DNA from: Emticicia aquatilis
GTDB taxonomy: Bacteria; Bacteroidota; Bacteroidia; Cytophagales; Spirosomataceae
NCBI RefSeq assembly: GCF_014644295.1
Contig: NZ_BMKK01000012.1
Span: 62,001-126,000 of the forward strand
Length of the DNA: 64,000 nucleotides
Direction: 5' to 3'
Position numbers and translations under genes: made by a program. Position 1 is the first letter of the stretch, and each line of letters starts with the position of its first letter. Of the stretch, positions 1 through 64,000 are shown piece after piece. Below the pieces are notes generated by a model. The model searched no databases. It was not told where the DNA came from and was given only the letters and a program-made list of their open reading frames with translations.

Positions 1-1
1 A

Positions 2-232
2 AATCACGATGTACCCATATCAAATTCCCTACTATTAAAAGAAATAATAGAGCAATTTGATAAAATAACAATGATACTAAGACATTTAGCACCAGATGAA
101 AGATACCTTTTTATGCTTAATAATTATCCAAACATTGTTCATCGCACACCCTTGAAATATTTATCATCATATCTTGGAATGGCACCTTCTACTACAAGCC
201 GAATTAGAACAACATTAATGAAACATGAATAA
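2..232 (+). CDS. Crp/Fnr family transcriptional regulator, C-terminal part (5' end outside window)
   Basis: The open frame runs in from the left edge and ends at TAA 232, giving 76 residues. The segment around residues 30-60 reads DERYLFMLNNYPNIVHRTPL followed by KYLSSYLGMAPSTTSRIR. This is the typical winged helix-turn-helix end of Bacteroidota Crp/Fnr-type regulators, where the recognition helix contains the S/T-T-x-SRIR pattern. The N-terminal cyclic-nucleotide-binding-like domain must lie upstream of the window, so the signal sensed cannot be judged. A hairpin terminator follows at 249-274, so the gene is probably the last of its transcript. Confidence 0.8.
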   Translation, partial: NHDVPISNSLLLKEIIEQFDKITMILRHLAPDERYLFMLNNYPNIVHRTPLKYLSSYLGMAPSTTSRIRTTLMKHE

Positions 233-248
233 AAATACGTGTACTTAC

Positions 249-274
249 ATCTATTGCTTAAATAGATTTTTTTT
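249..274 (+). terminator. intrinsic terminator after the Crp/Fnr gene
   Basis: A 7-bp stem ATCTATT/AATAGAT with a 5-nt GCTTA loop is followed directly by a run of eight T. Confidence 0.7.
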
Positions 275-355
275 AGTCATTTTAATCAAAATACTTACTC
301 CATTTTTAAACTTGATTTAATACTTTTAAGCACCCAAATCATTGTTTTTTCTCTC

Positions 356-363
356 TACGTTTG
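356..363 (+). promoter_or_regulatory. putative -7 promoter element for the lectin gene
   Basis: TACGTTTG matches the Bacteroidota sigma-70 -7 consensus TAnnTTTG and lies 28 bp before the start codon at 392. No TTG is seen at the expected -33 spacing, so the call rests on the -7 box alone. Confidence 0.4.
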
Positions 364-391
364 TCTTTCAATTATTAAAACACGAACGTTT

Positions 392-3300
392 ATGAAAAAA
401 TCTTTTCTGTTCTCTGTAATTTTATCCATGCTATTTTCTGTAACATTTGCACAGACATTTCAAGCAGGATGCTACACGATTAAAAATCAAAACTCTAATT
501 TAGCCATTCAAGATGATGACATTATTAGACAGCAAGGCGTTAATAATGGTAATAATCAAAAATGGAATTTTGAAGCCACAAGCGGGGGTTATTTCAAAAT
601 TACTTCCCAAAGTTCATCAGAAGTCATTACTTCATCTAACTGCAATAACGGAAATCAATTAAAAACTGAACCTTGGAATGGTGCTAACAATCAACAATGG
701 AGAGTGGAAGCAAGGGACGGTGGAACTTTTGCTTTGATTAACAGAGACTGTGATAAAGGTTTTCTCATTCCCGATTGGAGTACTAATGCTGGGCAAGCTG
801 TCGTATTATATGGTCAAGGAGACGATGCTCAAATGAGGTTCTTCCTCACAAGTTGTGGTGGAACAGTTAGTTGTTTATGCTCTAACGGACAACCTTGCCC
901 TAATGGAGATATAAATCAATGTCCTACTACTCCTCCAACATTTCAAGCAGGATGCTACACGATTAAAAATCAAAACTCTAATTTAGCCATTCAAGATGAT
1001 GACATTATTAGACAGCAAGGCGTTAATAATGGTAATAATCAAAAATGGAATTTTGAAGCGACAAGTGGCGGTTATTTCAAAATTACCTCCCAAAGTTCAT
1101 CAGAAGTCATTACTTCATCTAACTGCAATAACGGAAATCAATTAAAAACTGAACCTTGGAATGGTGCTAACAATCAACAATGGAGAGTAGAGGCAAGAGA
1201 CGGCGGAACTTTTGCTTTGATTAACAGAGAGTGTGATAAAGGTTTTCTCATTCCCGATTGGAGTACTAACGCTGGACAAGCGGTTGTACTCTATGGTCAA
1301 GGAGACGATGCTCAAATGAGATTCTTCCTCACAAGTTGTGGTGGAACAGTTAGTTGTTTATGCTCTAACGGACAGCCTTGTCCTAATGGAGATATAAATC
1401 AATGTCCTACTACACCTCCAACATTTCAAGCAGGTTGCTACACAATTAGAAATAAACATTCTAATTTAGCCATTCAAGATGATGATTTTGTTAAACAACA
1501 AGGTGTGGGAACTGGCAATAATCAAAAATGGAATTTCGAAGCCACAAGCGGAGGATATTTCAAAATTACTTCCCAAAGTTCATCAGAAGTGATTACTACA
1601 TCTAATTGTAACAATGGAAATTTATTGAAAACTGAGCTTTGGAATGGAGCCAACAATCAGCAATGGAGAGTTGAAGCAAGAGACGGTGGAACATACGCCA
1701 TCATTAATAGAGAGTGTGATAAAGGGTTCATTATTCCTGAATGGAGTACAACACCTGGACAAAATGTCAAACTATATGGTCAGGGAGACAATGATGAAAT
1801 GAGATTTATCCTCACAAGTTGTGGTGGGACAGGTTGTACTTCTCCAATACCCAGTATTTCTTCAAATCTTCCGTGTTTAAATAGTGGACAGTCTGCAACA
1901 CTCACAGCAACTGGTTGTAATGGAACTATTTCATGGTCGAATGGAAGTAATGGGACTACAATTACAGTTGGAACAGGGACTTACTCAGCTAACTGTACTC
2001 AAAGTGGTTGTACTCAAAGTAATAATTCTACAATTTTAATAATAAATTGCACTCCAACACAATTTAGCTCTGACAATGAACGATACTATTTAAGTAATGG
2101 TATAATAAAAGTTGGTTTTGATAGAAGAATGGGGGGAGCTATTAGCTATTTGGCAAAATTAAGCGATGGAAGGAATATAATTAATAATAATGATGCAGGC
2201 AGACAAGCAGGGTTTGAAACAAGGATTTCACCGGATGAAATTGCCAAAAATACTTGGAAACCTATTCCAGCAGGTAAAGTGGCAAGTGATATTTTTTATC
2301 TAACTGATTTACATGATGCAGGTGGAGCGACAAGGCAATCTAATGGACTTCCTCAGGGTAGTTTTGAACAAGATTTTACCCCCAATACCTATCTTTCTGA
2401 TATGGATAATATGGGTGGTGAGCCTATTGACATATCCTTTAATAACAATACAGGTGAACTATACATAAAAGCTAAACTTTGGGAATGGGGGTTTGTTGAA
2501 AAATACCAAAATTCTCCAACCAAATATAGAAAAATTGATACAGGTTGTTACAATGAAACGTGGATAAAACTTAATGGTCAGGCAGTTGAAATTAATCTAA
2601 AACAGACAAGAAATATCCCATATTATGTCGTTACTGCTGACCCTATTTATAACGGACTACAATTGAGTGTATTTGCAAATACGAATGTACCATTTGATAA
2701 ATTATATACTTACAATGGTTCTATGCCTTGGACGAGCCAAGGTCTCACTTCAACTCACGTTAGTGGGAATTATGACATTCCTACAGAAAACTGGATGGCA
2801 TTGATTGATGAAACTACCCAATATGGTATTGGCATTTATTCAGAACTATTCAAAGAATTAAATAGAAGTAATCCATACACTGATTTTGCGTTTTATTCTC
2901 GAAGAACAAGTGGTGGTTGTCATGGTAATACACCTGAAGCTTGCAGTGATGGTGGTGATTGTTCTTTTACTACCTATAACTATCCTTGTGGAGCATCTTG
3001 TACTAACAATAGTACAACCATTCAGAATTTTAGTTTTATTGCAGGAACTGTTAGTGAAATAAGAAAATATGCCAAAGATAGAGGATGTCCTACATGTACT
3101 TCAAGTACAAGAATAGGGATAGAAACAAAATTAGACCAAGAAACAATAAATCCAATTATAACAATAGCCCCAAATCCAGTATCTGAGTATCTTATATTTG
3201 ATATTAAAAATTTATCGAAAGATACAAATAAAGAGATTATCATAACTGATTCACATGGAAATCAAATGAATCATATGTTTAATAAAACAGAAGACCATTT

Positions 3301-3394
3301 TGAAATAAATGTAAATAGTTATAAACCTGGTTCCTACATATTAACAATAGTATCACAGGATTATATTATAACAAACCATTTTGTTGTTAACTAA
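392..3394 (+). CDS. secreted protein with three tandem ricin-type lectin domains and a T9SS sorting domain
   Basis: The 1000-residue protein starts with a signal peptide (residues 1-21, ending in TFAQ). Three ricin B-type beta-trefoil repeats follow, at about 22-182, 183-343 and 344-475, each with W-rich NNQKWNFE and NNQQWRVE motifs that suggest carbohydrate binding. Residues about 478-555 look like a Ser/Thr-rich Ig/PKD-like linker. Residues about 560-900 form a beta-rich domain seen in Bacteroidota secreted proteins of unknown role. The last ~75 residues (from NPVSEYL to HFVVN) are a type A T9SS sorting domain, so export to the surface or medium is expected. The unusual point is the exact 483-bp repeat period. 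The catalytic or binding target is unknown. Confidence 0.8.
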   Translation: MKKSFLFSVILSMLFSVTFAQTFQAGCYTIKNQNSNLAIQDDDIIRQQGVNNGNNQKWNFEATSGGYFKITSQSSSEVITSSNCNNGNQLKTEPWNGANNQQWRVEARDGGTFALINRDCDKGFLIPDWSTNAGQAVVLYGQGDDAQMRFFLTSCGGTVSCLCSNGQPCPNGDINQCPTTPPTFQAGCYTIKNQNSNLAIQDDDIIRQQGVNNGNNQKWNFEATSGGYFKITSQSSSEVITSSNCNNGNQLKTEPWNGANNQQWRVEARDGGTFALINRECDKGFLIPDWSTNAGQAVVLYGQGDDAQMRFFLTSCGGTVSCLCSNGQPCPNGDINQCPTTPPTFQAGCYTIRNKHSNLAIQDDDFVKQQGVGTGNNQKWNFEATSGGYFKITSQSSSEVITTSNCNNGNLLKTELWNGANNQQWRVEARDGGTYAIINRECDKGFIIPEWSTTPGQNVKLYGQGDNDEMRFILTSCGGTGCTSPIPSISSNLPCLNSGQSATLTATGCNGTISWSNGSNGTTITVGTGTYSANCTQSGCTQSNNSTILIINCTPTQFSSDNERYYLSNGIIKVGFDRRMGGAISYLAKLSDGRNIINNNDAGRQAGFETRISPDEIAKNTWKPIPAGKVASDIFYLTDLHDAGGATRQSNGLPQGSFEQDFTPNTYLSDMDNMGGEPIDISFNNNTGELYIKAKLWEWGFVEKYQNSPTKYRKIDTGCYNETWIKLNGQAVEINLKQTRNIPYYVVTADPIYNGLQLSVFANTNVPFDKLYTYNGSMPWTSQGLTSTHVSGNYDIPTENWMALIDETTQYGIGIYSELFKELNRSNPYTDFAFYSRRTSGGCHGNTPEACSDGGDCSFTTYNYPCGASCTNNSTTIQNFSFIAGTVSEIRKYAKDRGCPTCTSSTRIGIETKLDQETINPIITIAPNPVSEYLIFDIKNLSKDTNKEIIITDSHGNQMNHMFNKTEDHFEINVNSYKPGSYILTIVSQDYIITNHFVVN
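455..1830 (+). repeat. three in-frame tandem repeats of 483 bp encoding lectin domains
   Basis: Units begin with ACATTTCAAGCAGG at 455, 938 and 1421, which gives an exact 483-bp (161-codon) period. By eye, units 1 and 2 differ at about 19 bases but at only one residue (Asp to Glu). Unit 3 is more diverged and loses the linker after about 1830. Confidence 0.9.
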
Positions 3395-3450
3395 CTAAAT
3401 AGAAATTCTAAAAAAGCAAAACAGCAGTTTATTTTGGAAATTTTAAGTAG

Positions 3451-3486
3451 AAGCAAGAATAAATATTTTATTCTTGCTTTTTTTTT
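3451..3486 (+). terminator. intrinsic terminator of the lectin gene
   Basis: A perfect 13-bp stem (AAGCAAGAATAAA at 3451-3463 with its complement at 3467-3479) closes a 3-nt loop and is followed by a T run. Confidence 0.85.
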
Positions 3487-3527
3487 GGGCAATGATTGTT
3501 GAACTTTGCAAAAAAACATATAAAACA

Positions 3528-3641
3528 ATGAATTACAACCGCATTTACTGGTACCGCTTCAAAGGTGTTGACAAAGCTAAAAAGAAAATTATTTGGAAAG
3601 AAATTAACATAATGAGCCATACCACACAACCTCTGAGTTAA
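3528..3641 (+). CDS. possible 37-residue basic peptide, unrecognised
   Basis: ATG 3528 to TAA 3641 encodes a Lys- and Tyr-rich peptide beginning MNYNRIYWYRFKG. It has no recognised domain, signal peptide or convincing ribosome binding site. It could be a real small protein, the remnant of a longer gene, or chance. It is listed because it lies in an otherwise empty spacer. Confidence 0.15.
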   Translation: MNYNRIYWYRFKGVDKAKKKIIWKEINIMSHTTQPLS

Positions 3642-3715
3642 AAATAATCTAAAACTCCATTTCAGAAATTGATTCGGTTGTTGAAGTATAGTTTAGTTCT
3701 CAATAAAACATTCCC

Positions 3716-5335
3716 ATGCAAAATAAATCTGTACTGGAAAAAACAGTTTTTTACATACTTTTTTTTCTTCCTCTCCTTATTTTCTTTATAATTTTCCAGC
3801 ACTTTGCACTCAATGTTCCATTTGAAGATGACTTTGGAGTTCTGCGAAATATTTATGACATGGGAGTAAGTAATGATACAAAAGCCAAGTTTCAAACTTT
3901 TATTTCGCCCTCAAACGAACACCCCATTATTATCTCTAAGATATTTTTTGGGCTAAATATTTGGCTTTTTAAAAGTATCAATTTCAAAGCTCTAATGCTA
4001 ATAGGCAATGGCATATTTTTATCAAGTTTTATTGTATTTTTTCGTTTAGTTAAACAACAAAAACTTTCGTATTGGGTCTTATTGCCACTGCCATATATTT
4101 TACTCTCGGCCTCAACATTTGAGAGTGGATTGTGGGCCATTTGTGCTTTTCAATACAACGCAATATGTGGGCTTTTCATTTGGTCGATTTATTTGCTCTT
4201 CTCCGAAAAAACAAGTACTGCAAAATTCTACGGAGGCTTATTCCTATTAGCATGTACGATGGTTTGTAATGGCAATGGATTGTTGGCGTTTTTGGTGGCG
4301 GGTTTAGGGTTGGCATATCAAAAACGTTGGAAAGAGTTGGCAATAATCATTGCTGCATTACTCTTTATAAAGTTTGGTTTGCTTTCTAACAAATATTACA
4401 AAACTCCAAACCCAATTCTTACTGCCATTTCAAGTTTTTGTGTACTGGTAGGAGGTTCGTTCAAAACCGACTCGCTCAATGGTATTATTAAAATTTTTGG
4501 AGGAATAATAATTATATTCATTTCACTGGCATCTCTTAATTATTTAATTAGACGTAAACAAAATATTTTTGAGTTAAACGTCTTGTTATTAGGGCTTTTT
4601 TCTTTGGGTTCACTGTTAGGAATTTCGCTTTTTAGAGCAATCGAGACCTCGACTTTTCCTGATAGATACAGACTTTATCCACAATTTTTGTTGATATGTG
4701 TTTATTTACTTCTAATTATTTACTCTAAACAAAAAACCAAAATTCTCGTAATAGCAGCAAGCTTAAGTAGTGTCCTTTATTTCGTTCATACTTTTTATGT
4801 CACTTATCCAAATATTCTGAATGGTTATCAAAAAAGACACCTTTTAAGCGTTAATTGGAAAAGCAATGGTTCTGCACTTAATGGCGGTTATTATCGTTTA
4901 TACTTTGATGAGACTTTGGGTTTCTATGAAAAAAACAAAACCTATTTATGCGAAAAACCTATTTTTGATATAAAAACGGCAAAATTTGCAGAAAAACAGA
5001 TTGAAGTATCAGTAGAAAATCTAAAAGATGGCAATCTAATTAGAATTAAAAACCTTGATTGTAGCCAAATAAATAGCAGTAATGGATATTATCTGGCTTT
5101 AGAAAACGATAAACATCAATTTTACTTTTTACCTGTATTTCATATTCGTAATTCGATTGGAAATGCCCTTCGAGGAAAAGGCATGTTTATTAATGAAATA
5201 TCTGCACCTGCTATGTACGCCGAAATTCCAGCTGATACATATAAGATTGGGATTGTATCTAACATTTCGTTGAACACGCTGTTATATCAATCAAATAGCA
5301 GTATTACTACCCAAAAAGTAGGCTATAACCAGTAA
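3716..5335 (+). CDS. multi-pass membrane protein, GT-C glycosyltransferase-like
   Basis: The 539-residue product has about ten hydrophobic helices across the first ~370 residues and a hydrophilic C-terminal domain (about 375-539). A short loop after the first helix contains an acidic pair (PFEDDFGVLR, about residues 37-46), and a second loop has NEHPIIISK (about 67-75). An early D-D motif plus a downstream NEH motif in the first periplasmic loop is typical of GT-C-fold, lipid-phosphate-sugar-dependent glycosyltransferases. No specific family was recognised, so the enzymatic role is inference. The next gene begins 70 bp downstream on the same strand, so co-transcription is possible. Confidence 0.55.
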   Translation: MQNKSVLEKTVFYILFFLPLLIFFIIFQHFALNVPFEDDFGVLRNIYDMGVSNDTKAKFQTFISPSNEHPIIISKIFFGLNIWLFKSINFKALMLIGNGIFLSSFIVFFRLVKQQKLSYWVLLPLPYILLSASTFESGLWAICAFQYNAICGLFIWSIYLLFSEKTSTAKFYGGLFLLACTMVCNGNGLLAFLVAGLGLAYQKRWKELAIIIAALLFIKFGLLSNKYYKTPNPILTAISSFCVLVGGSFKTDSLNGIIKIFGGIIIIFISLASLNYLIRRKQNIFELNVLLLGLFSLGSLLGISLFRAIETSTFPDRYRLYPQFLLICVYLLLIIYSKQKTKILVIAASLSSVLYFVHTFYVTYPNILNGYQKRHLLSVNWKSNGSALNGGYYRLYFDETLGFYEKNKTYLCEKPIFDIKTAKFAEKQIEVSVENLKDGNLIRIKNLDCSQINSSNGYYLALENDKHQFYFLPVFHIRNSIGNALRGKGMFINEISAPAMYAEIPADTYKIGIVSNISLNTLLYQSNSSITTQKVGYNQ

Positions 5336-5405
5336 TTTAGGCACATATTTGCCAAAAACTTTTTGATTATTGAAAAGACAATCAAATTAATCGACCCAAA
5401 AACTT

Positions 5406-7727
5406 ATGCGACGCTCTTCATTACTGTCTTTTTTGTGTTTGGTGCTATTATCAGTAACTCAAACACCAATAATCGCTCAGAAATACGTCTGTCATGGCAT
5501 AGGAAACTTGAGCGATGATATAAATCACGGCATACCAGTAATGAATAAAATGGTAGCCAACGGTTGCAATTCGGTTATGCTTACAGTTTGGTGGGAAAGA
5601 GTATATCCTCAACCCAACTCAAAGCCGAATTGGGCTCAACTCGATAATCAGATAAACCATGCTATCAATAATTTAGGAGTAAAAGTTGCGATTAGAATCC
5701 ACCTCGGACGGCACATTGCCTCAATAAAGGGTTTCTGGACAACTGAAGATGCAGTAACTGACTTTAGAGGTAAACCTCTTACTAATTACTATGACAATAA
5801 CCATTTTAGTTTTGCTCATCAACCATCAATCGAAAGAGCCAAAGATTTTGTAAGGGAGGTTGCTGAACGGTATAAAAATCTGCAAAAAAATGGCAAAATG
5901 GTTTACATATCAGTTGTCAATACCCCTCAACACGAATTAGGTTTTACTTATCAAAATCAACAATGGCCAGAAAAGGAGTATATAGCTATTTTTGACCACT
6001 CAAAATGGTCTATGATAAAATTTAGAGATTGGGCTAAAGAAAAATATACGACAATTCGTACGCTCAATAGCTATTGGGGTACCGCCTACAAAAGTTTCTC
6101 AGAAGTTGAGCCTTATATAAACTGGTGGAACGTTCAAGACTCTTTTAGAGGCCAACGAGGAAAAGATTGGTATTTGTTTCGGCATTTAATGATTAGAGAT
6201 TACTACGAACAAATCATAGCAACCATCAAGGAAGTTGAGCCTACCTATAAGGTAGCGGCCGAATACGGAGGAATTGCTGATAATCTAACTCTACAAAGGG
6301 GTACATTTGCTTTCAAAGATTTAAGTAGAAAAGCTGACTTCTTCAAAATTGTGAATGATGGTTTTCAGCGAGACTTAGGGTATAATAATCTATCTCCGAA
6401 TCAAAAATTTTATGCAGAAGCTGCATTTTTCGACTTAGCTACTTCTGATGACTTGGTTAATTACGTCAAAAAAAATGTTGAGTACGGCTGTGAGTTAATG
6501 CTTTTATTGGTTGAATATGACAATGGAACCGATTTTGAGAAGATTCTACCCGCTGTAAAGGAAGCTGTACGCACACTTTATAATCCAAGCCCCGCAATTT
6601 CGTTTAAAGATTCGGTTACATACCGTGTTTCGCAGTTGATAGATAATCGTGAATTTGTATTCAATGATTGGAAAAGTAAATCAACCAATGGTGCTTATAA
6701 AATAAAAATCAAACTCGATGAAGATATTCTGAACGACAATAAGAAAATCGAAAATCCATTACCTGATATTGTTGATAATACACCACCAATAGTAACACCG
6801 CCACCACCACCAGTTACAACAATACCTAATCAGCTTCCTATTGTTACGCTAAAAGACTATACCAAAGAAATCGTAGTAAACCAAAACTTTCAGTTCCGAT
6901 TGCCCGAAAACCTATTTTTCGATAATGATGGATTCATTTCATTTATCGAAATATTAGAATCGCCAACATGGATTGGTTTCAACCGATTTGAGGTAAATTT
7001 TCAAGGTAAGGCCCCTCATTTGGGCAAATACTCAATAAAAGTAAGAGTATATGACAACAACGGAGGTAGCATTGAATCTTATATTTATTTAGACATTATT
7101 CAGCCCATAGTTGATTTAGAATTAATAAAAGGCGACTACTTTGATGTTCCGATTGAGCCTTATGGGTATATTACAAATAATAGAATTTTATATCTGGACG
7201 CTCTCCCAGAAAAGCTAAATATAATCGCTCGATGTAATTTAGATTCTGTCAATTTTGTATTTGACATTACCGGCCCTTACCGATTTAAAGGAAGCTCAGA
7301 TAAACTTCCATACAATGTTTTCGGAGAAGGGCGTGGAGCAAAATTTCCGGTTGGAAATTATACTTTAAGTGCGAAAGCATATAAGCGAGACTCGGTAGTG
7401 ACTTCAAAAACAGTCACGTTTTCGGTAAAAGCATCACTCAATAATGCGAGCAACAATATAATTAACGAGTGGGTAAATTATCCGAATCCATTTGGAAAAA
7501 TCTGTAATGTAAAAATTCCAGAAACCGAAGATGCCGAAAAACTTACTTTTGCGTATTATACCGTAAACGGCAAGAAACAAAACATCAAAAAAGAATATAT
7601 TAATATTGTAGAGAAAACCGCCTATATCGACTTGGGACATTTCAATATCCCGTCGGGTAATTATATTTTAGAAGTAAGTAGAGATTCGGTTGTAATCAAA
7701 ACCATCAGAATCACGAAAATAGATTAA
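5406..7727 (+). CDS. secreted GH42-like glycoside hydrolase with Ig-like and T9SS sorting domains
   Basis: This 773-residue protein has a signal peptide (about 1-24, ending in IIAQ). A TIM-barrel-like region (about 25-400) resembles beta-galactosidase-type GH42/clan A enzymes: it has an N-terminal barrel strand with WWERVYPQP, a candidate acid/base segment NTPQHELGF near 173-181, and the telling sequence KYTTIRTLNSYWGTAYKSFS near 220-239. After a Pro-rich linker (PPPPPVTT) comes a cadherin-like/putative Ig domain (about 480-570). The last ~80 residues, from NYPNPFGK, are a T9SS sorting domain. The substrate is unknown; plant or algal polysaccharide is plausible. The stop lies 1 bp from the stop of the convergent gene. 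Confidence 0.65.
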   Translation: MRRSSLLSFLCLVLLSVTQTPIIAQKYVCHGIGNLSDDINHGIPVMNKMVANGCNSVMLTVWWERVYPQPNSKPNWAQLDNQINHAINNLGVKVAIRIHLGRHIASIKGFWTTEDAVTDFRGKPLTNYYDNNHFSFAHQPSIERAKDFVREVAERYKNLQKNGKMVYISVVNTPQHELGFTYQNQQWPEKEYIAIFDHSKWSMIKFRDWAKEKYTTIRTLNSYWGTAYKSFSEVEPYINWWNVQDSFRGQRGKDWYLFRHLMIRDYYEQIIATIKEVEPTYKVAAEYGGIADNLTLQRGTFAFKDLSRKADFFKIVNDGFQRDLGYNNLSPNQKFYAEAAFFDLATSDDLVNYVKKNVEYGCELMLLLVEYDNGTDFEKILPAVKEAVRTLYNPSPAISFKDSVTYRVSQLIDNREFVFNDWKSKSTNGAYKIKIKLDEDILNDNKKIENPLPDIVDNTPPIVTPPPPPVTTIPNQLPIVTLKDYTKEIVVNQNFQFRLPENLFFDNDGFISFIEILESPTWIGFNRFEVNFQGKAPHLGKYSIKVRVYDNNGGSIESYIYLDIIQPIVDLELIKGDYFDVPIEPYGYITNNRILYLDALPEKLNIIARCNLDSVNFVFDITGPYRFKGSSDKLPYNVFGEGRGAKFPVGNYTLSAKAYKRDSVVTSKTVTFSVKASLNNASNNIINEWVNYPNPFGKICNVKIPETEDAEKLTFAYYTVNGKKQNIKKEYINIVEKTAYIDLGHFNIPSGNYILEVSRDSVVIKTIRITKID

Positions 7728-7728
7728 T

Positions 7729-8157
7729 TTACTTAAAAATCAGGTCTTTTACAAAATAGAAGAACAAAGTCTGAGCAATTGCCCAAGCAACTGCACTGAT
7801 GAGCATTTGTATTAGAATTTCCTTTTTATCGTAGCGAAATGCTATGCTTAAAGCGGCTCCAACGGGTGGTGTAAATAAAATTGGTGTAAGAAAAGCAATG
7901 CCTATTAGTCCAAACTTACGCCTAATTTTTACGCCAAAGCGAGTCATTTTTGTAAACTTTTTTGGCTTATCTTTACGAAATATTTTTCTGATAAAATCAC
8001 CAGAAAAAACTATCAATGAAACCGTAAGCATCATTCCCACAACCGAGCAGATAGCTGTCTCAATCCAAGATAATTTGATGGCCAAACCAGTTAGTGGCCC
8101 ACCCGCAAACTTCAACATACTCACAGCAATTACTGACAAATACTTTGCAAAATTCAT
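7729..8157 (-). CDS. small integral membrane protein, unrecognised
   Basis: The 142-residue protein has four likely membrane helices (about 8-25, 33-50, 85-105 and 117-138) around a basic central loop (RKIFRKDKPKKFTKMTRFGVKIRRKFG). The helix pair near GLIGIAFLTPILFTPPVGAA recalls small DedA/VTT-like or 'small multidrug export' membrane proteins, but the resemblance is weak. It is encoded alone and convergent to the glycosidase gene with almost no spacer, so any terminator of either gene lies inside the other. Function is unknown. Confidence 0.6.
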   Translation of the reverse strand: MNFAKYLSVIAVSMLKFAGGPLTGLAIKLSWIETAICSVVGMMLTVSLIVFSGDFIRKIFRKDKPKKFTKMTRFGVKIRRKFGLIGIAFLTPILFTPPVGAALSIAFRYDKKEILIQMLISAVAWAIAQTLFFYFVKDLIFK

Positions 8158-8311
8158 AATTGAATATCTTTTGTTGTGTAATTCTCTTTTTTGAAACAGT
8201 GAAATTTTTTACAAAACTTAATTATAACCAAATATAACATAAAGCTTGCTAAAGCCCTCGATTGAATAGTACGAACGGCGAAATGTGAGCATAAACTTTA
8301 AACAAAAAAAC

Positions 8312-9163
8312 ATGAAACTACCTTTACTAACTATTTTTCTACTACTGCTGTTTTTCAATACTAACGCTCAAGACGCACCTTCTGATACACTTCAACCCAT
8401 AAAGCCTGATACAAATATGCCAGCTGATTCGACCTCGGAGGAAGAAGAAGAGGGCGATGAAGAAGGGGAAGAAGAAGAGGAAAAAGATGATACTCCAGCC
8501 AAATTTCGCTACCGAATTGCCACTGATGGCACTTATACTTCTGGTAACGTCAACCGAGCCTTGATTCAGTTTTCATCAGCTTTAGATTTCAATAATAGCA
8601 AAATTATTAAATTTTCGAGTAGTCCGTCATATATTTACGGGCAGCAAAATAAAGTTTTAGCCGAAAAAGAGCTTTTTGTTGACCTCCGAACGAGTATTTT
8701 GCACGAGCGAAAGTTTTATTATTTGGCTTTTACATCCTACGAAAAAAGTAATTTACGAAAAATAAATGACCGTTTTATTGGAGCAGCTGGGGTTGGACTA
8801 AAATTGGTTCAAAAGACCCATGCTTATATCTCGGTAACGAATGTATTGCTCTACGAGAAAACCGATTTCGTAATTAACGAAAAATTTCCCGACCGTAATC
8901 TTTGGCGAAACTCAACTCGCCTTTTTGGTGAATATACCTTCAAAGATAGCAAAGCCAGCATATCTCATACATTGTTTATTCAACCGAGTATTACCGAGAA
9001 GAACTTCCGATGGAATGGTAATTTAATTCTAAAATACCAATTATCGAAACACATTAGTTTCCGTAGCACGGTCGAAAATTCTTATGAAAGTATTGTTGTT
9101 CCAGGCCGACAAAATAACGATTTCCGTTGGACATTCGGGATAGCTTACGAAGGTAAGAAATAA
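8312..9163 (+). CDS. DUF481 family outer-membrane protein
   Basis: The start chosen is ATG 8312, where a clean signal peptide begins (MKLPLLTIFLLLLFFNTNAQ). An in-frame GTG at 8285 would add nine polar residues before it. The mature protein first has an acidic low-complexity stretch (about residues 38-58, mostly Glu and Asp), then a beta-rich domain typical of DUF481/salt-stress-induced outer-membrane proteins (about 70-283), with strands alternating aromatic and polar residues. It probably sits in the outer membrane as a small barrel. Role and ligand are unknown. A hairpin terminator follows at 9167-9204. Confidence 0.75.
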   Translation: MKLPLLTIFLLLLFFNTNAQDAPSDTLQPIKPDTNMPADSTSEEEEEGDEEGEEEEEKDDTPAKFRYRIATDGTYTSGNVNRALIQFSSALDFNNSKIIKFSSSPSYIYGQQNKVLAEKELFVDLRTSILHERKFYYLAFTSYEKSNLRKINDRFIGAAGVGLKLVQKTHAYISVTNVLLYEKTDFVINEKFPDRNLWRNSTRLFGEYTFKDSKASISHTLFIQPSITEKNFRWNGNLILKYQLSKHISFRSTVENSYESIVVPGRQNNDFRWTFGIAYEGKK

Positions 9164-9166
9164 AGT

Positions 9167-9204
9167 AAAAGGGCTAATTTTATTATGAAATTAGCCCTTT
9201 TTTA
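9167..9204 (+). terminator. intrinsic terminator after the DUF481 gene
   Basis: A 14-bp stem (AAAAGGGCTAATTT with its complement at 9188-9201) has a 7-nt loop and ends in T. The A-rich left side could also make it work for leftward transcripts. Confidence 0.85.
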
Positions 9205-9276
9205 TCATTTAAGTAAGATACCTATAATTTATAAATAGACCAATAATTGATTATAAACTAATTGCAGTACAATGGA

Positions 9277-9630
9277 CTATTTATAAAAAATCTGCAACCA
9301 AATCGAGCGAGATAGTCGATACATAAGTGGAGCTACCAAAACCGTAAATAGTAGGTATCCACCGATAAAGATTTTCCAATCGACACGTGTTTCAAAATAT
9401 AGATAATACGCTACCAAAGCTATCACAAAAAAAGCGATATTAAACGCATAACTCACATACATCGCTCCGTAGAAAAAGCCCATTTCTTTTTCATACCTAA
9501 TTCCACATTTCGGGCAATGCTCATACATAACGGTCATTTTTCCAAACTCGTAAGGATTTTTAGATACAAACATATCACCTTCGTGGCAATTTGGACATTT
9601 CATTTTAACGGCTGCTTCTAAACTATTCAT
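9277..9630 (-). CDS. DUF983 family zinc-ribbon membrane protein
   Basis: The 117-residue protein begins with two CPxC pairs (CPNCHEG near residue 12 and CPKCG near 39), consistent with a zinc ribbon. Two hydrophobic helices follow (about 55-78 and 86-103). This layout is that of the DUF983 family, common in Bacteroidota and Alphaproteobacteria and of unknown function. It lies 57 bp downstream of the TauE/SafE gene on the same strand, so the two may be co-transcribed. Confidence 0.8.
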   Translation of the reverse strand: MNSLEAAVKMKCPNCHEGDMFVSKNPYEFGKMTVMYEHCPKCGIRYEKEMGFFYGAMYVSYAFNIAFFVIALVAYYLYFETRVDWKIFIGGYLLFTVLVAPLMYRLSRSIWLQIFYK

Positions 9631-9687
9631 TTATTTGGCTCAAAAAGAGGCTTTAAAGTAGGTAAAAAATATATTTTGATAAGAAGA

Positions 9688-10482
9688 TTAATGCAAAAGC
9701 AATTCTTTAATGATTACCCAGCACCCAACTATCAACACAAACCACCCAAAAGCAGGTTTTAGTTGGTCGCCATCTATCTTTTTTGATAAATAACTACCCA
9801 TCAGAATCCCTGCGATGGTCAGTATTGCAAATTTCGTCAAAAAATACCAGTCGAGAGCTATTCCTGCCGAAAAATCACCGATTGCTCCAAATGCCGAATT
9901 AATTGTAATAATGAGAAGCGATGTCCCGACGGCCTTTTTCATGGGTAATTTTGCAAAAACCACCATTGCCGGAATAATCATAAAACCCCCGCCTGCTCCC
10001 ACAAAGCCCGTCAGAATTCCAACCAAAATTCCTTCCAGAAAAATCATCCAGTAGCTGACCTTATGCCCAATTTGCTCGCTTGGCTTTTTGTTACTCCTAA
10101 TCATCGAATACGATGCTCCAATCATTAATACTGCAAAAATGAGCATCACCATCAGATTCTTTGACACCGTAAAATCCGCTGATTGATAAACCACTTCTGG
10201 AATGTGCGGCATCACGAATTTTCGCATCAAAAACACCATAATAAAGGCAGGAAACGAAAAGAAAAGGCCTTTTTGTAAATCAACCAAGTCTTTCCGAAAA
10301 TAATCAATCGAACCAACCAAAGACGTAACTCCAACAATAAAAAGCGAATAGGTAGTGGCCATTGTGGGTGAAACACCAAGAATATACACCAAAACCGTAA
10401 TTGTCAGTATCGAACCACCCGCCCCTACCAAGCCCAGCGTTATGCCAATAATAAAAGCCAATATAAACCCTATAATTTCCAT
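9688..10482 (-). CDS. sulfite exporter TauE/SafE family membrane protein
   Basis: The 264-residue protein has about eight membrane helices. It shows the duplicated glycine-rich signature of the family: GLVGAGGSILTITVLVYILG near residues 18-37, and the second-half copy GFVGAGGGFMIIPAMVVF near 158-175. Members of this family move sulfite, sulfoacetate or other organosulfur anions out of the cell. The substrate here cannot be read from the sequence, and no sulfur genes flank it. The likely partner gene is the downstream DUF983 gene. Confidence 0.85.
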   Translation of the reverse strand: MEIIGFILAFIIGITLGLVGAGGSILTITVLVYILGVSPTMATTYSLFIVGVTSLVGSIDYFRKDLVDLQKGLFFSFPAFIMVFLMRKFVMPHIPEVVYQSADFTVSKNLMVMLIFAVLMIGASYSMIRSNKKPSEQIGHKVSYWMIFLEGILVGILTGFVGAGGGFMIIPAMVVFAKLPMKKAVGTSLLIITINSAFGAIGDFSAGIALDWYFLTKFAILTIAGILMGSYLSKKIDGDQLKPAFGWFVLIVGCWVIIKELLLH

Positions 10483-10684
10483 AGATTTTAATCAATTTTA
10501 TTCTGTGTAGAATATTGCAATTTATAGAAATTAAATCCCAATACGTAAATTTTATTGTATTTTTCTAATATACTTACTTGATAGAAAAAGTAAGTTTTTG
10601 AAATGATTCTCGAAAAAAATAATCAAAAATTATGAATCTGATAAATGATGATTAAATTTGCTAAAAACCTATCCATCAGATACT

Positions 10685-12298
10685 ATGTTTAAAAAAATTA
10701 CACTTCTCCTAAGCTTAAGTTCATCTATTGTACTTGCTCAAATCGAGAAAGCACCTAATCGTGCTGAGGGCGAATATGCCAATCGTACCATTATCAGGGG
10801 CGTGACCCTCATCAACAGTACTGGGGCTCCGCCAGTTGGGCCAGTAGATATTGTTATCGAAAAAAACAGAATTGCACAAATCAAGCAAGTGGGCTACCCT
10901 GGGGTGCCGATTGAGCCGAAAAGTCGCCCAAAACTCAACGAAGGCGATAAAGAGCTTGATTGTACGGGAATGTACCTCATGCCGGGGTTTGTGGATATGC
11001 ACGGCCACATTGGTGGAAAGCAACAAGGAACGCCAGCCGAATACGTTTTCAAACTTTGGCTCGGTCACGGAATCACGACCATTCGTGACCCCTCAGCGGG
11101 AAATGGTTTAGAATGGACGCTCGACCAAAAACGTAGAAGTGAGAAAAACGAGATTACGGCTCCACGTATCAAAGCTTACACTGCCTTTGGTATGGGAAGC
11201 GACAAACCTATCACGACACCCGAAGAGGCTCGCCAATGGGTGCGAGACAATGCCGCCAAAGGAGCAGACGGTATCAAGTTTTTTGGGGCGGAACCTGCGG
11301 TTTTCAGAGCAGCTCTCGAAGAAAACAAAAAAATCGGACTTCGTTCGGCTTGTCACCATGCTCAGTTGGAAGTGGCTCGAATGAATGTACTGGCTACCGC
11401 AAAAGCAGGTTTAACATCAATGGAACACTGGTACGGCCTACCAGAAGCACTTTTTGATGAACGTACTTTGCAGAATTACCCTGCCGACTATAATTACAAC
11501 AACGAACAAAATCGTTTTGAAGAAGCAGGAAAACTTTGGAAGCAATCTGCCGAACCAGGTTCAGCCAAATGGAATCAAGTAATGGACGAACTCCTAAAGC
11601 TTGATTTTACACTCGACCCAACCTTCAATATCTACGAAGCCAATCGTGAATTGATGCTTGCACGCAGAGCCGAGTGGCACGACGAATATACGCTTCCAGC
11701 CGTTTGGCGTTTTTATGGTCCAAGTCGTATTTCGCACGGTTCATATTGGTTAAATTGGGGAACAGAGCAAGAAGTAGCTTGGAAAGAAAACTATCGCATT
11801 TGGATGCGTTTCGTGAACGAATATAAAAACAAAGGGGGCCGTGTGACAACTGGTTCGGACTCTGGTTTTATCTATCAGCTTTACGGTTTTGCATACATTC
11901 GTGAACTTGAATTATTACGTGAAGCGGGTTTCCACCCACTTGAAGTGATTCGTGCGGCTACCATCAAAGGTGCAGAGGCACTCGGAATGGCCGACCAAAT
12001 TGGTTCCGTTGAAGTTGGAAAATTGGCTGATTTTGTAATTACTGAAGAGAATCCTTTAGCAAACCTTAAAACCTTATATGGTACTGGAGCTATCAAAGTA
12101 AATGATAAAAACGAAGTTACGAGAGTTGGAGGCGTAAAATACACAGTAAAAGATGGTGTAATTTATGATGCAAAGAAACTTTTGGCCGATGTGCGTAAGA
12201 TGGTAGCAGATGCTAAAACGAAAGAGAACTTTGAGATTACTCAACCAGGTATTCCGCAAAAAGGGGCTTCTAAAGTGCAGGGTGCTGAGAAGAATTAA
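10685..12298 (+). CDS. secreted amidohydrolase (imidazolonepropionase-like metal-dependent hydrolase)
   Basis: The start at ATG 10685 gives a signal peptide (MFKKITLLLSLSSSIVLAQ); an upstream in-frame TTG at 10658 would bury it. The 537-residue protein carries the amidohydrolase metal site: MHGHIG (His106 and His108), a later CHH (about 223-225), MEHW (about 249), and GSDSG with the final Asp (about 384). The C-terminal segment GSVEVGKLADFVITEENPL is the usual composite beta-sandwich end of the family. Such exported enzymes are usually annotated as amidohydrolases or dipeptidases of unknown substrate. A terminator follows. Confidence 0.8.
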   Translation: MFKKITLLLSLSSSIVLAQIEKAPNRAEGEYANRTIIRGVTLINSTGAPPVGPVDIVIEKNRIAQIKQVGYPGVPIEPKSRPKLNEGDKELDCTGMYLMPGFVDMHGHIGGKQQGTPAEYVFKLWLGHGITTIRDPSAGNGLEWTLDQKRRSEKNEITAPRIKAYTAFGMGSDKPITTPEEARQWVRDNAAKGADGIKFFGAEPAVFRAALEENKKIGLRSACHHAQLEVARMNVLATAKAGLTSMEHWYGLPEALFDERTLQNYPADYNYNNEQNRFEEAGKLWKQSAEPGSAKWNQVMDELLKLDFTLDPTFNIYEANRELMLARRAEWHDEYTLPAVWRFYGPSRISHGSYWLNWGTEQEVAWKENYRIWMRFVNEYKNKGGRVTTGSDSGFIYQLYGFAYIRELELLREAGFHPLEVIRAATIKGAEALGMADQIGSVEVGKLADFVITEENPLANLKTLYGTGAIKVNDKNEVTRVGGVKYTVKDGVIYDAKKLLADVRKMVADAKTKENFEITQPGIPQKGASKVQGAEKN

Positions 12299-12317
12299 TA
12301 CATTTTCAAAGTAAATC

Positions 12318-12369
12318 AAGGAAGGCTTCGCTGGGCGACACTCGCTCAAATCGAAGCCTTCCTTTTTTC
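12318..12369 (+). terminator. intrinsic terminator of the amidohydrolase gene
   Basis: A 13-bp stem AAGGAAGGCTTCG/CGAAGCCTTCCTT encloses a 21-nt loop and is followed by a T run. Confidence 0.8.
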
Positions 12370-12483
12370 TGAACAAACTACTACCTTCCGATAAGATTTA
12401 AGCTATAATTAGGATTTTGTAATTTTTTTCATATAAATTCACAATCGAATCTAATACTATTTATAACTATTCTGTTGCTGAAA

Positions 12484-15471
12484 ATGAAAAAAACTCTACT
12501 CCTAAAAGTCATTTTGGGGCTGTTAACCCTATGCTATTTCGACACTAACGCCCAAAGACTAAAGTACCACCGCATCGAGGCTGAATTAGAGCCTGCTAAA
12601 CTCGAATATCTACTCAACAATGGTCTCGAAATCGACCACTATGGTTATGAGGATAAACTTCACTTTACGGCCGAGGTTTCCGACCATGACATTGCACTAT
12701 TCCGCAAAAACAAAATTGAGTTTAAGTATCTGATAAAAGATTTAGAGAAAAGTTATCAGAAAATCAATGCTGAAATTGACCGAAAAAACGCCAAAGCCAA
12801 AGTCGATGTGGCTACTCCGAGCAATTTCACTTTGGGTTCGTATGCGGGTTTCTACACATTGCAAGAAATGACCAACATCCTCGACCAAATGCGAGCTTTG
12901 TACCCAAATTTGATTTCGGTCAAAAGTAGCATTGGAAATTCGGTTGAAGGCCGACCGATGTACATGGTCAAAATAAGCGATAACCCAGACCAAGACGAAA
13001 ACGAGCCAGAAATATGCTTAAACGCCGTTCACCACGCCCGTGAACCTATGAGTTTGAGTCAGTTGATTTTCTTGATGTGGCATTTGCTTGAAAATTATAA
13101 TACCGACAAAGAAATCAAAACACTTCTGAACAGTTCGGAGATTTACATCATCCCGTGCGTAAACCCTGACGGATACGTTTATAATTATACTACTAATCCT
13201 AACGGTGGTGGAATGTGGAGAAAGAATAGAAAAAATAACGGAAACGGAACTTACGGTGTCGATTTGAATCGTAATTATGGCTATAAATGGGGCTTAGATA
13301 ACGTTGGTTCTTCGGGTACTACAAGTTCGGAGACTTACAGAGGTACGGCTGGTTTTTCGGAAATAGAAACTACTAATATGAGAAATTTCTATAACCAACG
13401 AAGCATCGTTTCTACTTTTAGTTTTCACTCTTATGGTAATTATTGTATTCACCCCAACGAATGGGAGAAAACCAATACAAACCCCGAAAAAGCACTTTTC
13501 CAGCAAATGGGGGCATATTTTACGGCAGAGAATGGTTTTAAATATGGTAATGTTTGGGAAACCCTTGCTTATTTATCCAATGGTGGAGCGGGCGACTGGC
13601 TTTACCACGAACAAACAACTAAAGGGAAAATATATGGTTTTACGCCAGAAATTGGCACTTCAACTGATGGTTTTTGGCCAGCATCATCACGTATTTTGCC
13701 TTTGTGTAATGCAACTATCGAAATGAATAAAAAACTTTTGAGAGTTTCGACCTACTATGCAAAAGCTACTCCAAGCACTACGTCATTCAGTTCTCTGACA
13801 GCTTCGGTTGGCTATCAATTTCAGAATTTTAGTGTAAAACCCGCTACCTATACAGTTTCGTTGGCACCAGTTTCGCCACAAATTACTTCGGTTGGTTCGC
13901 CTAAAACTTACTCAAATCTAACGATGCTACAAACCCAAGCCGATGGTATTGGTTTTACAATAGACTCAAGCACAGCTTTGGGTTCAACTTTGAAATTTTT
14001 ACTAACTGTTGATAATGGGCTTTCGGCACAAACTGACACCGTTTCTTTGATTTATGATTGTGGAGTACCTACTAATCTAATAAGTAGTAATATCAGTTCT
14101 ACTTCCGCTACCTTAGCATGGACTGGAATTAGTAACGTAAATAACTACTTTGTTTCGTACAAAACTACGTCGGCCACAACTTGGGGTGCTGAAATTCCTG
14201 TGACGGGTACAACACTCAATGTTTCAGGTTTAGCAGGTTTTACAGATTATAATTGGCGAGTACGTTCGTCATGTGGTGGGTTTAGTGCGACAGGCAGTTT
14301 CAAAACTCAATGCGGTACGCCGACTTCACTCACAACAAGTGCTTTGAGTAGTACAGGAGCAACGCTTGCTTGGGGAGCTGTTTCTTCGGCTACTTCTTAT
14401 GATATTCAGTATCGCCCCGTGGGTAGCACAACTTGGACAAGTGCAACGGCTACAACGGGTAGTTTGGCTATCACTGGTTTAGGAGCTTTTGCCGCACACG
14501 AATTTCAAGTAAGAGCCACTTGCAGCACTTCTACTGGAGTATATTCACCATCGGCTAATTTCTCTACGTATTGCCCTGGAGCGACTGCTCCATCAGCTAC
14601 TTGTACGCCTGCCAAATGCTTCAACGAAACAGGTGGTTTAGTTTCTGTAGAAGCAGAGAACTTCAATACAAAAGTAACTGGCACAGGTTCAGCCGCCAGC
14701 CGAACTTGGACAACTTTGAGCGTAAGCACCGCCTCAGGTGGAATTTGCATGACAACCTCGGGCACGGGAGTAAGCACTGGAACTGCCCTCAATGGCCCAC
14801 GTATGGATTACCCGATTTATTTCAACACCTCAGGCACTTATTATATTTGGGTAAGAATGGCCGCAGGAACACAAACAACCAACGATGACTCTTTCCATGT
14901 AGGCGTAGATGGAGTTGGTCGTACAAACACAATGACGACTACTGGAAATTATAACAATGGTAGCACAAGTTGGACATGGGTTGGCTCGATAAATTCGGTT
15001 AGAATTTCAGTAAATATTCCGACAACTGGCTATCATACACTTAATGTTTGGATGCGTGAAGACGGAACTCGAATTGATAAAATCATCATGAGCAATTCTG
15101 CGACTTTCACACCTACTGGAACAGGTAATGCACAAAGTGCTTCGTGTAATACGCCTGTTGTAGCCCAAGCACGTGCCACCAACGAAGCAACAGGAGAAGT
15201 AAAATTCAGCGAAGAATTAACAGAAGAAATAAACGCAACGGCTTATCCAAATCCGTTTACTAATGAGTTGATTATTGATTTGAAAAAATCAAAAACAACA
15301 GGAATGAATCTTAGATTATTGGATATGAATGGCCGTGAACTTCATCAACAAACTTTAACCGAATCTGAAAGAGAAGTAATTCTGAATCCTGCGAATCTTC
15401 CAGCGGGCAATTATCTGATTGATATGCGTCGTGGGAATAAGAAGAAGGTACTTCGGGTCAATAAAAACTAA
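12484..15471 (+). CDS. secreted M14 zinc carboxypeptidase with FN3 repeats, CBM-like domain and T9SS sorting domain
   Basis: ATG 12484 opens a signal peptide (ending TNAQ, about residue 24) in a 995-residue protein. After a propeptide (about 25-110) comes an M14 peptidase domain with all zinc and catalytic landmarks: HAREP giving His184 and Glu187, DLNRNYGYKWG near 260, FHSYGNY giving His315, and TPEIGTS giving Glu389. Two fibronectin type III repeats follow (about 525-615 and 615-705), then a carbohydrate-binding-module-like domain (about 720-890, starting SVEAENF). The last ~75 residues, from YPNPFTNEL, are a T9SS sorting domain. It probably trims peptides outside the cell. Confidence 0.88.
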   Translation: MKKTLLLKVILGLLTLCYFDTNAQRLKYHRIEAELEPAKLEYLLNNGLEIDHYGYEDKLHFTAEVSDHDIALFRKNKIEFKYLIKDLEKSYQKINAEIDRKNAKAKVDVATPSNFTLGSYAGFYTLQEMTNILDQMRALYPNLISVKSSIGNSVEGRPMYMVKISDNPDQDENEPEICLNAVHHAREPMSLSQLIFLMWHLLENYNTDKEIKTLLNSSEIYIIPCVNPDGYVYNYTTNPNGGGMWRKNRKNNGNGTYGVDLNRNYGYKWGLDNVGSSGTTSSETYRGTAGFSEIETTNMRNFYNQRSIVSTFSFHSYGNYCIHPNEWEKTNTNPEKALFQQMGAYFTAENGFKYGNVWETLAYLSNGGAGDWLYHEQTTKGKIYGFTPEIGTSTDGFWPASSRILPLCNATIEMNKKLLRVSTYYAKATPSTTSFSSLTASVGYQFQNFSVKPATYTVSLAPVSPQITSVGSPKTYSNLTMLQTQADGIGFTIDSSTALGSTLKFLLTVDNGLSAQTDTVSLIYDCGVPTNLISSNISSTSATLAWTGISNVNNYFVSYKTTSATTWGAEIPVTGTTLNVSGLAGFTDYNWRVRSSCGGFSATGSFKTQCGTPTSLTTSALSSTGATLAWGAVSSATSYDIQYRPVGSTTWTSATATTGSLAITGLGAFAAHEFQVRATCSTSTGVYSPSANFSTYCPGATAPSATCTPAKCFNETGGLVSVEAENFNTKVTGTGSAASRTWTTLSVSTASGGICMTTSGTGVSTGTALNGPRMDYPIYFNTSGTYYIWVRMAAGTQTTNDDSFHVGVDGVGRTNTMTTTGNYNNGSTSWTWVGSINSVRISVNIPTTGYHTLNVWMREDGTRIDKIIMSNSATFTPTGTGNAQSASCNTPVVAQARATNEATGEVKFSEELTEEINATAYPNPFTNELIIDLKKSKTTGMNLRLLDMNGRELHQQTLTESEREVILNPANLPAGNYLIDMRRGNKKKVLRVNKN

Positions 15472-15481
15472 GGGTTCGCCT

Positions 15482-15527
15482 AAAACAAGGAAGCCTTCGC
15501 TCAGAGCGAAGGCTTCCTTGTTTTTTT
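15482..15527 (+). terminator. intrinsic terminator of the carboxypeptidase gene
   Basis: A long stem (AACAAGGAAGCCTTCGCTC with its complement) is followed by TTTTTTT. It lies between convergent genes, but the U-tract is strong only for rightward transcripts. Confidence 0.85.
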
Positions 15528-15542
15528 ATCTTATTTTACAGT

Positions 15543-15563
15543 TCCCCTTTAGGAGCGGAGGCG
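15543..15563. repeat. interspersed CCCC/GGGG repeat, degenerate copy
   Basis: CCCCTTTAGGAGCGGAGG resembles the reverse complement of the CCCCTAAAGGGG elements at 25805, 45670 and 61289. It lies just downstream of the lon stop. Confidence 0.4.
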
Positions 15564-15573
15564 GATGGACTAC

Positions 15574-18075
15574 TTAAACCACCACTACACCCAAAGGAGC
15601 ACTTACTGGCGTTTCTTTCTTTTCTTCTGGAAGAATAAAATTCAATGGATTGACAACTTTTTCTTGCAAAAGAGCAATTTCAAGTACTTCCTCCACATAA
15701 TCTACATAGTGGAAAGTTAATCCTGTGGTGTATGCTTCACCTACTTCTTCAACATCTTTACGGTTTTTGTAACACATAATGATGTCTTTTATGCCCGCAC
15801 GTTTAGCTGCCAAGATTTTCTCTTTGATTCCACCAACTGGCAAAACTTTTCCACGTAGTGTAATTTCACCTGTCATGGCCGTGTTTGGCTTAATTTTGCG
15901 TTGGGTAAACATCGAGGCCATAGAAGTAAGCATCGTGATACCCGCAGAAGGGCCATCTTTTGGCACTGCTCCTTGCGGAACGTGTACGTGAAGGTCGTAA
16001 TGTTGGAAAATTCGATAATCAATTCCTAAACCATCAGCGTGAGATTTTAAGTAAGAAAGAGCCGTCATGGCTGATTCTTTCATTACATCGCCCAGTTGCC
16101 CCGAAAGTGTGAGTTGTCCACGTCCACGACTCAGACTTGATTCGATGAAAAGAATATCGCCACCAACCGAAGTCCACGCCAAGCCAGTTACTACCCCTGG
16201 TACATCGTTTCCTTCGTACAAATCTTTATCGAAAATTATTCCTCCGAGCATTTTTTCTACGTGTTCGGCTTTCACAGTTTTAGGATATTCTTCACCCATT
16301 GCTATAGACTTAGCGATTTTTCTGACCAAAGAACCAATCTGCTGCTCCAAACGTCGCACGCCCGACTCACGTGTATAACCTTCGATTACTTTCTGAATAG
16401 CTTTATCATCAACCTTTAAATCTTTTGGTTTGATTCCGTGTTGCTCCAATTGCTTCGGTACAAGATGTTTACGAGCAATTTCTATCTTTTCCTCAACTGT
16501 GTATCCCGAAATCTCGATAATTTCCATTCTATCTCTCAATGGCCCTTGAACTGTATCAAGCGAGTTAGCTGTTGCTATAAAAAGCACTTTCGAGAGGTCG
16601 TAATCTACTTCCAAATAATTATCTTTGAAAGCGTTATTTTGCTCAGGGTCAAGCACTTCGAGCAATGCCGACGAAGGGTCGCCTCGTTGGTCACGGTTTA
16701 CTTTATCAATCTCATCAAGTACAAAAACAGGATTCGATGATTTAGCTTTTTGCAAATTCGTAATCAACTTACCCGGCATTGCACCGATATACGTTTTGCG
16801 GTGTCCACGAATCTCGGCTTCGTCGTGCAAGCCTCCGAGTGCCATTCTGACGTAGTTTCTACCCAAAGCTTTTGCTATTGATTTCCCCAAAGAAGTCTTA
16901 CCAACTCCCGGAGGGCCATACAAACACAAAATCGGGGCTTTCATATCATTTCTGAGCTTCAAAACCGCCAAATATTCTATGATACGCTCTTTTACTTTTT
17001 CGAGGCCTGAGTGGTCAGAATCTAAGATTTTCTTGGCACGCTTGAGGTCAAAATTATCTTTCGTAAATTCGCCCCACGGCAATTCGACCATTGTTTCGGC
17101 ATAATTCAACGAAACACCATATTCGGGCGACATCGAATTCATGCGTAGAATTTTATTCAATTCTTTATTGAAATGGTCATTCGCTTCTTTTGTCCATTTC
17201 TTTTTTGAGCCTTTTGCACGAAGTTTTTCTACTTCTTGGTCAGGCGATTCCATGCCCAATTCTTCCTGCAAAACCTTGATTTGTTGACGCAAATAATACT
17301 CTTTTTGTTGTTGGTCAATATCAATACTGGCTTTGCTCTGAATATCTCGCTTGATTTCCAACACTTGAATCTCTTTCATCATGTGTTCGAGTAGCTTGTG
17401 GGCTTGCTCGCCACCATCGAAAGTTTCGAGAAGCAATTGCTTTTCGCTAATTTCGATATTGAGGTTTGAAGAAAGAAAATGCGTAAGGAAACTTGGACTA
17501 TCAATATTACTGATAGCCATTTGGGCATCACGTGGAATATCTGGATTGAGGTTCAAAATTTTATAAGAAGCCTCTTTCAAACTCTGAATCAACGCCTTTG
17601 TTTCTTTCTTGCGTACATTCGGGAAGTTCTCTGGAATATACGTTACTCTCGCCATCAAATGTGGGTCGGTTTGGGTATATTCCTGCACCTCAAAACGACG
17701 ACGACCTTGAATAATAACGGTTACGTTACCATCAGGAAGCACAATCATTTTTAGGATATGAGCAATCGTTCCGACCTTAAATAAATCGTCGGGCATAGGT
17801 TCGTTTTGTGTGTGGCGAACCTGTGCTACCACCCCAACCGTACGGTCGGTGCGATAGGCTTTCTTCACCATTTTGATAAATTTCTGGCGAGTTACCGTTA
17901 CGGGTATTACGATACCAGGAAACAATACGGTATTTCTTAAAGATAAAAGGGGCAAATCAGCCGGCAGATTATCTTCATTCTCCATTACTTCTTCAGGCGA
18001 AGCAATTTCAATCATTTCGACGTTTTCGACGTCTTGTCTTGCCATTACGAGCTTTGAGATAAGTTCTCTATTCAT
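15574..18075 (-). CDS. lon: ATP-dependent Lon protease
   Basis: The 833-residue protein has the full Lon layout: an N-terminal substrate-binding LAN domain (about 35-240, starting LPLLSLRNTVLFPG), a coiled helical region, an AAA+ domain with Walker A GPPGVGKT (about 391-398) and Walker B VFVLDEIDK, and a C-terminal S16 protease domain. The catalytic serine is in PKDGPSAGITM (about Ser710) and the lysine in VGGIKEKIL (about Lys751). It degrades misfolded and regulatory proteins in the cytoplasm. The short Val-rich tail is slightly longer than in E. coli Lon. It is monocistronic, with a 394-bp upstream spacer. Confidence 0.97.
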   Translation of the reverse strand: MNRELISKLVMARQDVENVEMIEIASPEEVMENEDNLPADLPLLSLRNTVLFPGIVIPVTVTRQKFIKMVKKAYRTDRTVGVVAQVRHTQNEPMPDDLFKVGTIAHILKMIVLPDGNVTVIIQGRRRFEVQEYTQTDPHLMARVTYIPENFPNVRKKETKALIQSLKEASYKILNLNPDIPRDAQMAISNIDSPSFLTHFLSSNLNIEISEKQLLLETFDGGEQAHKLLEHMMKEIQVLEIKRDIQSKASIDIDQQQKEYYLRQQIKVLQEELGMESPDQEVEKLRAKGSKKKWTKEANDHFNKELNKILRMNSMSPEYGVSLNYAETMVELPWGEFTKDNFDLKRAKKILDSDHSGLEKVKERIIEYLAVLKLRNDMKAPILCLYGPPGVGKTSLGKSIAKALGRNYVRMALGGLHDEAEIRGHRKTYIGAMPGKLITNLQKAKSSNPVFVLDEIDKVNRDQRGDPSSALLEVLDPEQNNAFKDNYLEVDYDLSKVLFIATANSLDTVQGPLRDRMEIIEISGYTVEEKIEIARKHLVPKQLEQHGIKPKDLKVDDKAIQKVIEGYTRESGVRRLEQQIGSLVRKIAKSIAMGEEYPKTVKAEHVEKMLGGIIFDKDLYEGNDVPGVVTGLAWTSVGGDILFIESSLSRGRGQLTLSGQLGDVMKESAMTALSYLKSHADGLGIDYRIFQHYDLHVHVPQGAVPKDGPSAGITMLTSMASMFTQRKIKPNTAMTGEITLRGKVLPVGGIKEKILAAKRAGIKDIIMCYKNRKDVEEVGEAYTTGLTFHYVDYVEEVLEIALLQEKVVNPLNFILPEEKKETPVSAPLGVVVV

Positions 18076-18469
18076 TCACCACTATATTTATAGACCGTCG
18101 ATTTGAAACTGACTCTATCGAATTCGCTGGTTTGAGCAGTGGAGTCTTTATCATCTAATTTTAATAACGGGTTCGTTTCGTTTACAACCTTATTTCGTAG
18201 TTTTTTTATAAATCCTGATAATCAAGGCTTTAATAGAAGGCTTCAATTATCTGCCAGATTGTCAGAGTGAAAATACTAAACCTTTCTGACAATTAAAACA
18301 TTTATGGGGAAATTTAATAGTTCAATACTCATGCCAAGGCCCTTTTGCATGGCAGTTTGGCAGGAAAGTGTTATCGGGAGGAGAAATTAAGACAGAAAGT
18401 AGAAGAAAACTTTTGAAGATTTAGCTTTGACAACTTTGCCAATTGTTATCAAAGCTAAAATAAACGATA
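18076..18469. other. 394-bp intergenic region upstream of lon
   Basis: The stretch should contain the leftward lon promoter, but no TAnnTTTG box or heat-shock operator is evident. A weak sigma-54-like match is read leftward from 18338 (TGGCATG-N4-TTGAA, lacking the -12 GC). A stem-loop at 18421-18458 serves the GH28 gene. Confidence 0.4.
18421..18458 (-). terminator. stem-loop downstream of the GH28 gene
   Basis: TTAGCTTTGACAAC at 18421-18434 pairs with 18445-18458 apart from one mismatch, and the hairpin sits 12 bp past the GH28 stop. There is no strong U-tract, so termination is only likely. Confidence 0.45.
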
Positions 18470-19798
18470 TTACTGAACCAAAACATTATTCACCTTCACA
18501 TTTTTCAAAGTAAAGCCTTTTACGATGCTTTTATCAATCGCTGTTTTTTTAGCTTCAATGGTAAGGTTTTCAAATTTAAAATTAGATAATCGGTCGTTTT
18601 CGGTAATGGCTACGTCATAAAAAACATTGCATTTAAGGTCGATGTTTTTTAAAGTAATATTATCGGAATACGAAAGCGGAATATCTTTTCGACCTTGTAA
18701 ATCAAAAAACTGTGTCCACGGTTTTACATAAATCAGGCTATTGGCTTGACCTTTGATATTTTCTACCGTAATGTATTCGTAAAGTTGAGGAGTATCTGGT
18801 CGCATTTTTAGCCATAAAACTCTCGTTGCTTCATTGACGTAGCAATTTCGCATCACTATATTTTTGTTGTGAATTGCCTCACTACCACAAGTTAAGGCAG
18901 AATGACAAAAACCAAATTCGCAATTTTCGATGACAATATTGGTGTTTTCGCCATTACTCGGAATCATGTCTGCCCACGGGCCTTTGCCACCTTTTAGGGC
19001 AATGGCATCATCGTTGACCGACATATAACAACCTTTGATGAGTACATTCGAGCAAATATCAAGGTCGATGGCATCAGTACTCGGTGCTTTTACGGGTTGA
19101 TAAGGCGAAAGAAAATTGACATTCAAAATTTTCACGAAATTACATTGGTAATAATGACTCGTCCAAAAACCTGCATTGTGCAATTTTACGTCTTGAATCT
19201 GCACATTATTCGACTGCCAAATAAACACCAATCGTGGGCGTGAAACTTCAAGATTCGTACAATTCGGATTTTCTTTTCGTCGTTGCCAAAAGGCTTCCCA
19301 ATAACGCAAACCATTGCCATCAATTTTGCCTTTTCCAGAAATCGTGAAGCCATCAACTCGGTAAGCATTCACCAAAGCCACAAAATAATCAAGGTTTTGC
19401 CCTTCCATGCGTGAGGGCATTTTTGGGTAATCGGTAATATTATCAGAGCCTTTCAAAACTGCACCTTCCGACACATAAAGATGTGTTTTAGGTTTGAAAA
19501 ATAATGCTCCACTCAGAAACGTTCCTTTCGGAATTATCACCACTCCTCCCCCATTTTTGGCGGCTTCGTCAATCGTTTTTTGAATGGCGGCTGTTTGTAG
19601 TAAAGTGCTATCGTTTTTTGCACCGAAATTGGTTATAACATACTGTTTGCCGAGTTTACTAAGCGGAATTTTGGTCGAATCAGAAAACCATTTCGAAATT
19701 ATGCTACCATCTGGGAAAATATTGTTGGCTTTTTTCTGAGCAAAAGAATACCCGACTAAAACGAACGTACTGATGAAAAGTATAAGGATTTTTCTCAT
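18470..19798 (-). CDS. secreted glycoside hydrolase family 28 (polygalacturonase-like)
   Basis: The 442-residue protein has a signal peptide (ending SFAQ, about residue 20) and a right-handed parallel beta-helix of the pectin-degrading type. The GH28 landmarks are recognisable: STDAIDLD (about 256-263, the NTD motif), VNDDAIALKGG (about 278-288, the DD motif) and CHSALTCGSE (about 311-320, the GHG motif). The catalytic aspartates are kept while the flanking Asn and His-Gly residues differ. It should cut polygalacturonan or rhamnogalacturonan in the periplasm or outside. The galacturonate released would fit the uronate genes at 31.7-36.3 kb, though they are not adjacent. Confidence 0.82.
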   Translation of the reverse strand: MRKILILFISTFVLVGYSFAQKKANNIFPDGSIISKWFSDSTKIPLSKLGKQYVITNFGAKNDSTLLQTAAIQKTIDEAAKNGGGVVIIPKGTFLSGALFFKPKTHLYVSEGAVLKGSDNITDYPKMPSRMEGQNLDYFVALVNAYRVDGFTISGKGKIDGNGLRYWEAFWQRRKENPNCTNLEVSRPRLVFIWQSNNVQIQDVKLHNAGFWTSHYYQCNFVKILNVNFLSPYQPVKAPSTDAIDLDICSNVLIKGCYMSVNDDAIALKGGKGPWADMIPSNGENTNIVIENCEFGFCHSALTCGSEAIHNKNIVMRNCYVNEATRVLWLKMRPDTPQLYEYITVENIKGQANSLIYVKPWTQFFDLQGRKDIPLSYSDNITLKNIDLKCNVFYDVAITENDRLSNFKFENLTIEAKKTAIDKSIVKGFTLKNVKVNNVLVQ

Positions 19799-19952
19799 TA
19801 TGATTGTTAGGTCTATTATCGGGGTAAATATAAAATAATTCTCGACTTTTAGAATCCTGTACTCTCGGGAGTGCGATAAAACGCAGGTTTTTTGATGATT
19901 TTTTATTTACTTTGAGTAATGGTTTTTACAACTTATGATGTCTAAAGAATAA

Positions 19953-21053
19953 ATGTCAGTATTATCAGACTATACAGAAACGCTTAAAACACTTAAAAAT
20001 GCTATACTTAGTAGTCGGTATAGGGCGGCTGTACTTGTTAATCAAGAGTTATTAGGCTTATATTTTAGTGTTGGACAACTTATTTCTGAGAAAATTAAGC
20101 AGGAAAAATGGGGTGCAAAGGTTTTAGAACGCTTATCGGAAGATTTGCAGAATGAATTACCAGGCTTAAAAGGATTTTCGGCAACTAATCTAAAATATAT
20201 GCGAACTTTTTACGATTCTTGGCTAAATTACTTTGGAGTAAATACCACACAAAATACTGACAATCAATCACTTATAATTAGTCAGTCGGTAACTGACCAA
20301 ATTAACAAGTCGTTAGATAAACAGTTTCAAGAAACTTTCTTGCAAGTAAGCTTTACTCATCATATTGCTATTCTCTCAAAAACACAGAGTATTGAAGAAC
20401 GAATCTTTTACATCTATAAAACCTCACAAAACTTTTGGTCAGTAGAAACACTCAAACACCACCTTAAAGCTAATCTTTTTCAAAAAGAAGGAAATCTTCC
20501 AAATAATTTCTCTCAAATCATTACAAACAATGACCTCAGAGCCAAAGCACTTCAGTCATTCAAAGATGAATATTTACTTGATTTTATTAACATCGAAGAC
20601 CCAGACGAAGAAGATGAAAAGCTAATCGAAAATGGAATAGTAAGAAATATCAAAAAGTTTTTGCTTTCGCTCGGAGCTGATTTTGCCTTTTTAGGAAATC
20701 AGTTTAGGCTGCTTATTGAAGAAGACGAATACTTCGTCGACCTCCTTTTTTTCAATCGCAAATTACAATGTTTGGTCGCTTTCGAACTAAAAAAAGGAAA
20801 ATTCAAACCCGAATATATGGGAAAAATGAATTTTTATTTGTCAGCATTAGATGAATACATCAAACAACCTCACGAAAACCCCTCTATCGGAATTATACTT
20901 TGCAAAGAAAAAAATAATAAAATAGTCGAATTTTCCTTCCGTGATTTTAGTAAAGCAATGGGTGTTGCTACTTATAAAACTGCCAATGAAGTACCCGAGC
21001 AATATAAGAATGCACTACCAAATGCCGATACACTTAGAAAATTAATGGATTAA
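19953..21053 (+). CDS. PDDEXK nuclease domain protein, DUF1016/YhcG family
   Basis: The 366-residue protein has the DUF1016 N-terminal helical domain (about 8-170, with LGLYFSVGQLISEKI and GFSATNLKYMRTFY) and a C-terminal PDDEXK-type nuclease fold. The catalytic set appears as Asp263 (YFVDLLFF) and Glu278-x-Lys280 (AFELKKGKF). An acidic spacer (about 213-225) lies between the domains. Related genes often sit in restriction-modification or mobile regions, but no partner methylase or toxin-antitoxin gene is visible here. Its stop is 29 bp before the next gene. Confidence 0.85.
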   Translation: MSVLSDYTETLKTLKNAILSSRYRAAVLVNQELLGLYFSVGQLISEKIKQEKWGAKVLERLSEDLQNELPGLKGFSATNLKYMRTFYDSWLNYFGVNTTQNTDNQSLIISQSVTDQINKSLDKQFQETFLQVSFTHHIAILSKTQSIEERIFYIYKTSQNFWSVETLKHHLKANLFQKEGNLPNNFSQIITNNDLRAKALQSFKDEYLLDFINIEDPDEEDEKLIENGIVRNIKKFLLSLGADFAFLGNQFRLLIEEDEYFVDLLFFNRKLQCLVAFELKKGKFKPEYMGKMNFYLSALDEYIKQPHENPSIGIILCKEKNNKIVEFSFRDFSKAMGVATYKTANEVPEQYKNALPNADTLRKLMD

Positions 21054-21082
21054 TAAAATACCAATCAACAAACCCATAACCA

Positions 21083-24000
21083 ATGAAAAAACTTTTTTTC
21101 CTATTCCTCTTACTTATCAACACTTTATCAAGTTTTGCACAAAAAGAACCTGATTTTCTGACAAACTACAATAAACGTTGGGTAGATTCAGTATTTACAA
21201 CACTAACGCTGGACGAGAAAATTGGGCAATTACTCATGCCCCGTGGTAATACTTCTGGCCGACCACACGATGTAGAAAAACTCAAACGTTGGGTAAAAGA
21301 TAACCGAATCGGTGGAATTGTGATGTTTGCCGCTCCGCCAACTGTGCAAGCTCGCATCGTGAATGAGTTACAGGCTTTATCAAAAGTTCCGCTTCTAATA
21401 GGCATGGACTTGGAATGGGGTTTGGCCATGCGACTCGACAGCACGGTGCGTTTTCCGTACCAAATGACACTCGGAGCAATGCAAGGCAACGAAAAGTTAC
21501 TTTTTGATATGGGCGTTGAAGTAGCCAAACAATGCCGCCGAATTGGTGTGCATATCAATTATGCCCCCGTGGTTGATGTCAATATAAATCCTAATAACCC
21601 TGTTATCAATTTTCGTTCGTTTGGCGAAAACCAAGAAGATGTTGCCAACAAAGCTCTCGCCTATATGCAAGGTATGAATAGTGAACATTTACTTACTTCA
21701 GCCAAACACTTTCCAGGCCATGGCGATACGGGCGTTGATTCACACTTCGATTTGCCCTTGATTCCGCACGACCGCAAACGTTTAGATGCTGTTGAGTTTT
21801 ATCCATATAAAAAACTGATAGACAATGGTTTAAGTGGAATCATGACTTCACATTTGAGTGTTCCTGTATTAGATACAAGTAAAAATCTGGCGGCAACTTT
21901 TTCTAAAAGAATCGTTACTGATATTTTACGTAAAGACCTCAATTTCAAGGGTTTGACTTTCACCGATGCGATGGATATGCAGGGTGCAATCAAGTATTTC
22001 TCGAAAGGCGAAGCCAACGTAAGAGCGGTTTTGGCAGGAAATGATATTCTTGAAACATTTGAAGACGCCGAAGGTGCGATTTTGGCCATCAAAACGGCCA
22101 TTGCCAACAAAGAAATTTCGATGGAAGAAATTGATTTTCGTGTACGTAAAATCTTGATGGCAAAATCATGGGTTGGATTGGATAAATATCGCCCAACCGA
22201 CATCAAAAATTTGATTGCGGATTTGAACACTACAAAATCAGATTTATTGAATCGCCAGTTAGCCGAAGCTACAATTACATTAGTAAAAAATGATGATAAA
22301 ATACTACCTATCAAGGATTTAACCAAACGCATCGCCAGTGTTTCAATTGATGCCGTACAGCCGACGGCTTTTCAGAAAATGACCGATAATTACACAACTA
22401 TCGACCATTTTTTGCTTCCGCCAAATGCTCCTGATTCGAGCATCAACAAGGTTTTAGCACAAACCCAAAACTACGATGTGATTTTGGTAAACTTACACCT
22501 CAATAACATTCGTCCAGCTGCCAAATATGGTATCACTGATGCTAATAAAAAAGCTTTAAAAGCACTTGTAAATACTGGCAAGGCAATTACGACTATCTTC
22601 GGTAATCCTTATTCTCTTGATAAATTTGAAGATTTAGAAAAATCGAAAGCCATCGTAATGGCATATCAGCTAACCAACTATATGGAAGAAGCTGCCGCCC
22701 AAGCAATTTTTGGAGCAATTCCGATTTTGGGTAAACTGCCAGTTTCTATCAATAATACTTACAAATATGGCATGGGGGAAAGTACAAAATCAATGGGGCG
22801 TTTGGCTTATGGAATTCCAGAAATGGTCGGACTTGATGGTGTAGAGTTTAACAGAAGAATCGACTCGGTAATCAACCTCGGACTTCGTGAAAAAGCCTAC
22901 CCTGGGGCAACCATGCAAGTTGCTAAAGATGGTCGAGTAATTTATCAGAAAGCATTTGGGTTTCATACTTTCGAGGCAGCCAATGGAGCAGTTTTAGCAA
23001 ATGCCGATGCTAAATTTAAAGCTGATAATAAAAATGATGTAATGGACGAAGCCGTGAAAAAGGCAAATGCAAATGCAGCTATCAACTCATCAAAATCAAC
23101 TACAAAAGGAATTGTTAATTTAACTGACCTTTATGACCTTGCATCAGTTACGAAAGTAAGCACTTCGGCATTGGCGGTTATGCAATTAATGAGCGAAGGA
23201 AAATTTGATTTAGACAAAACATTTAAAGACTATTATCCAAAATATGCCGATGGAAATAAAGCCAACTTGCGTTTCCGTGATATGCTTACACACAAAGCTG
23301 GCCTAAAAGCTTGGATTGCTTTTTGGACTGACTGCATCGACTCTGTAAAAACCGTTAAAAACAGTGTAGCTTTCAAAGAGAAGTACGCTTCTCAGTACAA
23401 GAAAAAGCTATTTATGAGCAAGAAGAAGTACAACCTTCTGCTTGCAAAAGCCATCAAGACCGACAAAAATCTTTGGAAAGACTGTCTTTCTCCAAAAACA
23501 ATGGTTTGGAAGTCAAATACGCTTTCTACTAAGCAGTCGGCTGATTTTTCAGTACAAATATCTGATTCTCTTTGGCTACACAAAGACTACCAAAAAGTTA
23601 TTTTCGATGCCATCGAAAACTCTCCTTTGAAGCCCGAACAAGGTTATGTTTACAGTGATTTGCATTACTACACTTATCCAACTTTCATGGCATCACTGAC
23701 GGGCATACCTTGGGAAGATTACTTAAAGAAAACGTATAAACAAATTGGAGCTAACTCTCTGACTTATAACCCATTACGTTTCTACTCAAAAGATAAAATT
23801 GTACCAACAGAAAAAGACACCTTATTCAGAAAAACCCTTATTCACGGGTACGTACATGATGAAGGTGCTGGAATGTTAAACGGTGTATCGGGACATGCTG
23901 GACTTTTCGGAAATGTTAATGACCTCACGAAATTAATGCAAATGTATTTGCAGAAAGGCTATTATGGCGGTACACAATTTATCAAACCAGAAGTGCTTGC

Positions 24001-24286
24001 TGAGTGTACGAAATACCAGTTTCCAGAATTAAAAAATCGCCGTGCAATTGCTTTCGACAAGTTAGATTTTAATCCGAAAGTAGGAAATGGCCCAACATCA
24101 GCGTCGCCCGAGAGTTTTGGTCATTCGGGTTTTACGGGTACATTCGTTTGGGTTGAGCCGAAGTATAATTTTGTTTATACTTTCTTATCGAACCGAGTTT
24201 ATCCAACCCGTGATAATGTGAAAATTAGCACGCTCAATATCAGAACCGAAGTTGGCGAGCAGATTTATAAAATGGTAAAGAAGTAA
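21083..24286 (+). CDS. GH3 beta-N-acetylglucosaminidase (NagZ-like) fused to a class C beta-lactamase-like serine hydrolase
   Basis: The 1067-residue protein has a signal peptide (about 1-20), a GH3 domain (about 35-360) and a GH3 C-terminal-like domain (about 380-570). The NagZ-type loop KHFPGHGDT is at 208-216 and the nucleophile Asp295 lies in FTDAMDM. A beta-lactamase/D-Ala-D-Ala esterase domain (about 590-1065) has SVTK (Ser688 and Lys691). A YSD tripeptide near 850 stands in the place of the usual YxN. Two Lys-rich insertions (about 640-676 and 755-845) interrupt the serine-hydrolase domain. It probably acts on muropeptides in the periplasm. This fusion is known in Bacteroidota. Confidence 0.88.
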   Translation: MKKLFFLFLLLINTLSSFAQKEPDFLTNYNKRWVDSVFTTLTLDEKIGQLLMPRGNTSGRPHDVEKLKRWVKDNRIGGIVMFAAPPTVQARIVNELQALSKVPLLIGMDLEWGLAMRLDSTVRFPYQMTLGAMQGNEKLLFDMGVEVAKQCRRIGVHINYAPVVDVNINPNNPVINFRSFGENQEDVANKALAYMQGMNSEHLLTSAKHFPGHGDTGVDSHFDLPLIPHDRKRLDAVEFYPYKKLIDNGLSGIMTSHLSVPVLDTSKNLAATFSKRIVTDILRKDLNFKGLTFTDAMDMQGAIKYFSKGEANVRAVLAGNDILETFEDAEGAILAIKTAIANKEISMEEIDFRVRKILMAKSWVGLDKYRPTDIKNLIADLNTTKSDLLNRQLAEATITLVKNDDKILPIKDLTKRIASVSIDAVQPTAFQKMTDNYTTIDHFLLPPNAPDSSINKVLAQTQNYDVILVNLHLNNIRPAAKYGITDANKKALKALVNTGKAITTIFGNPYSLDKFEDLEKSKAIVMAYQLTNYMEEAAAQAIFGAIPILGKLPVSINNTYKYGMGESTKSMGRLAYGIPEMVGLDGVEFNRRIDSVINLGLREKAYPGATMQVAKDGRVIYQKAFGFHTFEAANGAVLANADAKFKADNKNDVMDEAVKKANANAAINSSKSTTKGIVNLTDLYDLASVTKVSTSALAVMQLMSEGKFDLDKTFKDYYPKYADGNKANLRFRDMLTHKAGLKAWIAFWTDCIDSVKTVKNSVAFKEKYASQYKKKLFMSKKKYNLLLAKAIKTDKNLWKDCLSPKTMVWKSNTLSTKQSADFSVQISDSLWLHKDYQKVIFDAIENSPLKPEQGYVYSDLHYYTYPTFMASLTGIPWEDYLKKTYKQIGANSLTYNPLRFYSKDKIVPTEKDTLFRKTLIHGYVHDEGAGMLNGVSGHAGLFGNVNDLTKLMQMYLQKGYYGGTQFIKPEVLAECTKYQFPELKNRRAIAFDKLDFNPKVGNGPTSASPESFGHSGFTGTFVWVEPKYNFVYTFLSNRVYPTRDNVKISTLNIRTEVGEQIYKMVKK

Positions 24287-24313
24287 CACAAGTCTCCCGA
24301 CTTGTCAAGCGAA
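24284..24313. repeat. REP-like hairpin at the stop of the GH3 gene
   Basis: GTAACACAAGTCTCCCGACTTGT forms a 7-bp stem ACAAGTC/GACTTGT around a TCCC loop and begins at the TAA stop codon. It shares the GTAACACA lead with the element at 33139. Confidence 0.55.
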
Positions 24314-24325
24314 CAATTTAGACCC

Positions 24326-24360
24326 AAAAAGGCTTAGAAACTCAATTCTAAGCCTTTTTG
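24326..24360. terminator. bidirectional terminator between convergent genes
   Basis: A 14-bp stem AAAAAGGCTTAGAA/TTCTAAGCCTTTTT has a 6-nt loop. A- and T-rich flanks on both sides suit both the GH3 gene and the gene ending at 24364. Confidence 0.85.
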
Positions 24361-24363
24361 CTA

Positions 24364-25023
24364 TTATCTATCCACAATCTGGGACATTATTCGGAGTATA
24401 ACTGCTACTACAAACATAATACTTCCCAGTATTACTATTCGTTTACCATGCTTCCTATCTACTTCTTGATAGCTATATATTTGTTCTCCATTGGGTAATA
24501 TTTTCTTTGAAGTCATCATATTCCACCCAATTGCAATTCCTATTAATCCACCCAACAAGGCGAAAGCATAACCAATCCGAATGTTATTACCTTGTTTAGG
24601 TTCTGGTTTAGCTAATGCTTCTATTCTTGCTTTCTTCAAAGACTTTAAAAATTCTTTATCAACTTGTTTTCCTCGCTCACCTAAAATCTTCTGTGCTAAT
24701 TGATAATCAAAAGCAGACCATTCATCTGGTTTAGCCAATAAATCATAAAGTTCTTCATCGGAAAACGTAAATAAGTAATGTGATTTATCAACCTCAAACA
24801 CTTCTTTTGATGCTACTTCGTCTAAAATCTCAAAAACTCGTGCAAATTTATCTGAGGTAACTTTTACAATAAATTCGGGGGGTAAACTTATCAAACTTAC
24901 AGAGTCCATTCTTTCTCTATAAGCCTCCGTTTGAAAAGGTATATCATTTCTTTTCAAGATTTCAAGCAAATCATTAAATTGTGCTTCATCATTGAAAGAT
25001 TTTATTTTTTTAAACTCTTCCAT
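24364..25023 (-). CDS. conserved hypothetical protein with two C-terminal membrane helices
   Basis: The 219-residue protein has a soluble N-terminal half. About residues 8-75 resemble the small DUF2007-like ferredoxin-fold domain ('prokaryotic signal transducing'), with LLEILKRNDIPFQTEAY. An acidic helical segment (about 85-140) follows. Two membrane helices lie at about 148-168 and 195-213, with a short loop between. It starts 25 bp downstream of the mlaF-like gene on the same strand and so probably belongs to that transcript. Function is unknown. Confidence 0.65.
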   Translation of the reverse strand: MEEFKKIKSFNDEAQFNDLLEILKRNDIPFQTEAYRERMDSVSLISLPPEFIVKVTSDKFARVFEILDEVASKEVFEVDKSHYLFTFSDEELYDLLAKPDEWSAFDYQLAQKILGERGKQVDKEFLKSLKKARIEALAKPEPKQGNNIRIGYAFALLGGLIGIAIGWNMMTSKKILPNGEQIYSYQEVDRKHGKRIVILGSIMFVVAVILRIMSQIVDR

Positions 25024-25048
25024 AACTATTTATTTTTAAGTCTAAATC

Positions 25049-25801
25049 CTACTTCCCCGCCCGCATCAAACTAAGGGCTTTATTACAAAATACAAATTCT
25101 TCTAACTCAGGAACGGTATCGCCCATAATGGTTTGGCTGTTTCCTTCCCAAAGCTTTTTGCCTTTGTGCAAAAACATAATTTTATCGCCAATCGAAAGTA
25201 CGGAGTTCATATCGTGGGTAATGACCACGGTCGTAATATCAAACTCATCCGTAATTTCTTTAATCAATTCATCAATTTTTATCGAAGTCAGCGGGTCGAG
25301 ACCAGAGTTTGGTTCATCACAAAACAAATACTTTGGGTTCATCACAATCGCTCGGGCAATGCCAACACGCTTTTTCATTCCTCCCGAAATCTCCGATGGC
25401 ATTCGTCCGCCAGTTCCTTCCAAACCAACTCGTTGTAGGCAAAATTCTACTCGGTCTTTCTTTTCACCTTCACCCATTTTTGTGAGCATATCGAGCGGAA
25501 ATTGTACATTTTCGTGTACGGTTTTAGAGTCAAACAATGCTCCACCTTGAAAAAGTACGCCCATTTCTCGGCGAATATCTTTTTTATCTTCTTCGTCGCC
25601 TACATAAAAATCACGTCCATCATAAAGCGTTGTTCCAGCTTCGGGACGAACCAAATCAAGCATACATTTCAATAATACGCTTTTTCCTGTACCACTCGCA
25701 CCGATAACCAAGCTTGTTTCGCCTTTCTTGAAAACGCCACTGACATTATCCAAAACTTGGCGACCATTGAAAGACTTTGATATATTTTTTATTTCAATCA
25801 T
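25049..25801 (-). CDS. mlaF: ABC transporter ATP-binding protein, MlaF type
   Basis: The start chosen is ATG 25801 (MIEIKNISKSFNGRQVLD); the longer frame would add residues encoded by a CCCC/GGGG repeat. The 250-residue ATPase has Walker A GASGTGKS (about 35-42), the signature ISGGMKKRVGIARAI, Walker B YLFCDEPNSGLDP and the H-loop THDMNS. The subfamily features fit MlaF, which with MlaE moves phospholipids between the inner and outer membranes. The permease gene lies directly upstream. The substrate-binding MCE protein is not in the window. Confidence 0.85.
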   Translation of the reverse strand: MIEIKNISKSFNGRQVLDNVSGVFKKGETSLVIGASGTGKSVLLKCMLDLVRPEAGTTLYDGRDFYVGDEEDKKDIRREMGVLFQGGALFDSKTVHENVQFPLDMLTKMGEGEKKDRVEFCLQRVGLEGTGGRMPSEISGGMKKRVGIARAIVMNPKYLFCDEPNSGLDPLTSIKIDELIKEITDEFDITTVVITHDMNSVLSIGDKIMFLHKGKKLWEGNSQTIMGDTVPELEEFVFCNKALSLMRAGK

Positions 25802-25804
25802 AAA

Positions 25805-25884
25805 CCCCCAGCCCCTAAAGGGGAGCAATTATTAAATGTTAAACATTCTATCATTCACTCAATCATTCATTCTATCATTCAAAA
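25805..25884. repeat. intergenic repeats between mlaE and mlaF: CCCCTAAAGGGG element and CATTC-rich tandem
   Basis: GCCCCTAAAGGGGAGC (25811-25826) is a near-perfect palindrome found again at 45670 and 61289. It is followed by degenerate ATTCATTC/ATCATTC repeats to about 25884. Confidence 0.6.
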
Positions 25885-26616
25885 TTAAGTCAAAAGCTCT
25901 GCCAAAAGATAATCGGCAATTAGAACCGCAATACAACTATTGGTTACGGCCGATGTACTGGCCTGCCCTACTTCCAATGCACCTCCACGAGTATTGTAGC
26001 CTTGAAAAGCCGAAATTGTGGAAATCAGAAAACCAAAAACTACTGCTTTGATGATAGAGATAAAAACATTAAAGGGAATAAACGAATATCTGATACCATA
26101 AATATAATCTTCTGGCGTGATGATACCCGAAAGTGTTCCTGCCAAATATCCACCCAAAATTCCCAAAAATCCTGAAATAATAGCCAGTAAAGGAAACGTG
26201 AAAACCGCAGCCAATAATTTAGGTAAAACCAAATAAGATGCCGAATTAATTCCCATTACTTCAAGGGCGTCAATCTGCTCGGTAATTTTCATTGTTCCGA
26301 GTTCGCCTGCAATATTCGACCCTACTTTTCCTGCCAAAACTACGCACATAAAAGTCGAAGATAATTCGAGTAAAGTCATATCTCGCACAATATTACTCAC
26401 CACATAAATCGGGATAACTGGACTCACCAAATTGGCACGGGTTTGCACGCAAACCACCGCTCCAATAAAGACAGCTACGATGGCCACAATAAACACCGAA
26501 CTCACCCCAATTCCGATACACTCATCAATGAACCTTTCCCAATATACTTTCAGAGATTCTCGTCGAGTGAAGAGTTTTCCCAGAAATATTAAATATCTTC
26601 CTATTACTGATAACAT
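25885..26616 (-). CDS. mlaE: MlaE family ABC transporter permease
   Basis: The 243-residue protein has about five to six membrane helices and the conserved MlaE (DUF140) segments: FIGAVVCVQTR (about 51-61), GSNIAGELGTMKITEQIDAL (about 105-124) and a C-terminal GFLISTISAFQGY segment. It should form the inner-membrane core of a phospholipid transporter with the downstream ATPase. A good -7 box lies 30 bp upstream at 26646-26653, so this is likely the first gene of a three-gene transcript. Confidence 0.88.
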   Translation of the reverse strand: MLSVIGRYLIFLGKLFTRRESLKVYWERFIDECIGIGVSSVFIVAIVAVFIGAVVCVQTRANLVSPVIPIYVVSNIVRDMTLLELSSTFMCVVLAGKVGSNIAGELGTMKITEQIDALEVMGINSASYLVLPKLLAAVFTFPLLAIISGFLGILGGYLAGTLSGIITPEDYIYGIRYSFIPFNVFISIIKAVVFGFLISTISAFQGYNTRGGALEVGQASTSAVTNSCIAVLIADYLLAELLT

Positions 26617-26645
26617 AGTTTTTAGCTAAATTTTAACGATATTTG

Positions 26646-26653
26646 CAAAGATA
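26646..26653 (-). promoter_or_regulatory. putative -7 promoter element for the mlaE operon
   Basis: Read leftward the site is TATCTTTG followed by C, a perfect TAnnTTTG, 30 bp from the start codon. No TTG is seen at the usual -33 distance. Confidence 0.5.
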
Positions 26654-26712
26654 ACGATTTGTTTAGGGTTCATAGTTCTATATTTGAGGTTTTTATTGTA
26701 GAATACAGCGAT

Positions 26713-26825
26713 AGGCTTTTAGTTGTTGGCTATTAGCATTTAGCAAATTGTTAGCATATCTTTTAGAAAATAAATCAACATCAGGCAAAAAAAGCCAATA
26801 GCTAAAAGCTAATTGCCTAAAAGCC
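26713..26825. repeat. imperfect inverted repeat of GGCTTTTAG / TTGGCTATTAGC units
   Basis: GGCTTTTAGTTGTTGGCTAT at 26713 onward is mirrored by GCCAATAGCTAAAAGC and CTAAAAGCC at about 26788-26825, forming a long imperfect foldback before the SDR gene. Confidence 0.5.
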
Positions 26826-26836
26826 AGAAATTCAAC

Positions 26837-27544
26837 ATGAGTAGAAAATTAGCAGTAGTTTCGGGTGGTACACGTGGCATTGGGCGAGCAATTGCCGAAC
26901 AATTTGCTAAAAACGATTTCGATATAGTAATTTCGGCTCGAAATGAGGCCGACTTAGCAGCAACAAAACAAGCTATCGAAGCACAATACGGTGTAAAATG
27001 CTACGTACAAAAAGCTGATTTAGCTATCAAATCTCAAGCTATCGCTTTTGCTGAGTTTATCAAATCTTTGGCTCAGCCAATCGGAATGTTGACTAATAAC
27101 GCTGGCACATTTATTCCCGGTAACGTACACGAAGAAGCCGATGGCGTTTTAGAACAACTCATCGAAACCAATCTTTATAGTGCATATCACCTCACTCGTG
27201 GGCTGATTCCGACAATGATTGAGCAGCACAACGGACATATATTCAATATTTGTTCGGTGGCGAGCCTAAAAGCCTACCCGAATGGTGGCTCATACAGCAT
27301 CTCAAAATTTGCTTTGTTGGGTTTCAGTAAAGTCTTGCGTGAAGAAATGAAAGATTATGGCGTAAAAGTAACCTCTGTGATGCCTGGGGCTGTTTACACT
27401 GATAGTTGGGCAGGAGCAGGAATTCCAGAAGAAAGATTTATGACCGTTGCCGATATTGCCGAAACCATCTGGAGTGCTTATAGTTTATCGAAAAATGCAG
27501 TTATTGAAGATATTGTTTTGCGTCCGCAGGGTGGCGATATATAG
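26837..27544 (+). CDS. short-chain dehydrogenase/reductase
   Basis: The start chosen is ATG 26837; an upstream TTG at 26813 lies inside the inverted repeat. The 235-residue protein is a classical SDR with an NAD(P)-binding SGGTRGIG (about 9-16), NNAG (about 86-89), a catalytic Ser in CSVAS (about 138), and YSISK giving Tyr and Lys (about 153-157). It is closest in style to 3-oxoacyl-ACP-reductase-like SDRs, but the substrate is not known. It stands 111 bp before the ROK kinase gene. Confidence 0.85.
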   Translation: MSRKLAVVSGGTRGIGRAIAEQFAKNDFDIVISARNEADLAATKQAIEAQYGVKCYVQKADLAIKSQAIAFAEFIKSLAQPIGMLTNNAGTFIPGNVHEEADGVLEQLIETNLYSAYHLTRGLIPTMIEQHNGHIFNICSVASLKAYPNGGSYSISKFALLGFSKVLREEMKDYGVKVTSVMPGAVYTDSWAGAGIPEERFMTVADIAETIWSAYSLSKNAVIEDIVLRPQGGDI

Positions 27545-27575
27545 CCCCTCCCCAGCCCTCCCCGATGGGGAGGGA
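27545..27575. repeat. CCCC-GAT-GGGG intergenic palindrome
   Basis: CTCCCC-GAT-GGGGAG follows CCCCTCCCCAGCC directly after the SDR stop. The same CCCCGATGGGG core recurs at 30468. Confidence 0.55.
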
Positions 27576-27618
27576 GTAAATAACTCTTTTTTATTCTTAA
27601 TTTTTTTTAAAAAACGTT

Positions 27619-27626
27619 TATATTTG
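27619..27626 (+). promoter_or_regulatory. putative -7 promoter element for the ROK kinase gene
   Basis: TATATTTG fits TAnnTTTG and lies 29 bp before the ATG at 27656. No -33 TTG is visible. Confidence 0.45.
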
Positions 27627-27655
27627 ACCTTTAAATACTTATAATTTTACGCTAA

Positions 27656-28567
27656 ATGGCAACCGAATATTTAGGAATTGATGTAGGCGGAACTAACGTC
27701 AAAATGGGCATTGTTGAAGCTCAAACTGGTAAACTTTCAAATTTTTATAGCCACGACACGGCAAGCTGGCGTAAATCAGGGCATTTTGTTGAGCGTTTGG
27801 GCGATGCAATTGCGATTCAATTAGCTGAAAATAAAGGTGTAGAAAAATGCGGAATTGGTGTTCCGGGGCTTATCACCCGTGACCGTACTACTTTGGTAGA
27901 AATCACAGCAATCCCCGAAATCGACGGCACTCCGATTATACCATATCTAAAAGAACGTTTCCCGAAATGTGATTTTTTCCTTGAAAACGATGCAAATGCT
28001 GCCGCTTTGGGTGAATATTACTTCGGTGAAGATGAAGAGATTCCAGAAGATTATATCATGGTTACGCTCGGAACTGGTGTGGGTGGAGCTGCAATCATCG
28101 ACAAACAAGTTTTCAAAGGTGGTGGCGGAAATGCCATGGAGCCGGGTCACGTTCCATCAAAAAATGGCAAAGTTTTAGAAAGAAACATCGGCAAAAACGA
28201 ATTACTCGATTTAGCCAATAAAATGAGAGCTAACTATACAGGTAAAACCCAACTTCCTGGTGATGGCACTATCTCTACAACTGGTTTGGTAGCAGCAGCA
28301 GCCGAAGGCGATGAATTGGCTCTTCAAATTTTCAGCGAAGTAGGCGAAATGCTTGGTAATGCTCTGGTTTCGATGATTCGTATCCTTGATATTACGACAA
28401 TCTTAGTAGGTGGTGGTCTTTCGGCATCGTTCGATTATATCATGCCAGCTATCAATAAGCAGTTAGAATATTGGCTAACGCCTTATTACCTCAAAACACT
28501 TGTTATCAAAAAAGCTACACTTGGCAATGATGCTGGTTTGCTCGGAGCGGCAAGTTTGTGTTTCTAA
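27656..28567 (+). CDS. ROK family sugar kinase (glucokinase-like) lacking the zinc motif
   Basis: The 303-residue protein has the ROK/ASKHA features: phosphate-1 loop GIDVGGTNVKMG (about 6-17), the catalytic segment ENDANAAALGE (about 104-114), LGTGVGGAAI (about 131-140) and EPGH (about 157-160). The usual cysteine zinc motif (CxCGxxGC) that follows EPGH in most ROK proteins is replaced by SKNGKVLERNIGKNELL, with no cysteines. Members phosphorylate glucose or related sugars with ATP in the cytoplasm. Substrate and activity remain inference. Confidence 0.8.
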   Translation: MATEYLGIDVGGTNVKMGIVEAQTGKLSNFYSHDTASWRKSGHFVERLGDAIAIQLAENKGVEKCGIGVPGLITRDRTTLVEITAIPEIDGTPIIPYLKERFPKCDFFLENDANAAALGEYYFGEDEEIPEDYIMVTLGTGVGGAAIIDKQVFKGGGGNAMEPGHVPSKNGKVLERNIGKNELLDLANKMRANYTGKTQLPGDGTISTTGLVAAAAEGDELALQIFSEVGEMLGNALVSMIRILDITTILVGGGLSASFDYIMPAINKQLEYWLTPYYLKTLVIKKATLGNDAGLLGAASLCF

Positions 28568-28592
28568 GATAAAGTACATATATTTCTGAAAG

Positions 28593-28629
28593 AAAAGGTT
28601 AATTATCGGTTTGATAGTTAACCTTTTTT
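28593..28629 (+). terminator. intrinsic terminator of the ROK kinase gene
   Basis: The stem AAAAGGTTAA pairs with TTAACCTTTT at 28618-28627 and is followed by T residues. Confidence 0.75.
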
Positions 28630-28631
28630 GT

Positions 28632-28714
28632 ACACAGCGATTAAAATCGCTGGCTATTGAAACAAAGGATTGTTTTTTCGACAAACGATTAAAATCTTTT
28701 GTATATTCAACCAA
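28632..28714. repeat. two-unit degenerate direct repeat (ACGATTAAAATC core)
   Basis: Units at 28632-28665 and 28681-28714 share (A/G)CGATTAAAATC, then a TATTGAA/TATTCAA stretch and ACAA/CCAA. The first unit also contains the palindrome AGCGATTAAAATCGCT. Confidence 0.5.
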
Positions 28715-28732
28715 AACCCTATACTCTAAACT

Positions 28733-29326
28733 ATGGAAATCACTCATGCTATCTCCGATGCTGTGCTTACACTCACAGGCATTTATGTATTTTTCCAATA
28801 TCTCCGAAAACTCGAATTTAATACCTGTTTACTTTGGGAAGCCTTCGTACTTTCAATCACGGCAGCAGCTTTTTTCGGAGTTATCCGATTTTTGGGTTAC
28901 TCTCCAGCAAAAACAGTTTCGGAATTTTTCCAACATTTAGCTGGCACAGCGGGAGCATTTTGCTTAGTTTATGCGTCATTTTTATTAGTTCAACGAAAAA
29001 CGGCTTCTCGAAATGCAACTTATATAGTATTGGCTTTAGGATTCATTACTTTCGGAATAGTCCAACTAACCGACAACTCAAAAGTATTGCAGATAGTATC
29101 AATGGTAGCGATTCCGTTGGTTTTGGTTATCGGTATTTTTGGACTTATCAAAGGTCGTTCGGCCGTTGGTTCGTGGCTTGTGTTGGGCGTTTTAGCATTG
29201 GTTTTGGCTACTTATAACAAAAGTTTTATGCCCAATAGCATCCTCGACCCAACTGATGTTTATCATTATTTGGTAGCCATTAGTTTATTTTGTTTCGGAA
29301 GAGCAGCTCGCCATCAAACAGTCTGA
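28733..29326 (+). CDS. hypothetical membrane protein with about six helices
   Basis: The 197-residue protein is almost wholly hydrophobic, with likely helices near 10-25, 34-52, 68-88, 95-113, 120-140 and 146-162. A final helix lies near 178-190. It has Cys and Tyr residues but no recognised catalytic or transport motif. It is encoded alone, with a terminator on its left and a terminator of the opposite transcript on its right. Function is unknown. Confidence 0.6.
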   Translation: MEITHAISDAVLTLTGIYVFFQYLRKLEFNTCLLWEAFVLSITAAAFFGVIRFLGYSPAKTVSEFFQHLAGTAGAFCLVYASFLLVQRKTASRNATYIVLALGFITFGIVQLTDNSKVLQIVSMVAIPLVLVIGIFGLIKGRSAVGSWLVLGVLALVLATYNKSFMPNSILDPTDVYHYLVAISLFCFGRAARHQTV

Positions 29327-29333
29327 TTTTTAA

Positions 29334-29379
29334 TAAAAAAACCTGTAAAGAATGATAATGAAACATCATGCTTTACAGG
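29334..29379 (-). terminator. intrinsic terminator of the plsC-gatC transcript
   Basis: Read leftward, CCTGTAAAG and CTTTACAGG (29342-29350 with 29371-29379) pair, with further inner pairing ATGATG/CATTAT. The leftward strand then has a run of T. Confidence 0.8.
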
Positions 29380-29414
29380 CTTATTTCTATTGACTACCAA
29401 CTATCGACTGTGTA

Positions 29415-29702
29415 CTACTCAATCACTTTCGGTACTTGAAAATACTCACCGTTTTGGCTTGGGGCATTTTTCAAACCTTTTTCTCTTGGCAGAGGGTTTT
29501 GAGCAATATCTTCTCTGAAAACATTCACTTCTTCGCTCATGTGCGTAAGTGGCTCTACATTGGTTGTGTCGAGTTCTTTGAGTTGGTCCATCCAATTCAA
29601 GATTTTCGATAAATCACCCACCATTTTTTCGCTTTCCTGCTCGCTTAATTCTAAACGAGAAAGATGTGCCATTTTTTCAACTGTTTTTTGGTCTATTTTC
29701 AT
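29415..29702 (-). CDS. gatC: Asp-tRNA(Asn)/Glu-tRNA(Gln) amidotransferase subunit C
   Basis: The 95-residue protein is the usual length for GatC. It has the family patterns KMAHLSRLELSEQESEKM (about 10-27), LNWMDQLKELDTTNVEPLTH (about 35-54), VNVFREDI and the C-terminal NGEYFQVPKVIE. GatC stabilises the GatA-GatB complex that converts Glu-tRNA(Gln) or Asp-tRNA(Asn) to the amide form. The gatA and gatB genes are not in the window. It starts 5 bp after the stop of the acyltransferase gene. Confidence 0.93.
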   Translation of the reverse strand: MKIDQKTVEKMAHLSRLELSEQESEKMVGDLSKILNWMDQLKELDTTNVEPLTHMSEEVNVFREDIAQNPLPREKGLKNAPSQNGEYFQVPKVIE

Positions 29703-29707
29703 ATTTC

Positions 29708-30433
29708 TTAATCTCTAAACTTGTTTAATGTTGGCTGAATCACATCATAGACTTGCTTTTTCAAAGTATCTATGTCAGCTTTTGTTAGGTTGGTCGTCTC
29801 GATTGGCTTATGTACGATTACTCTGATTTTGTGCCATTTGAATAGTGTTTCGGGCATTACTTTATAATTATCCAAAAGCGAAATCGGTACAATCGGTACT
29901 TTATTTTCGATGGCCATCGAAAATGCTCCATCTTTAAAAGGCTGAATCATTTCGGGGAAATTAGTCGAAAAAATACCTCCTTCTGGAAAAATCATAATAC
30001 TTCTCCCCGACTTCAATGCTTTTATCGAGCGAGTAAGGGCCTTGATTCGGCTATCTTTTGCCGACCTATCTACTTGAATATGAAGTTTTGTAAACATATA
30101 TCCAAATAATGGCACTTTCTTCACCGAGCTTTTCCCCATAAAAGCAAAGTAGTTTTTCACGACAACGCCCATCATCGCAATATCGAGATAGCTAAAATGA
30201 TTGGCACAAAAAACATAGGCACGCTTTGGGTCAGGTTTTTCTTCGTAAGTAACCTTTACGGGCTGCCCGATTATAAAAAAGAAAATCTTGCCCCAGATAC
30301 GATTACAGTAATGAGCGATTGGTTTCCATTGCTCTTTTTGCAAGCAAACATAAACAACAGGATAAAGTAATAAAAACACTACTATAAACCAAAACGCACA
30401 CCAAACTGTATATATCCAAGAAAATACCTTCAT
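29708..30433 (-). CDS. 1-acyl-sn-glycerol-3-phosphate acyltransferase (PlsC family)
   Basis: The start chosen is ATG 30433 (MKVFSWIYTVW). The 241-residue protein has N-terminal membrane helices (about 5-30) and the PlsC motifs NHFSYLDIAMMG (NHx4D, about 77-88), a region with KKVPLFGYMF, FPEGG (about 150-154) and a final VPIVPISLLDNY. It should make phosphatidic acid from lysophosphatidate at the inner membrane. It lies in one transcript with gatC. Confidence 0.88.
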   Translation of the reverse strand: MKVFSWIYTVWCAFWFIVVFLLLYPVVYVCLQKEQWKPIAHYCNRIWGKIFFFIIGQPVKVTYEEKPDPKRAYVFCANHFSYLDIAMMGVVVKNYFAFMGKSSVKKVPLFGYMFTKLHIQVDRSAKDSRIKALTRSIKALKSGRSIMIFPEGGIFSTNFPEMIQPFKDGAFSMAIENKVPIVPISLLDNYKVMPETLFKWHKIRVIVHKPIETTNLTKADIDTLKKQVYDVIQPTLNKFRD

Positions 30434-30442
30434 AAAAGCCAG

Positions 30443-30480
30443 CTCCCAAACCCGACACATCGGACTGCCCCGATGGGGCT
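30443..30480. repeat. CCGA-TCGG and CCCCGATGGGG palindromes upstream of plsC
   Basis: GCCCC-GAT-GGGGC at 30467-30479 is a perfect 5-bp hairpin preceded by CCGACACATCGG. The core matches the palindrome at 27545-27575. Confidence 0.55.
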
Positions 30481-30573
30481 TAATTACATAATTGATTATT
30501 TATTATTAGCAATTTAATGATAAAACATTGATAATCAAAGCTTTACCATTCACTCATTCTATCAATCGCTCAT

Positions 30574-31329
30574 TTACTTTATCTCGTCGTGCAAATCAAC
30601 TGGTTTTGCGTTTTTACGCATTTTGATGTTGAGCGTTTCAACCAAAAACGAGAACGCCATCGAGAAGTAAACATAGCCTTTCGGTACGTGTACTTTAAAT
30701 GCCTCGGCCACGAGCAATGTACCAATCATTACCAAGAAAGATAAGGCCAACATTTTCACCGTTGGGTGACGCTCCACAAACTCACCCACTTTACCAGCAA
30801 AAGCCAACATTGCAAAGGTAGAAAGAACTACCGAAACAGCCATCACAATAATATTATCAGTCATACCAATGGCCGTAATAATTGAGTCGATTGAGAATAC
30901 AATATTAATGATAGCAATATCAAAAATGGCTTTTGAAAGCTTAGAAGCTGTCTTTTTGCCACTAACATTTTCTTCGTGTCCTTCGAGTTTTTGGTGAATC
31001 TCAGATGTTGACTTGTACAACAAGAAAAGTCCACCAATTAATAATATAATATCTTTACCACTAAAACCTAAGTCGAAAGGTAAGCCCAAATCTTTTAAAT
31101 TAAATAAATCGGTTTGAAGCCCCAAAATCCAGCCCAATACAAATAATAAAGCAATTCTGATGGCCATTGCCATCATTAAGCCAATACTACGGGCTTTTTT
31201 CTGTTCGGCGTGTGGAAGTTTCGATGAAATAATCGAAACGAAGATGATGTTGTCAACCCCAAGTACAATTTCTAATAATGTTAAAGTAAGAATACTTGTT
31301 AAAGCTGCCGTTGTAAAAATTTGTTCCAT
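30574..31329 (-). CDS. TerC family integral membrane protein
   Basis: The 251-residue protein has about seven membrane helices and the TerC signatures: LTLLEIVLGVDNIIFVSI (about 16-33, with the conserved Glu and Asp) and the second-half copy IVFSIDSIITAIGMTD (about 143-158). Members of the family are linked to metal-ion handling, including manganese export during secretion, and to tellurium resistance clusters. No other ter genes lie nearby, so a metal-homeostasis role is more likely than tellurite resistance. Confidence 0.88.
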   Translation of the reverse strand: MEQIFTTAALTSILTLTLLEIVLGVDNIIFVSIISSKLPHAEQKKARSIGLMMAMAIRIALLFVLGWILGLQTDLFNLKDLGLPFDLGFSGKDIILLIGGLFLLYKSTSEIHQKLEGHEENVSGKKTASKLSKAIFDIAIINIVFSIDSIITAIGMTDNIIVMAVSVVLSTFAMLAFAGKVGEFVERHPTVKMLALSFLVMIGTLLVAEAFKVHVPKGYVYFSMAFSFLVETLNIKMRKNAKPVDLHDEIK

Positions 31330-31669
31330 TTCAGGTTTAGTTTTATTTGTTTATGAAGCGAAATTAGAGTTTTTCGATGTTTCCGCCAAATTCAATCATG
31401 ATAAACGGAAAATTTCGAGCAAATCACACGTCTGATTTCTTGATGAATATCAGAAAATAAATCGTTTTTTTGATGAATTTTGAGCAGAGACCTCGCATAA
31501 AAATGGGCTTTTTTTGCCATGATTTTCTGAGTATTCTATTTCTTGTAGAATTATTCCTATAATATGACCAAAATCACAAAATAGTATTATAATTTAACTG
31601 AATTTTAGTTGATGAAACTTAATAAAGTACCTACTTTTGTTATATTCAATCTATTTATTTTGACTTTTA
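31330..31669. other. 340-bp divergent intergenic region terC / uxaB
   Basis: This AT-rich spacer between divergent genes contains the uxaB promoter at 31609-31639. Nothing else was recognised, and no terC promoter box was found on the leftward strand. Confidence 0.5.
31609..31639 (+). promoter_or_regulatory. uxaB promoter (TTG at -33, TACTTTTG at -7)
   Basis: TTG at 31609-31611 and TACTTTTG at 31632-31639 are separated by 20 bp. Both elements and the spacing fit the Bacteroidota housekeeping promoter. The start codon is 30 bp downstream. Confidence 0.65.
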
Positions 31670-33136
31670 ATGAAACTCTCTAAAGAATTACTAACCGACA
31701 GTTCTACACTCCAATTACCTGAAAAAGTACTTCAATTTGGTACGGGGGTTTTACTTCGTGGACTATGCGACTATTTTATTGATAAAGCCAATAAGCAGGG
31801 AATTTTTAATGGACGAATCGTGGTTGTGAAATCGACCGATTCGGGCGGTGCAGATGCTTTTGCCGAGCAAGACAATCTTTATACTATTTGCGTAAGAGGT
31901 ATCGACAAAGGCGTACCAACTGAAGAGAACATCATCAGTTCGGCTATTAGTCGAGTACTTTCTGCTCAATCTCAATGGAGTGCAATCCTTGAAACTGCCC
32001 AAGACCCTAACATTTCAGTCGTTATCTCAAACACCACCGAGGTTGGTTTACAGTACGTCGAAGAGAGTATTCGTCAATCTCCACCTGCATCTTTCCCTGC
32101 GAAACTTACGGCGTGGCTATATGAGCGTTTTCAGAACAAACAAGATGGCGTTGTAATTATCCCGACCGAACTAATTGTAGGTAATGGAGATATTCTGAAA
32201 GATTTAGTATTGAAAGTTTCGGCTTTCAATAATCTACCAGCCAATTTTGTAGAATGGTTAAAAACCGAAAACTCATTCTGTAATTCATTAGTTGATAGAA
32301 TCGTGCCAGGCAAGCCCAAAGGCGAAGCATTGGCCGAATTACAAAATAAACTTGGCTACGAAGACCAACTTCTGTTAGTTGCTGAAACATACAGATTGTG
32401 GGCGATTCAAGGCAATGAAAAAGTAAAAGATGTTTTATCGTTCGCCCAAGCTGACGAAGGCGTGAAAATTGCCAATAACATTGAGCAATTCCGTGAACTA
32501 AAACTTCGTATGCTCAACGGTACGCACTCGCTCATGTGCGGCATGGAATATCTATCAGGCTTTACGACTGTGAAAGAAGCATTGGCCGATGATGTGACCG
32601 AGAAATTTATCACAAACTTGATGATGTCGGAAATTGCCCCTGCAATTCCGTATAAAATAGATGCTAAAGTGGCTCAACGTTATGGCCGTGATGTATTGGA
32701 TAGATTCCGTAACCCGTACCTCGACCACCAATGGATTAGCATTACGCTTCAATACACCATGAAAATGCAGATGCGTAATATTCCATTATTGTTGAATTAC
32801 TACAAAGAATTCAGCACCGTTCCGCAATATTTTACTCGTGGATTTGCTGCGTATCTTCTATTCATGAAAGCAGTGAAAGAAGAAAACGGTAAGTATTTCG
32901 GTGAAAAAGAAGGCGAACTTTACCCAATCCAATGCGATTCAGCAAAATATTTTTATGAAGTATGGCAAAACCATAAACCAAATGAAGTAGTAGATGCAGT
33001 GCTTGGCAATGAACAACTTTGGGGAAGCGACCTCCGCAAACTCAAAGGTTTTGAAGAAAACGTAACTACGCATTTATCAAACATGATGGCAATAGGCGTA
33101 CGTGAAGTAGCTGCGGCTTTAAATGTATATGCTTAA
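31670..33136 (+). CDS. uxaB: tagaturonate reductase (altronate oxidoreductase)
   Basis: The 488-residue protein belongs to the mannitol dehydrogenase family. Its N-terminal NAD-binding segment is VLQFGTGVLLRGLCDYFIDKA (about 20-40), with VVISNTTEVGLQY (about 122-134) typical of UxaB rather than UxuB. Conserved substrate residues sit in KLRMLNGTHSLMCGMEYL (about 282-299). It reduces tagaturonate to altronate with NADH in galacturonate breakdown. It is convergent with the eda-kdgK-uxuA group. The altronate dehydratase (uxaA) and uronate isomerase (uxaC) genes are not in the window. Confidence 0.9.
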   Translation: MKLSKELLTDSSTLQLPEKVLQFGTGVLLRGLCDYFIDKANKQGIFNGRIVVVKSTDSGGADAFAEQDNLYTICVRGIDKGVPTEENIISSAISRVLSAQSQWSAILETAQDPNISVVISNTTEVGLQYVEESIRQSPPASFPAKLTAWLYERFQNKQDGVVIIPTELIVGNGDILKDLVLKVSAFNNLPANFVEWLKTENSFCNSLVDRIVPGKPKGEALAELQNKLGYEDQLLLVAETYRLWAIQGNEKVKDVLSFAQADEGVKIANNIEQFRELKLRMLNGTHSLMCGMEYLSGFTTVKEALADDVTEKFITNLMMSEIAPAIPYKIDAKVAQRYGRDVLDRFRNPYLDHQWISITLQYTMKMQMRNIPLLLNYYKEFSTVPQYFTRGFAAYLLFMKAVKEENGKYFGEKEGELYPIQCDSAKYFYEVWQNHKPNEVVDAVLGNEQLWGSDLRKLKGFEENVTTHLSNMMAIGVREVAAALNVYA

Positions 33137-33138
33137 TT

Positions 33139-33191
33139 GTAACACAATTCTCCGAATTGTAAAGCCTGCACAATTCGGAGAATTGTGCTAC
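33139..33191. repeat. REPIN-like pair of inverted hairpins after uxaB
   Basis: GTAACACAATTCTCCGAATTGT and, inverted, GTAGCACAATTCTCCGAATTGT (ending at 33191) each form ACAATTC-TCC-GAATTGT hairpins, and the pair can also form one long foldback. Confidence 0.65.
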
Positions 33192-33192
33192 A

Positions 33193-33230
33193 AAAAACGC
33201 TCCGAGAGATATTTTTTCGGAGCGTTTTTT
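33193..33230. terminator. bidirectional terminator between uxaB and eda
   Basis: A 13-bp stem AAAAACGCTCCGA/TCGGAGCGTTTTT with an 11-nt loop has A and T runs on both sides. Confidence 0.85.
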
Positions 33231-33272
33231 GTTAATTGCCTCCTGCCTTAGCTGAAGGATTTATTGAGAATT

Positions 33273-33941
33273 TTATTTTACCTCTTTTATAATGCGTAAA
33301 GCATTTCCCACAATTTCGGTAACTTTTGCCCAATCTTTTGCTGCTAAAACATCTTTCGGGACTAATTGTGAGCCAATTCCTACGGCGGTAGTACCAGCAC
33401 CAAACCACAGTTTTAGACTTTCTTCGGTTGGCGAAACACCACCTGTAACCATAATCTGAGCATCGGGCATCGGCCCACCTTTCAGGGCTTTCACAAAACC
33501 TGCACCCAAAACATCGCCGGGGAAAATCTTGATGAATTCAGCTCCCGCCACACGAGCATTATAAATTTCGGTCACTGTCATCACGCCTGGCATCCACGGA
33601 ATACCCGCCGCTTGACAAACCTTACCAACTTCTGGGTTCATTACTGGAGCTACAATGAAATTTGTACCAACATCAATAAACTTTTGTGCCGTAGCTGCAT
33701 CGTAAATCGTACCAATTCCCAAAATCATTTCGGGCATTTCGGTTTCAGTAATTTTTACGAGCTCTACAAAGTTATTATACGAATTTTCGGTGCGATTCGT
33801 GAACTCAAAAACTCTCACGCCCGCCGCATAGCATGCACGCAACACACCCAAACACAATTCTAAATCATTGTGCGTAAAAAGTGGCACTAAACCTGTTGCC
33901 GAAACCTGTGCCAAGGTTGTATTTTTATCAAATCTTGCCAT
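33273..33941 (-). CDS. eda: 2-dehydro-3-deoxy-phosphogluconate / 4-hydroxy-2-oxoglutarate aldolase
   Basis: The 222-residue class I aldolase has the KDPG family layout: the early VPLFTHNDLELCLGVLRACY (about 19-38) and GVRVFEFTNRTENS (about 40-53) with the conserved Glu and Arg. The Schiff-base lysine lies in EFIKIFPGDVLG (about Lys136), and GGVSPTEESLKLWFGAGTTAVGIG comes near 166-189. It cleaves KDPG to pyruvate and glyceraldehyde-3-phosphate. It is last in the leftward uxuA-kdgK-eda string and completes the KDG branch. Confidence 0.93.
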   Translation of the reverse strand: MARFDKNTTLAQVSATGLVPLFTHNDLELCLGVLRACYAAGVRVFEFTNRTENSYNNFVELVKITETEMPEMILGIGTIYDAATAQKFIDVGTNFIVAPVMNPEVGKVCQAAGIPWMPGVMTVTEIYNARVAGAEFIKIFPGDVLGAGFVKALKGGPMPDAQIMVTGGVSPTEESLKLWFGAGTTAVGIGSQLVPKDVLAAKDWAKVTEIVGNALRIIKEVK

Positions 33942-33951
33942 TATCTTTAAA

Positions 33952-34044
33952 TTTACGATGTACGATTTATGATTTACGATTAGTATATCACAATTTTATG
34001 GTTTAAACCAACAAATCGTCATTCGTAAATCCAAAATCGTCAAT
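33952..34044. repeat. degenerate GATTTACGA repeats between kdgK and eda
   Basis: Several GATTTACGA/TACGATTTATGA units on the left are answered by AAATCGTCATTCGTAAATC units on the right, giving an imperfect foldback. Similar units occur at 46218-46285. Confidence 0.5.
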
Positions 34045-34049
34045 CAAGT

Positions 34050-35057
34050 TTATCTTCTCAATCTCCCAGATTTATCTCCGCTCATGACGGCTTCAACTTC
34101 TGGGACTGTCACTAAATTTTGGTCACCTTCAATGGTATGCTTCAGAGCCGCAGCTGCTGTTCCAAACTGCAATGATTTCAAATCATCTTTCAATATAACT
34201 TGCCCATAAATAAAACCACCCAAAAACGCATCGCCAGTACCAATTCTATCAACAATATGAGTAATATCTTGATAACCAGTCTCTAACAATTCCTCGCCAT
34301 TCCACATTTTTGCGGCATATTGGTTATGTGAAGCACTTACTTGAATACGGTCAGAATCAATTACTTTCTTCACAGTCGGATAAGCCTCCATCAACATTTT
34401 ACAAGCCTCCACAAACTTACCTTTCTCGACAGTTACTTGAAGCCCAAAAATCTCTTCGATGTTTTTGCGACTTGCTAAAATAATATCTGAATAAGAAGCC
34501 AATTCGGGCAAAATTTCTTGTGGAGTTTTACCATATTTCCACAAATTACTGCGGTAATAAATATCCGAAGATACCGTAATACCCAGTTTTTTGGCAGTTT
34601 TTACGGCATCTAAGCACGCCTTTGCGGCTCCTTCCGAAATTGCGGGCGTAATACCACACCAGTGAAACCAATCTGCACCTTCCAAGATTTTCTCCCAATC
34701 GAAATGCTCAGGATTGATATTAGCAAATGCCGAATCGGCACGGTCATAGACAATCTGGCTGGCACGCATCACCGCACCCGTTTCTAAGAAAAACACCCCT
34801 ACTCTATCACCCTCTAAAACTACGTGAGAATCATCAACTCCCAAAAATCTTAGAAATGCCTTGGCTTTTTGCCCCATCAAATTATTAGGGAAAGCGGTTA
34901 CGTGAGCAGCTTCAAAACCAAACTTCACGAGCGATGCCCCAACGTTCATTTCTGTTCCACCGAAAGTAGCATTAAACGAGGTTGCTTGTTCTATTTTCTG
35001 AAAATTGGGTGTCGAAAGGCGAAGTAGGACTTCACCAAAAGTTACTATTTTTGGCAT
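34050..35057 (-). CDS. kdgK: 2-dehydro-3-deoxygluconokinase (PfkB family)
   Basis: The 335-residue PfkB kinase has the N-terminal FGEVLLRLSTP (about 6-16), GGTEMNVGASLVKFG (about 33-47, sugar-binding glycines) and the C-terminal signature DRIGTGDAFLGGFIYG (about 267-282), whose Asp is the catalytic base. Residues fit KDG kinases, which phosphorylate 2-keto-3-deoxygluconate to KDPG for the neighbouring aldolase. Genomic context with uxuA and eda supports this call over fructokinase or ribokinase. Confidence 0.9.
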   Translation of the reverse strand: MPKIVTFGEVLLRLSTPNFQKIEQATSFNATFGGTEMNVGASLVKFGFEAAHVTAFPNNLMGQKAKAFLRFLGVDDSHVVLEGDRVGVFFLETGAVMRASQIVYDRADSAFANINPEHFDWEKILEGADWFHWCGITPAISEGAAKACLDAVKTAKKLGITVSSDIYYRSNLWKYGKTPQEILPELASYSDIILASRKNIEEIFGLQVTVEKGKFVEACKMLMEAYPTVKKVIDSDRIQVSASHNQYAAKMWNGEELLETGYQDITHIVDRIGTGDAFLGGFIYGQVILKDDLKSLQFGTAAAALKHTIEGDQNLVTVPEVEAVMSGDKSGRLRR

Positions 35058-35067
35058 AAAATTTTAA

Positions 35068-35100
35068 TGAGTGAATGAGCGAATGAATGAATTTTGAATG
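35068..35100. repeat. GAATGA-rich degenerate tandem repeat
   Basis: GAGTGAATGAGCGAATGAATGA lies between uxuA and kdgK and resembles, in inverted form, the ATTC-rich stretches near 25850 and 30548. Confidence 0.45.
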
Positions 35101-35150
35101 TTCTCAAAAAACACTCTTCTATCTTTATGTAACTTTACTATTCAATATTT

Positions 35151-36341
35151 TTAGCTAAACGACCTCGTAATTCCAAGCTCCAAACCTCTCAGTTCGGCTA
35201 AACCACGTAAACGACCGATGGCAGTATAGCCAGGGTTTGTTCGTTTGGTAGCGTTCAAGTCATCGAGCATTTTGTGTCCGTGGTCGGGGCGGAACGGCAA
35301 TCTGTAATCTTCACGTCCTTCGCTTACTCTTCGTTTTTGCTCCAAAACCAACGCTTTCATTACGCCATACATATCTACATCGCCATCTAAGTGGTCAGCT
35401 TCGTAGAAATTTCCTTCGGCGTCACGCTTAGTTGCTCGTAAATGTATGAAATTAATTCTGTCGCCCAAACGCTCAACCATTCCAACTAAATCATTATCGG
35501 CACGCACACCGTAGCTTCCCGTGCAGAAACAAAGTCCGTTAAATTTACTTTCAGCTGCTTCGAGTAATAATTTTGCGTCGGTTTCGGTACTTACTACACG
35601 GGGCAAGCCCAAAATCGGATACGGTGGGTCGTCGGGGTGAATCGCCAACAATACGCCCGCTTGCTCGGCTACTGGTGTAATTTCTTTTAGAAAACTATAC
35701 AGATTTTGGCGTAATTCTCTATCACCTATATATTTATAGGTATCAAGCGTTTCTCTGAATGCTTCAATCGTAAAACTTTCTTCGCTTCCTGGCAAGCCAG
35801 CAATGATATTTTTGGTCAGACGAGTCACATCAGCTTCTCTTGCACTTTCAAACCATGCTTTTGCTTTGGCAATTTGTGCTTCCGAATAAGATTTTTCGGC
35901 GTTTACTCTTTTTAGAATATACATTTCGAAAGCACAAAACTCGGTCATATCGAAACGCAAGGCTTTAGAGCCATCGGCTACTTCAAAATCTAAGTCAGTA
36001 CGAGTCCAGTCCAAAATTGGCATAAAATTATAGCAAACTGTATCAATACCACATTCGGCCAAGTTCACGAGGCTTTCCTTGTAGTTTTCGATGTATTGCT
36101 TATAATTTCCCGAAGCCTTCTTGATATCTTCATGCACAGGCACGCTTTCAACCACCGACCACACCAAACCGCTGCTTTCGATGAGAGATTTACGAGCTTG
36201 AATTTCTGATTTTGTCCAAACCTGACCGTTTGGTATATGATGAAGTGCCGAAACAACACCTGTTGCCCCAGCTTGACGAACATCGGATAAACTTACTGGG
36301 TCATTGGGGCCAAACCAACGCCATGTTTGTTCAAGAGCCAT
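35151..36341 (-). CDS. uxuA: mannonate dehydratase
   Basis: The 396-residue protein matches UxuA length and sequence: the N-terminal [19 protein letters not shown] (about 5-23), [17 protein letters not shown] (about 26-42), [16 protein letters not shown] (about 100-115), [17 protein letters not shown] (about 232-248) and the C-terminal [10 protein letters not shown] (about 351-360). These include the metal-binding His, Cys and Asp residues. It dehydrates D-mannonate to 2-keto-3-deoxygluconate. A strong promoter lies just upstream, so it probably heads the uxuA-kdgK-eda transcript. Confidence 0.95.
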
Positions 36342-36368
36342 ATTTTTAAGATTGAAATAAATGATTTA

Positions 36369-36399
36369 CAAAAATATAGCTAAGGCGAGAAGTCTCCAA
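36369..36399 (-). promoter_or_regulatory. uxuA promoter (leftward)
   Basis: Read leftward, TTG (36397-36399) and TATTTTTG (36369-36376) are 20 bp apart, fitting the -33/-7 pattern, and lie 28 bp before the ATG at 36341. Confidence 0.65.
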
Positions 36400-36542
36400 C
36401 TAATATTTTGTCAGGAACAAATACTTTTTTGACAGTATAGAGGAGCAAACGGTCAAAAACTTGAAACGAGGTTATACAAAACAAATTTTAAATATGATTT
36501 TATAAGGAAAAACAAAAAACTAACATTTTTTTTTATTGAATA

Positions 36543-36574
36543 TTTGGAAATAAAAAAACAGACTTGCATCTTTG
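36543..36574 (+). promoter_or_regulatory. promoter of the tRNA-Val pair
   Basis: TTTG at 36543-36546 and CATCTTTG at 36567-36574 are separated by 20 bp, and the first tRNA begins 37 bp after the -7 box. Confidence 0.55.
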
Positions 36575-36610
36575 CAGTCCCAAACAAAAAAGTAGTTTCG
36601 TTTGTGAAAA

Positions 36611-36685
36611 GGGAGTTTAGCTCAGCTGGTTCAGAGCACCTGCCTTACAAGCAGGGGGTCACTGGTTCGAACCCAGTAATTCCCA
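36611..36685 (+). tRNA. tRNA-Val (anticodon TAC), copy 1
   Basis: A 75-nt cloverleaf can be drawn: acceptor GGGAGTT/AATTCCC with discriminator A, D-arm GCTCAGCTGGTTCAGAGC, anticodon arm CCTGC-CTTACAA-GCAGG with anticodon TAC, and T-arm CTGGTTCGAACCCAG. The 3' CCA is not encoded. It is 28 bp from an identical second copy. Confidence 0.95.
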
Positions 36686-36713
36686 CTCTTTTCAAAGCAG
36701 TACAATATGTTAT

Positions 36714-36788
36714 GGGAGTTTAGCTCAGCTGGTTCAGAGCACCTGCCTTACAAGCAGGGGGTCACTGGTTCGAACCCAGTAATTCCCA
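36714..36788 (+). tRNA. tRNA-Val (anticodon TAC), copy 2
   Basis: This is base-for-base identical to copy 1, with the same cloverleaf and TAC anticodon. A terminator hairpin starts 2 bp after the discriminator base, so both tRNAs are probably one transcript. Confidence 0.95.
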
Positions 36789-36790
36789 CA

Positions 36791-36819
36791 AAGCCTCAGA
36801 GAAATCTGAGGCTTTTTTT
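36791..36819 (+). terminator. terminator of the tRNA-Val pair
   Basis: A perfect 10-bp stem AAGCCTCAGA/TCTGAGGCTT with a GAAA tetraloop is followed by T residues. Confidence 0.9.
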
Positions 36820-36850
36820 GTTGTTTTCTTGAGAAGAATATATTGTGTAT

Positions 36851-36893
36851 TGGGTCGCTGATTCGAAGCGATTCGTCGCACCGCCAGTAATTC
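36851..36893 (+). pseudogene. decayed 3' fragment of a third tRNA-Val
   Basis: GGGTCGCTGATTCGAA resembles the tRNA T-arm GGGTCACTGGTTCGAA. After about 16 foreign bases the tRNA end CCAGTAATTCCCA is intact (36884 onward). No acceptor 5' half, D-arm or anticodon arm remains. Confidence 0.7.
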
Positions 36894-36898
36894 CCACA

Positions 36899-36927
36899 AA
36901 GCCTTAGAGAAATCTGAGGCTTTTTTT
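36899..36927 (+). terminator. duplicated copy of the tRNA terminator
   Basis: The same stem-GAAA-stem-T structure as 36791-36819 has one C-to-T change in the left arm (leaving a G-T pair). The 49 bp 36884-36932 match 36776-36824 with that single difference. Confidence 0.8.
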
Positions 36928-37045
36928 GTTGTAGTTTTTTAATGCAAATATCCTCTTTTTTGAAAGGCTACACTTTTTAGTTGAAAAACTCCCCTCTTTA
37001 CGAATATTTTTAGAGAAAACTAATGATTTAACCAAAAAAAACTCC

Positions 37046-37053
37046 TACCTTTG
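37046..37053 (+). promoter_or_regulatory. putative -7 element of the fusA promoter
   Basis: TACCTTTG followed by C matches TAnnTTTG. The fusA start is 92 bp downstream, giving a leader of about 85 nt. Confidence 0.5.
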
Positions 37054-37145
37054 CACCCTAATTTGAAAAGGAGTGTTTTTTATGCGTTAGATAAGCACTT
37101 CATTACAAGAGACTTACAAATCAAAAAATAATTTAAAACAAAAAA

Positions 37146-39233
37146 ATGGCACGCGATTTAAAATTCACAAGAAATATCGGTATTGCTGCCCACATTGATG
37201 CGGGTAAAACCACTACCACTGAGCGTATCCTTTACTATGCGGGCGTTAGTCACAAAATCGGTGAGGTACACGATGGTGCAGCAACGATGGACTGGATGGA
37301 GCAAGAACAAGAAAGAGGTATCACTATCACTTCGGCAGCTACAACCGTTGGTTGGGACTACCGTGGCGATAAATACCATATCAACATCATTGATACCCCA
37401 GGTCACGTTGACTTTACTGTGGAAGTAAACCGTTCTTTACGTGTATTAGATGGTCTTGTATTTTTATTTAGTGCGGTTGATGGTGTTGAGCCTCAATCTG
37501 AAACTAACTGGCGTTTAGCTAACAACTATAACGTTGCTCGTTTGGGCTTCGTAAATAAAATGGACCGCTCGGGTGCTGACTTCTTGAACGTGTGTAAGCA
37601 AGTGAAAGAAATGTTGGGTAGCTACGCTGTGCCATTGCAATTACCAATCGGTTCGGAAGATAACTTCAAAGGTGTTGTTGACTTAATCAACTTCCGTGGT
37701 ATGATTTGGAATGAGGCTGACAAAGGTATGACATACCAAGTTGTGCCAATTCCTGATGATATGTTGGAAGAAGCAACAGAATATCGTGAGAAATTATTAG
37801 AAGCAGTAGCTGAATTTGACGAAACTTTGATGGAGAAATACTTCGAAGACCCAGAGTCAATCACTGAAGATGAAATCTTGGCTGCTCTTCGTGAAGCAAC
37901 TATCGCAATGAAAATCGTTCCGATGCTTTGCGGTTCTTCATTCAAAAACAAAGGTGTACAAACAATGCTTGACCTTGTGATGGCTTTATTGCCTTCTCCA
38001 TTGGACAAAAAAGCGATTGTTGGTACTGACCCTAATACAGGTGCAGAAATTACTCGTCGTCCATCAGAAGATGAGCCATTTGCAGCGTTGGCGTTTAAAA
38101 TCGCAACTGACCCTTACGTTGGTCGTTTGTGCTTTATCCGTGCTTACTCAGGTGGTTTGGATGCAGGTTCTTATATCTTGAACAACCGTTCTGGAAATAA
38201 AGAGCGTATCTCTCGTATCTTCCAAATGCACGCTAACAAGCAAAACTCAATTCCAAGATTGGGTGCTGGTGATATCGGTGCGGTTGTAGGTTTCAAAGAC
38301 ATCAAAACTGGTGATACTTTGACTGATGAGAAAAACCCAATCGTTCTTGAATCAATGGTATTCCCTGACCCAGTTATCGGGTATGCAATTGAGCCTAAGA
38401 AAACAGCTGACCAAGATAACTTCTCGAAAGCTATCACTAAGCTTATCGAAGAAGACCCAACGCTTACAGTTGAGTCGAACGAAGAAACAGGTCAGACTAT
38501 CATCCGTGGTATGGGTGAGCTTCACCTTGAAATCATCATCGACCGTATGCGTCGTGAGTTTAAGGTGGAAGTAAACCAAGGTGCTCCGCAGGTTGCTTAC
38601 AAAGAGACGTTAACAAAATCATTCGAACACCGTGAAGTTTACAAGAAACAATCGGGTGGTCGTGGTAAATTTGCTGACATCGTATTTGAAATCAGCCCAC
38701 GTGCAGATGGAAAACCAGGTTTAGAGTTCGTAAACGAAATCGTAGGTGGTGTTATTCCTCGTGAATTTATCCCTGCTATTCAAAAAGGATTTGAGTCTGC
38801 AATGGTAAATGGACCATTGGCTGGTTTCCCAGTTGACTCAATGAAAGTTCGTTTGTTCCACGGTTCTTACCACGACGTTGACTCTGATTCATTATCATTC
38901 GAGATGGCTGGACGTTTAGGTTTCAAAGAAGCTGCTCGTCAAGCTGGTCCTAAAATTCTTGAGCCAATCATGGCAGTTGAGGTAATCACTCCAGACGAAT
39001 ATACAGGTCCTATCACTGGTGACTTAAACCGTCGTCGTGGTATGATGAAAGGTATGGATACAAAAGCTGGTTCGCAAGTAATCAAAGCTGATGTGCCTTT
39101 GTCAGAATTGTTCGGTTATGTAACTGACCTTCGTACAATGTCATCTGGTCGTGCAACGGCTAACTTGACGTTTGACCACTACGAAATCGTACCTCAAAAC
39201 ATCGCTGATGGAATTGCTAAGAAAAACGCTTAA
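37146..39233 (+). CDS. fusA: translation elongation factor G
   Basis: The 695-residue GTPase has the EF-G domains in order: G domain with [17 protein letters not shown] (about 15-31), DTPGHVDF (about 87-94) and NKMDRSGAD (about 138-146), then domains II to V with [18 protein letters not shown] (about 457-474) and a C-terminal [15 protein letters not shown]. It translocates tRNA and mRNA on the ribosome. It stands outside a str operon here, apart from rpsL, rpsG and tuf. Wobble positions often favour C- or T-ending codons, as expected for a highly expressed gene. Confidence 0.97.
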
Positions 39234-39258
39234 TTCCTCAGTTGAAGTTTAATCATAA

Positions 39259-39293
39259 AAAAATCCTCTGTTAACAATAACAGGGGATTTTTT
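39259..39293 (+). terminator. terminator of fusA
   Basis: The stem AAAATCC(T)CTGTTA/TAACAG(G)GGATTTT is followed by T residues. Its A-rich left flank could also serve the convergent pcaF gene. Confidence 0.75.
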
Positions 39294-39323
39294 GTTGGAT
39301 AGCAGGGCGTATGCGATACACCG

Positions 39324-40532
39324 CTACACTCGCTCAATAATCACGGCATAACCCATGCCCACACCTACACACATAGAAGCAAGGGCGTAGCGTTTGTTGG
39401 TCCTAACGAGTTGATTTACAGCCGCTTGAATGATACGAGTTCCCGACATTCCGAGTGGATGACCGAGAGCAATTGCTCCACCGTTTGGATTAATACGGGC
39501 ATCATCATCAGCTAAACCAAGGTTTCTTGAAACTGCCAAACATTGTGCTGCGAAGGCTTCATTAAACTCAATTACGTCTATATCGTTTAGGGTCAAACCT
39601 GCTTTTTGGAGGGCTTTTTGAGTTGCTCCAACTGGCCCAATTCCCATGATTCGTGGCTCTACTCCTACTACGGCCGATGATACGATTCTGGCTTTTGGTG
39701 TAAGATTATAGCTTTTTACGGCATTTTCTGAGGCAATATACATCGCTGCTGCTCCATCATTCAAACCCGAAGCGTTCCCTGCGGTAACAGTTCCATTTTC
39801 TTTTTTGAATGACGCTTTTAATTTGGCTAAACCTTCTAAGGTAGAACTTCCTTTGATAAATTCATCTTTATCAAAAATTGTTACGTTGCCTTTTCTGTCA
39901 GTCAATTCAACACCTATAATTTCTTCGGCTAAAACACCACTCTGTTGTGCAGCAAAGGCTTTTTGTTGTGAGCGAAGAGCAAATAAATCTTGGTCTTCAC
40001 GACTGATACTATACATTTCGGCTAAGTTTTCGGCAGTTACGCCCATGGCATCAGTGCCATACATTTTGTGCATTTGTGGATTCACAAAACGCCATCCGAA
40101 ACATGAGTCAAAAAGTTGCACATCTCCACCAAATGGTTTTGATGATTTACTCATCACCATAGGTCCACGAGTCATGTGTTCCATTCCTCCCGCAATAAAA
40201 ACCTCGCCATCGCCTGCTTTGATAGCACGATTAGCATGAATTACGGCCGATATTCCCGAAGAACATAAACGATTGACAGTTTCTCCTGGAACTGTATAAG
40301 GTAAACCCGCTAAAAGCAAGGCCATACGAGCCACATTTCGGTTATCTTCTCCTGCTTGATTATGACAACCCAAAATCACATCTTCGATGGCTTCGAGTGG
40401 GATATTGGGGTTTCTTTTAGTTAATTCTTTGATTGGTAAGGCTGCCAAGTCATCGGCACGCATAGGAGATAAACTGCCACCAAAACTTCCGATTGGTGTG
40501 CGTATGGCATCTATGATATATGATTCTTTCAT
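39324..40532 (-). CDS. pcaF: 3-oxoadipyl-CoA thiolase
   Basis: The 402-residue thiolase has the active-site Cys in ETVNRLCSSGISAV (about 83-96), the His in EFNEAFAAQCLAV (about 324-336), NPNGGAIALGHPLGMSGTR (about 350-368), and the C-terminal Cys in ALASMCVGVGMG (about 383-394). Length and the CFGWRF and YGTDAMGVTAENLAE segments fit the PcaF/PaaJ subgroup. It splits 3-oxoadipyl-CoA into acetyl-CoA and succinyl-CoA, the last step of the pathway encoded by the same operon. It is the last gene of that operon. Confidence 0.9.
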   Translation of the reverse strand: MKESYIIDAIRTPIGSFGGSLSPMRADDLAALPIKELTKRNPNIPLEAIEDVILGCHNQAGEDNRNVARMALLLAGLPYTVPGETVNRLCSSGISAVIHANRAIKAGDGEVFIAGGMEHMTRGPMVMSKSSKPFGGDVQLFDSCFGWRFVNPQMHKMYGTDAMGVTAENLAEMYSISREDQDLFALRSQQKAFAAQQSGVLAEEIIGVELTDRKGNVTIFDKDEFIKGSSTLEGLAKLKASFKKENGTVTAGNASGLNDGAAAMYIASENAVKSYNLTPKARIVSSAVVGVEPRIMGIGPVGATQKALQKAGLTLNDIDVIEFNEAFAAQCLAVSRNLGLADDDARINPNGGAIALGHPLGMSGTRIIQAAVNQLVRTNKRYALASMCVGVGMGYAVIIERV

Positions 40533-40543
40533 TCTTTTGATAT

Positions 40544-40621
40544 TGGAATGCTGATAACGACGCTAATTTTGAAATCCGTACTTATCAGCGTTACGATAGT
40601 ATCTGCGGTATCAGCATGCCA
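40544..40621. repeat. 78-bp solo element with inverted ends between pcaIJ and pcaF
   Basis: It begins TGGAATGCTGATAACG and ends CGGTATCAGCATGCCA. The ends are inverted (TGCTGATA/TATCAGCA), and the right arm read inward matches the left arm of the element at 55665 over about 45 positions. Without it the two genes would be about 14 bp apart. Confidence 0.65.
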
Positions 40622-40624
40622 TTT

Positions 40625-41971
40625 TTATGATAGTTTTATGTCAAAATTAGCACTTGTTTTGGCTTTTACTTCTTCTAAAGCAACATTTGGCATGAGTCCG
40701 ATAAGCGTAAGTTTACCTGCTGGATAGGCAAAGACCGCCAAATCAGTAATAATCATGCTTACTACACCCGAAGCAGTCAAAGGCAAAACACACGATGGTA
40801 CAATTTTAGGGGAACCATCAGAATTTGTGTGTGTCATAGTGATAATCAATCGCTTTGCTCCTTTGGCTAAATCCATTGCTCCACCTACACCCAAAAGCGG
40901 TTTCCCTGGTACTGCCCAGTTCGCAAGATTTGCGGCTTCGTCACATTCTAAACCTCCCATGATGGCCACGTCGATATGTCCACCACGAATCATCGCAAAC
41001 GATTCGGCACTATCAAAATAGCTACTTCCTTGCAATGGCGTTACGGGAATTTTTCCTGCATTTACTGGGTAATTCATTGCTCCGCCACCATCAGTTGGTA
41101 CTGGACCTACACCCAACATTCCGTTTTCGGTATGAAGAATAATTCCATGTTCTTCTGTTATTAAATCGGCTACCAAAGTCGGAATACCGATTCCGAGGTT
41201 TACTACATCGCCTTTTTTTAGTTCGGCCAACGCACGCTTTGCCATGTTCATTCTGACTTCATCTACTTTCTTTGAAGAAGAAACTGATGCCGATGTACCT
41301 AAATCTTCGAGTGTAAGCGTAGCTTGTACTAAATAATCTACAAAACAACCTTGTGTATGCACATTTTCGGGGGCAATTTCGCCAACAGGAACAATTGCCT
41401 CCACTTCAGCAATGACCAAATCGGCAGCGGTTGCCATTGCTTTATTAAAGTTATTTTCTGTCATTCGGTATTGTAGATTTCCTGCGGTATCAGCACGCCA
41501 AGCACGGATAAACGCCACATTTCCTCTGATTCCTTTGATGAAAACCTGCTCTACGCCATCAATCACTTTGGTTTCACGGCCTTCGGCAATTTTTGTTCCT
41601 GCTGAGGTGGGTGTGTAAAATCCACCGATACCTGCACCGCCCGCACGAATGGCCTCGGCCAGTGTTCCTTGCGGTAAAAGTTCAGCTTCAACCAAACCTG
41701 CTTGCACAGCTTTTACGGCATTTGGATTTGAGGTAAAAAATGAGCCTATTACTTTTTTGAGTTGTCCGTTTGCGAGAAGTCTATCGCCACCCAAACCCGG
41801 TTCACCAGTGTTATTTCCTATAAAAGTTAGGTTTCTCGTGCCTGTTTCGGCCAATGCGTGCATCAAGTGAACAGGATTTCCTGTCATCCCGAAGCCACCT
41901 TGTAGTAAAACATCGCCCTCTTTGACCATCGAAGCGGCTGTATGTAAATCTATTATGGGTACTTGTTTCAT
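40625..41971 (-). CDS. pcaIJ: 3-oxoadipate (3-oxoacid) CoA-transferase, fused A and B subunits
   Basis: The start chosen is ATG 41971 ([16 protein letters not shown]). The 448-residue protein joins an A-subunit domain (about 1-225, with GFGMTGNP near 27-34 and [13 protein letters not shown] near 114-126) to a B-subunit domain (about 240-448). The catalytic Glu lies in [11 protein letters not shown] (about Glu281-Gly289). Many bacteria encode the two chains separately; this order resembles mammalian SCOT. It activates 3-oxoadipate with CoA from succinyl-CoA. In context the 3-oxoadipate role is favoured over acetoacetate. Confidence 0.85.
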
Positions 41972-42000
41972 GTAGTCTTTTTTATATGTTAATATAATCT

Positions 42001-42024
42001 GCGAACTGGAAGTTCGCTCCACAG
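42001..42024. repeat. REP-like hairpin at the pobA stop
   Basis: GCGAACT-GGA-AGTTCGC is a perfect 7-bp stem with a 3-nt loop, followed by TCCACAG abutting the pobA stop codon. Read on the sense strand the loop is TCC. Confidence 0.6.
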
Positions 42025-42025
42025 T

Positions 42026-43204
42026 TTATTCAAACGCCTCAAACGGCAAACCGACATAATTTTCGGCAATGGTCTTTTGATAAGCTTCTGACATTCTTAA
42101 ATAATCAAATTTTGACTTTTGCAATAATTGCTCAAAACTGCCATTTTCTGCTTGCTTGTGGCACAAATATGTCATAAAGTTTGAGAAATCTTGTACTCGC
42201 CAAACTCTTGAAACACATTTTTTAGTGTAATTATTTAATGCATCTTCGTTGCCATTTTTATAGAAATCCGTAATTCCTTTAGCTAAATTTCTTACATCGG
42301 CTACTGCCAAATTTAAGCCTTTTGCACCCGTTGGCGGCACAATGTGAGCGGCATCTCCTGCCAAAAACAAGCGTCCGGCTTGAAGATTATCAATCATAAA
42401 ACTACGCATTGGCGTAATTCCTTTTTCAAAAATTTCTCCTTTGTCAAGTTCAATACCCAAACGATTTTCGAGCTCAGTCCAGATTTGCTCGTCCGACCAA
42501 TTTTCTATTTTTTCATCGTTAGGTACTTGTAAATATAAGCGACACACCTTCTCAGAACGCATACTTGCCAAGGCAAAACCTTCGTGGTGAAAAGCATAAA
42601 TCAATTCATCATAAGTGGGTTTTGAATAAGCCAATATTCCCAGCCAACTAAACGGATATTCAATCTTGAATTCGTTATAAGATTCTTTGGGTAATGTTTT
42701 TCGGCCTAAACCGTGAAAACCATCTGTTCCTGCTACAAAATCGCAGTTTAAAATAGCATTTTCTCCGCCATGAGTAAACGAAATACTTGGCTCTTCGGTC
42801 ATAAAATCATTGATTTCGGTCGCTTCTGCCTCAAAAATGATTTCAATTTTTCTATCCAAACAAGCTTTTATCAAGTCTTTTACAACTTCTTGCTGACCAT
42901 AAATAGTTACTTCTCTTTGCGTATGTTTCTGAAAATCAATGCGTTGCGTAATACCATTGTAGGCAATATAACAACCATGATGCACCAACCCTTCTTGGTG
43001 GAGACGGTCAGCTACGCCCAGTTCTTCAAAAACTTCTACGGTATTATGTTCTAAAAGGCCTGCACGAACACGGTTTTCGACGTATTCTCGGCTACGGTTT
43101 TCTATAATTACACATTTAATACCCTGCTTTTGTAGCATTAAAGCCAACGTAAGTCCAGCAGGGCCAGCACCGATAATTCCAACCTGGGTTTTTATTGTTT
43201 TCAT
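42026..43204 (-). CDS. pobA: 4-hydroxybenzoate 3-monooxygenase
   Basis: The 392-residue flavoprotein (typical PobA length) has the FAD-binding GAGPAGLTLALMLQKQG (about 11-27), the DG motif CDFVAGTDGFHGLGRK (about 153-168) and GDAAHIVPPTGAKGLNLAVADV (about 281-302). PobA-specific residues include the RVRAGLLEHNTVEVFEELG region (about 46-64) and SMRSEKVCRLYLQVP. It hydroxylates 4-hydroxybenzoate to protocatechuate with NADPH and O2. It lies inside the pca operon, so its product feeds the operon directly. Confidence 0.95.
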   Translation of the reverse strand: MKTIKTQVGIIGAGPAGLTLALMLQKQGIKCVIIENRSREYVENRVRAGLLEHNTVEVFEELGVADRLHQEGLVHHGCYIAYNGITQRIDFQKHTQREVTIYGQQEVVKDLIKACLDRKIEIIFEAEATEINDFMTEEPSISFTHGGENAILNCDFVAGTDGFHGLGRKTLPKESYNEFKIEYPFSWLGILAYSKPTYDELIYAFHHEGFALASMRSEKVCRLYLQVPNDEKIENWSDEQIWTELENRLGIELDKGEIFEKGITPMRSFMIDNLQAGRLFLAGDAAHIVPPTGAKGLNLAVADVRNLAKGITDFYKNGNEDALNNYTKKCVSRVWRVQDFSNFMTYLCHKQAENGSFEQLLQKSKFDYLRMSEAYQKTIAENYVGLPFEAFE

Positions 43205-43223
43205 TATAAATATGGTCTGTTGT

Positions 43224-44363
43224 TTATGAAATGTTGACTCCTAATTCTCTAAATACTTCTTCGGCGGCGTGAGTTGCTTCATTAGCAGCTGGTAAACCAC
43301 AATACAAAGCCGATTGCATGATTACCTCTTTGATTTCATCGACCGTAACACCATTATTAAAGGCTGCTCTGACGTGCATCTTAAACTCGGTTTGGCGGTT
43401 GAGAGCAATTAACATCGCCATCGTGATAAGGCTACGGTTATGTTTTGAAAGATTGGGTCTTGTCCAAACTTCGCCCCACGCATAATTAGTTATAAACGAC
43501 TGAAAATCAGCATTAAACTCATTTATTTTGCTATTTGCTCGGTCAACGTGAGTATTTCCTAAAACCGTTCGGCGGACGTGCATTCCTTTATCAAAAGTGG
43601 CTTCGCCTACAAAAAAATCTATTAAAACTTGGGCGTATTCTTTCGGCAGTTCGGTGGCGGCTAAGTGGCGAGCATGAAGAACCTTTAATTGAGCATTTGG
43701 AATGTTGGAAACTAAAAACTCTGCTTGCTCGACATTCGTAACGGGGTCTTCATCGCCTGTGATAACTAAAGTTTCAACGCTCAAATTTTGTAGTTGATTT
43801 CTGAAATCGGCATCACGAATGGCACAGCAACAATTTGAATAACCCAGCACATCGCTTCGCAAAAACATGGCGTGTGTTTCGGATACTTTTTGCGGATTTT
43901 GTTTTCGGAAATCTTCGGTAAACCAACGCTCCATTGTGTCTTCAACGATTGCTTGCATTCCATTCTTTGAAATGGTTTCGATACGACCATTCCAGCGTTC
44001 GTCGTTCCCAATTTTTGCCCCTGTATTGCTCAAAACTATCTTTTTAAAGCGATTTGGGTGATTTATACCAAGATATTGTCCAATCAAACCACCCATCGAA
44101 AATCCACAATAATAGGCGGTTTCGATGTTAAGTTCGTCCATTAAATTGATTACATCTTTGCCCAATAATTCTATTGTATAGCCTTCGTTTCTGATGTTAT
44201 TTTTTGAACCACCATGTCCACGAGTATCGTATTGTAATACTCTGAAATATGGTAATAAATATGGAATCAGTTCTTCCCACATCATCATTTCCGAACCTAA
44301 TGAGTTGGAGAAAATCAAAACGGGACTGTTTGGTGTACCTTGTATTTTATAGTTCATCATCAT
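43224..44363 (-). CDS. pcaL: fused 3-oxoadipate enol-lactonase / 4-carboxymuconolactone decarboxylase
   Basis: The 379-residue protein has an N-terminal alpha/beta hydrolase (PcaD) with nucleophile Ser89 in CGFSMGGLIGQY, Asp near 206 (GDEDPV) and His233 (ARHLAA). A C-terminal PcaC-type decarboxylase follows (about 258-379) with GMHVRRTVLGNTHVDRA, WTRPNLSKHNRSLITMAML and MQSALYCGLPAANEA. The fusion carries out two consecutive steps, from carboxymuconolactone to 3-oxoadipate, and is of the PcaL type. Its ATG overlaps the pcaB stop by 4 bp (ATGA), so translational coupling is likely. Three ATG codons in a row start the gene. Confidence 0.92.
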   Translation of the reverse strand: MMMNYKIQGTPNSPVLIFSNSLGSEMMMWEELIPYLLPYFRVLQYDTRGHGGSKNNIRNEGYTIELLGKDVINLMDELNIETAYYCGFSMGGLIGQYLGINHPNRFKKIVLSNTGAKIGNDERWNGRIETISKNGMQAIVEDTMERWFTEDFRKQNPQKVSETHAMFLRSDVLGYSNCCCAIRDADFRNQLQNLSVETLVITGDEDPVTNVEQAEFLVSNIPNAQLKVLHARHLAATELPKEYAQVLIDFFVGEATFDKGMHVRRTVLGNTHVDRANSKINEFNADFQSFITNYAWGEVWTRPNLSKHNRSLITMAMLIALNRQTEFKMHVRAAFNNGVTVDEIKEVIMQSALYCGLPAANEATHAAEEVFRELGVNIS

Positions 44364-45661
44364 TTTAGTATTTCATCAATTATTTCCAAACTATTCCCAA
44401 TCGAGTTTTCGGCTTTAAATAATTCTTCTAAATTTGGTAAATCGACATTCATTTCTTCGAGGATATCTTTTAGATGTTTTTGTTGATAAATGGCTGATTT
44501 ACAGGCTTTTTCAACTAATTCATGAGCATTAATTTTACCTATTTTTGTGGCCAGTGCCAGCGAGACATTTTCAGCATAAATCAAACCTTTAGTCAATTCA
44601 AGATTTTGTAGCATTCTCTGCTCATCAACTTCTAAACCTAAAATCAATTCTATGGCTTTTTCAATACTTCCTGCCGTAAGCAACATAATTTCGGTTAAAA
44701 CTTCCCATTCTGAATGCCACAATCCTGCTGAACGCTCGTGTTCTTGGGGCATCGAAGCCAATATAGTAGCTACCAAATTTGGAATTCGGTTGGCATTAGC
44801 CAATATAGCAGCACATGTAACAGGGTTTCGCTTATGCGGCATAGTACTGGAGCCACCTTTGCCCTCGCCCGCTCCTTCAAATACTTCACCAACTTCGGTT
44901 TGCATCATTAATGATACATCTTTGGCGATTTTTCCAAGCGATTGATTTAATATCCCGAAAACGGATGCGGCTTCAACTAAATTATCACGGTTTGATTGCC
45001 ACGAAAACGATGGTTTTAAGTCGAGAATATCGGCAAGACTTTGCTGAACGAGCTTTGACAAATTTGCATTTCCACTACCAACTGCTCCTCCCAGCTGAAT
45101 GACCAAAACCCGTTTCTGAGTATTTTTCATTCGTTCTTTGCTTCGCTCAATGCTTTGCAGCCATCCTGAAGTTTTAAGGCCAAACGTAATTGGGCGGGCT
45201 TGTTGGAGAAGCGTCCGACCAATCATCAATGTACTACGGTGTTTTTTTGTAGTTTCTACTAATAAATTCGATAATTCGGTCAGTTTATCATTTAGCCAGT
45301 ACCAATATTCCTGCATCTGCAAAACAGTTGCGGTATCTACCACATCTTGGCTGGTTGCTCCTAAATGTACATATTTCGATGCCTCTACATCATTATTCTT
45401 TACGATTCGAGTAAGCTGCTTCACCAAAGGAATAGCGGCATTTCCACCCAACTTTATCTCTGATTTGAGTTTATCAATATCAATAAAGTCTGCCTGACAG
45501 CAACTTTCGATGATTTGGGCAGCTTGGGGTGGAATAATACCATTTTCGGCTTGAGCAACTGCCAAAGCTCCCTCAAAACGCAGCATTTGAGCGATTATCT
45601 GATGGTCAGAGAATAAATTGTTTATATCCTTTGAATAAAAGTATTCCGAATAAAGAGACAT
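44360..45661 (-). CDS. pcaB: 3-carboxy-cis,cis-muconate cycloisomerase
   Basis: The 433-residue protein is a fumarase/aspartase superfamily member. The signature GGSSTMPHKRNPVTCAAILA (about 271-290) is complete, with earlier landmarks HLGATSQDVVDTATVLQ (about 98-114) and GRTLLQQARPITFGLK (about 148-163) as in bacterial PcaB. It lactonises 3-carboxymuconate, the ring-cleavage product, to 4-carboxymuconolactone, the substrate of the following fused gene. Confidence 0.93.
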   Translation of the reverse strand: MSLYSEYFYSKDINNLFSDHQIIAQMLRFEGALAVAQAENGIIPPQAAQIIESCCQADFIDIDKLKSEIKLGGNAAIPLVKQLTRIVKNNDVEASKYVHLGATSQDVVDTATVLQMQEYWYWLNDKLTELSNLLVETTKKHRSTLMIGRTLLQQARPITFGLKTSGWLQSIERSKERMKNTQKRVLVIQLGGAVGSGNANLSKLVQQSLADILDLKPSFSWQSNRDNLVEAASVFGILNQSLGKIAKDVSLMMQTEVGEVFEGAGEGKGGSSTMPHKRNPVTCAAILANANRIPNLVATILASMPQEHERSAGLWHSEWEVLTEIMLLTAGSIEKAIELILGLEVDEQRMLQNLELTKGLIYAENVSLALATKIGKINAHELVEKACKSAIYQQKHLKDILEEMNVDLPNLEELFKAENSIGNSLEIIDEILK

Positions 45662-45669
45662 ATTTTTGT

Positions 45670-45691
45670 TCTCCTTTAGGGGTTAGGGGTT
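45670..45691. repeat. CCCCTAA-CCCCTAAAGGAG element between pcaG and pcaB
   Basis: CTCCTTTAGGGGTTAGGGGT is the inverted form of the element at 61289-61311 (CCCCTAACCCCTAAAGGGG). Confidence 0.6.
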
Positions 45692-46219
45692 TTATACTTC
45701 AAAAAACACAGTTTCGTTTTCGCCTTGCATATTGATATTGAACTCATACAAATTATTGCCTTGTTTCTCGGCAATTAATGTATTTTTTCTATCAACAGGA
45801 ATAGCATTTAGCACTTCGTCAGCTGCATTGAGTTGAGCCTCGTCAGAAAAATAAATGCGAGTATAAGAATGTATCAGCTGCCCACGCATAAAAACAATTA
45901 CTGAAAGATACGGAGCTTGCCCATCAATTGATTTTGGCTTAATTGTGCTAAAAATAAAGCGATTCTGAGCATCAGTTCCTGTACCGAAACGCCCAAAAAG
46001 TTGATTTTCGCCATCATTTTGCCAAATTTCAATCATTGCATCAGGTATCACATCACCATTACCATCGAAAACTTTTCCTGTAATGGTGATAGCTTCGCTG
46101 TGTTCGATTGGACTAACCATCTGATTACCAACCAATTGCTTGAAATCATATAAATATTGCTCGGGTGTAAGTCCATAAGCAAAGTATGGGCCTACTGTTT
46201 GCGAGGGAGTTTGTTTCAT
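45692..46219 (-). CDS. pcaG: protocatechuate 3,4-dioxygenase alpha subunit
   Basis: The 175-residue protein shows the intradiol dioxygenase fold: the N-terminal TPSQTVGPYFAYGL (about 4-17), VFDGNGDVIPDAMIEIWQND (about 51-70) and GRFGTGTDAQNRFIFSTIKP (about 76-95). As expected for the alpha chain, the Fe-ligand Tyr and His positions are not conserved. It lies directly after pcaH, separated by an 83-bp repeat-rich spacer. Confidence 0.93.
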   Translation of the reverse strand: MKQTPSQTVGPYFAYGLTPEQYLYDFKQLVGNQMVSPIEHSEAITITGKVFDGNGDVIPDAMIEIWQNDGENQLFGRFGTGTDAQNRFIFSTIKPKSIDGQAPYLSVIVFMRGQLIHSYTRIYFSDEAQLNAADEVLNAIPVDRKNTLIAEKQGNNLYEFNINMQGENETVFFEV

Positions 46220-46285
46220 TTCAATTTACGATTTACGAATGACGATTTACGATTAAGAACATTTGTTCCGTAAATCGTTACTCAA
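46218..46285. repeat. degenerate GATTTACGA repeats between pcaH and pcaG
   Basis: Units TTTACGATTTACGA, GACGATTTACGATTA and the inverted CCGTAAATCGTTA occur here. The same unit family fills the kdgK-eda spacer at 33952. Confidence 0.5.
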
Positions 46286-46302
46286 AGACTGTCTTTGTTT
46301 TT

Positions 46303-47010
46303 TTACAATTTTTCAAAAGGTGTTGCGTTGTGGCCTCTTAGTACAAAATCGAAGCGGTAGCCGAGAGCAAAGTTTGGCTCGGTGGCATCTAAATCGAATT
46401 TTGAGATTAATAATTCACGGCCTTTTGGTGGAACACCCAAGAAAATCGGGTCATGCTGCAAGAGCGGGTCGCCAGGGAAATACATTTGTGTAACCAAACG
46501 ATTGGTAATATTTGCCCCAAACAACGAAAAATGTATGTGATTCGGACGCCAAGCGTTGTAATGGTTTCCCCAAGGATATGCCCCAGGTTTGATAGTATAA
46601 AACTTATAATTCCCATCTTTATCGGTCATGCAACGCCCTGCACCTAAGAAATTCGGGTCGAGTGGGGCATCGTGTTGGTCAACTTTGTGTACGTAACGAC
46701 CGCATGAGTTAGCTTGCCAAATTTCAATCAAAGTGTTTGGGATTGGCTGTCCATTTTCATTCATTACCTTGCCGTGAACTACAATTCTTTCGCCCAATGG
46801 TTCACCATTTTTTATTGAATTTTTGGTAAGGTCGTGGTCGAATTCTCCTAAATTGAAATCTCCAAAAACTGGGCCTGTGAGTTCAGAAAGCGATTGTTTC
46901 AAAATAACTAAAGGTTTGGTTGGAGCTCGCAGAATTGTTGATTTGTATTCAGGAGCTAAGTACGGCGGATGTACTTCACGGTCGAATTGATTATAAATGA
47001 TATTGCTCAT
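46303..47010 (-). CDS. pcaH: protocatechuate 3,4-dioxygenase beta subunit
   Basis: The 235-residue catalytic subunit has all four Fe(III) ligands in the expected spacing: Tyr106 (CGRYVH), Tyr145 (PGAYPWGNH), and His158 and His160 (RPNHIHFS). This mirrors Tyr108, Tyr147, His160 and His162 of the Pseudomonas enzyme. It cleaves protocatechuate intradiol to 3-carboxy-cis,cis-muconate. It is the first gene of the leftward pca operon, with a -7 box 43 bp upstream and a divergent AraC-type gene beyond. Confidence 0.95.
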   Translation of the reverse strand: MSNIIYNQFDREVHPPYLAPEYKSTILRAPTKPLVILKQSLSELTGPVFGDFNLGEFDHDLTKNSIKNGEPLGERIVVHGKVMNENGQPIPNTLIEIWQANSCGRYVHKVDQHDAPLDPNFLGAGRCMTDKDGNYKFYTIKPGAYPWGNHYNAWRPNHIHFSLFGANITNRLVTQMYFPGDPLLQHDPIFLGVPPKGRELLISKFDLDATEPNFALGYRFDFVLRGHNATPFEKL

Positions 47011-47052
47011 TTGGTTGAGAATTAGAGGTATTGAATAGCCATTTTTACCCTA

Positions 47053-47060
47053 CAAAAGTA
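47053..47060 (-). promoter_or_regulatory. putative -7 element of the pca operon promoter
   Basis: Read leftward the site is TACTTTTG, a perfect TAnnTTTG, 43 bp before the pcaH start. No TTG lies at the usual -33 distance, which would fit an activator-dependent promoter. Confidence 0.5.
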
Positions 47061-47234
47061 TTCTAATTATCAAACTTAATCTTGGATTAATCAAAATAAG
47101 ACTTGTACAATTTAAACATACTATTTTATAAAATTCAATAATTATAGTATATTTATGAAATAAAATATTGATTAAAAAGAACTTATGATAGAAAATGGCA
47201 TAAATCAATGAAATAATGATTGTAAAAAATAAAC

Positions 47235-48113
47235 ATGAGTAATTCGAAGCAGATTATCAATTTCAAAGGTCTTTATGGCGATAATCATTATCCGCTTTTG
47301 CCCGATTTTATTCATCATGAGTCGCTCGAAGTGCGGAGTAAGATGTATGATTGGGAAATCAACGAACATCTACACACCGATTTATGTCAGATTTTTATGA
47401 TTGAGTCGGGAAGTGGGGTTCTGATTTCGGAGCAAAATGAAGTTGCTATCGAAGGCCCTTGCTTGATTATGATTCCGACCAATACCCTGCACGGTTTTGC
47501 TTTTGAGCCAAGTATCATTGGTGAAGTTTTAACTTTTTCGGAAAATTTTCTGGAAACGCTTTTCAAAAATTCGCCCAAAATTCTGCTCGAACTCAATCAT
47601 TTGAAATACCTCCAGTTTGATAATGACCCGAGTATTTTTGAACAAATAAAGAATTATAAAAGCCTGATTTTGAAAGAGTTATACGAGGAGAATCTCGAAA
47701 AACAAACCGTTGTTCAGTCGTTGTTTACTTTATTTTTTATCAGTATCTATCGTTTTAGTTTTTCACTCAAAAACACCATTTCAGCTTCGGATAACCGTAC
47801 TTTGATGTATTTTCAAGCATTTCAGAAGCACATCAAGCGTACGATACAAGAAACCAAATCCATAAGCGAATACGCCAAAGAATTAAATATCACAACCGTA
47901 CATCTCAACCGAATCTGTAATGCTTTAGTGCAGAAATCGGCTTTGCAGATTGTGCAGGATTATCTGATTGCCGAGGCCAAAAAGTATTTGCTTAATACAA
48001 ATTATTCGATTTCAGAGGTGTCGTATTTACTCAATTTTAAAGACCCTGCTTACTTTACACGACTTTTTAAGAAACAAACGGGGGTTTCGCCAAGCGAATT
48101 CAAGAAAATATAA
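47235..48113 (+). CDS. AraC family transcriptional regulator (PobR-like), divergent from the pca operon
   Basis: The 292-residue protein has an N-terminal cupin-type sensor domain (about 30-110, with NEHLHTDLCQIFMIESGSG and a GPCLIMIPTNTLHGF strand) and a C-terminal double helix-turn-helix (about 190-292). The latter includes EYAKELNITTVHLNRICNAL and the typical FKDPAYFTRLFKKQTGVSPS. Its divergent position 224 bp from pcaH makes it the likely activator of the pca operon, answering 4-hydroxybenzoate or protocatechuate. The effector is inference. Confidence 0.85.
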   Translation: MSNSKQIINFKGLYGDNHYPLLPDFIHHESLEVRSKMYDWEINEHLHTDLCQIFMIESGSGVLISEQNEVAIEGPCLIMIPTNTLHGFAFEPSIIGEVLTFSENFLETLFKNSPKILLELNHLKYLQFDNDPSIFEQIKNYKSLILKELYEENLEKQTVVQSLFTLFFISIYRFSFSLKNTISASDNRTLMYFQAFQKHIKRTIQETKSISEYAKELNITTVHLNRICNALVQKSALQIVQDYLIAEAKKYLLNTNYSISEVSYLLNFKDPAYFTRLFKKQTGVSPSEFKKI

Positions 48114-48255
48114 TAGAAAAGGCGACCGAAGCCGCCATTTTCTAAGTAGAAATTTATGTAAGTGTTTTAAGAAATTACGAGTGGTGAATGACGAACAGTT
48201 CGCCGTTGCGATTACATTTTTTCAAGACTTACAAACTTTGAACATTTAAAGAATT

Positions 48256-49371
48256 TTACTCCACGAAACCTGCTTTTGCCTTTTGACCAGTTTTTACCCA
48301 ATTTCTCAGTTCATCAAAAGCTTTACCAGTTTGTTCGTTAGTAAAGTTACAATGGCCTTGCCCATTTGTGTATTTTACGCTAAAGTACTGTTGTTTTCCC
48401 TGCTTTTGAATCAAATTTTCGTAACTCACAATCGCCAAATCGGCAGGAATCAGTTGGTCATAAATCGTATGTAAAGCCAAAGCTGGTTTATCAATTGCTC
48501 CAGTTCTATCATATTTATCGAATAAAATATTCTGACTAACCGTTGCGGCCAATCTCTCGGCTTTCTGGTTTACGAGCAAGCTATTCGGAAATCTTCCATA
48601 AACAGTATTGGTATTGTCGTAAGGATTTCCACCTGCTTTCTGAGCAATATCACGCAAAACACCTTCACCAAATGCTAAAGAAAAAGCTAAATCATCAGGT
48701 TTTAAATCAAAATGTTTGGCAAATTCAACAGCGAGTAAAGAATCTTTAGCATAAATTGCTTTTTTCATCAATACGGCCTTACGAAAACCCGCCTGCATAG
48801 AAATTGGCTCTTTTGGCTTCGACATATCAAAAATATCATGCAGAGAAGTAGCGATACCAGGGAAAAGCCCATTGAAAGTAGCAAATAAATCGAACTCCTT
48901 GCGGGTTTGCAGATAAACACGCCCTGCCAGCGGACACATCGGAAAGCCTCCGTTATAATTTTGTCCGTAGTTTTCGAGCGTAGCCAACGTTATGCCACCA
49001 CCCATCGAATGCCCAGTCATGAACGTTGAATCGGGCTGACCGTATTTTTTTACAAAGTATTGTCGCAGAGCCTCCGTATCATCGACTCCTTGAACCAAAG
49101 CCAAGCCTTGAAACGCATAATCAGAAGAGGCTACGGCAAAGCCTCTTTCCAAAAAAGGTGTCATTCGCTTCGGAAATTCTGGATTTTGACTTTGTGCAGG
49201 CTTCGACCCCATAAATTCGTAGCCGTGTGCATACATCACCAATTTTCCTTTCCAATTTTCGGGAAAAAGAATCCGATATTTCGCTCCATTGATGCTGCCT
49301 GTATCAATTTTGGCAACATTTTGAGCAAAAATTGCCTGTGTGATAAATAACAAGATTAAGACTTTTTTCAT
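48256..49371 (-). CDS. secreted alpha/beta hydrolase (esterase-like)
   Basis: The 371-residue protein has a signal peptide (MKKVLILLFITQAIFAQ) and an alpha/beta hydrolase fold. The nucleophile Ser122 lies in TGHSMGGG, an acidic residue in HTIYDQLIPAD (about 303-313) and the His in NGQGHCNF (about 338-345). An oxyanion-loop segment YAHGYEF is near 47-53. It lies at the end of the minus-strand phenolic gene string, 89 bp after the MetE-like gene. Cleavage of hydroxycinnamate esters outside the cell would fit the context, but the family alone does not prove it. Confidence 0.7.
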   Translation of the reverse strand: MKKVLILLFITQAIFAQNVAKIDTGSINGAKYRILFPENWKGKLVMYAHGYEFMGSKPAQSQNPEFPKRMTPFLERGFAVASSDYAFQGLALVQGVDDTEALRQYFVKKYGQPDSTFMTGHSMGGGITLATLENYGQNYNGGFPMCPLAGRVYLQTRKEFDLFATFNGLFPGIATSLHDIFDMSKPKEPISMQAGFRKAVLMKKAIYAKDSLLAVEFAKHFDLKPDDLAFSLAFGEGVLRDIAQKAGGNPYDNTNTVYGRFPNSLLVNQKAERLAATVSQNILFDKYDRTGAIDKPALALHTIYDQLIPADLAIVSYENLIQKQGKQQYFSVKYTNGQGHCNFTNEQTGKAFDELRNWVKTGQKAKAGFVE

Positions 49372-49410
49372 GGTGAATAGCTACGAATTAAGTTTTATAA
49401 TAATAGGTTA

Positions 49411-49458
49411 GTACGCAGGTCGAATCTGGAGACGGCCGACGCTCGGTTCGACCCACAG
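49411..49458. repeat. long REP-like hairpin at the stop of the MetE-like gene
   Basis: GGTCGAA and TTCGACC close a foldback whose loop includes CTGGAGACGGCCGACG. It ends in CCACAG abutting the stop codon, as does the element at 42001. Confidence 0.5.
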
Positions 49459-49460
49459 TT

Positions 49461-50564
49461 TTATGCTTCTCCCCAAACTTTTAGAGCGGTATTTACTGTC
49501 AAATCAAGCTTACGCCATTGGTCATCGTGGCTCATGTCGTTACCGTGGTGAGTTGACGAAAAACCACATTGAGGGCTCACACACAGATTTTCGATTGGCG
49601 TATATTGTGCCGCTTCGTCGATACGCTTGCAGAGGTCATCAATGTTTTCGAGTTCACGTTTTTTCGATGAAATGATTCCCAAAACAACTTTTTTGTTATT
49701 CGGAACAAAACGAAGCGGAGCAAAATCGCCCGAACGCTCGTCGTCGTATTCGAGCAAATAACGGTCAACATTAATCGAATTGAAGAGAATTTCGGCAACT
49801 GGTTCATAACCACCTTCGGCAAACCACGTACTGCGATAATTTCCACGACAAAGGTGAATACCCACCGTCAAATCGGCTGGACGATTATCAATTACTGAGT
49901 TGATAAGAGCTGCATACGTGCGAGGAAGCTCATTCGGGTCTTCGCCCCTTGCTTGAGCAGCTGCACGCATTTTAGGGTCGCAGAGATACGCCAAATTGGT
50001 ATCGTCAAGCTGCAAATAACGCAAGCCCGCATCGTATAAATGAGCGATTTCTTCACGATAAGCAGCAGATAAATCGGCAAAAAACTCGTCCATATCAGGG
50101 TACGAATTAATATCAATTGATTTGCGGCCACCACGGAAGTGAATCATGGTTGGTGAAGGAATCGAAACTTTTGGCGTCTGCGAAACAACCGTTTTTAGAT
50201 AATTAAAATCGGCTACTTGAATGTCTTTTACGTGTTTGAGCTTGCCTGTTACACTCAAAACAGGTGGTGTAAAACCATCTTCGGCAGCTTTGGCATTTGG
50301 GTTAGCTTCAATACCTCCCGTTACGCTTACACCTGCCAATTCTTTCAAAAAATCGAGGTGGAAATAATCACGACGGAACTCTCCATCGGTGATGGCTTTC
50401 ATGCCTGTTGCTTCTAAATGCTTTACAGTTTCGGCAATCCCTGCATCTTCGATTGCTCTTAGTTCTTCCGCAGAAATTTCTCCTTTTTTCCACTTCAAAC
50501 GGTTCTCTTTTACTTCTGGTGTGCGTAGTAAGCTACCCACGTGGTCGGCTCTGAAATTTGACAT
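49461..50564 (-). CDS. cobalamin-independent methionine synthase (MetE C-terminal) family protein
   Basis: The start chosen is ATG 50564 (MSNFRADHVGSLLRTP). The 367-residue protein corresponds to the C-terminal catalytic barrel of MetE only, with the zinc ligands visible as HLCRGN (His and Cys, about 237-242), an acidic segment LLEYDDERSG and the late Cys in CVSPQCGFSS (about 330-339). Stand-alone proteins of this type transfer methyl groups to thiols from varied donors. Its place in the aromatic gene string suggests a link to methyl groups from methoxylated phenolics, but this is inference. It is 65 bp downstream of the transporter gene. Confidence 0.75.
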   Translation of the reverse strand: MSNFRADHVGSLLRTPEVKENRLKWKKGEISAEELRAIEDAGIAETVKHLEATGMKAITDGEFRRDYFHLDFLKELAGVSVTGGIEANPNAKAAEDGFTPPVLSVTGKLKHVKDIQVADFNYLKTVVSQTPKVSIPSPTMIHFRGGRKSIDINSYPDMDEFFADLSAAYREEIAHLYDAGLRYLQLDDTNLAYLCDPKMRAAAQARGEDPNELPRTYAALINSVIDNRPADLTVGIHLCRGNYRSTWFAEGGYEPVAEILFNSINVDRYLLEYDDERSGDFAPLRFVPNNKKVVLGIISSKKRELENIDDLCKRIDEAAQYTPIENLCVSPQCGFSSTHHGNDMSHDDQWRKLDLTVNTALKVWGEA

Positions 50565-50629
50565 TTTCTTTAGTTTTTGAGGGCTGACGTTTTTATAAAA
50601 CACTAAACATCAACCATTAATCATTAATT

Positions 50630-51928
50630 TTAACTTATTTCTTTAGAATCAATTCTTGAAGTAATAATGCCTGCAAGGGCAGCTGGTAAGGCAAAAATCA
50701 AGAAATTAGTAGCAATACCCAACCCAGCAGCTATCAAAAATCCAGCTAAAGTTGGCCCAACGATGCCGCCCAAACGCCCTGCTCCCATTGCCCAGCCCAC
50801 ACCCGTAGTACGAAATTCAGTTGGGTATAATCTGGCAGAAAGTGCGTACAATCCCACAAAACCACCTTGAATTCCGAAACCTAAAAGTGCAAAAATGAGT
50901 AAAACAATATCTGAACCTACGAAAAGTCCAAACGAAGCCATCAATACGCCCGTTAGCACCAATATCACTCCCAAAGTTTTTTTCAGACCATATTTACTCG
51001 AAAAATACCCCTGTGTTATGATTCCGAAAAATGCCCCGAGATTGAAGATTGTGCCTGCATAAATGGCCAATTCCATCGAAAGCCCTGCATCTTTTGCCAA
51101 CTTCGGAATCCAGCTTGTGAGAAAATATAAAGCCGCAAAAGCCATAAATAAGGCTGCCCAAAGCTGAATTGTAGGCTTACGAAAATCTGATTTTAGTAGT
51201 TGGTCAACTGGTAGTTTTGATTTCAGTTTTTCAACGATTGGCAATGCTTCTATTGGCTGAATATTCATTTTTACGAGAATCTTATTCAATTTCTCAAGAG
51301 CATTGGTTGGTTGAGCTCGTAGATAAAAATCTATTGATTCTGATAAAAAGAATAAAATCAAAGGCACCGAAAACATAGAGGCAATTCCCGCAATGCGAAA
51401 CATGTGCTGCCAACCATCATTAGGAATGACTCTTGCAGCTACCAAACCCGACAAAACCGCCCCCACTGGATAGCCCGAAATAACAAAACTCACCCAAAAA
51501 TCACGGGTTTTGTTAGGCGTATATTCAGAAGCAAGTGAAGCTGTACTGGCCAGCATACTTCCGATACCAAGCCCACTTATGAAACGATAAATCAGTAAAT
51601 GAGTGATTGATGTAGAATAGGACGTCAGATAGATACAAACACCCATGATGATGCCGCTAATGAGAATAATACTTTTTCGACCAATTTTATCGGCAAAAGG
51701 TGCTAAAAAGAGCGTACCGAGAGTCATTCCGAATAATCCAGAACTGAAGACAGTGCCGAGAGCCGCAGGACTAATATCCCAATCTTTGGCAATGGCTGGT
51801 GCGGTATAAGAAATAACCAAAACATCCATGCCGTCGAGCATATTCATCAGAAAACAAACAAAAATTGTTGCGTACTGCAGACCTGTCATCGGATTTTTAT
51901 CGATGAGAGCTTTAGGGTTGAAAGTCAT
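50630..51928 (-). CDS. MFS transporter, aromatic acid:H+ symporter family (PcaK-like)
   Basis: The 432-residue protein has twelve predicted membrane helices. Family motifs include MLDGMDVLVISYTAPAIAKDW (about 30-50, the D-x-D helix 1 signature of aromatic acid symporters), APFADKIGRKSIILISG (about 76-92, MFS loop 2-3) and GSMLASTASLASEYTPNKTR (about 121-140). It probably imports hydroxybenzoates or hydroxycinnamates across the inner membrane for the surrounding pathway. Confidence 0.87.
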   Translation of the reverse strand: MTFNPKALIDKNPMTGLQYATIFVCFLMNMLDGMDVLVISYTAPAIAKDWDISPAALGTVFSSGLFGMTLGTLFLAPFADKIGRKSIILISGIIMGVCIYLTSYSTSITHLLIYRFISGLGIGSMLASTASLASEYTPNKTRDFWVSFVISGYPVGAVLSGLVAARVIPNDGWQHMFRIAGIASMFSVPLILFFLSESIDFYLRAQPTNALEKLNKILVKMNIQPIEALPIVEKLKSKLPVDQLLKSDFRKPTIQLWAALFMAFAALYFLTSWIPKLAKDAGLSMELAIYAGTIFNLGAFFGIITQGYFSSKYGLKKTLGVILVLTGVLMASFGLFVGSDIVLLIFALLGFGIQGGFVGLYALSARLYPTEFRTTGVGWAMGAGRLGGIVGPTLAGFLIAAGLGIATNFLIFALPAALAGIITSRIDSKEIS

Positions 51929-51978
51929 TATTTATTAGGTATATATGGTTGAATATAGGGTTGTTTGTAAGCAAAACA

Positions 51979-52593
51979 TTAATTTACTTTCCAAACTTGA
52001 ATTGCTACGTTATCTGGGTTTCTGATGCCCTTACAAATAAAAATGGCATTATTCATCCATTCGTATTTGCCTTGAGGGGCTTCAAATTTTGGTATCGCAC
52101 GGAAATAGTACTCTGATGGCGAAACAGCTTCTCCTCGTCCGATTCGAGCAGCTACTTCAGGAGTAGCTACTCGCAAACCTGTATTTTTGATGTAGATTAT
52201 TACGCCATCGTCGGTTTTGATTTGATAATGTGCTTCCAGCTCGGCTACGCCATCTTTTCTTACAATTTGCCAGTCGGCACCGCCATCCAAAATCTCGCCT
52301 TTCATTTTTGGACCTTCAAAACCTCCGCCTATGATTGGAATAATTCTACGCATTCCGTGAGGCGTATCTCCTACTATATACGGTGCTTTGAGTTTCACTT
52401 TTAACTCACAAACAAATTCTAAATTTGGTGCTTCGGGTGTGCTTTGGGCGAATGAATTCATATTTAATAGGCAGAAAACGATACAAATAATGGCACGCAG
52501 ATGACGCTGATTCCTTTGGAAACGCAGATTTACACGGATTTTATTTTCAGTGAAAATCAACATCACATTTTTGAAGTTAAGTAAGTGTTTCAT
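51979..52593 (-). CDS. DUF3237 family protein with a repeat-derived N terminus
   Basis: The 204-residue protein ends in a DUF3237 beta-barrel (about 58-204), with PNLEFVCELKVKLKAP, RIIPIIGGGFEGPKMKGEIL and YFRAIPKFEAPQGKYEWMNN. A hydrophobic segment (about 34-50, CIVFCLLNMNSFAQ) looks like a signal peptide core, but it is preceded by a basic stretch (about 15-34) encoded by an interspersed repeat (52491-52552). The true start is therefore uncertain; 52593 leaves only 3 bp after the upstream monooxygenase stop. DUF3237 function is unknown, though members often sit beside aromatic-degradation genes. Confidence 0.7.
   Translation of the reverse strand: MKHLLNFKNVMLIFTENKIRVNLRFQRNQRHLRAIICIVFCLLNMNSFAQSTPEAPNLEFVCELKVKLKAPYIVGDTPHGMRRIIPIIGGGFEGPKMKGEILDGGADWQIVRKDGVAELEAHYQIKTDDGVIIYIKNTGLRVATPEVAARIGRGEAVSPSEYYFRAIPKFEAPQGKYEWMNNAIFICKGIRNPDNVAIQVWKVN
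52491..52552. repeat. interspersed TGGCACGC element overlapping the 5' end of the DUF3237 gene
   Basis: TGGCACGCAGATGACGCTGAT, then AACGCAGATTTACACGGATTTT, align with the left arm of the element at 55665 over about 50 positions. The opposite arm is degenerate. Confidence 0.6.
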
Positions 52594-52596
52594 GTC

Positions 52597-53829
52597 TTAG
52601 TTTTTTTGGTTAAGGGTCTGTATATCGAAACCAGCTACTTTTTTGTAATTATCCATTACTTTTGCCAGTTCTTCATGCGGAATTTCATCTTTCGAAAAAC
52701 CTTTCGGAAACCAATCTTCCATCATATCCATGATTTCGTCGGGGCCTTTGGCTCGGTTTTGTAAAACCACCTTAGCAGCCGCTGGCACTCTTTCTTTATC
52801 ATATTCGATTAAAGCCTCCAAAGGGTTACTTGTACTTTTCAAACATTCGGTCAGACAATCGGCGTCAAGAATAGCTTGTGAAGCACCATTTGAGCCAATC
52901 GGATACATCGGGTGAGCGGCATCGCCGAGAAGCGTAACTCGCCCGAAAGTCCATTTATCTAAAGGGTTTCGGTCAGACATCGGAAATTCATAAACGGCTT
53001 TTGCCCCATCAATCATCGTTGGTACATCGAGCCAATCGAATTTCCAATCTTTATATAAATCAACTAACCTTGCTTTATCGGCTTCTCGATTCCAATCACG
53101 AGCCGTTAGTTTCGATTTTCCTTCTTTAATGTTTCCTACCCAATTAATTAAGCAATTGCCATCAGCATCTGGTTGACCAATTGGATAAACCACCATTTTT
53201 TGGCGTAAACTCCCAATCATTGCCATAGATGTGCCATCTAAGAATGGTTTCATGGTGGTTGTGCCACGATAAAGTACATTTTCGGAATAAACTGGCGGGC
53301 CTTCGTTCGGATAAAGCTGCTGACGCACAACGGAATTAATGCCATCGGCACCTATTAAAATATCAGCACGTTCTTCCCGTATTTTTTCGTTGGTGTCTTT
53401 ATCTATAAAATGAGCAATTACTTCGCTATCGGTTTGTTCAAAATGACTTAAATGGTGATTTTTCAGAATGGCATCTTTGCCCAAAACCGCCACAACCTCA
53501 TCAAAAAGCAACATTTGCAAAACCCCACGATGCACCGAAAATTGTGGCCATTTGTAACCAGCAAAACGTCCACGTGGTTCTGTCCAGAATTGCTGACCGA
53601 ATTTATTAAAATAGACTAAATCACTCGTTTCGATGGCATTTTTAGCGATTTTTTCTTGTAAACCCAGATTTGTTAATACTCGAACACTATGCGGAAGTGT
53701 ATTGATACCTACGCCCAAAGGCTTTATTTCTTTGACCGATTCAAAAACCTTAACCTCGAATCCAGCTTGATGAAGGCTCAATGCGGCGGTCAAACCACCA
53801 ATCCCACCACCGATAATAATAATCTTCAT
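52597..53829 (-). CDS. FAD-dependent aromatic monooxygenase (salicylate hydroxylase-like)
   Basis: The 410-residue group A flavoprotein has the Rossmann start IIIGGGIGGLTAALSLHQAG (about 3-22), the DG motif ADILIGADGINSVVRQQL (about 151-168) and LLGDAAHPMYPIGSNGASQA (about 293-312). The HPMYPIGSNGASQAI segment is typical of salicylate-, 3-hydroxybenzoate- or 6-hydroxynicotinate-type hydroxylases. Its substrate is not evident. It could open a second entry into the ring pathway or act on a methoxylated hydroxybenzoate. It lies directly after the amidohydrolase gene. Confidence 0.82.
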   Translation of the reverse strand: MKIIIIGGGIGGLTAALSLHQAGFEVKVFESVKEIKPLGVGINTLPHSVRVLTNLGLQEKIAKNAIETSDLVYFNKFGQQFWTEPRGRFAGYKWPQFSVHRGVLQMLLFDEVVAVLGKDAILKNHHLSHFEQTDSEVIAHFIDKDTNEKIREERADILIGADGINSVVRQQLYPNEGPPVYSENVLYRGTTTMKPFLDGTSMAMIGSLRQKMVVYPIGQPDADGNCLINWVGNIKEGKSKLTARDWNREADKARLVDLYKDWKFDWLDVPTMIDGAKAVYEFPMSDRNPLDKWTFGRVTLLGDAAHPMYPIGSNGASQAILDADCLTECLKSTSNPLEALIEYDKERVPAAAKVVLQNRAKGPDEIMDMMEDWFPKGFSKDEIPHEELAKVMDNYKKVAGFDIQTLNQKN

Positions 53830-53951
53830 TAAATATAATTATAATTTTCCAACAAAATTCTGCATTATACCGTGATTATACTATGCAAAATAAGAGAATA
53901 AATATGCAAAAACAATCAGAAAGCGATAGTTTAATTGTGTTTTCTACACTT

Positions 53952-54818
53952 TTACTTTAATCCGAGCATTCTGATAGCATTTTCTTTCAGAATCAATGGC
54001 TTTACTTCTTCTTTGAAACCTGCTTCTTCAAAATCTTTCATCCATCTTTCGGGAGTAATTAATGGAAAATCAGTGCCGAAAAGGACTCTATTTTTGAGCA
54101 TTGTATTGGCATATTGAATGAGTTGTTTCGGAAAATATTTGGGTGACCAGCCACTCAAATCAATGTAAACATTGGGCTTGTGCATCGCTACGCTCAAGGC
54201 TTCATCTTGCCACGGCCAACTTGGGTGAGCAATAATAATTGGGCAGTCGGGGAAATCAATCGCCACATCATCAAGGTGCATCGGATTTGAATATTCTAAA
54301 CGCAAACCACCTCCGCCACGCACACCCGAGCCAAAACCCGAATGCCCCGAATGAAACAACATCGGTAATTTGTATTCGGCTATAACTTCGTAAAGATGAT
54401 AAGCCATTTTATCGTAAGGATAAAAACCTTGCACCGTTGGATGAAATTTAAAGCCTTTTACACCATAATTTTCTATCAAATCACGGGCTTCTCTTGCTCC
54501 CATTCGACCTTTGTGCGGGTCGATGCTAGCAAATGCAATCATCACATCATCGTTTTTGAGAGCTGCTTCAGCAACTTCAATATTCGGGATGCGACGTTTA
54601 CCAACATTATGTTCCGAATCAACGGTAAACATTATAAATGCTAAATTATTATCACGATAGAAATCGGCCGTTTCTTGAATTGTCGGGCGTTTATCTGATT
54701 TGAAATATTTGGCAAATGCTTCGTCTAACTCTGGACGATAATCATCATGTGGTTGGCAACACGACACTTCGGCATGCGTGTGTACGTCTATGGCAATTAC
54801 TTTATTTATATCTATCAT
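53952..54818 (-). CDS. amidohydrolase family protein, candidate beta-ketoacyl-CoA hydrolase of hydroxycinnamate breakdown
   Basis: The start chosen is ATG 54818 (MIDINKVIAIDVHTHAE); the longer frame would translate a hairpin. The 288-residue protein is an ACMSD/decarboxylase-type amidohydrolase with the metal site VHTH (about 12-15), FHSG.. (about 155), IIAHPSWPW (about 195-203) and GTDFPLI (about 246-252). In actinobacterial hydroxycinnamate clusters (cou, phd), an amidohydrolase-type protein removes acetate or CoA from the beta-keto intermediate. Position next to the ligase, hydratase and dehydrogenase suggests the same role here. A related role in ring-product hydrolysis cannot be excluded. 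Confidence 0.72.
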   Translation of the reverse strand: MIDINKVIAIDVHTHAEVSCCQPHDDYRPELDEAFAKYFKSDKRPTIQETADFYRDNNLAFIMFTVDSEHNVGKRRIPNIEVAEAALKNDDVMIAFASIDPHKGRMGAREARDLIENYGVKGFKFHPTVQGFYPYDKMAYHLYEVIAEYKLPMLFHSGHSGFGSGVRGGGGLRLEYSNPMHLDDVAIDFPDCPIIIAHPSWPWQDEALSVAMHKPNVYIDLSGWSPKYFPKQLIQYANTMLKNRVLFGTDFPLITPERWMKDFEEAGFKEEVKPLILKENAIRMLGLK

Positions 54819-54825
54819 ATTTTTG

Positions 54826-54869
54826 ATGTTTGATGTTGAATGATGAACGCTTGATTCAACATCAAACAT
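54826..54869. repeat. perfect 16-bp inverted repeat between SDR and amidohydrolase genes
   Basis: ATGTTTGATGTTGAAT (54826-54841) is exactly complementary to 54854-54869 with a 12-nt loop. Both lie in the operon spacer, with no U-tract. Confidence 0.75.
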
Positions 54870-54882
54870 TCATCATCTAACA

Positions 54883-55650
54883 TTATTTAGCTCCCATTCT
54901 TATCGCTCCATCAAGACGGATTACTTCGCCGTTGAGCATGGTGTTTTCGATGATGTGTTTTACTAAATTGGCAAACTCTGCTGGTCGGCCTAAGCGTGGT
55001 GGAAATGGCACTTGTTTTCCCAGCGAATCTTGAGCTTCTTGTGGTAGTGATGCTAATAAAGGCGTTTCAAAAATACCTGGAGCAATAGCCATTACTCTGA
55101 TGCCCATTCGAGCAAATTCACGAGCAATTGGCAAGGTCATGGCTACAATTCCACCTTTCGATGCCGAGTAAGCTGCTTGTCCGATTTGCCCATCAAAAGC
55201 TGCAACTGAGGCGGTGTTTATAATAATTCCTCTTTCGCCTTCGGTATTTGGTTCATTGTTTTGCATTTTATCGGCTACTAATCTAAGGGTATTGAAAGTG
55301 CCGATTAGGTTTATATTGATTACTTTCTGAAAGAAGTCCAGCGGATGTGGACCATCTTTACCAACTACTCTTTTCGCTGGGCCTACTCCTGCACAATTGA
55401 TGATTCCTTCGACACTTCCATAAGCTTCAATCGACTGACTAACAGCACTTTGCACTTGCACTTCGTTGGTTACATCAGTTTTTATGAATTTCGATTTTGT
55501 ACCTAAATTGCTTTGTGCGGTCGTTCCTGCTTCTTCGTTTACGTCGAGTAAAACAGCATTTCCGCCATTTTCTACAATCATTTTTGCAGTTGCGAAACCT
55601 AATCCCGAAGCTCCGCCCGTGATTAAGAATGTATTGTTTTCTATTTTCAT
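54883..55650 (-). CDS. SDR family 3-hydroxyacyl-CoA dehydrogenase (HSD10-like)
   Basis: The 255-residue SDR has TGGASGLG (about 11-18, NAD site), NCAG (about 86-89), the catalytic Ser in NTASVAA (about 150-156), and YSASK (about 168-172). The [21 protein letters not shown] region and [20 protein letters not shown] near the C terminus are typical of type II 3-hydroxyacyl-CoA dehydrogenases. In this cluster it would oxidise 3-hydroxy-3-arylpropanoyl-CoA to the beta-keto thioester, the step after the crotonase. Confidence 0.8.
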
Positions 55651-55664
55651 TTCTCGTTAAATTT

Positions 55665-55716
55665 TGGCACGCTGATAACGCCGATACTACGTAACGCTGA
55701 TTTATACTGATTTTTT
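55665..55716 (+). repeat. left arm of the GxxExxY cassette
   Basis: The arm contains TGGCACGCTGATAACGCCGA, then GTAACGCTGATTTATACTGA. It shares this layout with the elements at 40544 and 52491. Confidence 0.7.
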
Positions 55717-55724
55717 GCTACACA

Positions 55725-56116
55725 TTAATATTTTAATTTCTTTCGTGAATTTTCAAATATCTTACGTCTAAATTCAGGTTTTAAACCAAAATTTAAAAGT
55801 AAACCAACTTCTTTATCTGTTCCTCGAAGATAATTTATTAATTGATGTTCAAACTCAGGAACAATTGCTTCTGTTGCCTTTAATTCGAGAATAATTGTAT
55901 TATTTACCAACAAATCAGCATAGTACTCTCCAACTTCAAAGCCCTTAAAATGAACCTTTATTTGTTTCTGAGCCTCAACATCAAACCCTCTTGCCTTTAA
56001 CTCTAAATAAAGAGAGTTTTGATAAACTTTTTCTAAAAACCAAAGCCAAGTTCATTGTAAACATCGTAAAATGCCTTGATAATTGCCTCCGTTAATTCTT
56101 TATGCAATAATTCCAT
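55725..56116 (-). pseudogene. GxxExxY protein gene (PDDEXK_3-like), frameshifted
   Basis: From ATG 56116 the frame reads MELLHKELTEAIIKAFYDVY then NELGFGF and stops at TAG. One extra T in the GGTTTTT run would restore LEKVY and continue through GEYYADLLVNNTIILELKAT to TAA at 55725. The joined product of about 130 residues would be a GxxExxY family protein with a PDDEXK-like core (D in YYADLL, E-x-K in LELKA). The break falls inside the GxxExxY motif itself (GFLEKVY). It could be real decay, programmed slippage or a sequencing error in a homopolymer. Confidence 0.8.
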
Positions 56117-56120
56117 TTTT

Positions 56121-56168
56121 AAAATCAGTTTTTATCAGCGTTGGCACATCCGTCAAATCAGCGTGCCA
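56121..56168 (-). repeat. right arm of the GxxExxY cassette (inverted)
   Basis: Read leftward it runs TGGCACGCTGATTTGACGGA, then AACGCTGATAAAAACTGAT. It is an imperfect inverted copy of the left arm and abuts the CoA-ligase stop codon. Confidence 0.7.
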
Positions 56169-56169
56169 T

Positions 56170-57966
56170 TTAGGGATACATTTCATTTACCAAATCAAAT
56201 CTATGTTTCAAAACTGCTCTTTGATTCAATGAACCTTTATCGGTTATTTCGCCTAAATCAATCGACGGTGGTTCGATAGCAATTACATATTTTTTGATGA
56301 CAGTCGAGCTTCCTGTTGAGGTTTTATTGAACTCTGCCAGCCAATTATTGATAAATTTTTCTACTTCTACATTCAAATATGCTTCTTTATTTGAAATTTC
56401 GGGACTTAAATTAGCTAATTTTCGGCAAGCGTCAGCATTTAAAAATAAAATTGCCCCAATATACTCTTTGTCCAAACCAGCAAGCACCACATCTTGAATA
56501 ATTGGTGAGCCAGTTGAAATCACTTTTGCTTTCAAAACACCCACATTTACCCAAGTTCCTGTTGAAAGTTTAAAATCTTCAGCAATTCTTCCATCAAAAA
56601 CCAAACCTTTATCGGGGTTATTCTCATCTAAGAATTTTACGGCATCACCAGTTTTATAATAACCATCTTCATCAAAAGCCGCTGCCGTTGCTTCAGAGTT
56701 TCTCCAATAACCTTTTGTTACGTTGGGGGCTTTATAGCGAGCCTCCATTTTATCACCATCGGGTACGAGTTTCACATCCATCCCTGCCACTGGCACACCC
56801 AAAAGTCCAGAAAATGCTCCACCCCAATTGGCAAACATCGCCGAAGGTCCCGACTCAGTACAACCCAAACCCGTGATAATCGGAATTTTTACACCAATAG
56901 TTTCTACCGCCAATTCTTCCAAGCGATTCCAAACTGGTTGAGCCAAACTCGCCCCTGCATAAAACAAAATATTAAGATTTTTGAAGAAATTTTCACGCAA
57001 AGCAGGTTCTTTTTCAAGATATGGAATCAGCATTTCAAAACCTTTTGGCACATTAAAATAGGCCGTCGGAGAAATTTCTCGGAGATTCTGAACGGTTTCT
57101 TCGATACCTTTGGGTGTTGGCTTTCCATCATCAATCAAAATTGTTCCGCCATTATAAAGAGCCAATCCAAAGTTATGATTGCTACCAAAAGTATGATTCC
57201 ACGGAAGCCAATCAATGAAAATGGGCGGTTGTTGCTGCATAAACGGAAAAACCTGCGTAATCTGCTGTAAATTAGCACACCACATGCCCTGATGATTCAT
57301 TACGCCTTTGGGCAAGCCAGTCGAGCCAGAGGTAAACAACACCTTGGCTATCGTATCAGCGTTCACTTTTGTTGCGGCAGTTTCAACATCGGTCGTAGGT
57401 TTTGTAAGCAACATTTCTTGAAAATGCCCACCATTTTCTCCATCTGCGGTAATGACAATGGCTTCTGGGAAAATTGTTTTTGATAGTTCGAGAGCTTTTT
57501 GATAAACTTTTCCACTTTGAGCAAAAATGACTTTCGGAGTCATTAATTCAAGACAATGTTTGAGTTTGCCGAAATCATCAGAAACCAAAGAATACGGTGG
57601 AGAAATCGGCGTATAAGTAATGCCAATATGTACTGATGCTAAAACCAAAAGTGCGTGTTCAAGGCTATTCTCTGAGAGAATTACGACAGTTTCACCAGAT
57701 GTAAATTCCAGATTTATCAAATACTGGGCGATATTTCTTACCTTTTCGAAGGTTTCGGCATAAGATAATTTCTCCCAATCCTTCGTGACGAGATTTCTTC
57801 TACTGATAAACGTATGCTCAGGTTTTATTTTTGCCCAATGTTCTAATTTATCAGTAATTTTTATAGGAAAATCGGCCAATGCTTGCTCATTTTTGAAATG
57901 AACAATGCCATTTTCAAACTGTCTTTTATGAGTTTTAGTTGGGCCGAATGGCGTGTTTTTATACAT
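56170..57966 (-). CDS. feruloyl-/p-coumaroyl-CoA synthetase (AMP-binding)
   Basis: The 598-residue acyl-CoA synthetase has the AMP-binding core LFTSGSTGLPKGVMNHQGMW (about 206-225), the A5-type GLGCTESGP (about 377-385), YKTGDAV and DGRIAEDFKLSTGTWV (about 473-488) with the adenylate-binding Asp and Arg. The C-terminal loop keeps a Lys near GSLNQRAVLKHR. The N-terminal FGPTKTHKRQFENGIVHFKN and the RIAEDFKLSTGTWVNVG region are typical of feruloyl-CoA synthases. It should activate hydroxycinnamates to CoA thioesters. Natural partners are the crotonase 60 bp upstream and the SDR beyond the cassette. Confidence 0.85.
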   Translation of the reverse strand: MYKNTPFGPTKTHKRQFENGIVHFKNEQALADFPIKITDKLEHWAKIKPEHTFISRRNLVTKDWEKLSYAETFEKVRNIAQYLINLEFTSGETVVILSENSLEHALLVLASVHIGITYTPISPPYSLVSDDFGKLKHCLELMTPKVIFAQSGKVYQKALELSKTIFPEAIVITADGENGGHFQEMLLTKPTTDVETAATKVNADTIAKVLFTSGSTGLPKGVMNHQGMWCANLQQITQVFPFMQQQPPIFIDWLPWNHTFGSNHNFGLALYNGGTILIDDGKPTPKGIEETVQNLREISPTAYFNVPKGFEMLIPYLEKEPALRENFFKNLNILFYAGASLAQPVWNRLEELAVETIGVKIPIITGLGCTESGPSAMFANWGGAFSGLLGVPVAGMDVKLVPDGDKMEARYKAPNVTKGYWRNSEATAAAFDEDGYYKTGDAVKFLDENNPDKGLVFDGRIAEDFKLSTGTWVNVGVLKAKVISTGSPIIQDVVLAGLDKEYIGAILFLNADACRKLANLSPEISNKEAYLNVEVEKFINNWLAEFNKTSTGSSTVIKKYVIAIEPPSIDLGEITDKGSLNQRAVLKHRFDLVNEMYP

Positions 57967-58026
57967 TCTTTCTAAATGTTGAATGTTTGATGCTTAATGT
58001 TTGATAGTCCATAGCTCTAAATCTGC

Positions 58027-58824
58027 TTATTCTCCCACTTTCTTGGCTCTTCCTTCCAGAAAATCAGTTAATCTTTTTTTAGCTTCTGGGGCATCTGCTG
58101 AAATTGCTGCAATTAAGCTTTCCATCATTAAACCTTCGTTTTGACCCGAATCAACAATTTTGGGCAATACGTGCATGAGTGCGTAATTGGTCATGCCTGC
58201 ATTTGAAGCTATTTTTTGGGCCAATTCTATTCCTTTTTCGAGTCCTTGACCTTCCTCGACTAAATATTGGGCTAAACCGATACGTTCGCCCTCTTCGGCC
58301 TTATAGACTCTTCCAGTAAACATCATGTCCATCATGCGAGCCATACCGATTAATTTTGGCACACGAACCGATGCACCGCCACCCACAAAAATTCCTCTTT
58401 GACCTTCGGGAAGTGCAAAAAACGTGCTGGTTTCGGCAACTCTGATGTGGCACGCAGATGCCAATTCGAGTCCGCCACCTACAACTGCCCCGTGAAGCAC
58501 CGCTACGACAGGCACAGCTCCAAATTGCACTTTATCTAATACTCGGTGCCACATTCGGGAATGATGAAGCCCCTGCACGGCGTCTCGTTCTTTCAGTTCT
58601 GAAAGGTCGAGGCCTGCCGAAAAATGCTTACCCAAACCATAGATAACCACACAGCGGATTTGCGGTGGAATATTCTCGAAGACTTTTTCGATACCCAGAA
58701 CCAAATCATCGTTGAAAGCATTACGTTTTTCGGGGCGATTAATAGCCACCAACAAGATTTCGTCTCTGATTTCTAATTGGATTGACGCCGTAGAAGATTT
58801 TATTTCTTGCATTTTATTATCCAA
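58027..58824 (-). CDS. enoyl-CoA hydratase/isomerase (crotonase) family protein
   Basis: The 265-residue protein (or 261 if ATG 58812 is used) has the crotonase patterns NRPEKRNAFND (about 30-40), the oxyanion-hole segment GKHFSAGLDL (about 65-74) and HGAVVGGGLELASACHIRVA (about 111-130). Both acid positions of classical hydratases are not obvious: GLELASA keeps one Glu, and PEGQRGIF replaces the usual PE.xxG. In this cluster it should hydrate hydroxycinnamoyl-CoA; the retro-aldol (Ech) alternative would make the neighbouring SDR unnecessary. Confidence 0.83.
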   Translation of the reverse strand: MDNKMQEIKSSTASIQLEIRDEILLVAINRPEKRNAFNDDLVLGIEKVFENIPPQIRCVVIYGLGKHFSAGLDLSELKERDAVQGLHHSRMWHRVLDKVQFGAVPVVAVLHGAVVGGGLELASACHIRVAETSTFFALPEGQRGIFVGGGASVRVPKLIGMARMMDMMFTGRVYKAEEGERIGLAQYLVEEGQGLEKGIELAQKIASNAGMTNYALMHVLPKIVDSGQNEGLMMESLIAAISADAPEAKKRLTDFLEGRAKKVGE

Positions 58825-58910
58825 AAACTGATTGACTTATTTCAATACAAAATTGAACAATAAACAGAAAGATTAGTAGGTAAAAGGAAAGATAAAATAA
58901 GCAAAAACAA

Positions 58911-59810
58911 TCAATTTTGCAGATTCCGATACTCTTTTGGCGAAATTCCTGTCTTAGATTTAAAGAATCTCGAAAAATCGCTTGGCTCGAAGCCACCAAT
59001 CTTGAATGCAATTTCGGCAATTCGCATGGGTGTTTGTTTGAGCAAAACTTTGGCCTCTAAAACCCGCATTTCTTCCAATAATTCGTGAGCCGATTTGCCC
59101 GTTGTAGTCTTTACGCATTTATGCAAATGATTGGGCGAAACCGCCAGAATTTCGGCAAATTCGGTAACAGTTTTTTTGTCGTAGATAAGCTCTGAAAGCA
59201 GATTTTTGTAGCGTTGTGTGAGATTAGAAGCTGCATTATTGCTGCTTTTGGGAGTTTGTATATAAAACTCTTTCATTTCCTTAAAAAAGGCTATTAGATA
59301 CAGAGCAATTATCTCGGCACGATTGGCTTCGTTTCGTAGTTTTTCTGCCAATAAAATTTCTAATAAATCAACAATTCTCTGATTATCCAAAATTTGAATG
59401 AGCGGCTCGGAAGTGATTTGAAAAAAAGGGAAATCTTTTTCAAGGTCAACATTGAGTATCGCCTGATTAAAAAACTCAGGTTGAAAATGACAATAAAAAC
59501 CTTCAACATCATCAGAAATAGCTTCAAGCGAAGTGATTTGGTCGGTCGAAAGGCAAAAAAATGTATTAGCCTTTACTTCATAATTGCTCAAACCTTTGCT
59601 TCTGATGGCAAAACCTTTGGTTACATACAAGAAAAAATACACCGAACGGCGGTGCGGTAAAACAGGAAATTTCAGAAAAGACTTATAATTTTCGATGCGT
59701 TCGATATGAAAATGCTCATACAAACTCGAAACTTTTGGTTTCCAATTTCCAAAAAGATAATCATCGAACTGCGAAGGATTTAGTTTGGGTATTTCTTTTG
59801 AGCTACTCAT
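58911..59810 (-). CDS. AraC family transcriptional regulator
   Basis: The start chosen is ATG 59810 (MSSSKEIPKLNPSQFDDYLF). A longer frame to 59957 would translate a terminator hairpin, so it is unlikely. The 299-residue protein has an N-terminal cupin-like domain (about 30-160) and a C-terminal AraC DNA-binding domain (about 205-299), with FAEILAVSPNHLHKCVKTTT and FKIGGFEPSDFSRFFKSKTG. It is encoded just upstream of the crotonase gene on the same strand, so it probably controls the hydroxycinnamate genes, possibly as part of the same transcript. Confidence 0.85.
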   Translation of the reverse strand: MSSSKEIPKLNPSQFDDYLFGNWKPKVSSLYEHFHIERIENYKSFLKFPVLPHRRSVYFFLYVTKGFAIRSKGLSNYEVKANTFFCLSTDQITSLEAISDDVEGFYCHFQPEFFNQAILNVDLEKDFPFFQITSEPLIQILDNQRIVDLLEILLAEKLRNEANRAEIIALYLIAFFKEMKEFYIQTPKSSNNAASNLTQRYKNLLSELIYDKKTVTEFAEILAVSPNHLHKCVKTTTGKSAHELLEEMRVLEAKVLLKQTPMRIAEIAFKIGGFEPSDFSRFFKSKTGISPKEYRNLQN

Positions 59811-59924
59811 TTCTTGCCTAAAACCATTAATATCAATTCTTAAAAGATTTTCACAAAGTAAGTAGTTATTCACAATTCTCCGCAAGAATATTTTCAACCT
59901 CTTATACATTGCAAACCAAAAACA

Positions 59925-59953
59925 AAAAAAGCACCCAAAATGGATGCTTTTTT
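59925..59953 (-). terminator. terminator of the susCD transcript
   Basis: Read leftward, AAAAAAGCA and TGCTTTTTT pair across GCATCC/GGGTGC, ending in T. It lies 30 bp past the SusD stop. Confidence 0.75.
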
Positions 59954-59982
59954 GCACGTTAATCTATGATGAAATGTAATTA

Positions 59983-61275
59983 TCAAATTGCTGGGTCGGC
60001 TGGTATCGACTTATTGTTATCTCTTTCAGATAATGGATAAGGATACCAATTACGTGTGCGTTCGGCACCCGCTGTTCCTGCTGCTGGGCGATTAAAGCGA
60101 CGGCTATCTTCTAAGCGGAAACCTTGCATAAATAATTCGATGCAACGTTGCTTATAGATTTCGGTTAATACTGCCGCAGCGGTTTTATCGCCTGCGTAAG
60201 CTGGCAAGTCAGCACCGATTCCCCAAACATCAGTTTTCTTGGTCAAAACCTTGTTTAGTTCAGTGATGGCCGCATCAATACTGCCTTTACGGGCATTAGC
60301 TTCAGCTATAATCAGGCTGATTTCACCTGGCAAATACACAGGAATCGCCGACGAATTGGCCGTAAAGAAACTCGCTCTACCTAAATTATTAGCAGCAACC
60401 GTTGTTTGAAAGAAAAACGCAATTCGTTTATCTTTTGAATCAGGTTTTAAGGCCGTTGGTAACCCAAAGTCAGCATTCAATGGCTCGGTTACGTTACGGT
60501 TGCTGAAAGTGGCATCAAAAATCGGATTACGAGAAGTATCATCAAAAGTAAAAGCCGACCTTTTGGTTAAATCTACTTTTGCTGCGGCAGCTAAAGCTTT
60601 GTCATAATCGCCAAGCATTAAGCTGTATCGAGCAATAAGGGCTTGTACAGTATTTGTTAGGTCAATCCCCGATACGATTCTACTCGTAAAGTTTGTCGAA
60701 GGTGCAGTAGCTAATGCCGTAGCGGCATTTTCTAAAATCGAAACGGCATTTTTCAAAACTTCCGTGCGAGCAACAAATGGAGCATTTTCGGCAGTTGTGA
60801 TAGGCGATTGCTCCCAACCCATTGCCAAATTTCCGAGAGCAATTGCTTTGAAAATTGATGCGTAGGCAATCAGACCACTTTTTGTTCCTGCATCGCTTAC
60901 TTTTGAAACATTATTTAAGATATTATCGGCATTTGCTCTTACTAAGTGGCTTTGATTCCAGAGGTTTGAAATCAACGAGTTATTGCCTTGAACTGCCGCA
61001 CCACCTGCTTCGAGGTTTAGCTCATCGGTATTACCCGCATTCAAAACTTTTAACTCTTTTGTGGTTAGACCTATGGCACTTGGCAGAGCGTACATCGGAC
61101 TCGCACGCCCAACCGTAAGGCGATATTGCAAACCATTTGCTAAAGCAATCAGACCGTTTACGTCATTGACTACTTGTTGCTCACTGGCAGCACTTGGGTT
61201 CAGATACTCTTTGTTACAAGAAGTAGCAACCAAAGTCGAAGCCGTGATGAGTGAATATATGAATGTTTTTTTCAT
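59983..61275 (-). CDS. SusD/RagB family nutrient-binding lipoprotein
   Basis: The 430-residue protein has a lipoprotein signal (MKKTFIYSLITASTLVATSC, Cys20 as lipidation site). TPR-like helical repeats typical of SusD follow, e.g. SLISNLWNQSHLVRANADNI (about 95-114), LIARYSLMLGDYDKALAAA and a C-terminal IYKQRCIELFMQGFRLEDSRRF (about 375-396). It sits on the cell surface and delivers ligand to the partner SusC channel. It follows susC by about 120 bp in one transcript. At 430 residues it is short for the family. The ligand is unknown. Confidence 0.88.
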   Translation of the reverse strand: MKKTFIYSLITASTLVATSCNKEYLNPSAASEQQVVNDVNGLIALANGLQYRLTVGRASPMYALPSAIGLTTKELKVLNAGNTDELNLEAGGAAVQGNNSLISNLWNQSHLVRANADNILNNVSKVSDAGTKSGLIAYASIFKAIALGNLAMGWEQSPITTAENAPFVARTEVLKNAVSILENAATALATAPSTNFTSRIVSGIDLTNTVQALIARYSLMLGDYDKALAAAAKVDLTKRSAFTFDDTSRNPIFDATFSNRNVTEPLNADFGLPTALKPDSKDKRIAFFFQTTVAANNLGRASFFTANSSAIPVYLPGEISLIIAEANARKGSIDAAITELNKVLTKKTDVWGIGADLPAYAGDKTAAAVLTEIYKQRCIELFMQGFRLEDSRRFNRPAAGTAGAERTRNWYPYPLSERDNNKSIPADPAI

Positions 61276-61288
61276 TTTATTAGAAGAC

Positions 61289-61311
61289 CACCCCTAACCC
61301 CTAAAGGGGAT
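61289..61311. repeat. CCCCTAACCCCTAAAGGGG element between susC and susD
   Basis: ACCACCCCTAACCCCTAAAG then GGGA contains the perfect palindrome CCCCTAAAGGGG. It is the same family as 25805 and 45670. Confidence 0.65.
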
Positions 61312-61398
61312 TTTTGATTAGAACTTTTTATATCTCGGGGTATTACGGATATAAAAGTTTAATAGAAAAAATACTCATGTAAAAGCTAAGATTTCAGC

Positions 61399-64000
61399 TT
61401 AGAACGTTGCCGTTAATTGTAATTGATAAGTTCTCGGAATCGGAACGTTACCAAAGTCAACACCACGGAATAGGTCATTGTTTCCACCAGCATTTGTTTC
61501 TGGGTCATAACCATTGTATTTATCCCACGAAATGAGGTTACGGCCAATCAACGAAAGGTTGAAATTGCTCATTCCCTTCACTAAATTTGGTAACTGATAA
61601 CCCAAAGAAATCTCACGGAGTTTTACAAACGAGCCATTATCTACACGATATTCTTCGATTGGCACAAGGGCAAACACCGAACCACGTGGCATGGTACCTT
61701 TCATTTCGGCTTCAGCCACATCGCCAATACCAACGTTGTTTCGAGTACGCTTATCAGCATTGAATACTTGCAAGCCTTGTACTGCATCTAACAAAAAGCC
61801 TAATCTTGCTTTTTTGTAAGTTAAATTATTGACTATAGAACCAGTCCATTTTGGATTTGGATTTCCGATAATTGTACGGATAAATGCTCCCGAAGGTTGT
61901 CCGTCGGCACCACGCTGAGGTGTGAAAGTTGTTGGTGTATCCTGCACACCACGCTCACGTTGTGGCAAACCTTGTGGAGTAAGTAAATACGAACCATCTG
62001 GATTACGAGCATACGGATTACCCAAAAATACTGATGCTGGCTGGCCTTCAACTAAGAAAACTGGTGCACCTGCTGCATTGCTAATAGCAACCAATGGGCT
62101 ACCCAGACTCACAATCTTATTACGGTTGCGGTTATAGAGTACCGTTACATCCCAAGAGAAATCTTTTTGTTTAATAGGCATGAAATTCAACGAAATCTCC
62201 ATACCCTTGTTTTCCATCGAACCTACGTTATTGACGATACTCGTACCACCCGTAGTTGCTGCTAAAACACGGTTTACAACCAAATCAGAGATATTTTGCT
62301 TATAGATGGTAAAGCCTACGTTGATTTTGTTTTTCAATAAAGAAAGGTCTAACCCTGCTTCGGTTTCGGTCATACGCTCTGGTCGTACACTCGGATTAGC
62401 CAATGTAGCACTAGGAATAATGGTGTTTTTACCTAAGAATGGTACTGGAGAAAATTGCCAGAAACGGTCATAAGAGCCAATACCAGTCAAATTACCAGCT
62501 TCACCCCACGACATACGTAATTTCAAGCCGCTTACTAAATTATTCAAGGAACTGCTTTTCCAACCTGCTAAATCAGATGGCACAAAGCTGGCACTGAATT
62601 TAGGGTAAAGTTGCTTTGTTTCTGAAGGGGAAAATTTAGAAGAACGGTCTTGGCGAATAGCACCTGTAACGAAAGCTAAGTTTTTGTAACCAAAAGTCGC
62701 TTGTCCGAAAATACCACTCAAATTATATTGGTCAACACCAAAACCTGCCGTAACGGTCGTACTGGCTGCACCACTCACGGTTTCGATAAACGGTGCGAGG
62801 TTTTCGCCACTGGCACGAGCAAACTCAACTTTGCTTGATTGATAATTTCCACCAGCAATCAAATTCATTTTCAAATCCGAAGTCAATTCTCTTTCATAAG
62901 AAATATTCAAATCGGTGTTGAATAAAATTGAGTTATTATTGGCATTTGAAGCATATCCGTTTGGATAACGCTCTGCAGGCAAACCAGCCGCCGCTTGATA
63001 TGGATACGCAGGAATAAAGTTTTTACCCAAAGCTGAATAAGCATCAACACCCACAACCCAGTCGATAGCAAAACCTTTAAATGGAGTGAGGTTTAATTGT
63101 AAATCATTTACCGTACGGTTTACAGCTTGCGTAAATTTCATTGCCTCAATCGTTGTCAATGGGTTTACACGAGTTGGCTCTACTGCTTGAAGATTCCCCG
63201 CCGCATCACGCACCGTAATATCATAAATATTATTCGTGATGTTTACAGAGTTGATTGGACTATAAAATACGTTACCGTTGGCTTTTTCGTTGGCAAAGCT
63301 ATTAGTATAACTCAAACCTACCGATAATTTCGCCCAAGAAGCCAAACGTTGGTCAACTCTTGCACGCACACCATAACGATTAAAATCTGTGCCTTTGATG
63401 ATACCTTCGTTTTTCATGTACGACATTGACGCAAAATATTGCGTTTTCTCGGTGCCACCACTAATCGAAAGGTTATTATCTGTTCCCATTCCAGTCTGGA
63501 AAATCTGGTCTTGGTAGTCGTAGCGTGTTACATCAACTAAATTGGTCGCTAATTGTGTTGTTACACCTTCACGTACAATTCCTACCGTTGTTATACCTGG
63601 ATTGGCTGCAATATTTGCCGCAGAAATGGCACCAATCGGGTGTAAACGAAGTCCTGCAAAACCAAACTGTTTGCCATAAGTAGAAACGAATACCTTCTTG
63701 CGTAATTCGTTAGCGTTTATACTCGTCGTAAAAGTAAGTTTTGGTGTACCTGATTTACCACGTTTTGTAGTAATCAAAACAACCCCATTGGCTGCACGTG
63801 AGCCATATTGAGCAGCCGCAGCTGCACCATTGATTACGTTGATGCTTTCAATATCAGCAGGGTTAATATCTGCCATACGGTTGGTTCCGATTGTAGCAGA
63901 ACCCACTTGATTGCCAAGGGCTATTTGTGAAACGTTGGCAGAAGAGTTACTCACCACAACTCCATCAATCACATAAAGTGGGTCAGAACTACCTTGAATC
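61399..64000 (-). CDS. SusC/RagA family TonB-dependent outer-membrane channel (N terminus outside window)
   Basis: The frame stays open to the right edge; the visible part is about 867 residues. It begins with the plug-domain segment PLYVIDGVVV and then DIESINVINGAAAAAQYGSR and GVVLITTKRGK (the usual SusC plug end). A long beta-barrel follows and ends in RTYQLQLTATF with a terminal Phe. Signal peptide, carboxypeptidase-like domain and TonB box must lie outside the window. It works with the SusD protein to import an unidentified ligand. Nearness to phenolic catabolism genes may be chance. Confidence 0.9.
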   Translation of the reverse strand, partial: IQGSSDPLYVIDGVVVSNSSANVSQIALGNQVGSATIGTNRMADINPADIESINVINGAAAAAQYGSRAANGVVLITTKRGKSGTPKLTFTTSINANELRKKVFVSTYGKQFGFAGLRLHPIGAISAANIAANPGITTVGIVREGVTTQLATNLVDVTRYDYQDQIFQTGMGTDNNLSISGGTEKTQYFASMSYMKNEGIIKGTDFNRYGVRARVDQRLASWAKLSVGLSYTNSFANEKANGNVFYSPINSVNITNNIYDITVRDAAGNLQAVEPTRVNPLTTIEAMKFTQAVNRTVNDLQLNLTPFKGFAIDWVVGVDAYSALGKNFIPAYPYQAAAGLPAERYPNGYASNANNNSILFNTDLNISYERELTSDLKMNLIAGGNYQSSKVEFARASGENLAPFIETVSGAASTTVTAGFGVDQYNLSGIFGQATFGYKNLAFVTGAIRQDRSSKFSPSETKQLYPKFSASFVPSDLAGWKSSSLNNLVSGLKLRMSWGEAGNLTGIGSYDRFWQFSPVPFLGKNTIIPSATLANPSVRPERMTETEAGLDLSLLKNKINVGFTIYKQNISDLVVNRVLAATTGGTSIVNNVGSMENKGMEISLNFMPIKQKDFSWDVTVLYNRNRNKIVSLGSPLVAISNAAGAPVFLVEGQPASVFLGNPYARNPDGSYLLTPQGLPQRERGVQDTPTTFTPQRGADGQPSGAFIRTIIGNPNPKWTGSIVNNLTYKKARLGFLLDAVQGLQVFNADKRTRNNVGIGDVAEAEMKGTMPRGSVFALVPIEEYRVDNGSFVKLREISLGYQLPNLVKGMSNFNLSLIGRNLISWDKYNGYDPETNAGGNNDLFRGVDFGNVPIPRTYQLQLTATF

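What the first reader, a model, noticed from the sequence alone, without database searches (positions are those of the whole stretch)
55665..56168. GxxExxY gene as a terminal-inverted-repeat cassette that splits an operon
Seen: an 11-bp perfect inverted pair (TGGCACGCTGA/TCAGCGTGCCA), with imperfect similarity continuing about 50 bp inward, bounds a segment holding only a GxxExxY gene. The right end is 1 bp from the CoA-ligase stop and the left end 14 bp from the next gene's start, so deletion of the segment would leave ordinary operon spacing of about 16 bp. Flanking bases are TTT on both sides, which could be a short target duplication but is weak in AT-rich DNA. Known: GxxExxY proteins are small PDDEXK_3-like proteins of unclear role, often in several copies per genome. 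Inference: the gene and its ends form a mobile unit, perhaps with the nuclease-like protein acting on the repeat ends.
Basis: partly seen in the sequence, partly recalled or inferred. Interest (0 to 1): 0.72.

Follow-up and report, generated by a model that had tools for sequence, protein, structure and literature searches.

The report
Palindrome-bounded GxxExxY nuclease-gene cassettes
A small gene for a nuclease-like protein of unknown role turns out to be the core of a compact DNA element with its own matching mirror-image ends, which sits in the narrow gaps between bacterial genes, often next to related gene-free hairpins in sister species; the copy in this window is a broken one.

Summary
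In detail: a 12-bp perfect inverted pair (55665-55676 / 56157-56168) with imperfect arms of about 50 bp encloses only a GxxExxY gene, which is frame-broken. It fills the gap between a CoA-ligase and an SDR gene. A same-genus orthologue (G007) has an empty gap; two others carry different palindromic inserts.

GxxExxY genes are generally bounded by inverted arms (60 of 83 loci against 4% of mispaired controls; neighbouring ORFs 7 of 516). Arm sequence differs between elements but tracks the protein (rank correlation 0.37-0.39, permutations at most 0.14). Arms contain 7-nt units mostly 8-10 nt apart; units are better conserved than spacers. Gene-free elements in the same dialects exist. One Flavobacterium gap (90 genomes) holds a GxxExxY cassette in 21, a GIY-YIG-type one in 7, short inserts in 37, and is empty in 14. 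The fold is Cas4 / lambda-exonuclease-like, catalytic residues are conserved, dN/dS is about 0.08.

Best reading: a minimal mobile element whose nuclease recognises its own arms. Binding, cutting and movement are inferred. Four-helix-bundle, small GIY-YIG and small DUF559 genes show the same plan with other arms.

The parts
55665..55715 (+). Left arm (terminal inverted repeat). Units CGCTGAT 55670-55676, CGCCGAT 55679-55685, CGCTGAT 55695-55701, TACTGAT 55705-55711 (steps 9, 16, 10).
   Evidence: unit positions read directly from the sequence
55725..56116 (-). GxxExxY (PDDEXK_3) gene, frame-broken: 27-codon N-terminal piece ending at a stop at 56033-56035, remainder open in another frame 55725-56042.
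   Evidence: family; two frames; the genome search finds the match only from profile position 21 on
56119..56168 (-). Right arm (terminal inverted repeat, read on the minus strand from 56168). Units 56163-56157, 56154-56148, 56140-56134, 56130-56124 (steps 9, 14, 10).
   Evidence: unit positions read directly from the sequence
56170..57966 (-). Upstream flanking gene: acyl-CoA synthetase / CoA ligase (best NCBIfam model NF009232, 733.7 bits, below that model's cut-off of 777). Not part of the element.
54883..55650 (-). Downstream flanking gene: SDR-family oxidoreductase (many NCBIfam SDR models, none over its own cut-off among the 25 shown). Not part of the element.
   Evidence: orthologous junctions

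Best explanation
The segment is a decayed copy of a minimal mobile element. The element has one gene, coding for a small RecB/Cas4/lambda-exonuclease-type PD-(D/E)XK nuclease (GxxExxY), between two inverted arms of about 40-50 bp. In the clades where the units are clearest an arm holds four 7-nt units: a pair about 9-10 nt apart, a larger step of about 11-14 nt (16 and 14 in this copy), then a second pair. The protein most likely binds the units of its own arms and makes the cuts that start excision or copying into the narrow gaps between genes of operons; the gene is then probably expressed by read-through from the host operon. Loss of the inside leaves gene-free hairpins that keep the ends and can perhaps be moved by an intact copy. 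Shown here: arms around most tested GxxExxY genes, covariation of arms with protein, constraint on units, empty, filled and short-insert states of the same gap, conserved catalytic residues, purifying selection. Inferred: binding, cutting, that movement depends on the protein, and the chemistry of movement. With no fixed-length target duplication, break-and-repair or a single-strand/hairpin route is favoured over classical cut-and-paste.
For: Arms: score >=30 in 60 of 83 loci against 4.0% of 2042 mispaired flank pairs (300-nt flanks), and in 47 of 77 named loci against 10.4% of 2290 mispaired pairs and 7 of 516 neighbouring ORFs (200-nt flanks; the named loci share one clade's arms, which raises that mispaired figure). 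Covariation: Spearman 0.386 over 96 elements, best of 300 permutations 0.137; 0.369 against 0.121 after removing pairs that share any flank. Layout: 134 of 283 unit-to-unit steps are 9-10 nt and 33 more are 8, shuffled about 0.6 for all three; among the 15 commonest quadruplets 28 have the layout 9-10/11-14/9-10, in 218 arms. In 16 orthologous cassettes unit columns are 94% conserved and spacers 71.5%. Mobility: empty orthologous site L112; of 90 Flavobacterium junctions 14 are empty, 21 hold GxxExxY in the gap and 37 a short insert, with >=2 units in 35 of 37 short inserts and none in 12 of 14 empty gaps; only 50 of 871 pairs with >=60% identical proteins share any flank. Enzyme: invariant E27, D67, E77, K79, Y95 and near-invariant Q91 in 15 members; model pLDDT 96.3; first Foldseek hits SSO0001, lambda exonuclease, LHK-Exo; weak Cas4 HMM hits. 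dN/dS median 0.077 over the 46 pairs of 12 copies with usable dS.
Against: No movement was observed, only differences between species. No fixed-length target duplication. Strong purifying selection and presence at one site across many Flavobacterium species suggest a stable resident, possibly with a host role. GxxExxY is rare on plasmids (8 of 72,556 records) and was not found in phages (0 of 50,697) with one query at E 1e-5, odd for an active mobile gene. 23 of 83 loci and 30 of 77 scored below 30; several of these are visibly degenerate arms, others show none. Below 45% protein identity the covariation is not outside the permutations (0.101 against 0.105). The best Foldseek E-value is 2.3e-3, none reaches 1e-3. 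The window copy is broken.
Confidence: 0.62

Rival explanations
1. Transcript-level element like the 23S rRNA intervening sequence: the arms pair in the operon mRNA, RNase III cuts the stem, and the gene is a passenger; spread is rare and by unknown means.
For: Same layout as the 23S IVS (ORF inside complementary ends; introduction of PMC4990558 read). The IVS protein family itself (PF05635) occupies the leuA-leuB gap in G009, where other species have GxxExxY. Elements lie co-directional with both neighbours at 87 sites and antisense between same-strand neighbours at 7. Gene-free copies fold well (L009 z -7.8; 23 of 37 short inserts z < -2, mononucleotide shuffles). Within one element the two arms agree better than arms of different elements, at unit positions clearly so (94.6% vs 91.0%, 2 of 2000 permutations reach it).
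Against: Units are conserved far better than spacers (94% vs 71.5%), and at spacer positions the two arms of an element agree only slightly better than arms of different elements (63.2% vs 57.6%, 70 of 2000 permutations; 36 of 2000 over all columns of 18 cassettes), which fits recognised units better than a maintained duplex. Ordinary ORFs in the same loci show a similar orientation bias (150 to 16). The catalytic residues of a nuclease fold are conserved.
Confidence: 0.17
2. Host-domesticated cassette: a once mobile unit now kept for a cellular job (for example DNA repair or regulation of the operon), the arms being its operator or binding sites.
For: dN/dS about 0.08; the same cassette at leuA-leuB in five genomes of the genus and GxxExxY in the hemW gap of 21 of 90 Flavobacterium genomes.
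Against: The same gap in sister species holds other cassettes, short inserts or nothing, so no site needs it; 11 of 86 loci of the first set hold a stop or only a fragment, the window copy among the broken ones.
Confidence: 0.15
3. Hot-gap passenger: the gaps and palindromes are old hairpin hot spots (cruciform extrusion, template switching) into which small genes fall; the protein has nothing to do with the arms.
For: Different gene families share the same gaps; the arms of the four-helix-bundle cassettes at leuA-leuB resemble the CACAGAG style of GxxExxY arms.
Against: Arm sequence tracks GxxExxY protein relatedness over different sites and species; other small-gene families mostly carry other arm styles.
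Confidence: 0.06

Closest known systems
REPIN-RAYT (REP doublets with the HuH transposase TnpA-REP)
   Same: Palindromic intergenic repeats tied to a solo nuclease gene, gene-free hairpins, protein and repeat co-evolving (abstracts of PMC3116915 and PMC8266576 read).
   Different: The enzyme family is PD-(D/E)XK, not HuH; the gene lies inside the two arms; arms hold several 7-nt units rather than a tagged stem-loop.
23S rRNA intervening sequences with the S23/IVP (four-helix-bundle) gene
   Same: One small ORF inside complementary ends, scattered presence (introduction of PMC4990558 read). The same protein family sits in protein-operon gaps here.
   Different: GxxExxY belongs to another protein family and this copy sits between protein genes; RNA excision was not tested.
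Insertion sequences and their miniature derivatives (IS / MITE)
   Same: One gene between terminal inverted repeats, plus gene-free elements with the same ends.
   Different: No recognised transposase in the element; no fixed-length target duplication; ends vary from element to element.
Cas4 / RecB / lambda-exonuclease nucleases
   Same: Predicted fold and catalytic pattern with D...ExK and QxxxY (motif name recalled).
   Different: About 125 aa and encoded alone between arms; the Pfam Cas4 hit is below its cut-off (15.3 vs 22.7 bits).

Membership tests
GxxExxY / PDDEXK_3 protein family | Match above the curated cut-off of TIGR04256 and PF13366 | tested here: met
   105 bits vs 35; 108.5 vs 22, on the C-terminal open frame
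GxxExxY / PDDEXK_3 protein family | One intact reading frame in this copy | tested here: not met
   Two frames; intact relatives exist
Insertion sequence (classical) | Terminal inverted repeats around one gene | tested here: met
Insertion sequence (classical) | DDE, HuH, serine or tyrosine transposase | tested here: not met
   Only GxxExxY recognised inside
Insertion sequence (classical) | Target-site duplication of fixed length | tested here: not met
   107 elements, mean 2.53 vs 2.29 nt mispaired; >=6 nt in 7 of 107 vs 2.6%
REPIN-RAYT | HuH transposase associated with the repeats | tested here: not met
   The associated protein is PDDEXK_3
REPIN-RAYT | Gene-free palindromic elements in intergenic space with the same ends | tested here: met
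   L009 and L003 in the same genome; 35 of 37 short inserts of one Flavobacterium gap with >=2 units
23S rRNA intervening sequence | Insertion in rRNA | tested here: not met
   This copy lies between two protein genes
23S rRNA intervening sequence | Excision from the transcript by RNase III | not testable with these tools
   Only folding of gene-free copies was computed
PD-(D/E)XK nuclease of the RecB/Cas4 group | Fold and catalytic residues D, ExK, QxxxY | tested here: met
   on intact relatives; activity not tested
Mobile element | Same-family copies at non-homologous sites and empty orthologous sites | tested here: met
   movement itself not observed

The most novel reading that the evidence does not exclude
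GxxExxY elements are a new class of minimal mobile DNA run by a stand-alone Cas4/RecB-type nuclease that reads inverted arrays of 7-nt units. They belong to a wider guild of one-gene, palindrome-armed cassettes, with four-helix-bundle, GIY-YIG and DUF559 proteins as other drivers, that compete for the same operon gaps and give rise to much of the intergenic hairpin content of Bacteroidota. The 23S rRNA intervening sequence would be the one member of that guild already known.
Probability: 0.45. Interest if true: 0.92.

Novelty: new variant of a known kind. Interest (0 to 1): 0.8.

Why it matters
GxxExxY is a widespread family with no assigned function that I know of; only 2 papers in the searched library hold the word, each once and in passing. 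Tying it to its own DNA ends turns 'unknown protein' into a testable enzyme-substrate pair for each clade. It also offers a source for intergenic hairpins of Bacteroidota, and a handle on how 23S rRNA intervening sequences, whose protein sits in the same kind of cassette, might spread. If the nuclease alone drives movement, it would be a mobile-element enzyme outside the transposase classes known to me (recalled, not searched).

Tried and rejected
Inversion of the cassette in place: a first pass seemed to show flipped cassettes at several shared sites. It was an artefact of reading genome-search loci as strand-oriented; L046 proved to be the same way round. After correction four pairs still show crossed flank matches. 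L240 against L245 and L253 is a real opposite orientation between the same two genes, but with different arms, so separate insertions are likelier. L075/L093 share both flanks in the same orientation, so theirs looks spurious; L034/L098 was not looked into. The same slip affected for four minus-strand loci; the check was redone with the strand corrected and the counts did not change. The arm scores do not depend on strand.

Small GIY-YIG and four-helix-bundle genes were meant as negative controls and came out positive (10 of 18 and 23 of 30 at score >=30). They are reported as a finding; neighbouring ORFs (7 of 516) took over as the negative control.

Fixed-length target duplication: rejected. 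Strict base-pair maintenance of the arms: weak. Orientation bias as proof of an RNA mechanism: rejected, because ordinary ORFs show a similar bias. A programmed frameshift in the window gene: not excluded, but 60 of 86 relatives' loci gave a protein open in one frame (11 or 12 of the others were missed there by the strand slip), so it has no support.

Searching by a broad alignment failed; a closer one worked. No solved relative by sequence: the one hit at E 0.85 is unrelated.

Rows dropped before counts: of 97 rows, 87 went into 86 loci (two fragments of one gene merged) and 10 were not fetched (nine fragments or low scorers and one at a contig end); 3 of the 86 had too little flank; 3 of 80 named loci; 13 of 109 armed elements without a clean protein; 2 of 109 in the target test; 2 of 18 gapped cassettes. 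Four-helix-bundle: the 30 loci handed out of a list of over 140 rows; GIY-YIG: 18 of 30 loci, those with short frames; DUF559: 14 of 15 short-frame loci. At the Flavobacterium gap 90 of 136 genomes with a match were fetched, taken from the top of the list with two rows at contig ends skipped; one of the 90 is masked.

Full report
WHAT IS THERE. The window is part of a 6.75-Mb genome (G000:C12:62001-126000), Bacteroidota and probably Emticicia or near kin: the flanks of its leuA-leuB site match the named Emticicia record L233 at 88% and 98%. At 55665-56168 a 12-bp perfect inverted pair with about 50 bp of imperfect arm on each side encloses one recognisable gene, GxxExxY, on the minus strand. 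The segment fills the gap between a CoA-ligase gene and an SDR gene that run the same way. The gene is broken: a 27-codon start piece ends in a stop, and the remaining 105 codons are open in another frame. Each arm holds four related 7-nt units, with steps of 9, 16, 10 nt on the left and 9, 14, 10 nt on the right (read).

EMPTY AND ALTERNATIVE STATES OF THIS GAP. Of nine genomes of the genus with an SDR match, the own one included, four have the CoA ligase directly upstream. In G007 only 13 nt lie between stop and ATG, so it is empty. In G010 the gap holds another palindrome (GGCAGATTTGTAATCTGTC). In G009 it holds one of the CCCCCTAA / GGGGG style. A similar C-run palindromic style bounds small DUF559 genes elsewhere (9 of 14 at score >=30 against 4.4% of mispaired controls), so G009 may carry a gene-free relic of that family (inference).

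IS IT SPECIAL TO THIS COPY? No. The own genome has three GxxExxY genes and each has arms, but different ones: CGCTGAT units here, CGCAGAAAAACGC in L014, CACGGAG in L015 between leuA and leuB. Of 58 genomes (own included) 39 have the gene. I tested 83 of 86 loci: a local match of at least 30 between the upstream flank and the reverse complement of the downstream flank was found in 60 of 83, against 4.0% of 2042 mispaired flank pairs; at least 42 in 43 of 83 against 1.2%. In 77 of 80 named loci from genome contigs (mostly Bacteroidota, with a few records labelled Planctomycetota, Spartobacteria, Acidobacteria, Chlorobi, Ignavibacteria and Anaerolineae) 47 pass, against 10.4% mispaired; the mispaired figure is high because this clade shares its arm style. 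Neighbouring ORFs in the same loci pass in 7 of 516.

ARMS FOLLOW THE PROTEIN. Over 96 elements with clean proteins, arm similarity rises with protein identity (Spearman 0.386, best of 300 permutations 0.137). For pairs below 60% identity it is still 0.279 against 0.156; below 45% it is no longer outside the permutations (0.101 against 0.105). With all pairs sharing any detected flanking homology removed it is 0.369 against 0.121. The two nearest proteins to the window copy (L102 80.6%, L096 78%) lie at sites without detected flank homology to it and have ends of the same dialect.

ARMS ARE BUILT OF UNITS. 3-mers in 218 arms recur at 9-10 nt and at 22 nt. With the pattern C[AG]CNN[AG][GT], 134 of 283 successive steps are 9 or 10 nt (about 0.4 expected from shuffles); among the 15 commonest four-unit layouts 28 are 9-10/11-14/9-10, led by 10/12/10 and 9/12/9. 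That pattern was chosen after seeing the arms and suits the CACAGAG / CGCAAAG clades best; a full set of four regular units is read in a minority of arms. In 16 orthologous Flavobacterium cassettes the unit columns are 94% conserved and the spacer columns 71.5%. The two arms of one element agree somewhat better than arms of different elements: clearly at unit positions (2 of 2000 permutations reach the value), weakly at spacers (70 of 2000) and over all columns (36 of 2000). On balance this looks like recognised sites more than like a maintained duplex, without excluding some pairing.

ONE GAP, MANY STATES. Using a protein from L201 I looked at the hemW-hydrolase gap in 150 genomes of the genus of Flavobacterium lacisediminis (136 with the gene) and examined 90 junctions. 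They fall into 22 with a GxxExxY match (in 21 it lies in the gap; in L303 it lies before a remnant of the hemW end; L310 and L356 are split over frames), 7 cassettes with GIY-YIG-type arms (assigned by arm motif; the gene confirmed by Pfam in the two tested, L277 and L285), 37 short inserts of 45-147 nt, 14 gaps of at most 33 nt, 9 other long inserts and 1 masked. At least two units are present in 35 of 37 short inserts and none in 12 of 14 empty gaps. At leuA-leuB in the window's genus, five genomes carry one GxxExxY cassette and G003 another; G009 and G010 carry a four-helix-bundle gene (the G010 copy with a stop; PF05635, the 23S rRNA intervening-sequence protein, for G009); G007 has an 86-nt remnant that keeps arms and a stretch of that gene (my reading); G006 has neither.

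THE PROTEIN. Invariant residues in 15 diverse members include E27, D67, E77, K79 and Y95, with Q91 near-invariant, that is D...ExK...QxxxY as in RecB/Cas4 nucleases (motif name recalled). The AlphaFold model of L201 has mean pLDDT 96.3. The first Foldseek hits are SSO0001 (Cas4, recalled), lambda exonuclease and LHK-Exo, best E-value 2.3e-3. Cas4 HMMs match weakly. No solved structure is close by sequence. dN/dS is 0.077 (median of the 46 pairs of 12 Flavobacterium copies with dS between 0.05 and 2), so intact copies are under purifying selection; 11 of 86 loci of the first set have a stop or only a fragment.

HOW IT MOST LIKELY WORKS. Shown: arms, units, covariation, alternative states of a gap, conserved catalytic residues, selection on the protein. 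Inferred: the protein binds its own units and cuts there; the break or the extruded hairpin leads to excision or copying into another gap; internal loss gives the gene-free hairpins. No fixed-length target duplication was seen in 107 elements (mean 2.53 against 2.29 nt; a slight excess of long matches, 7 of 107 at >=6 nt against 2.6%), which speaks against classical cut-and-paste. Orientation is 87 co-directional to 7 antisense between same-strand neighbours, one per site; ordinary ORFs give 150 to 16. A randomly inserting element kept without selection should give about half, so either read-through expression is needed or antisense copies are lost.

AGAINST. Nothing was seen to move. Plasmids and phages hardly carry the gene (8 of 72,556 and 0 of 50,697 records with one query). 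23 of 83 and 30 of 77 loci show no arm above threshold. The transcript-level rival (IVS-like) keeps some weight, because the IVS protein sits in the same kind of cassette.

OTHER FAMILIES. Four-helix-bundle genes: 23 of 30 pass against 2.1% mispaired, with 7-8-nt units by eye. Small GIY-YIG genes: 10 of 18 against 7.2%, with CTTCGACTCCGCTCAG or GTCATGCAGAGCG arms. Small DUF559 genes: 9 of 14. These were tested only in relatives of the window genome, and some of the GIY-YIG and DUF559 flanks hold palindromes that each fold on themselves, so the score does not separate paired arms from nearby hairpins.

KNOWN OR NOT. Ten searches of the open library listed no paper whose title or abstract start ties GxxExxY or PDDEXK_3 to inverted repeats. 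GxxExxY occurs in 2 papers, and I read the single passage of each. Most subscription papers are not covered. I filed it as a new variant of a known kind (single-gene elements with inverted ends and gene-free derivatives); its enzyme class fits none of the element families I tested it against.

Noticed in passing
L118-L147 (relatives); L258 (G010) and L262 (G009) at leuA-leuB: Four-helix-bundle (23S rRNA intervening-sequence protein) genes in Bacteroidota relatives are bounded by family-style inverted repeats: 23 of 30 loci at score >=30.
   Followed up: partly
L148-L168; Flavobacterium junctions L277, L278, L285, L324, L331, L350, L360: Small GIY-YIG nuclease genes have palindromic flanks (CTTCGACTCCGCTCAG and others), and GIY-YIG-type cassettes (CAGCATCT...AGATGCTGAA) occupy the same gap as GxxExxY cassettes.
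   Followed up: partly
L362, L371, L376, L379, L380, L382, L386: Small DUF559 genes have C-run palindromic flanks; the G009 junction (L111) that matches the window gap has a gene-free insert of a similar style.
   Followed up: partly
G032:C46:91-1937: Five head-to-tail GIY-YIG matches at a 407-nt period in one unnamed relative.
   Followed up: no
L240 against L245 and L253 (Flavobacterium): GxxExxY cassettes lie in opposite orientation, with different arms, between the same two divergent genes; probably separate insertions.
   Followed up: partly
L109-L117: The CoA ligase lies next to the SDR gene in 4 of 9 genomes of the genus (own included); in the other five, whose SDR match is only 62-71% identical, it is not found in the fetched stretch.
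   Followed up: partly
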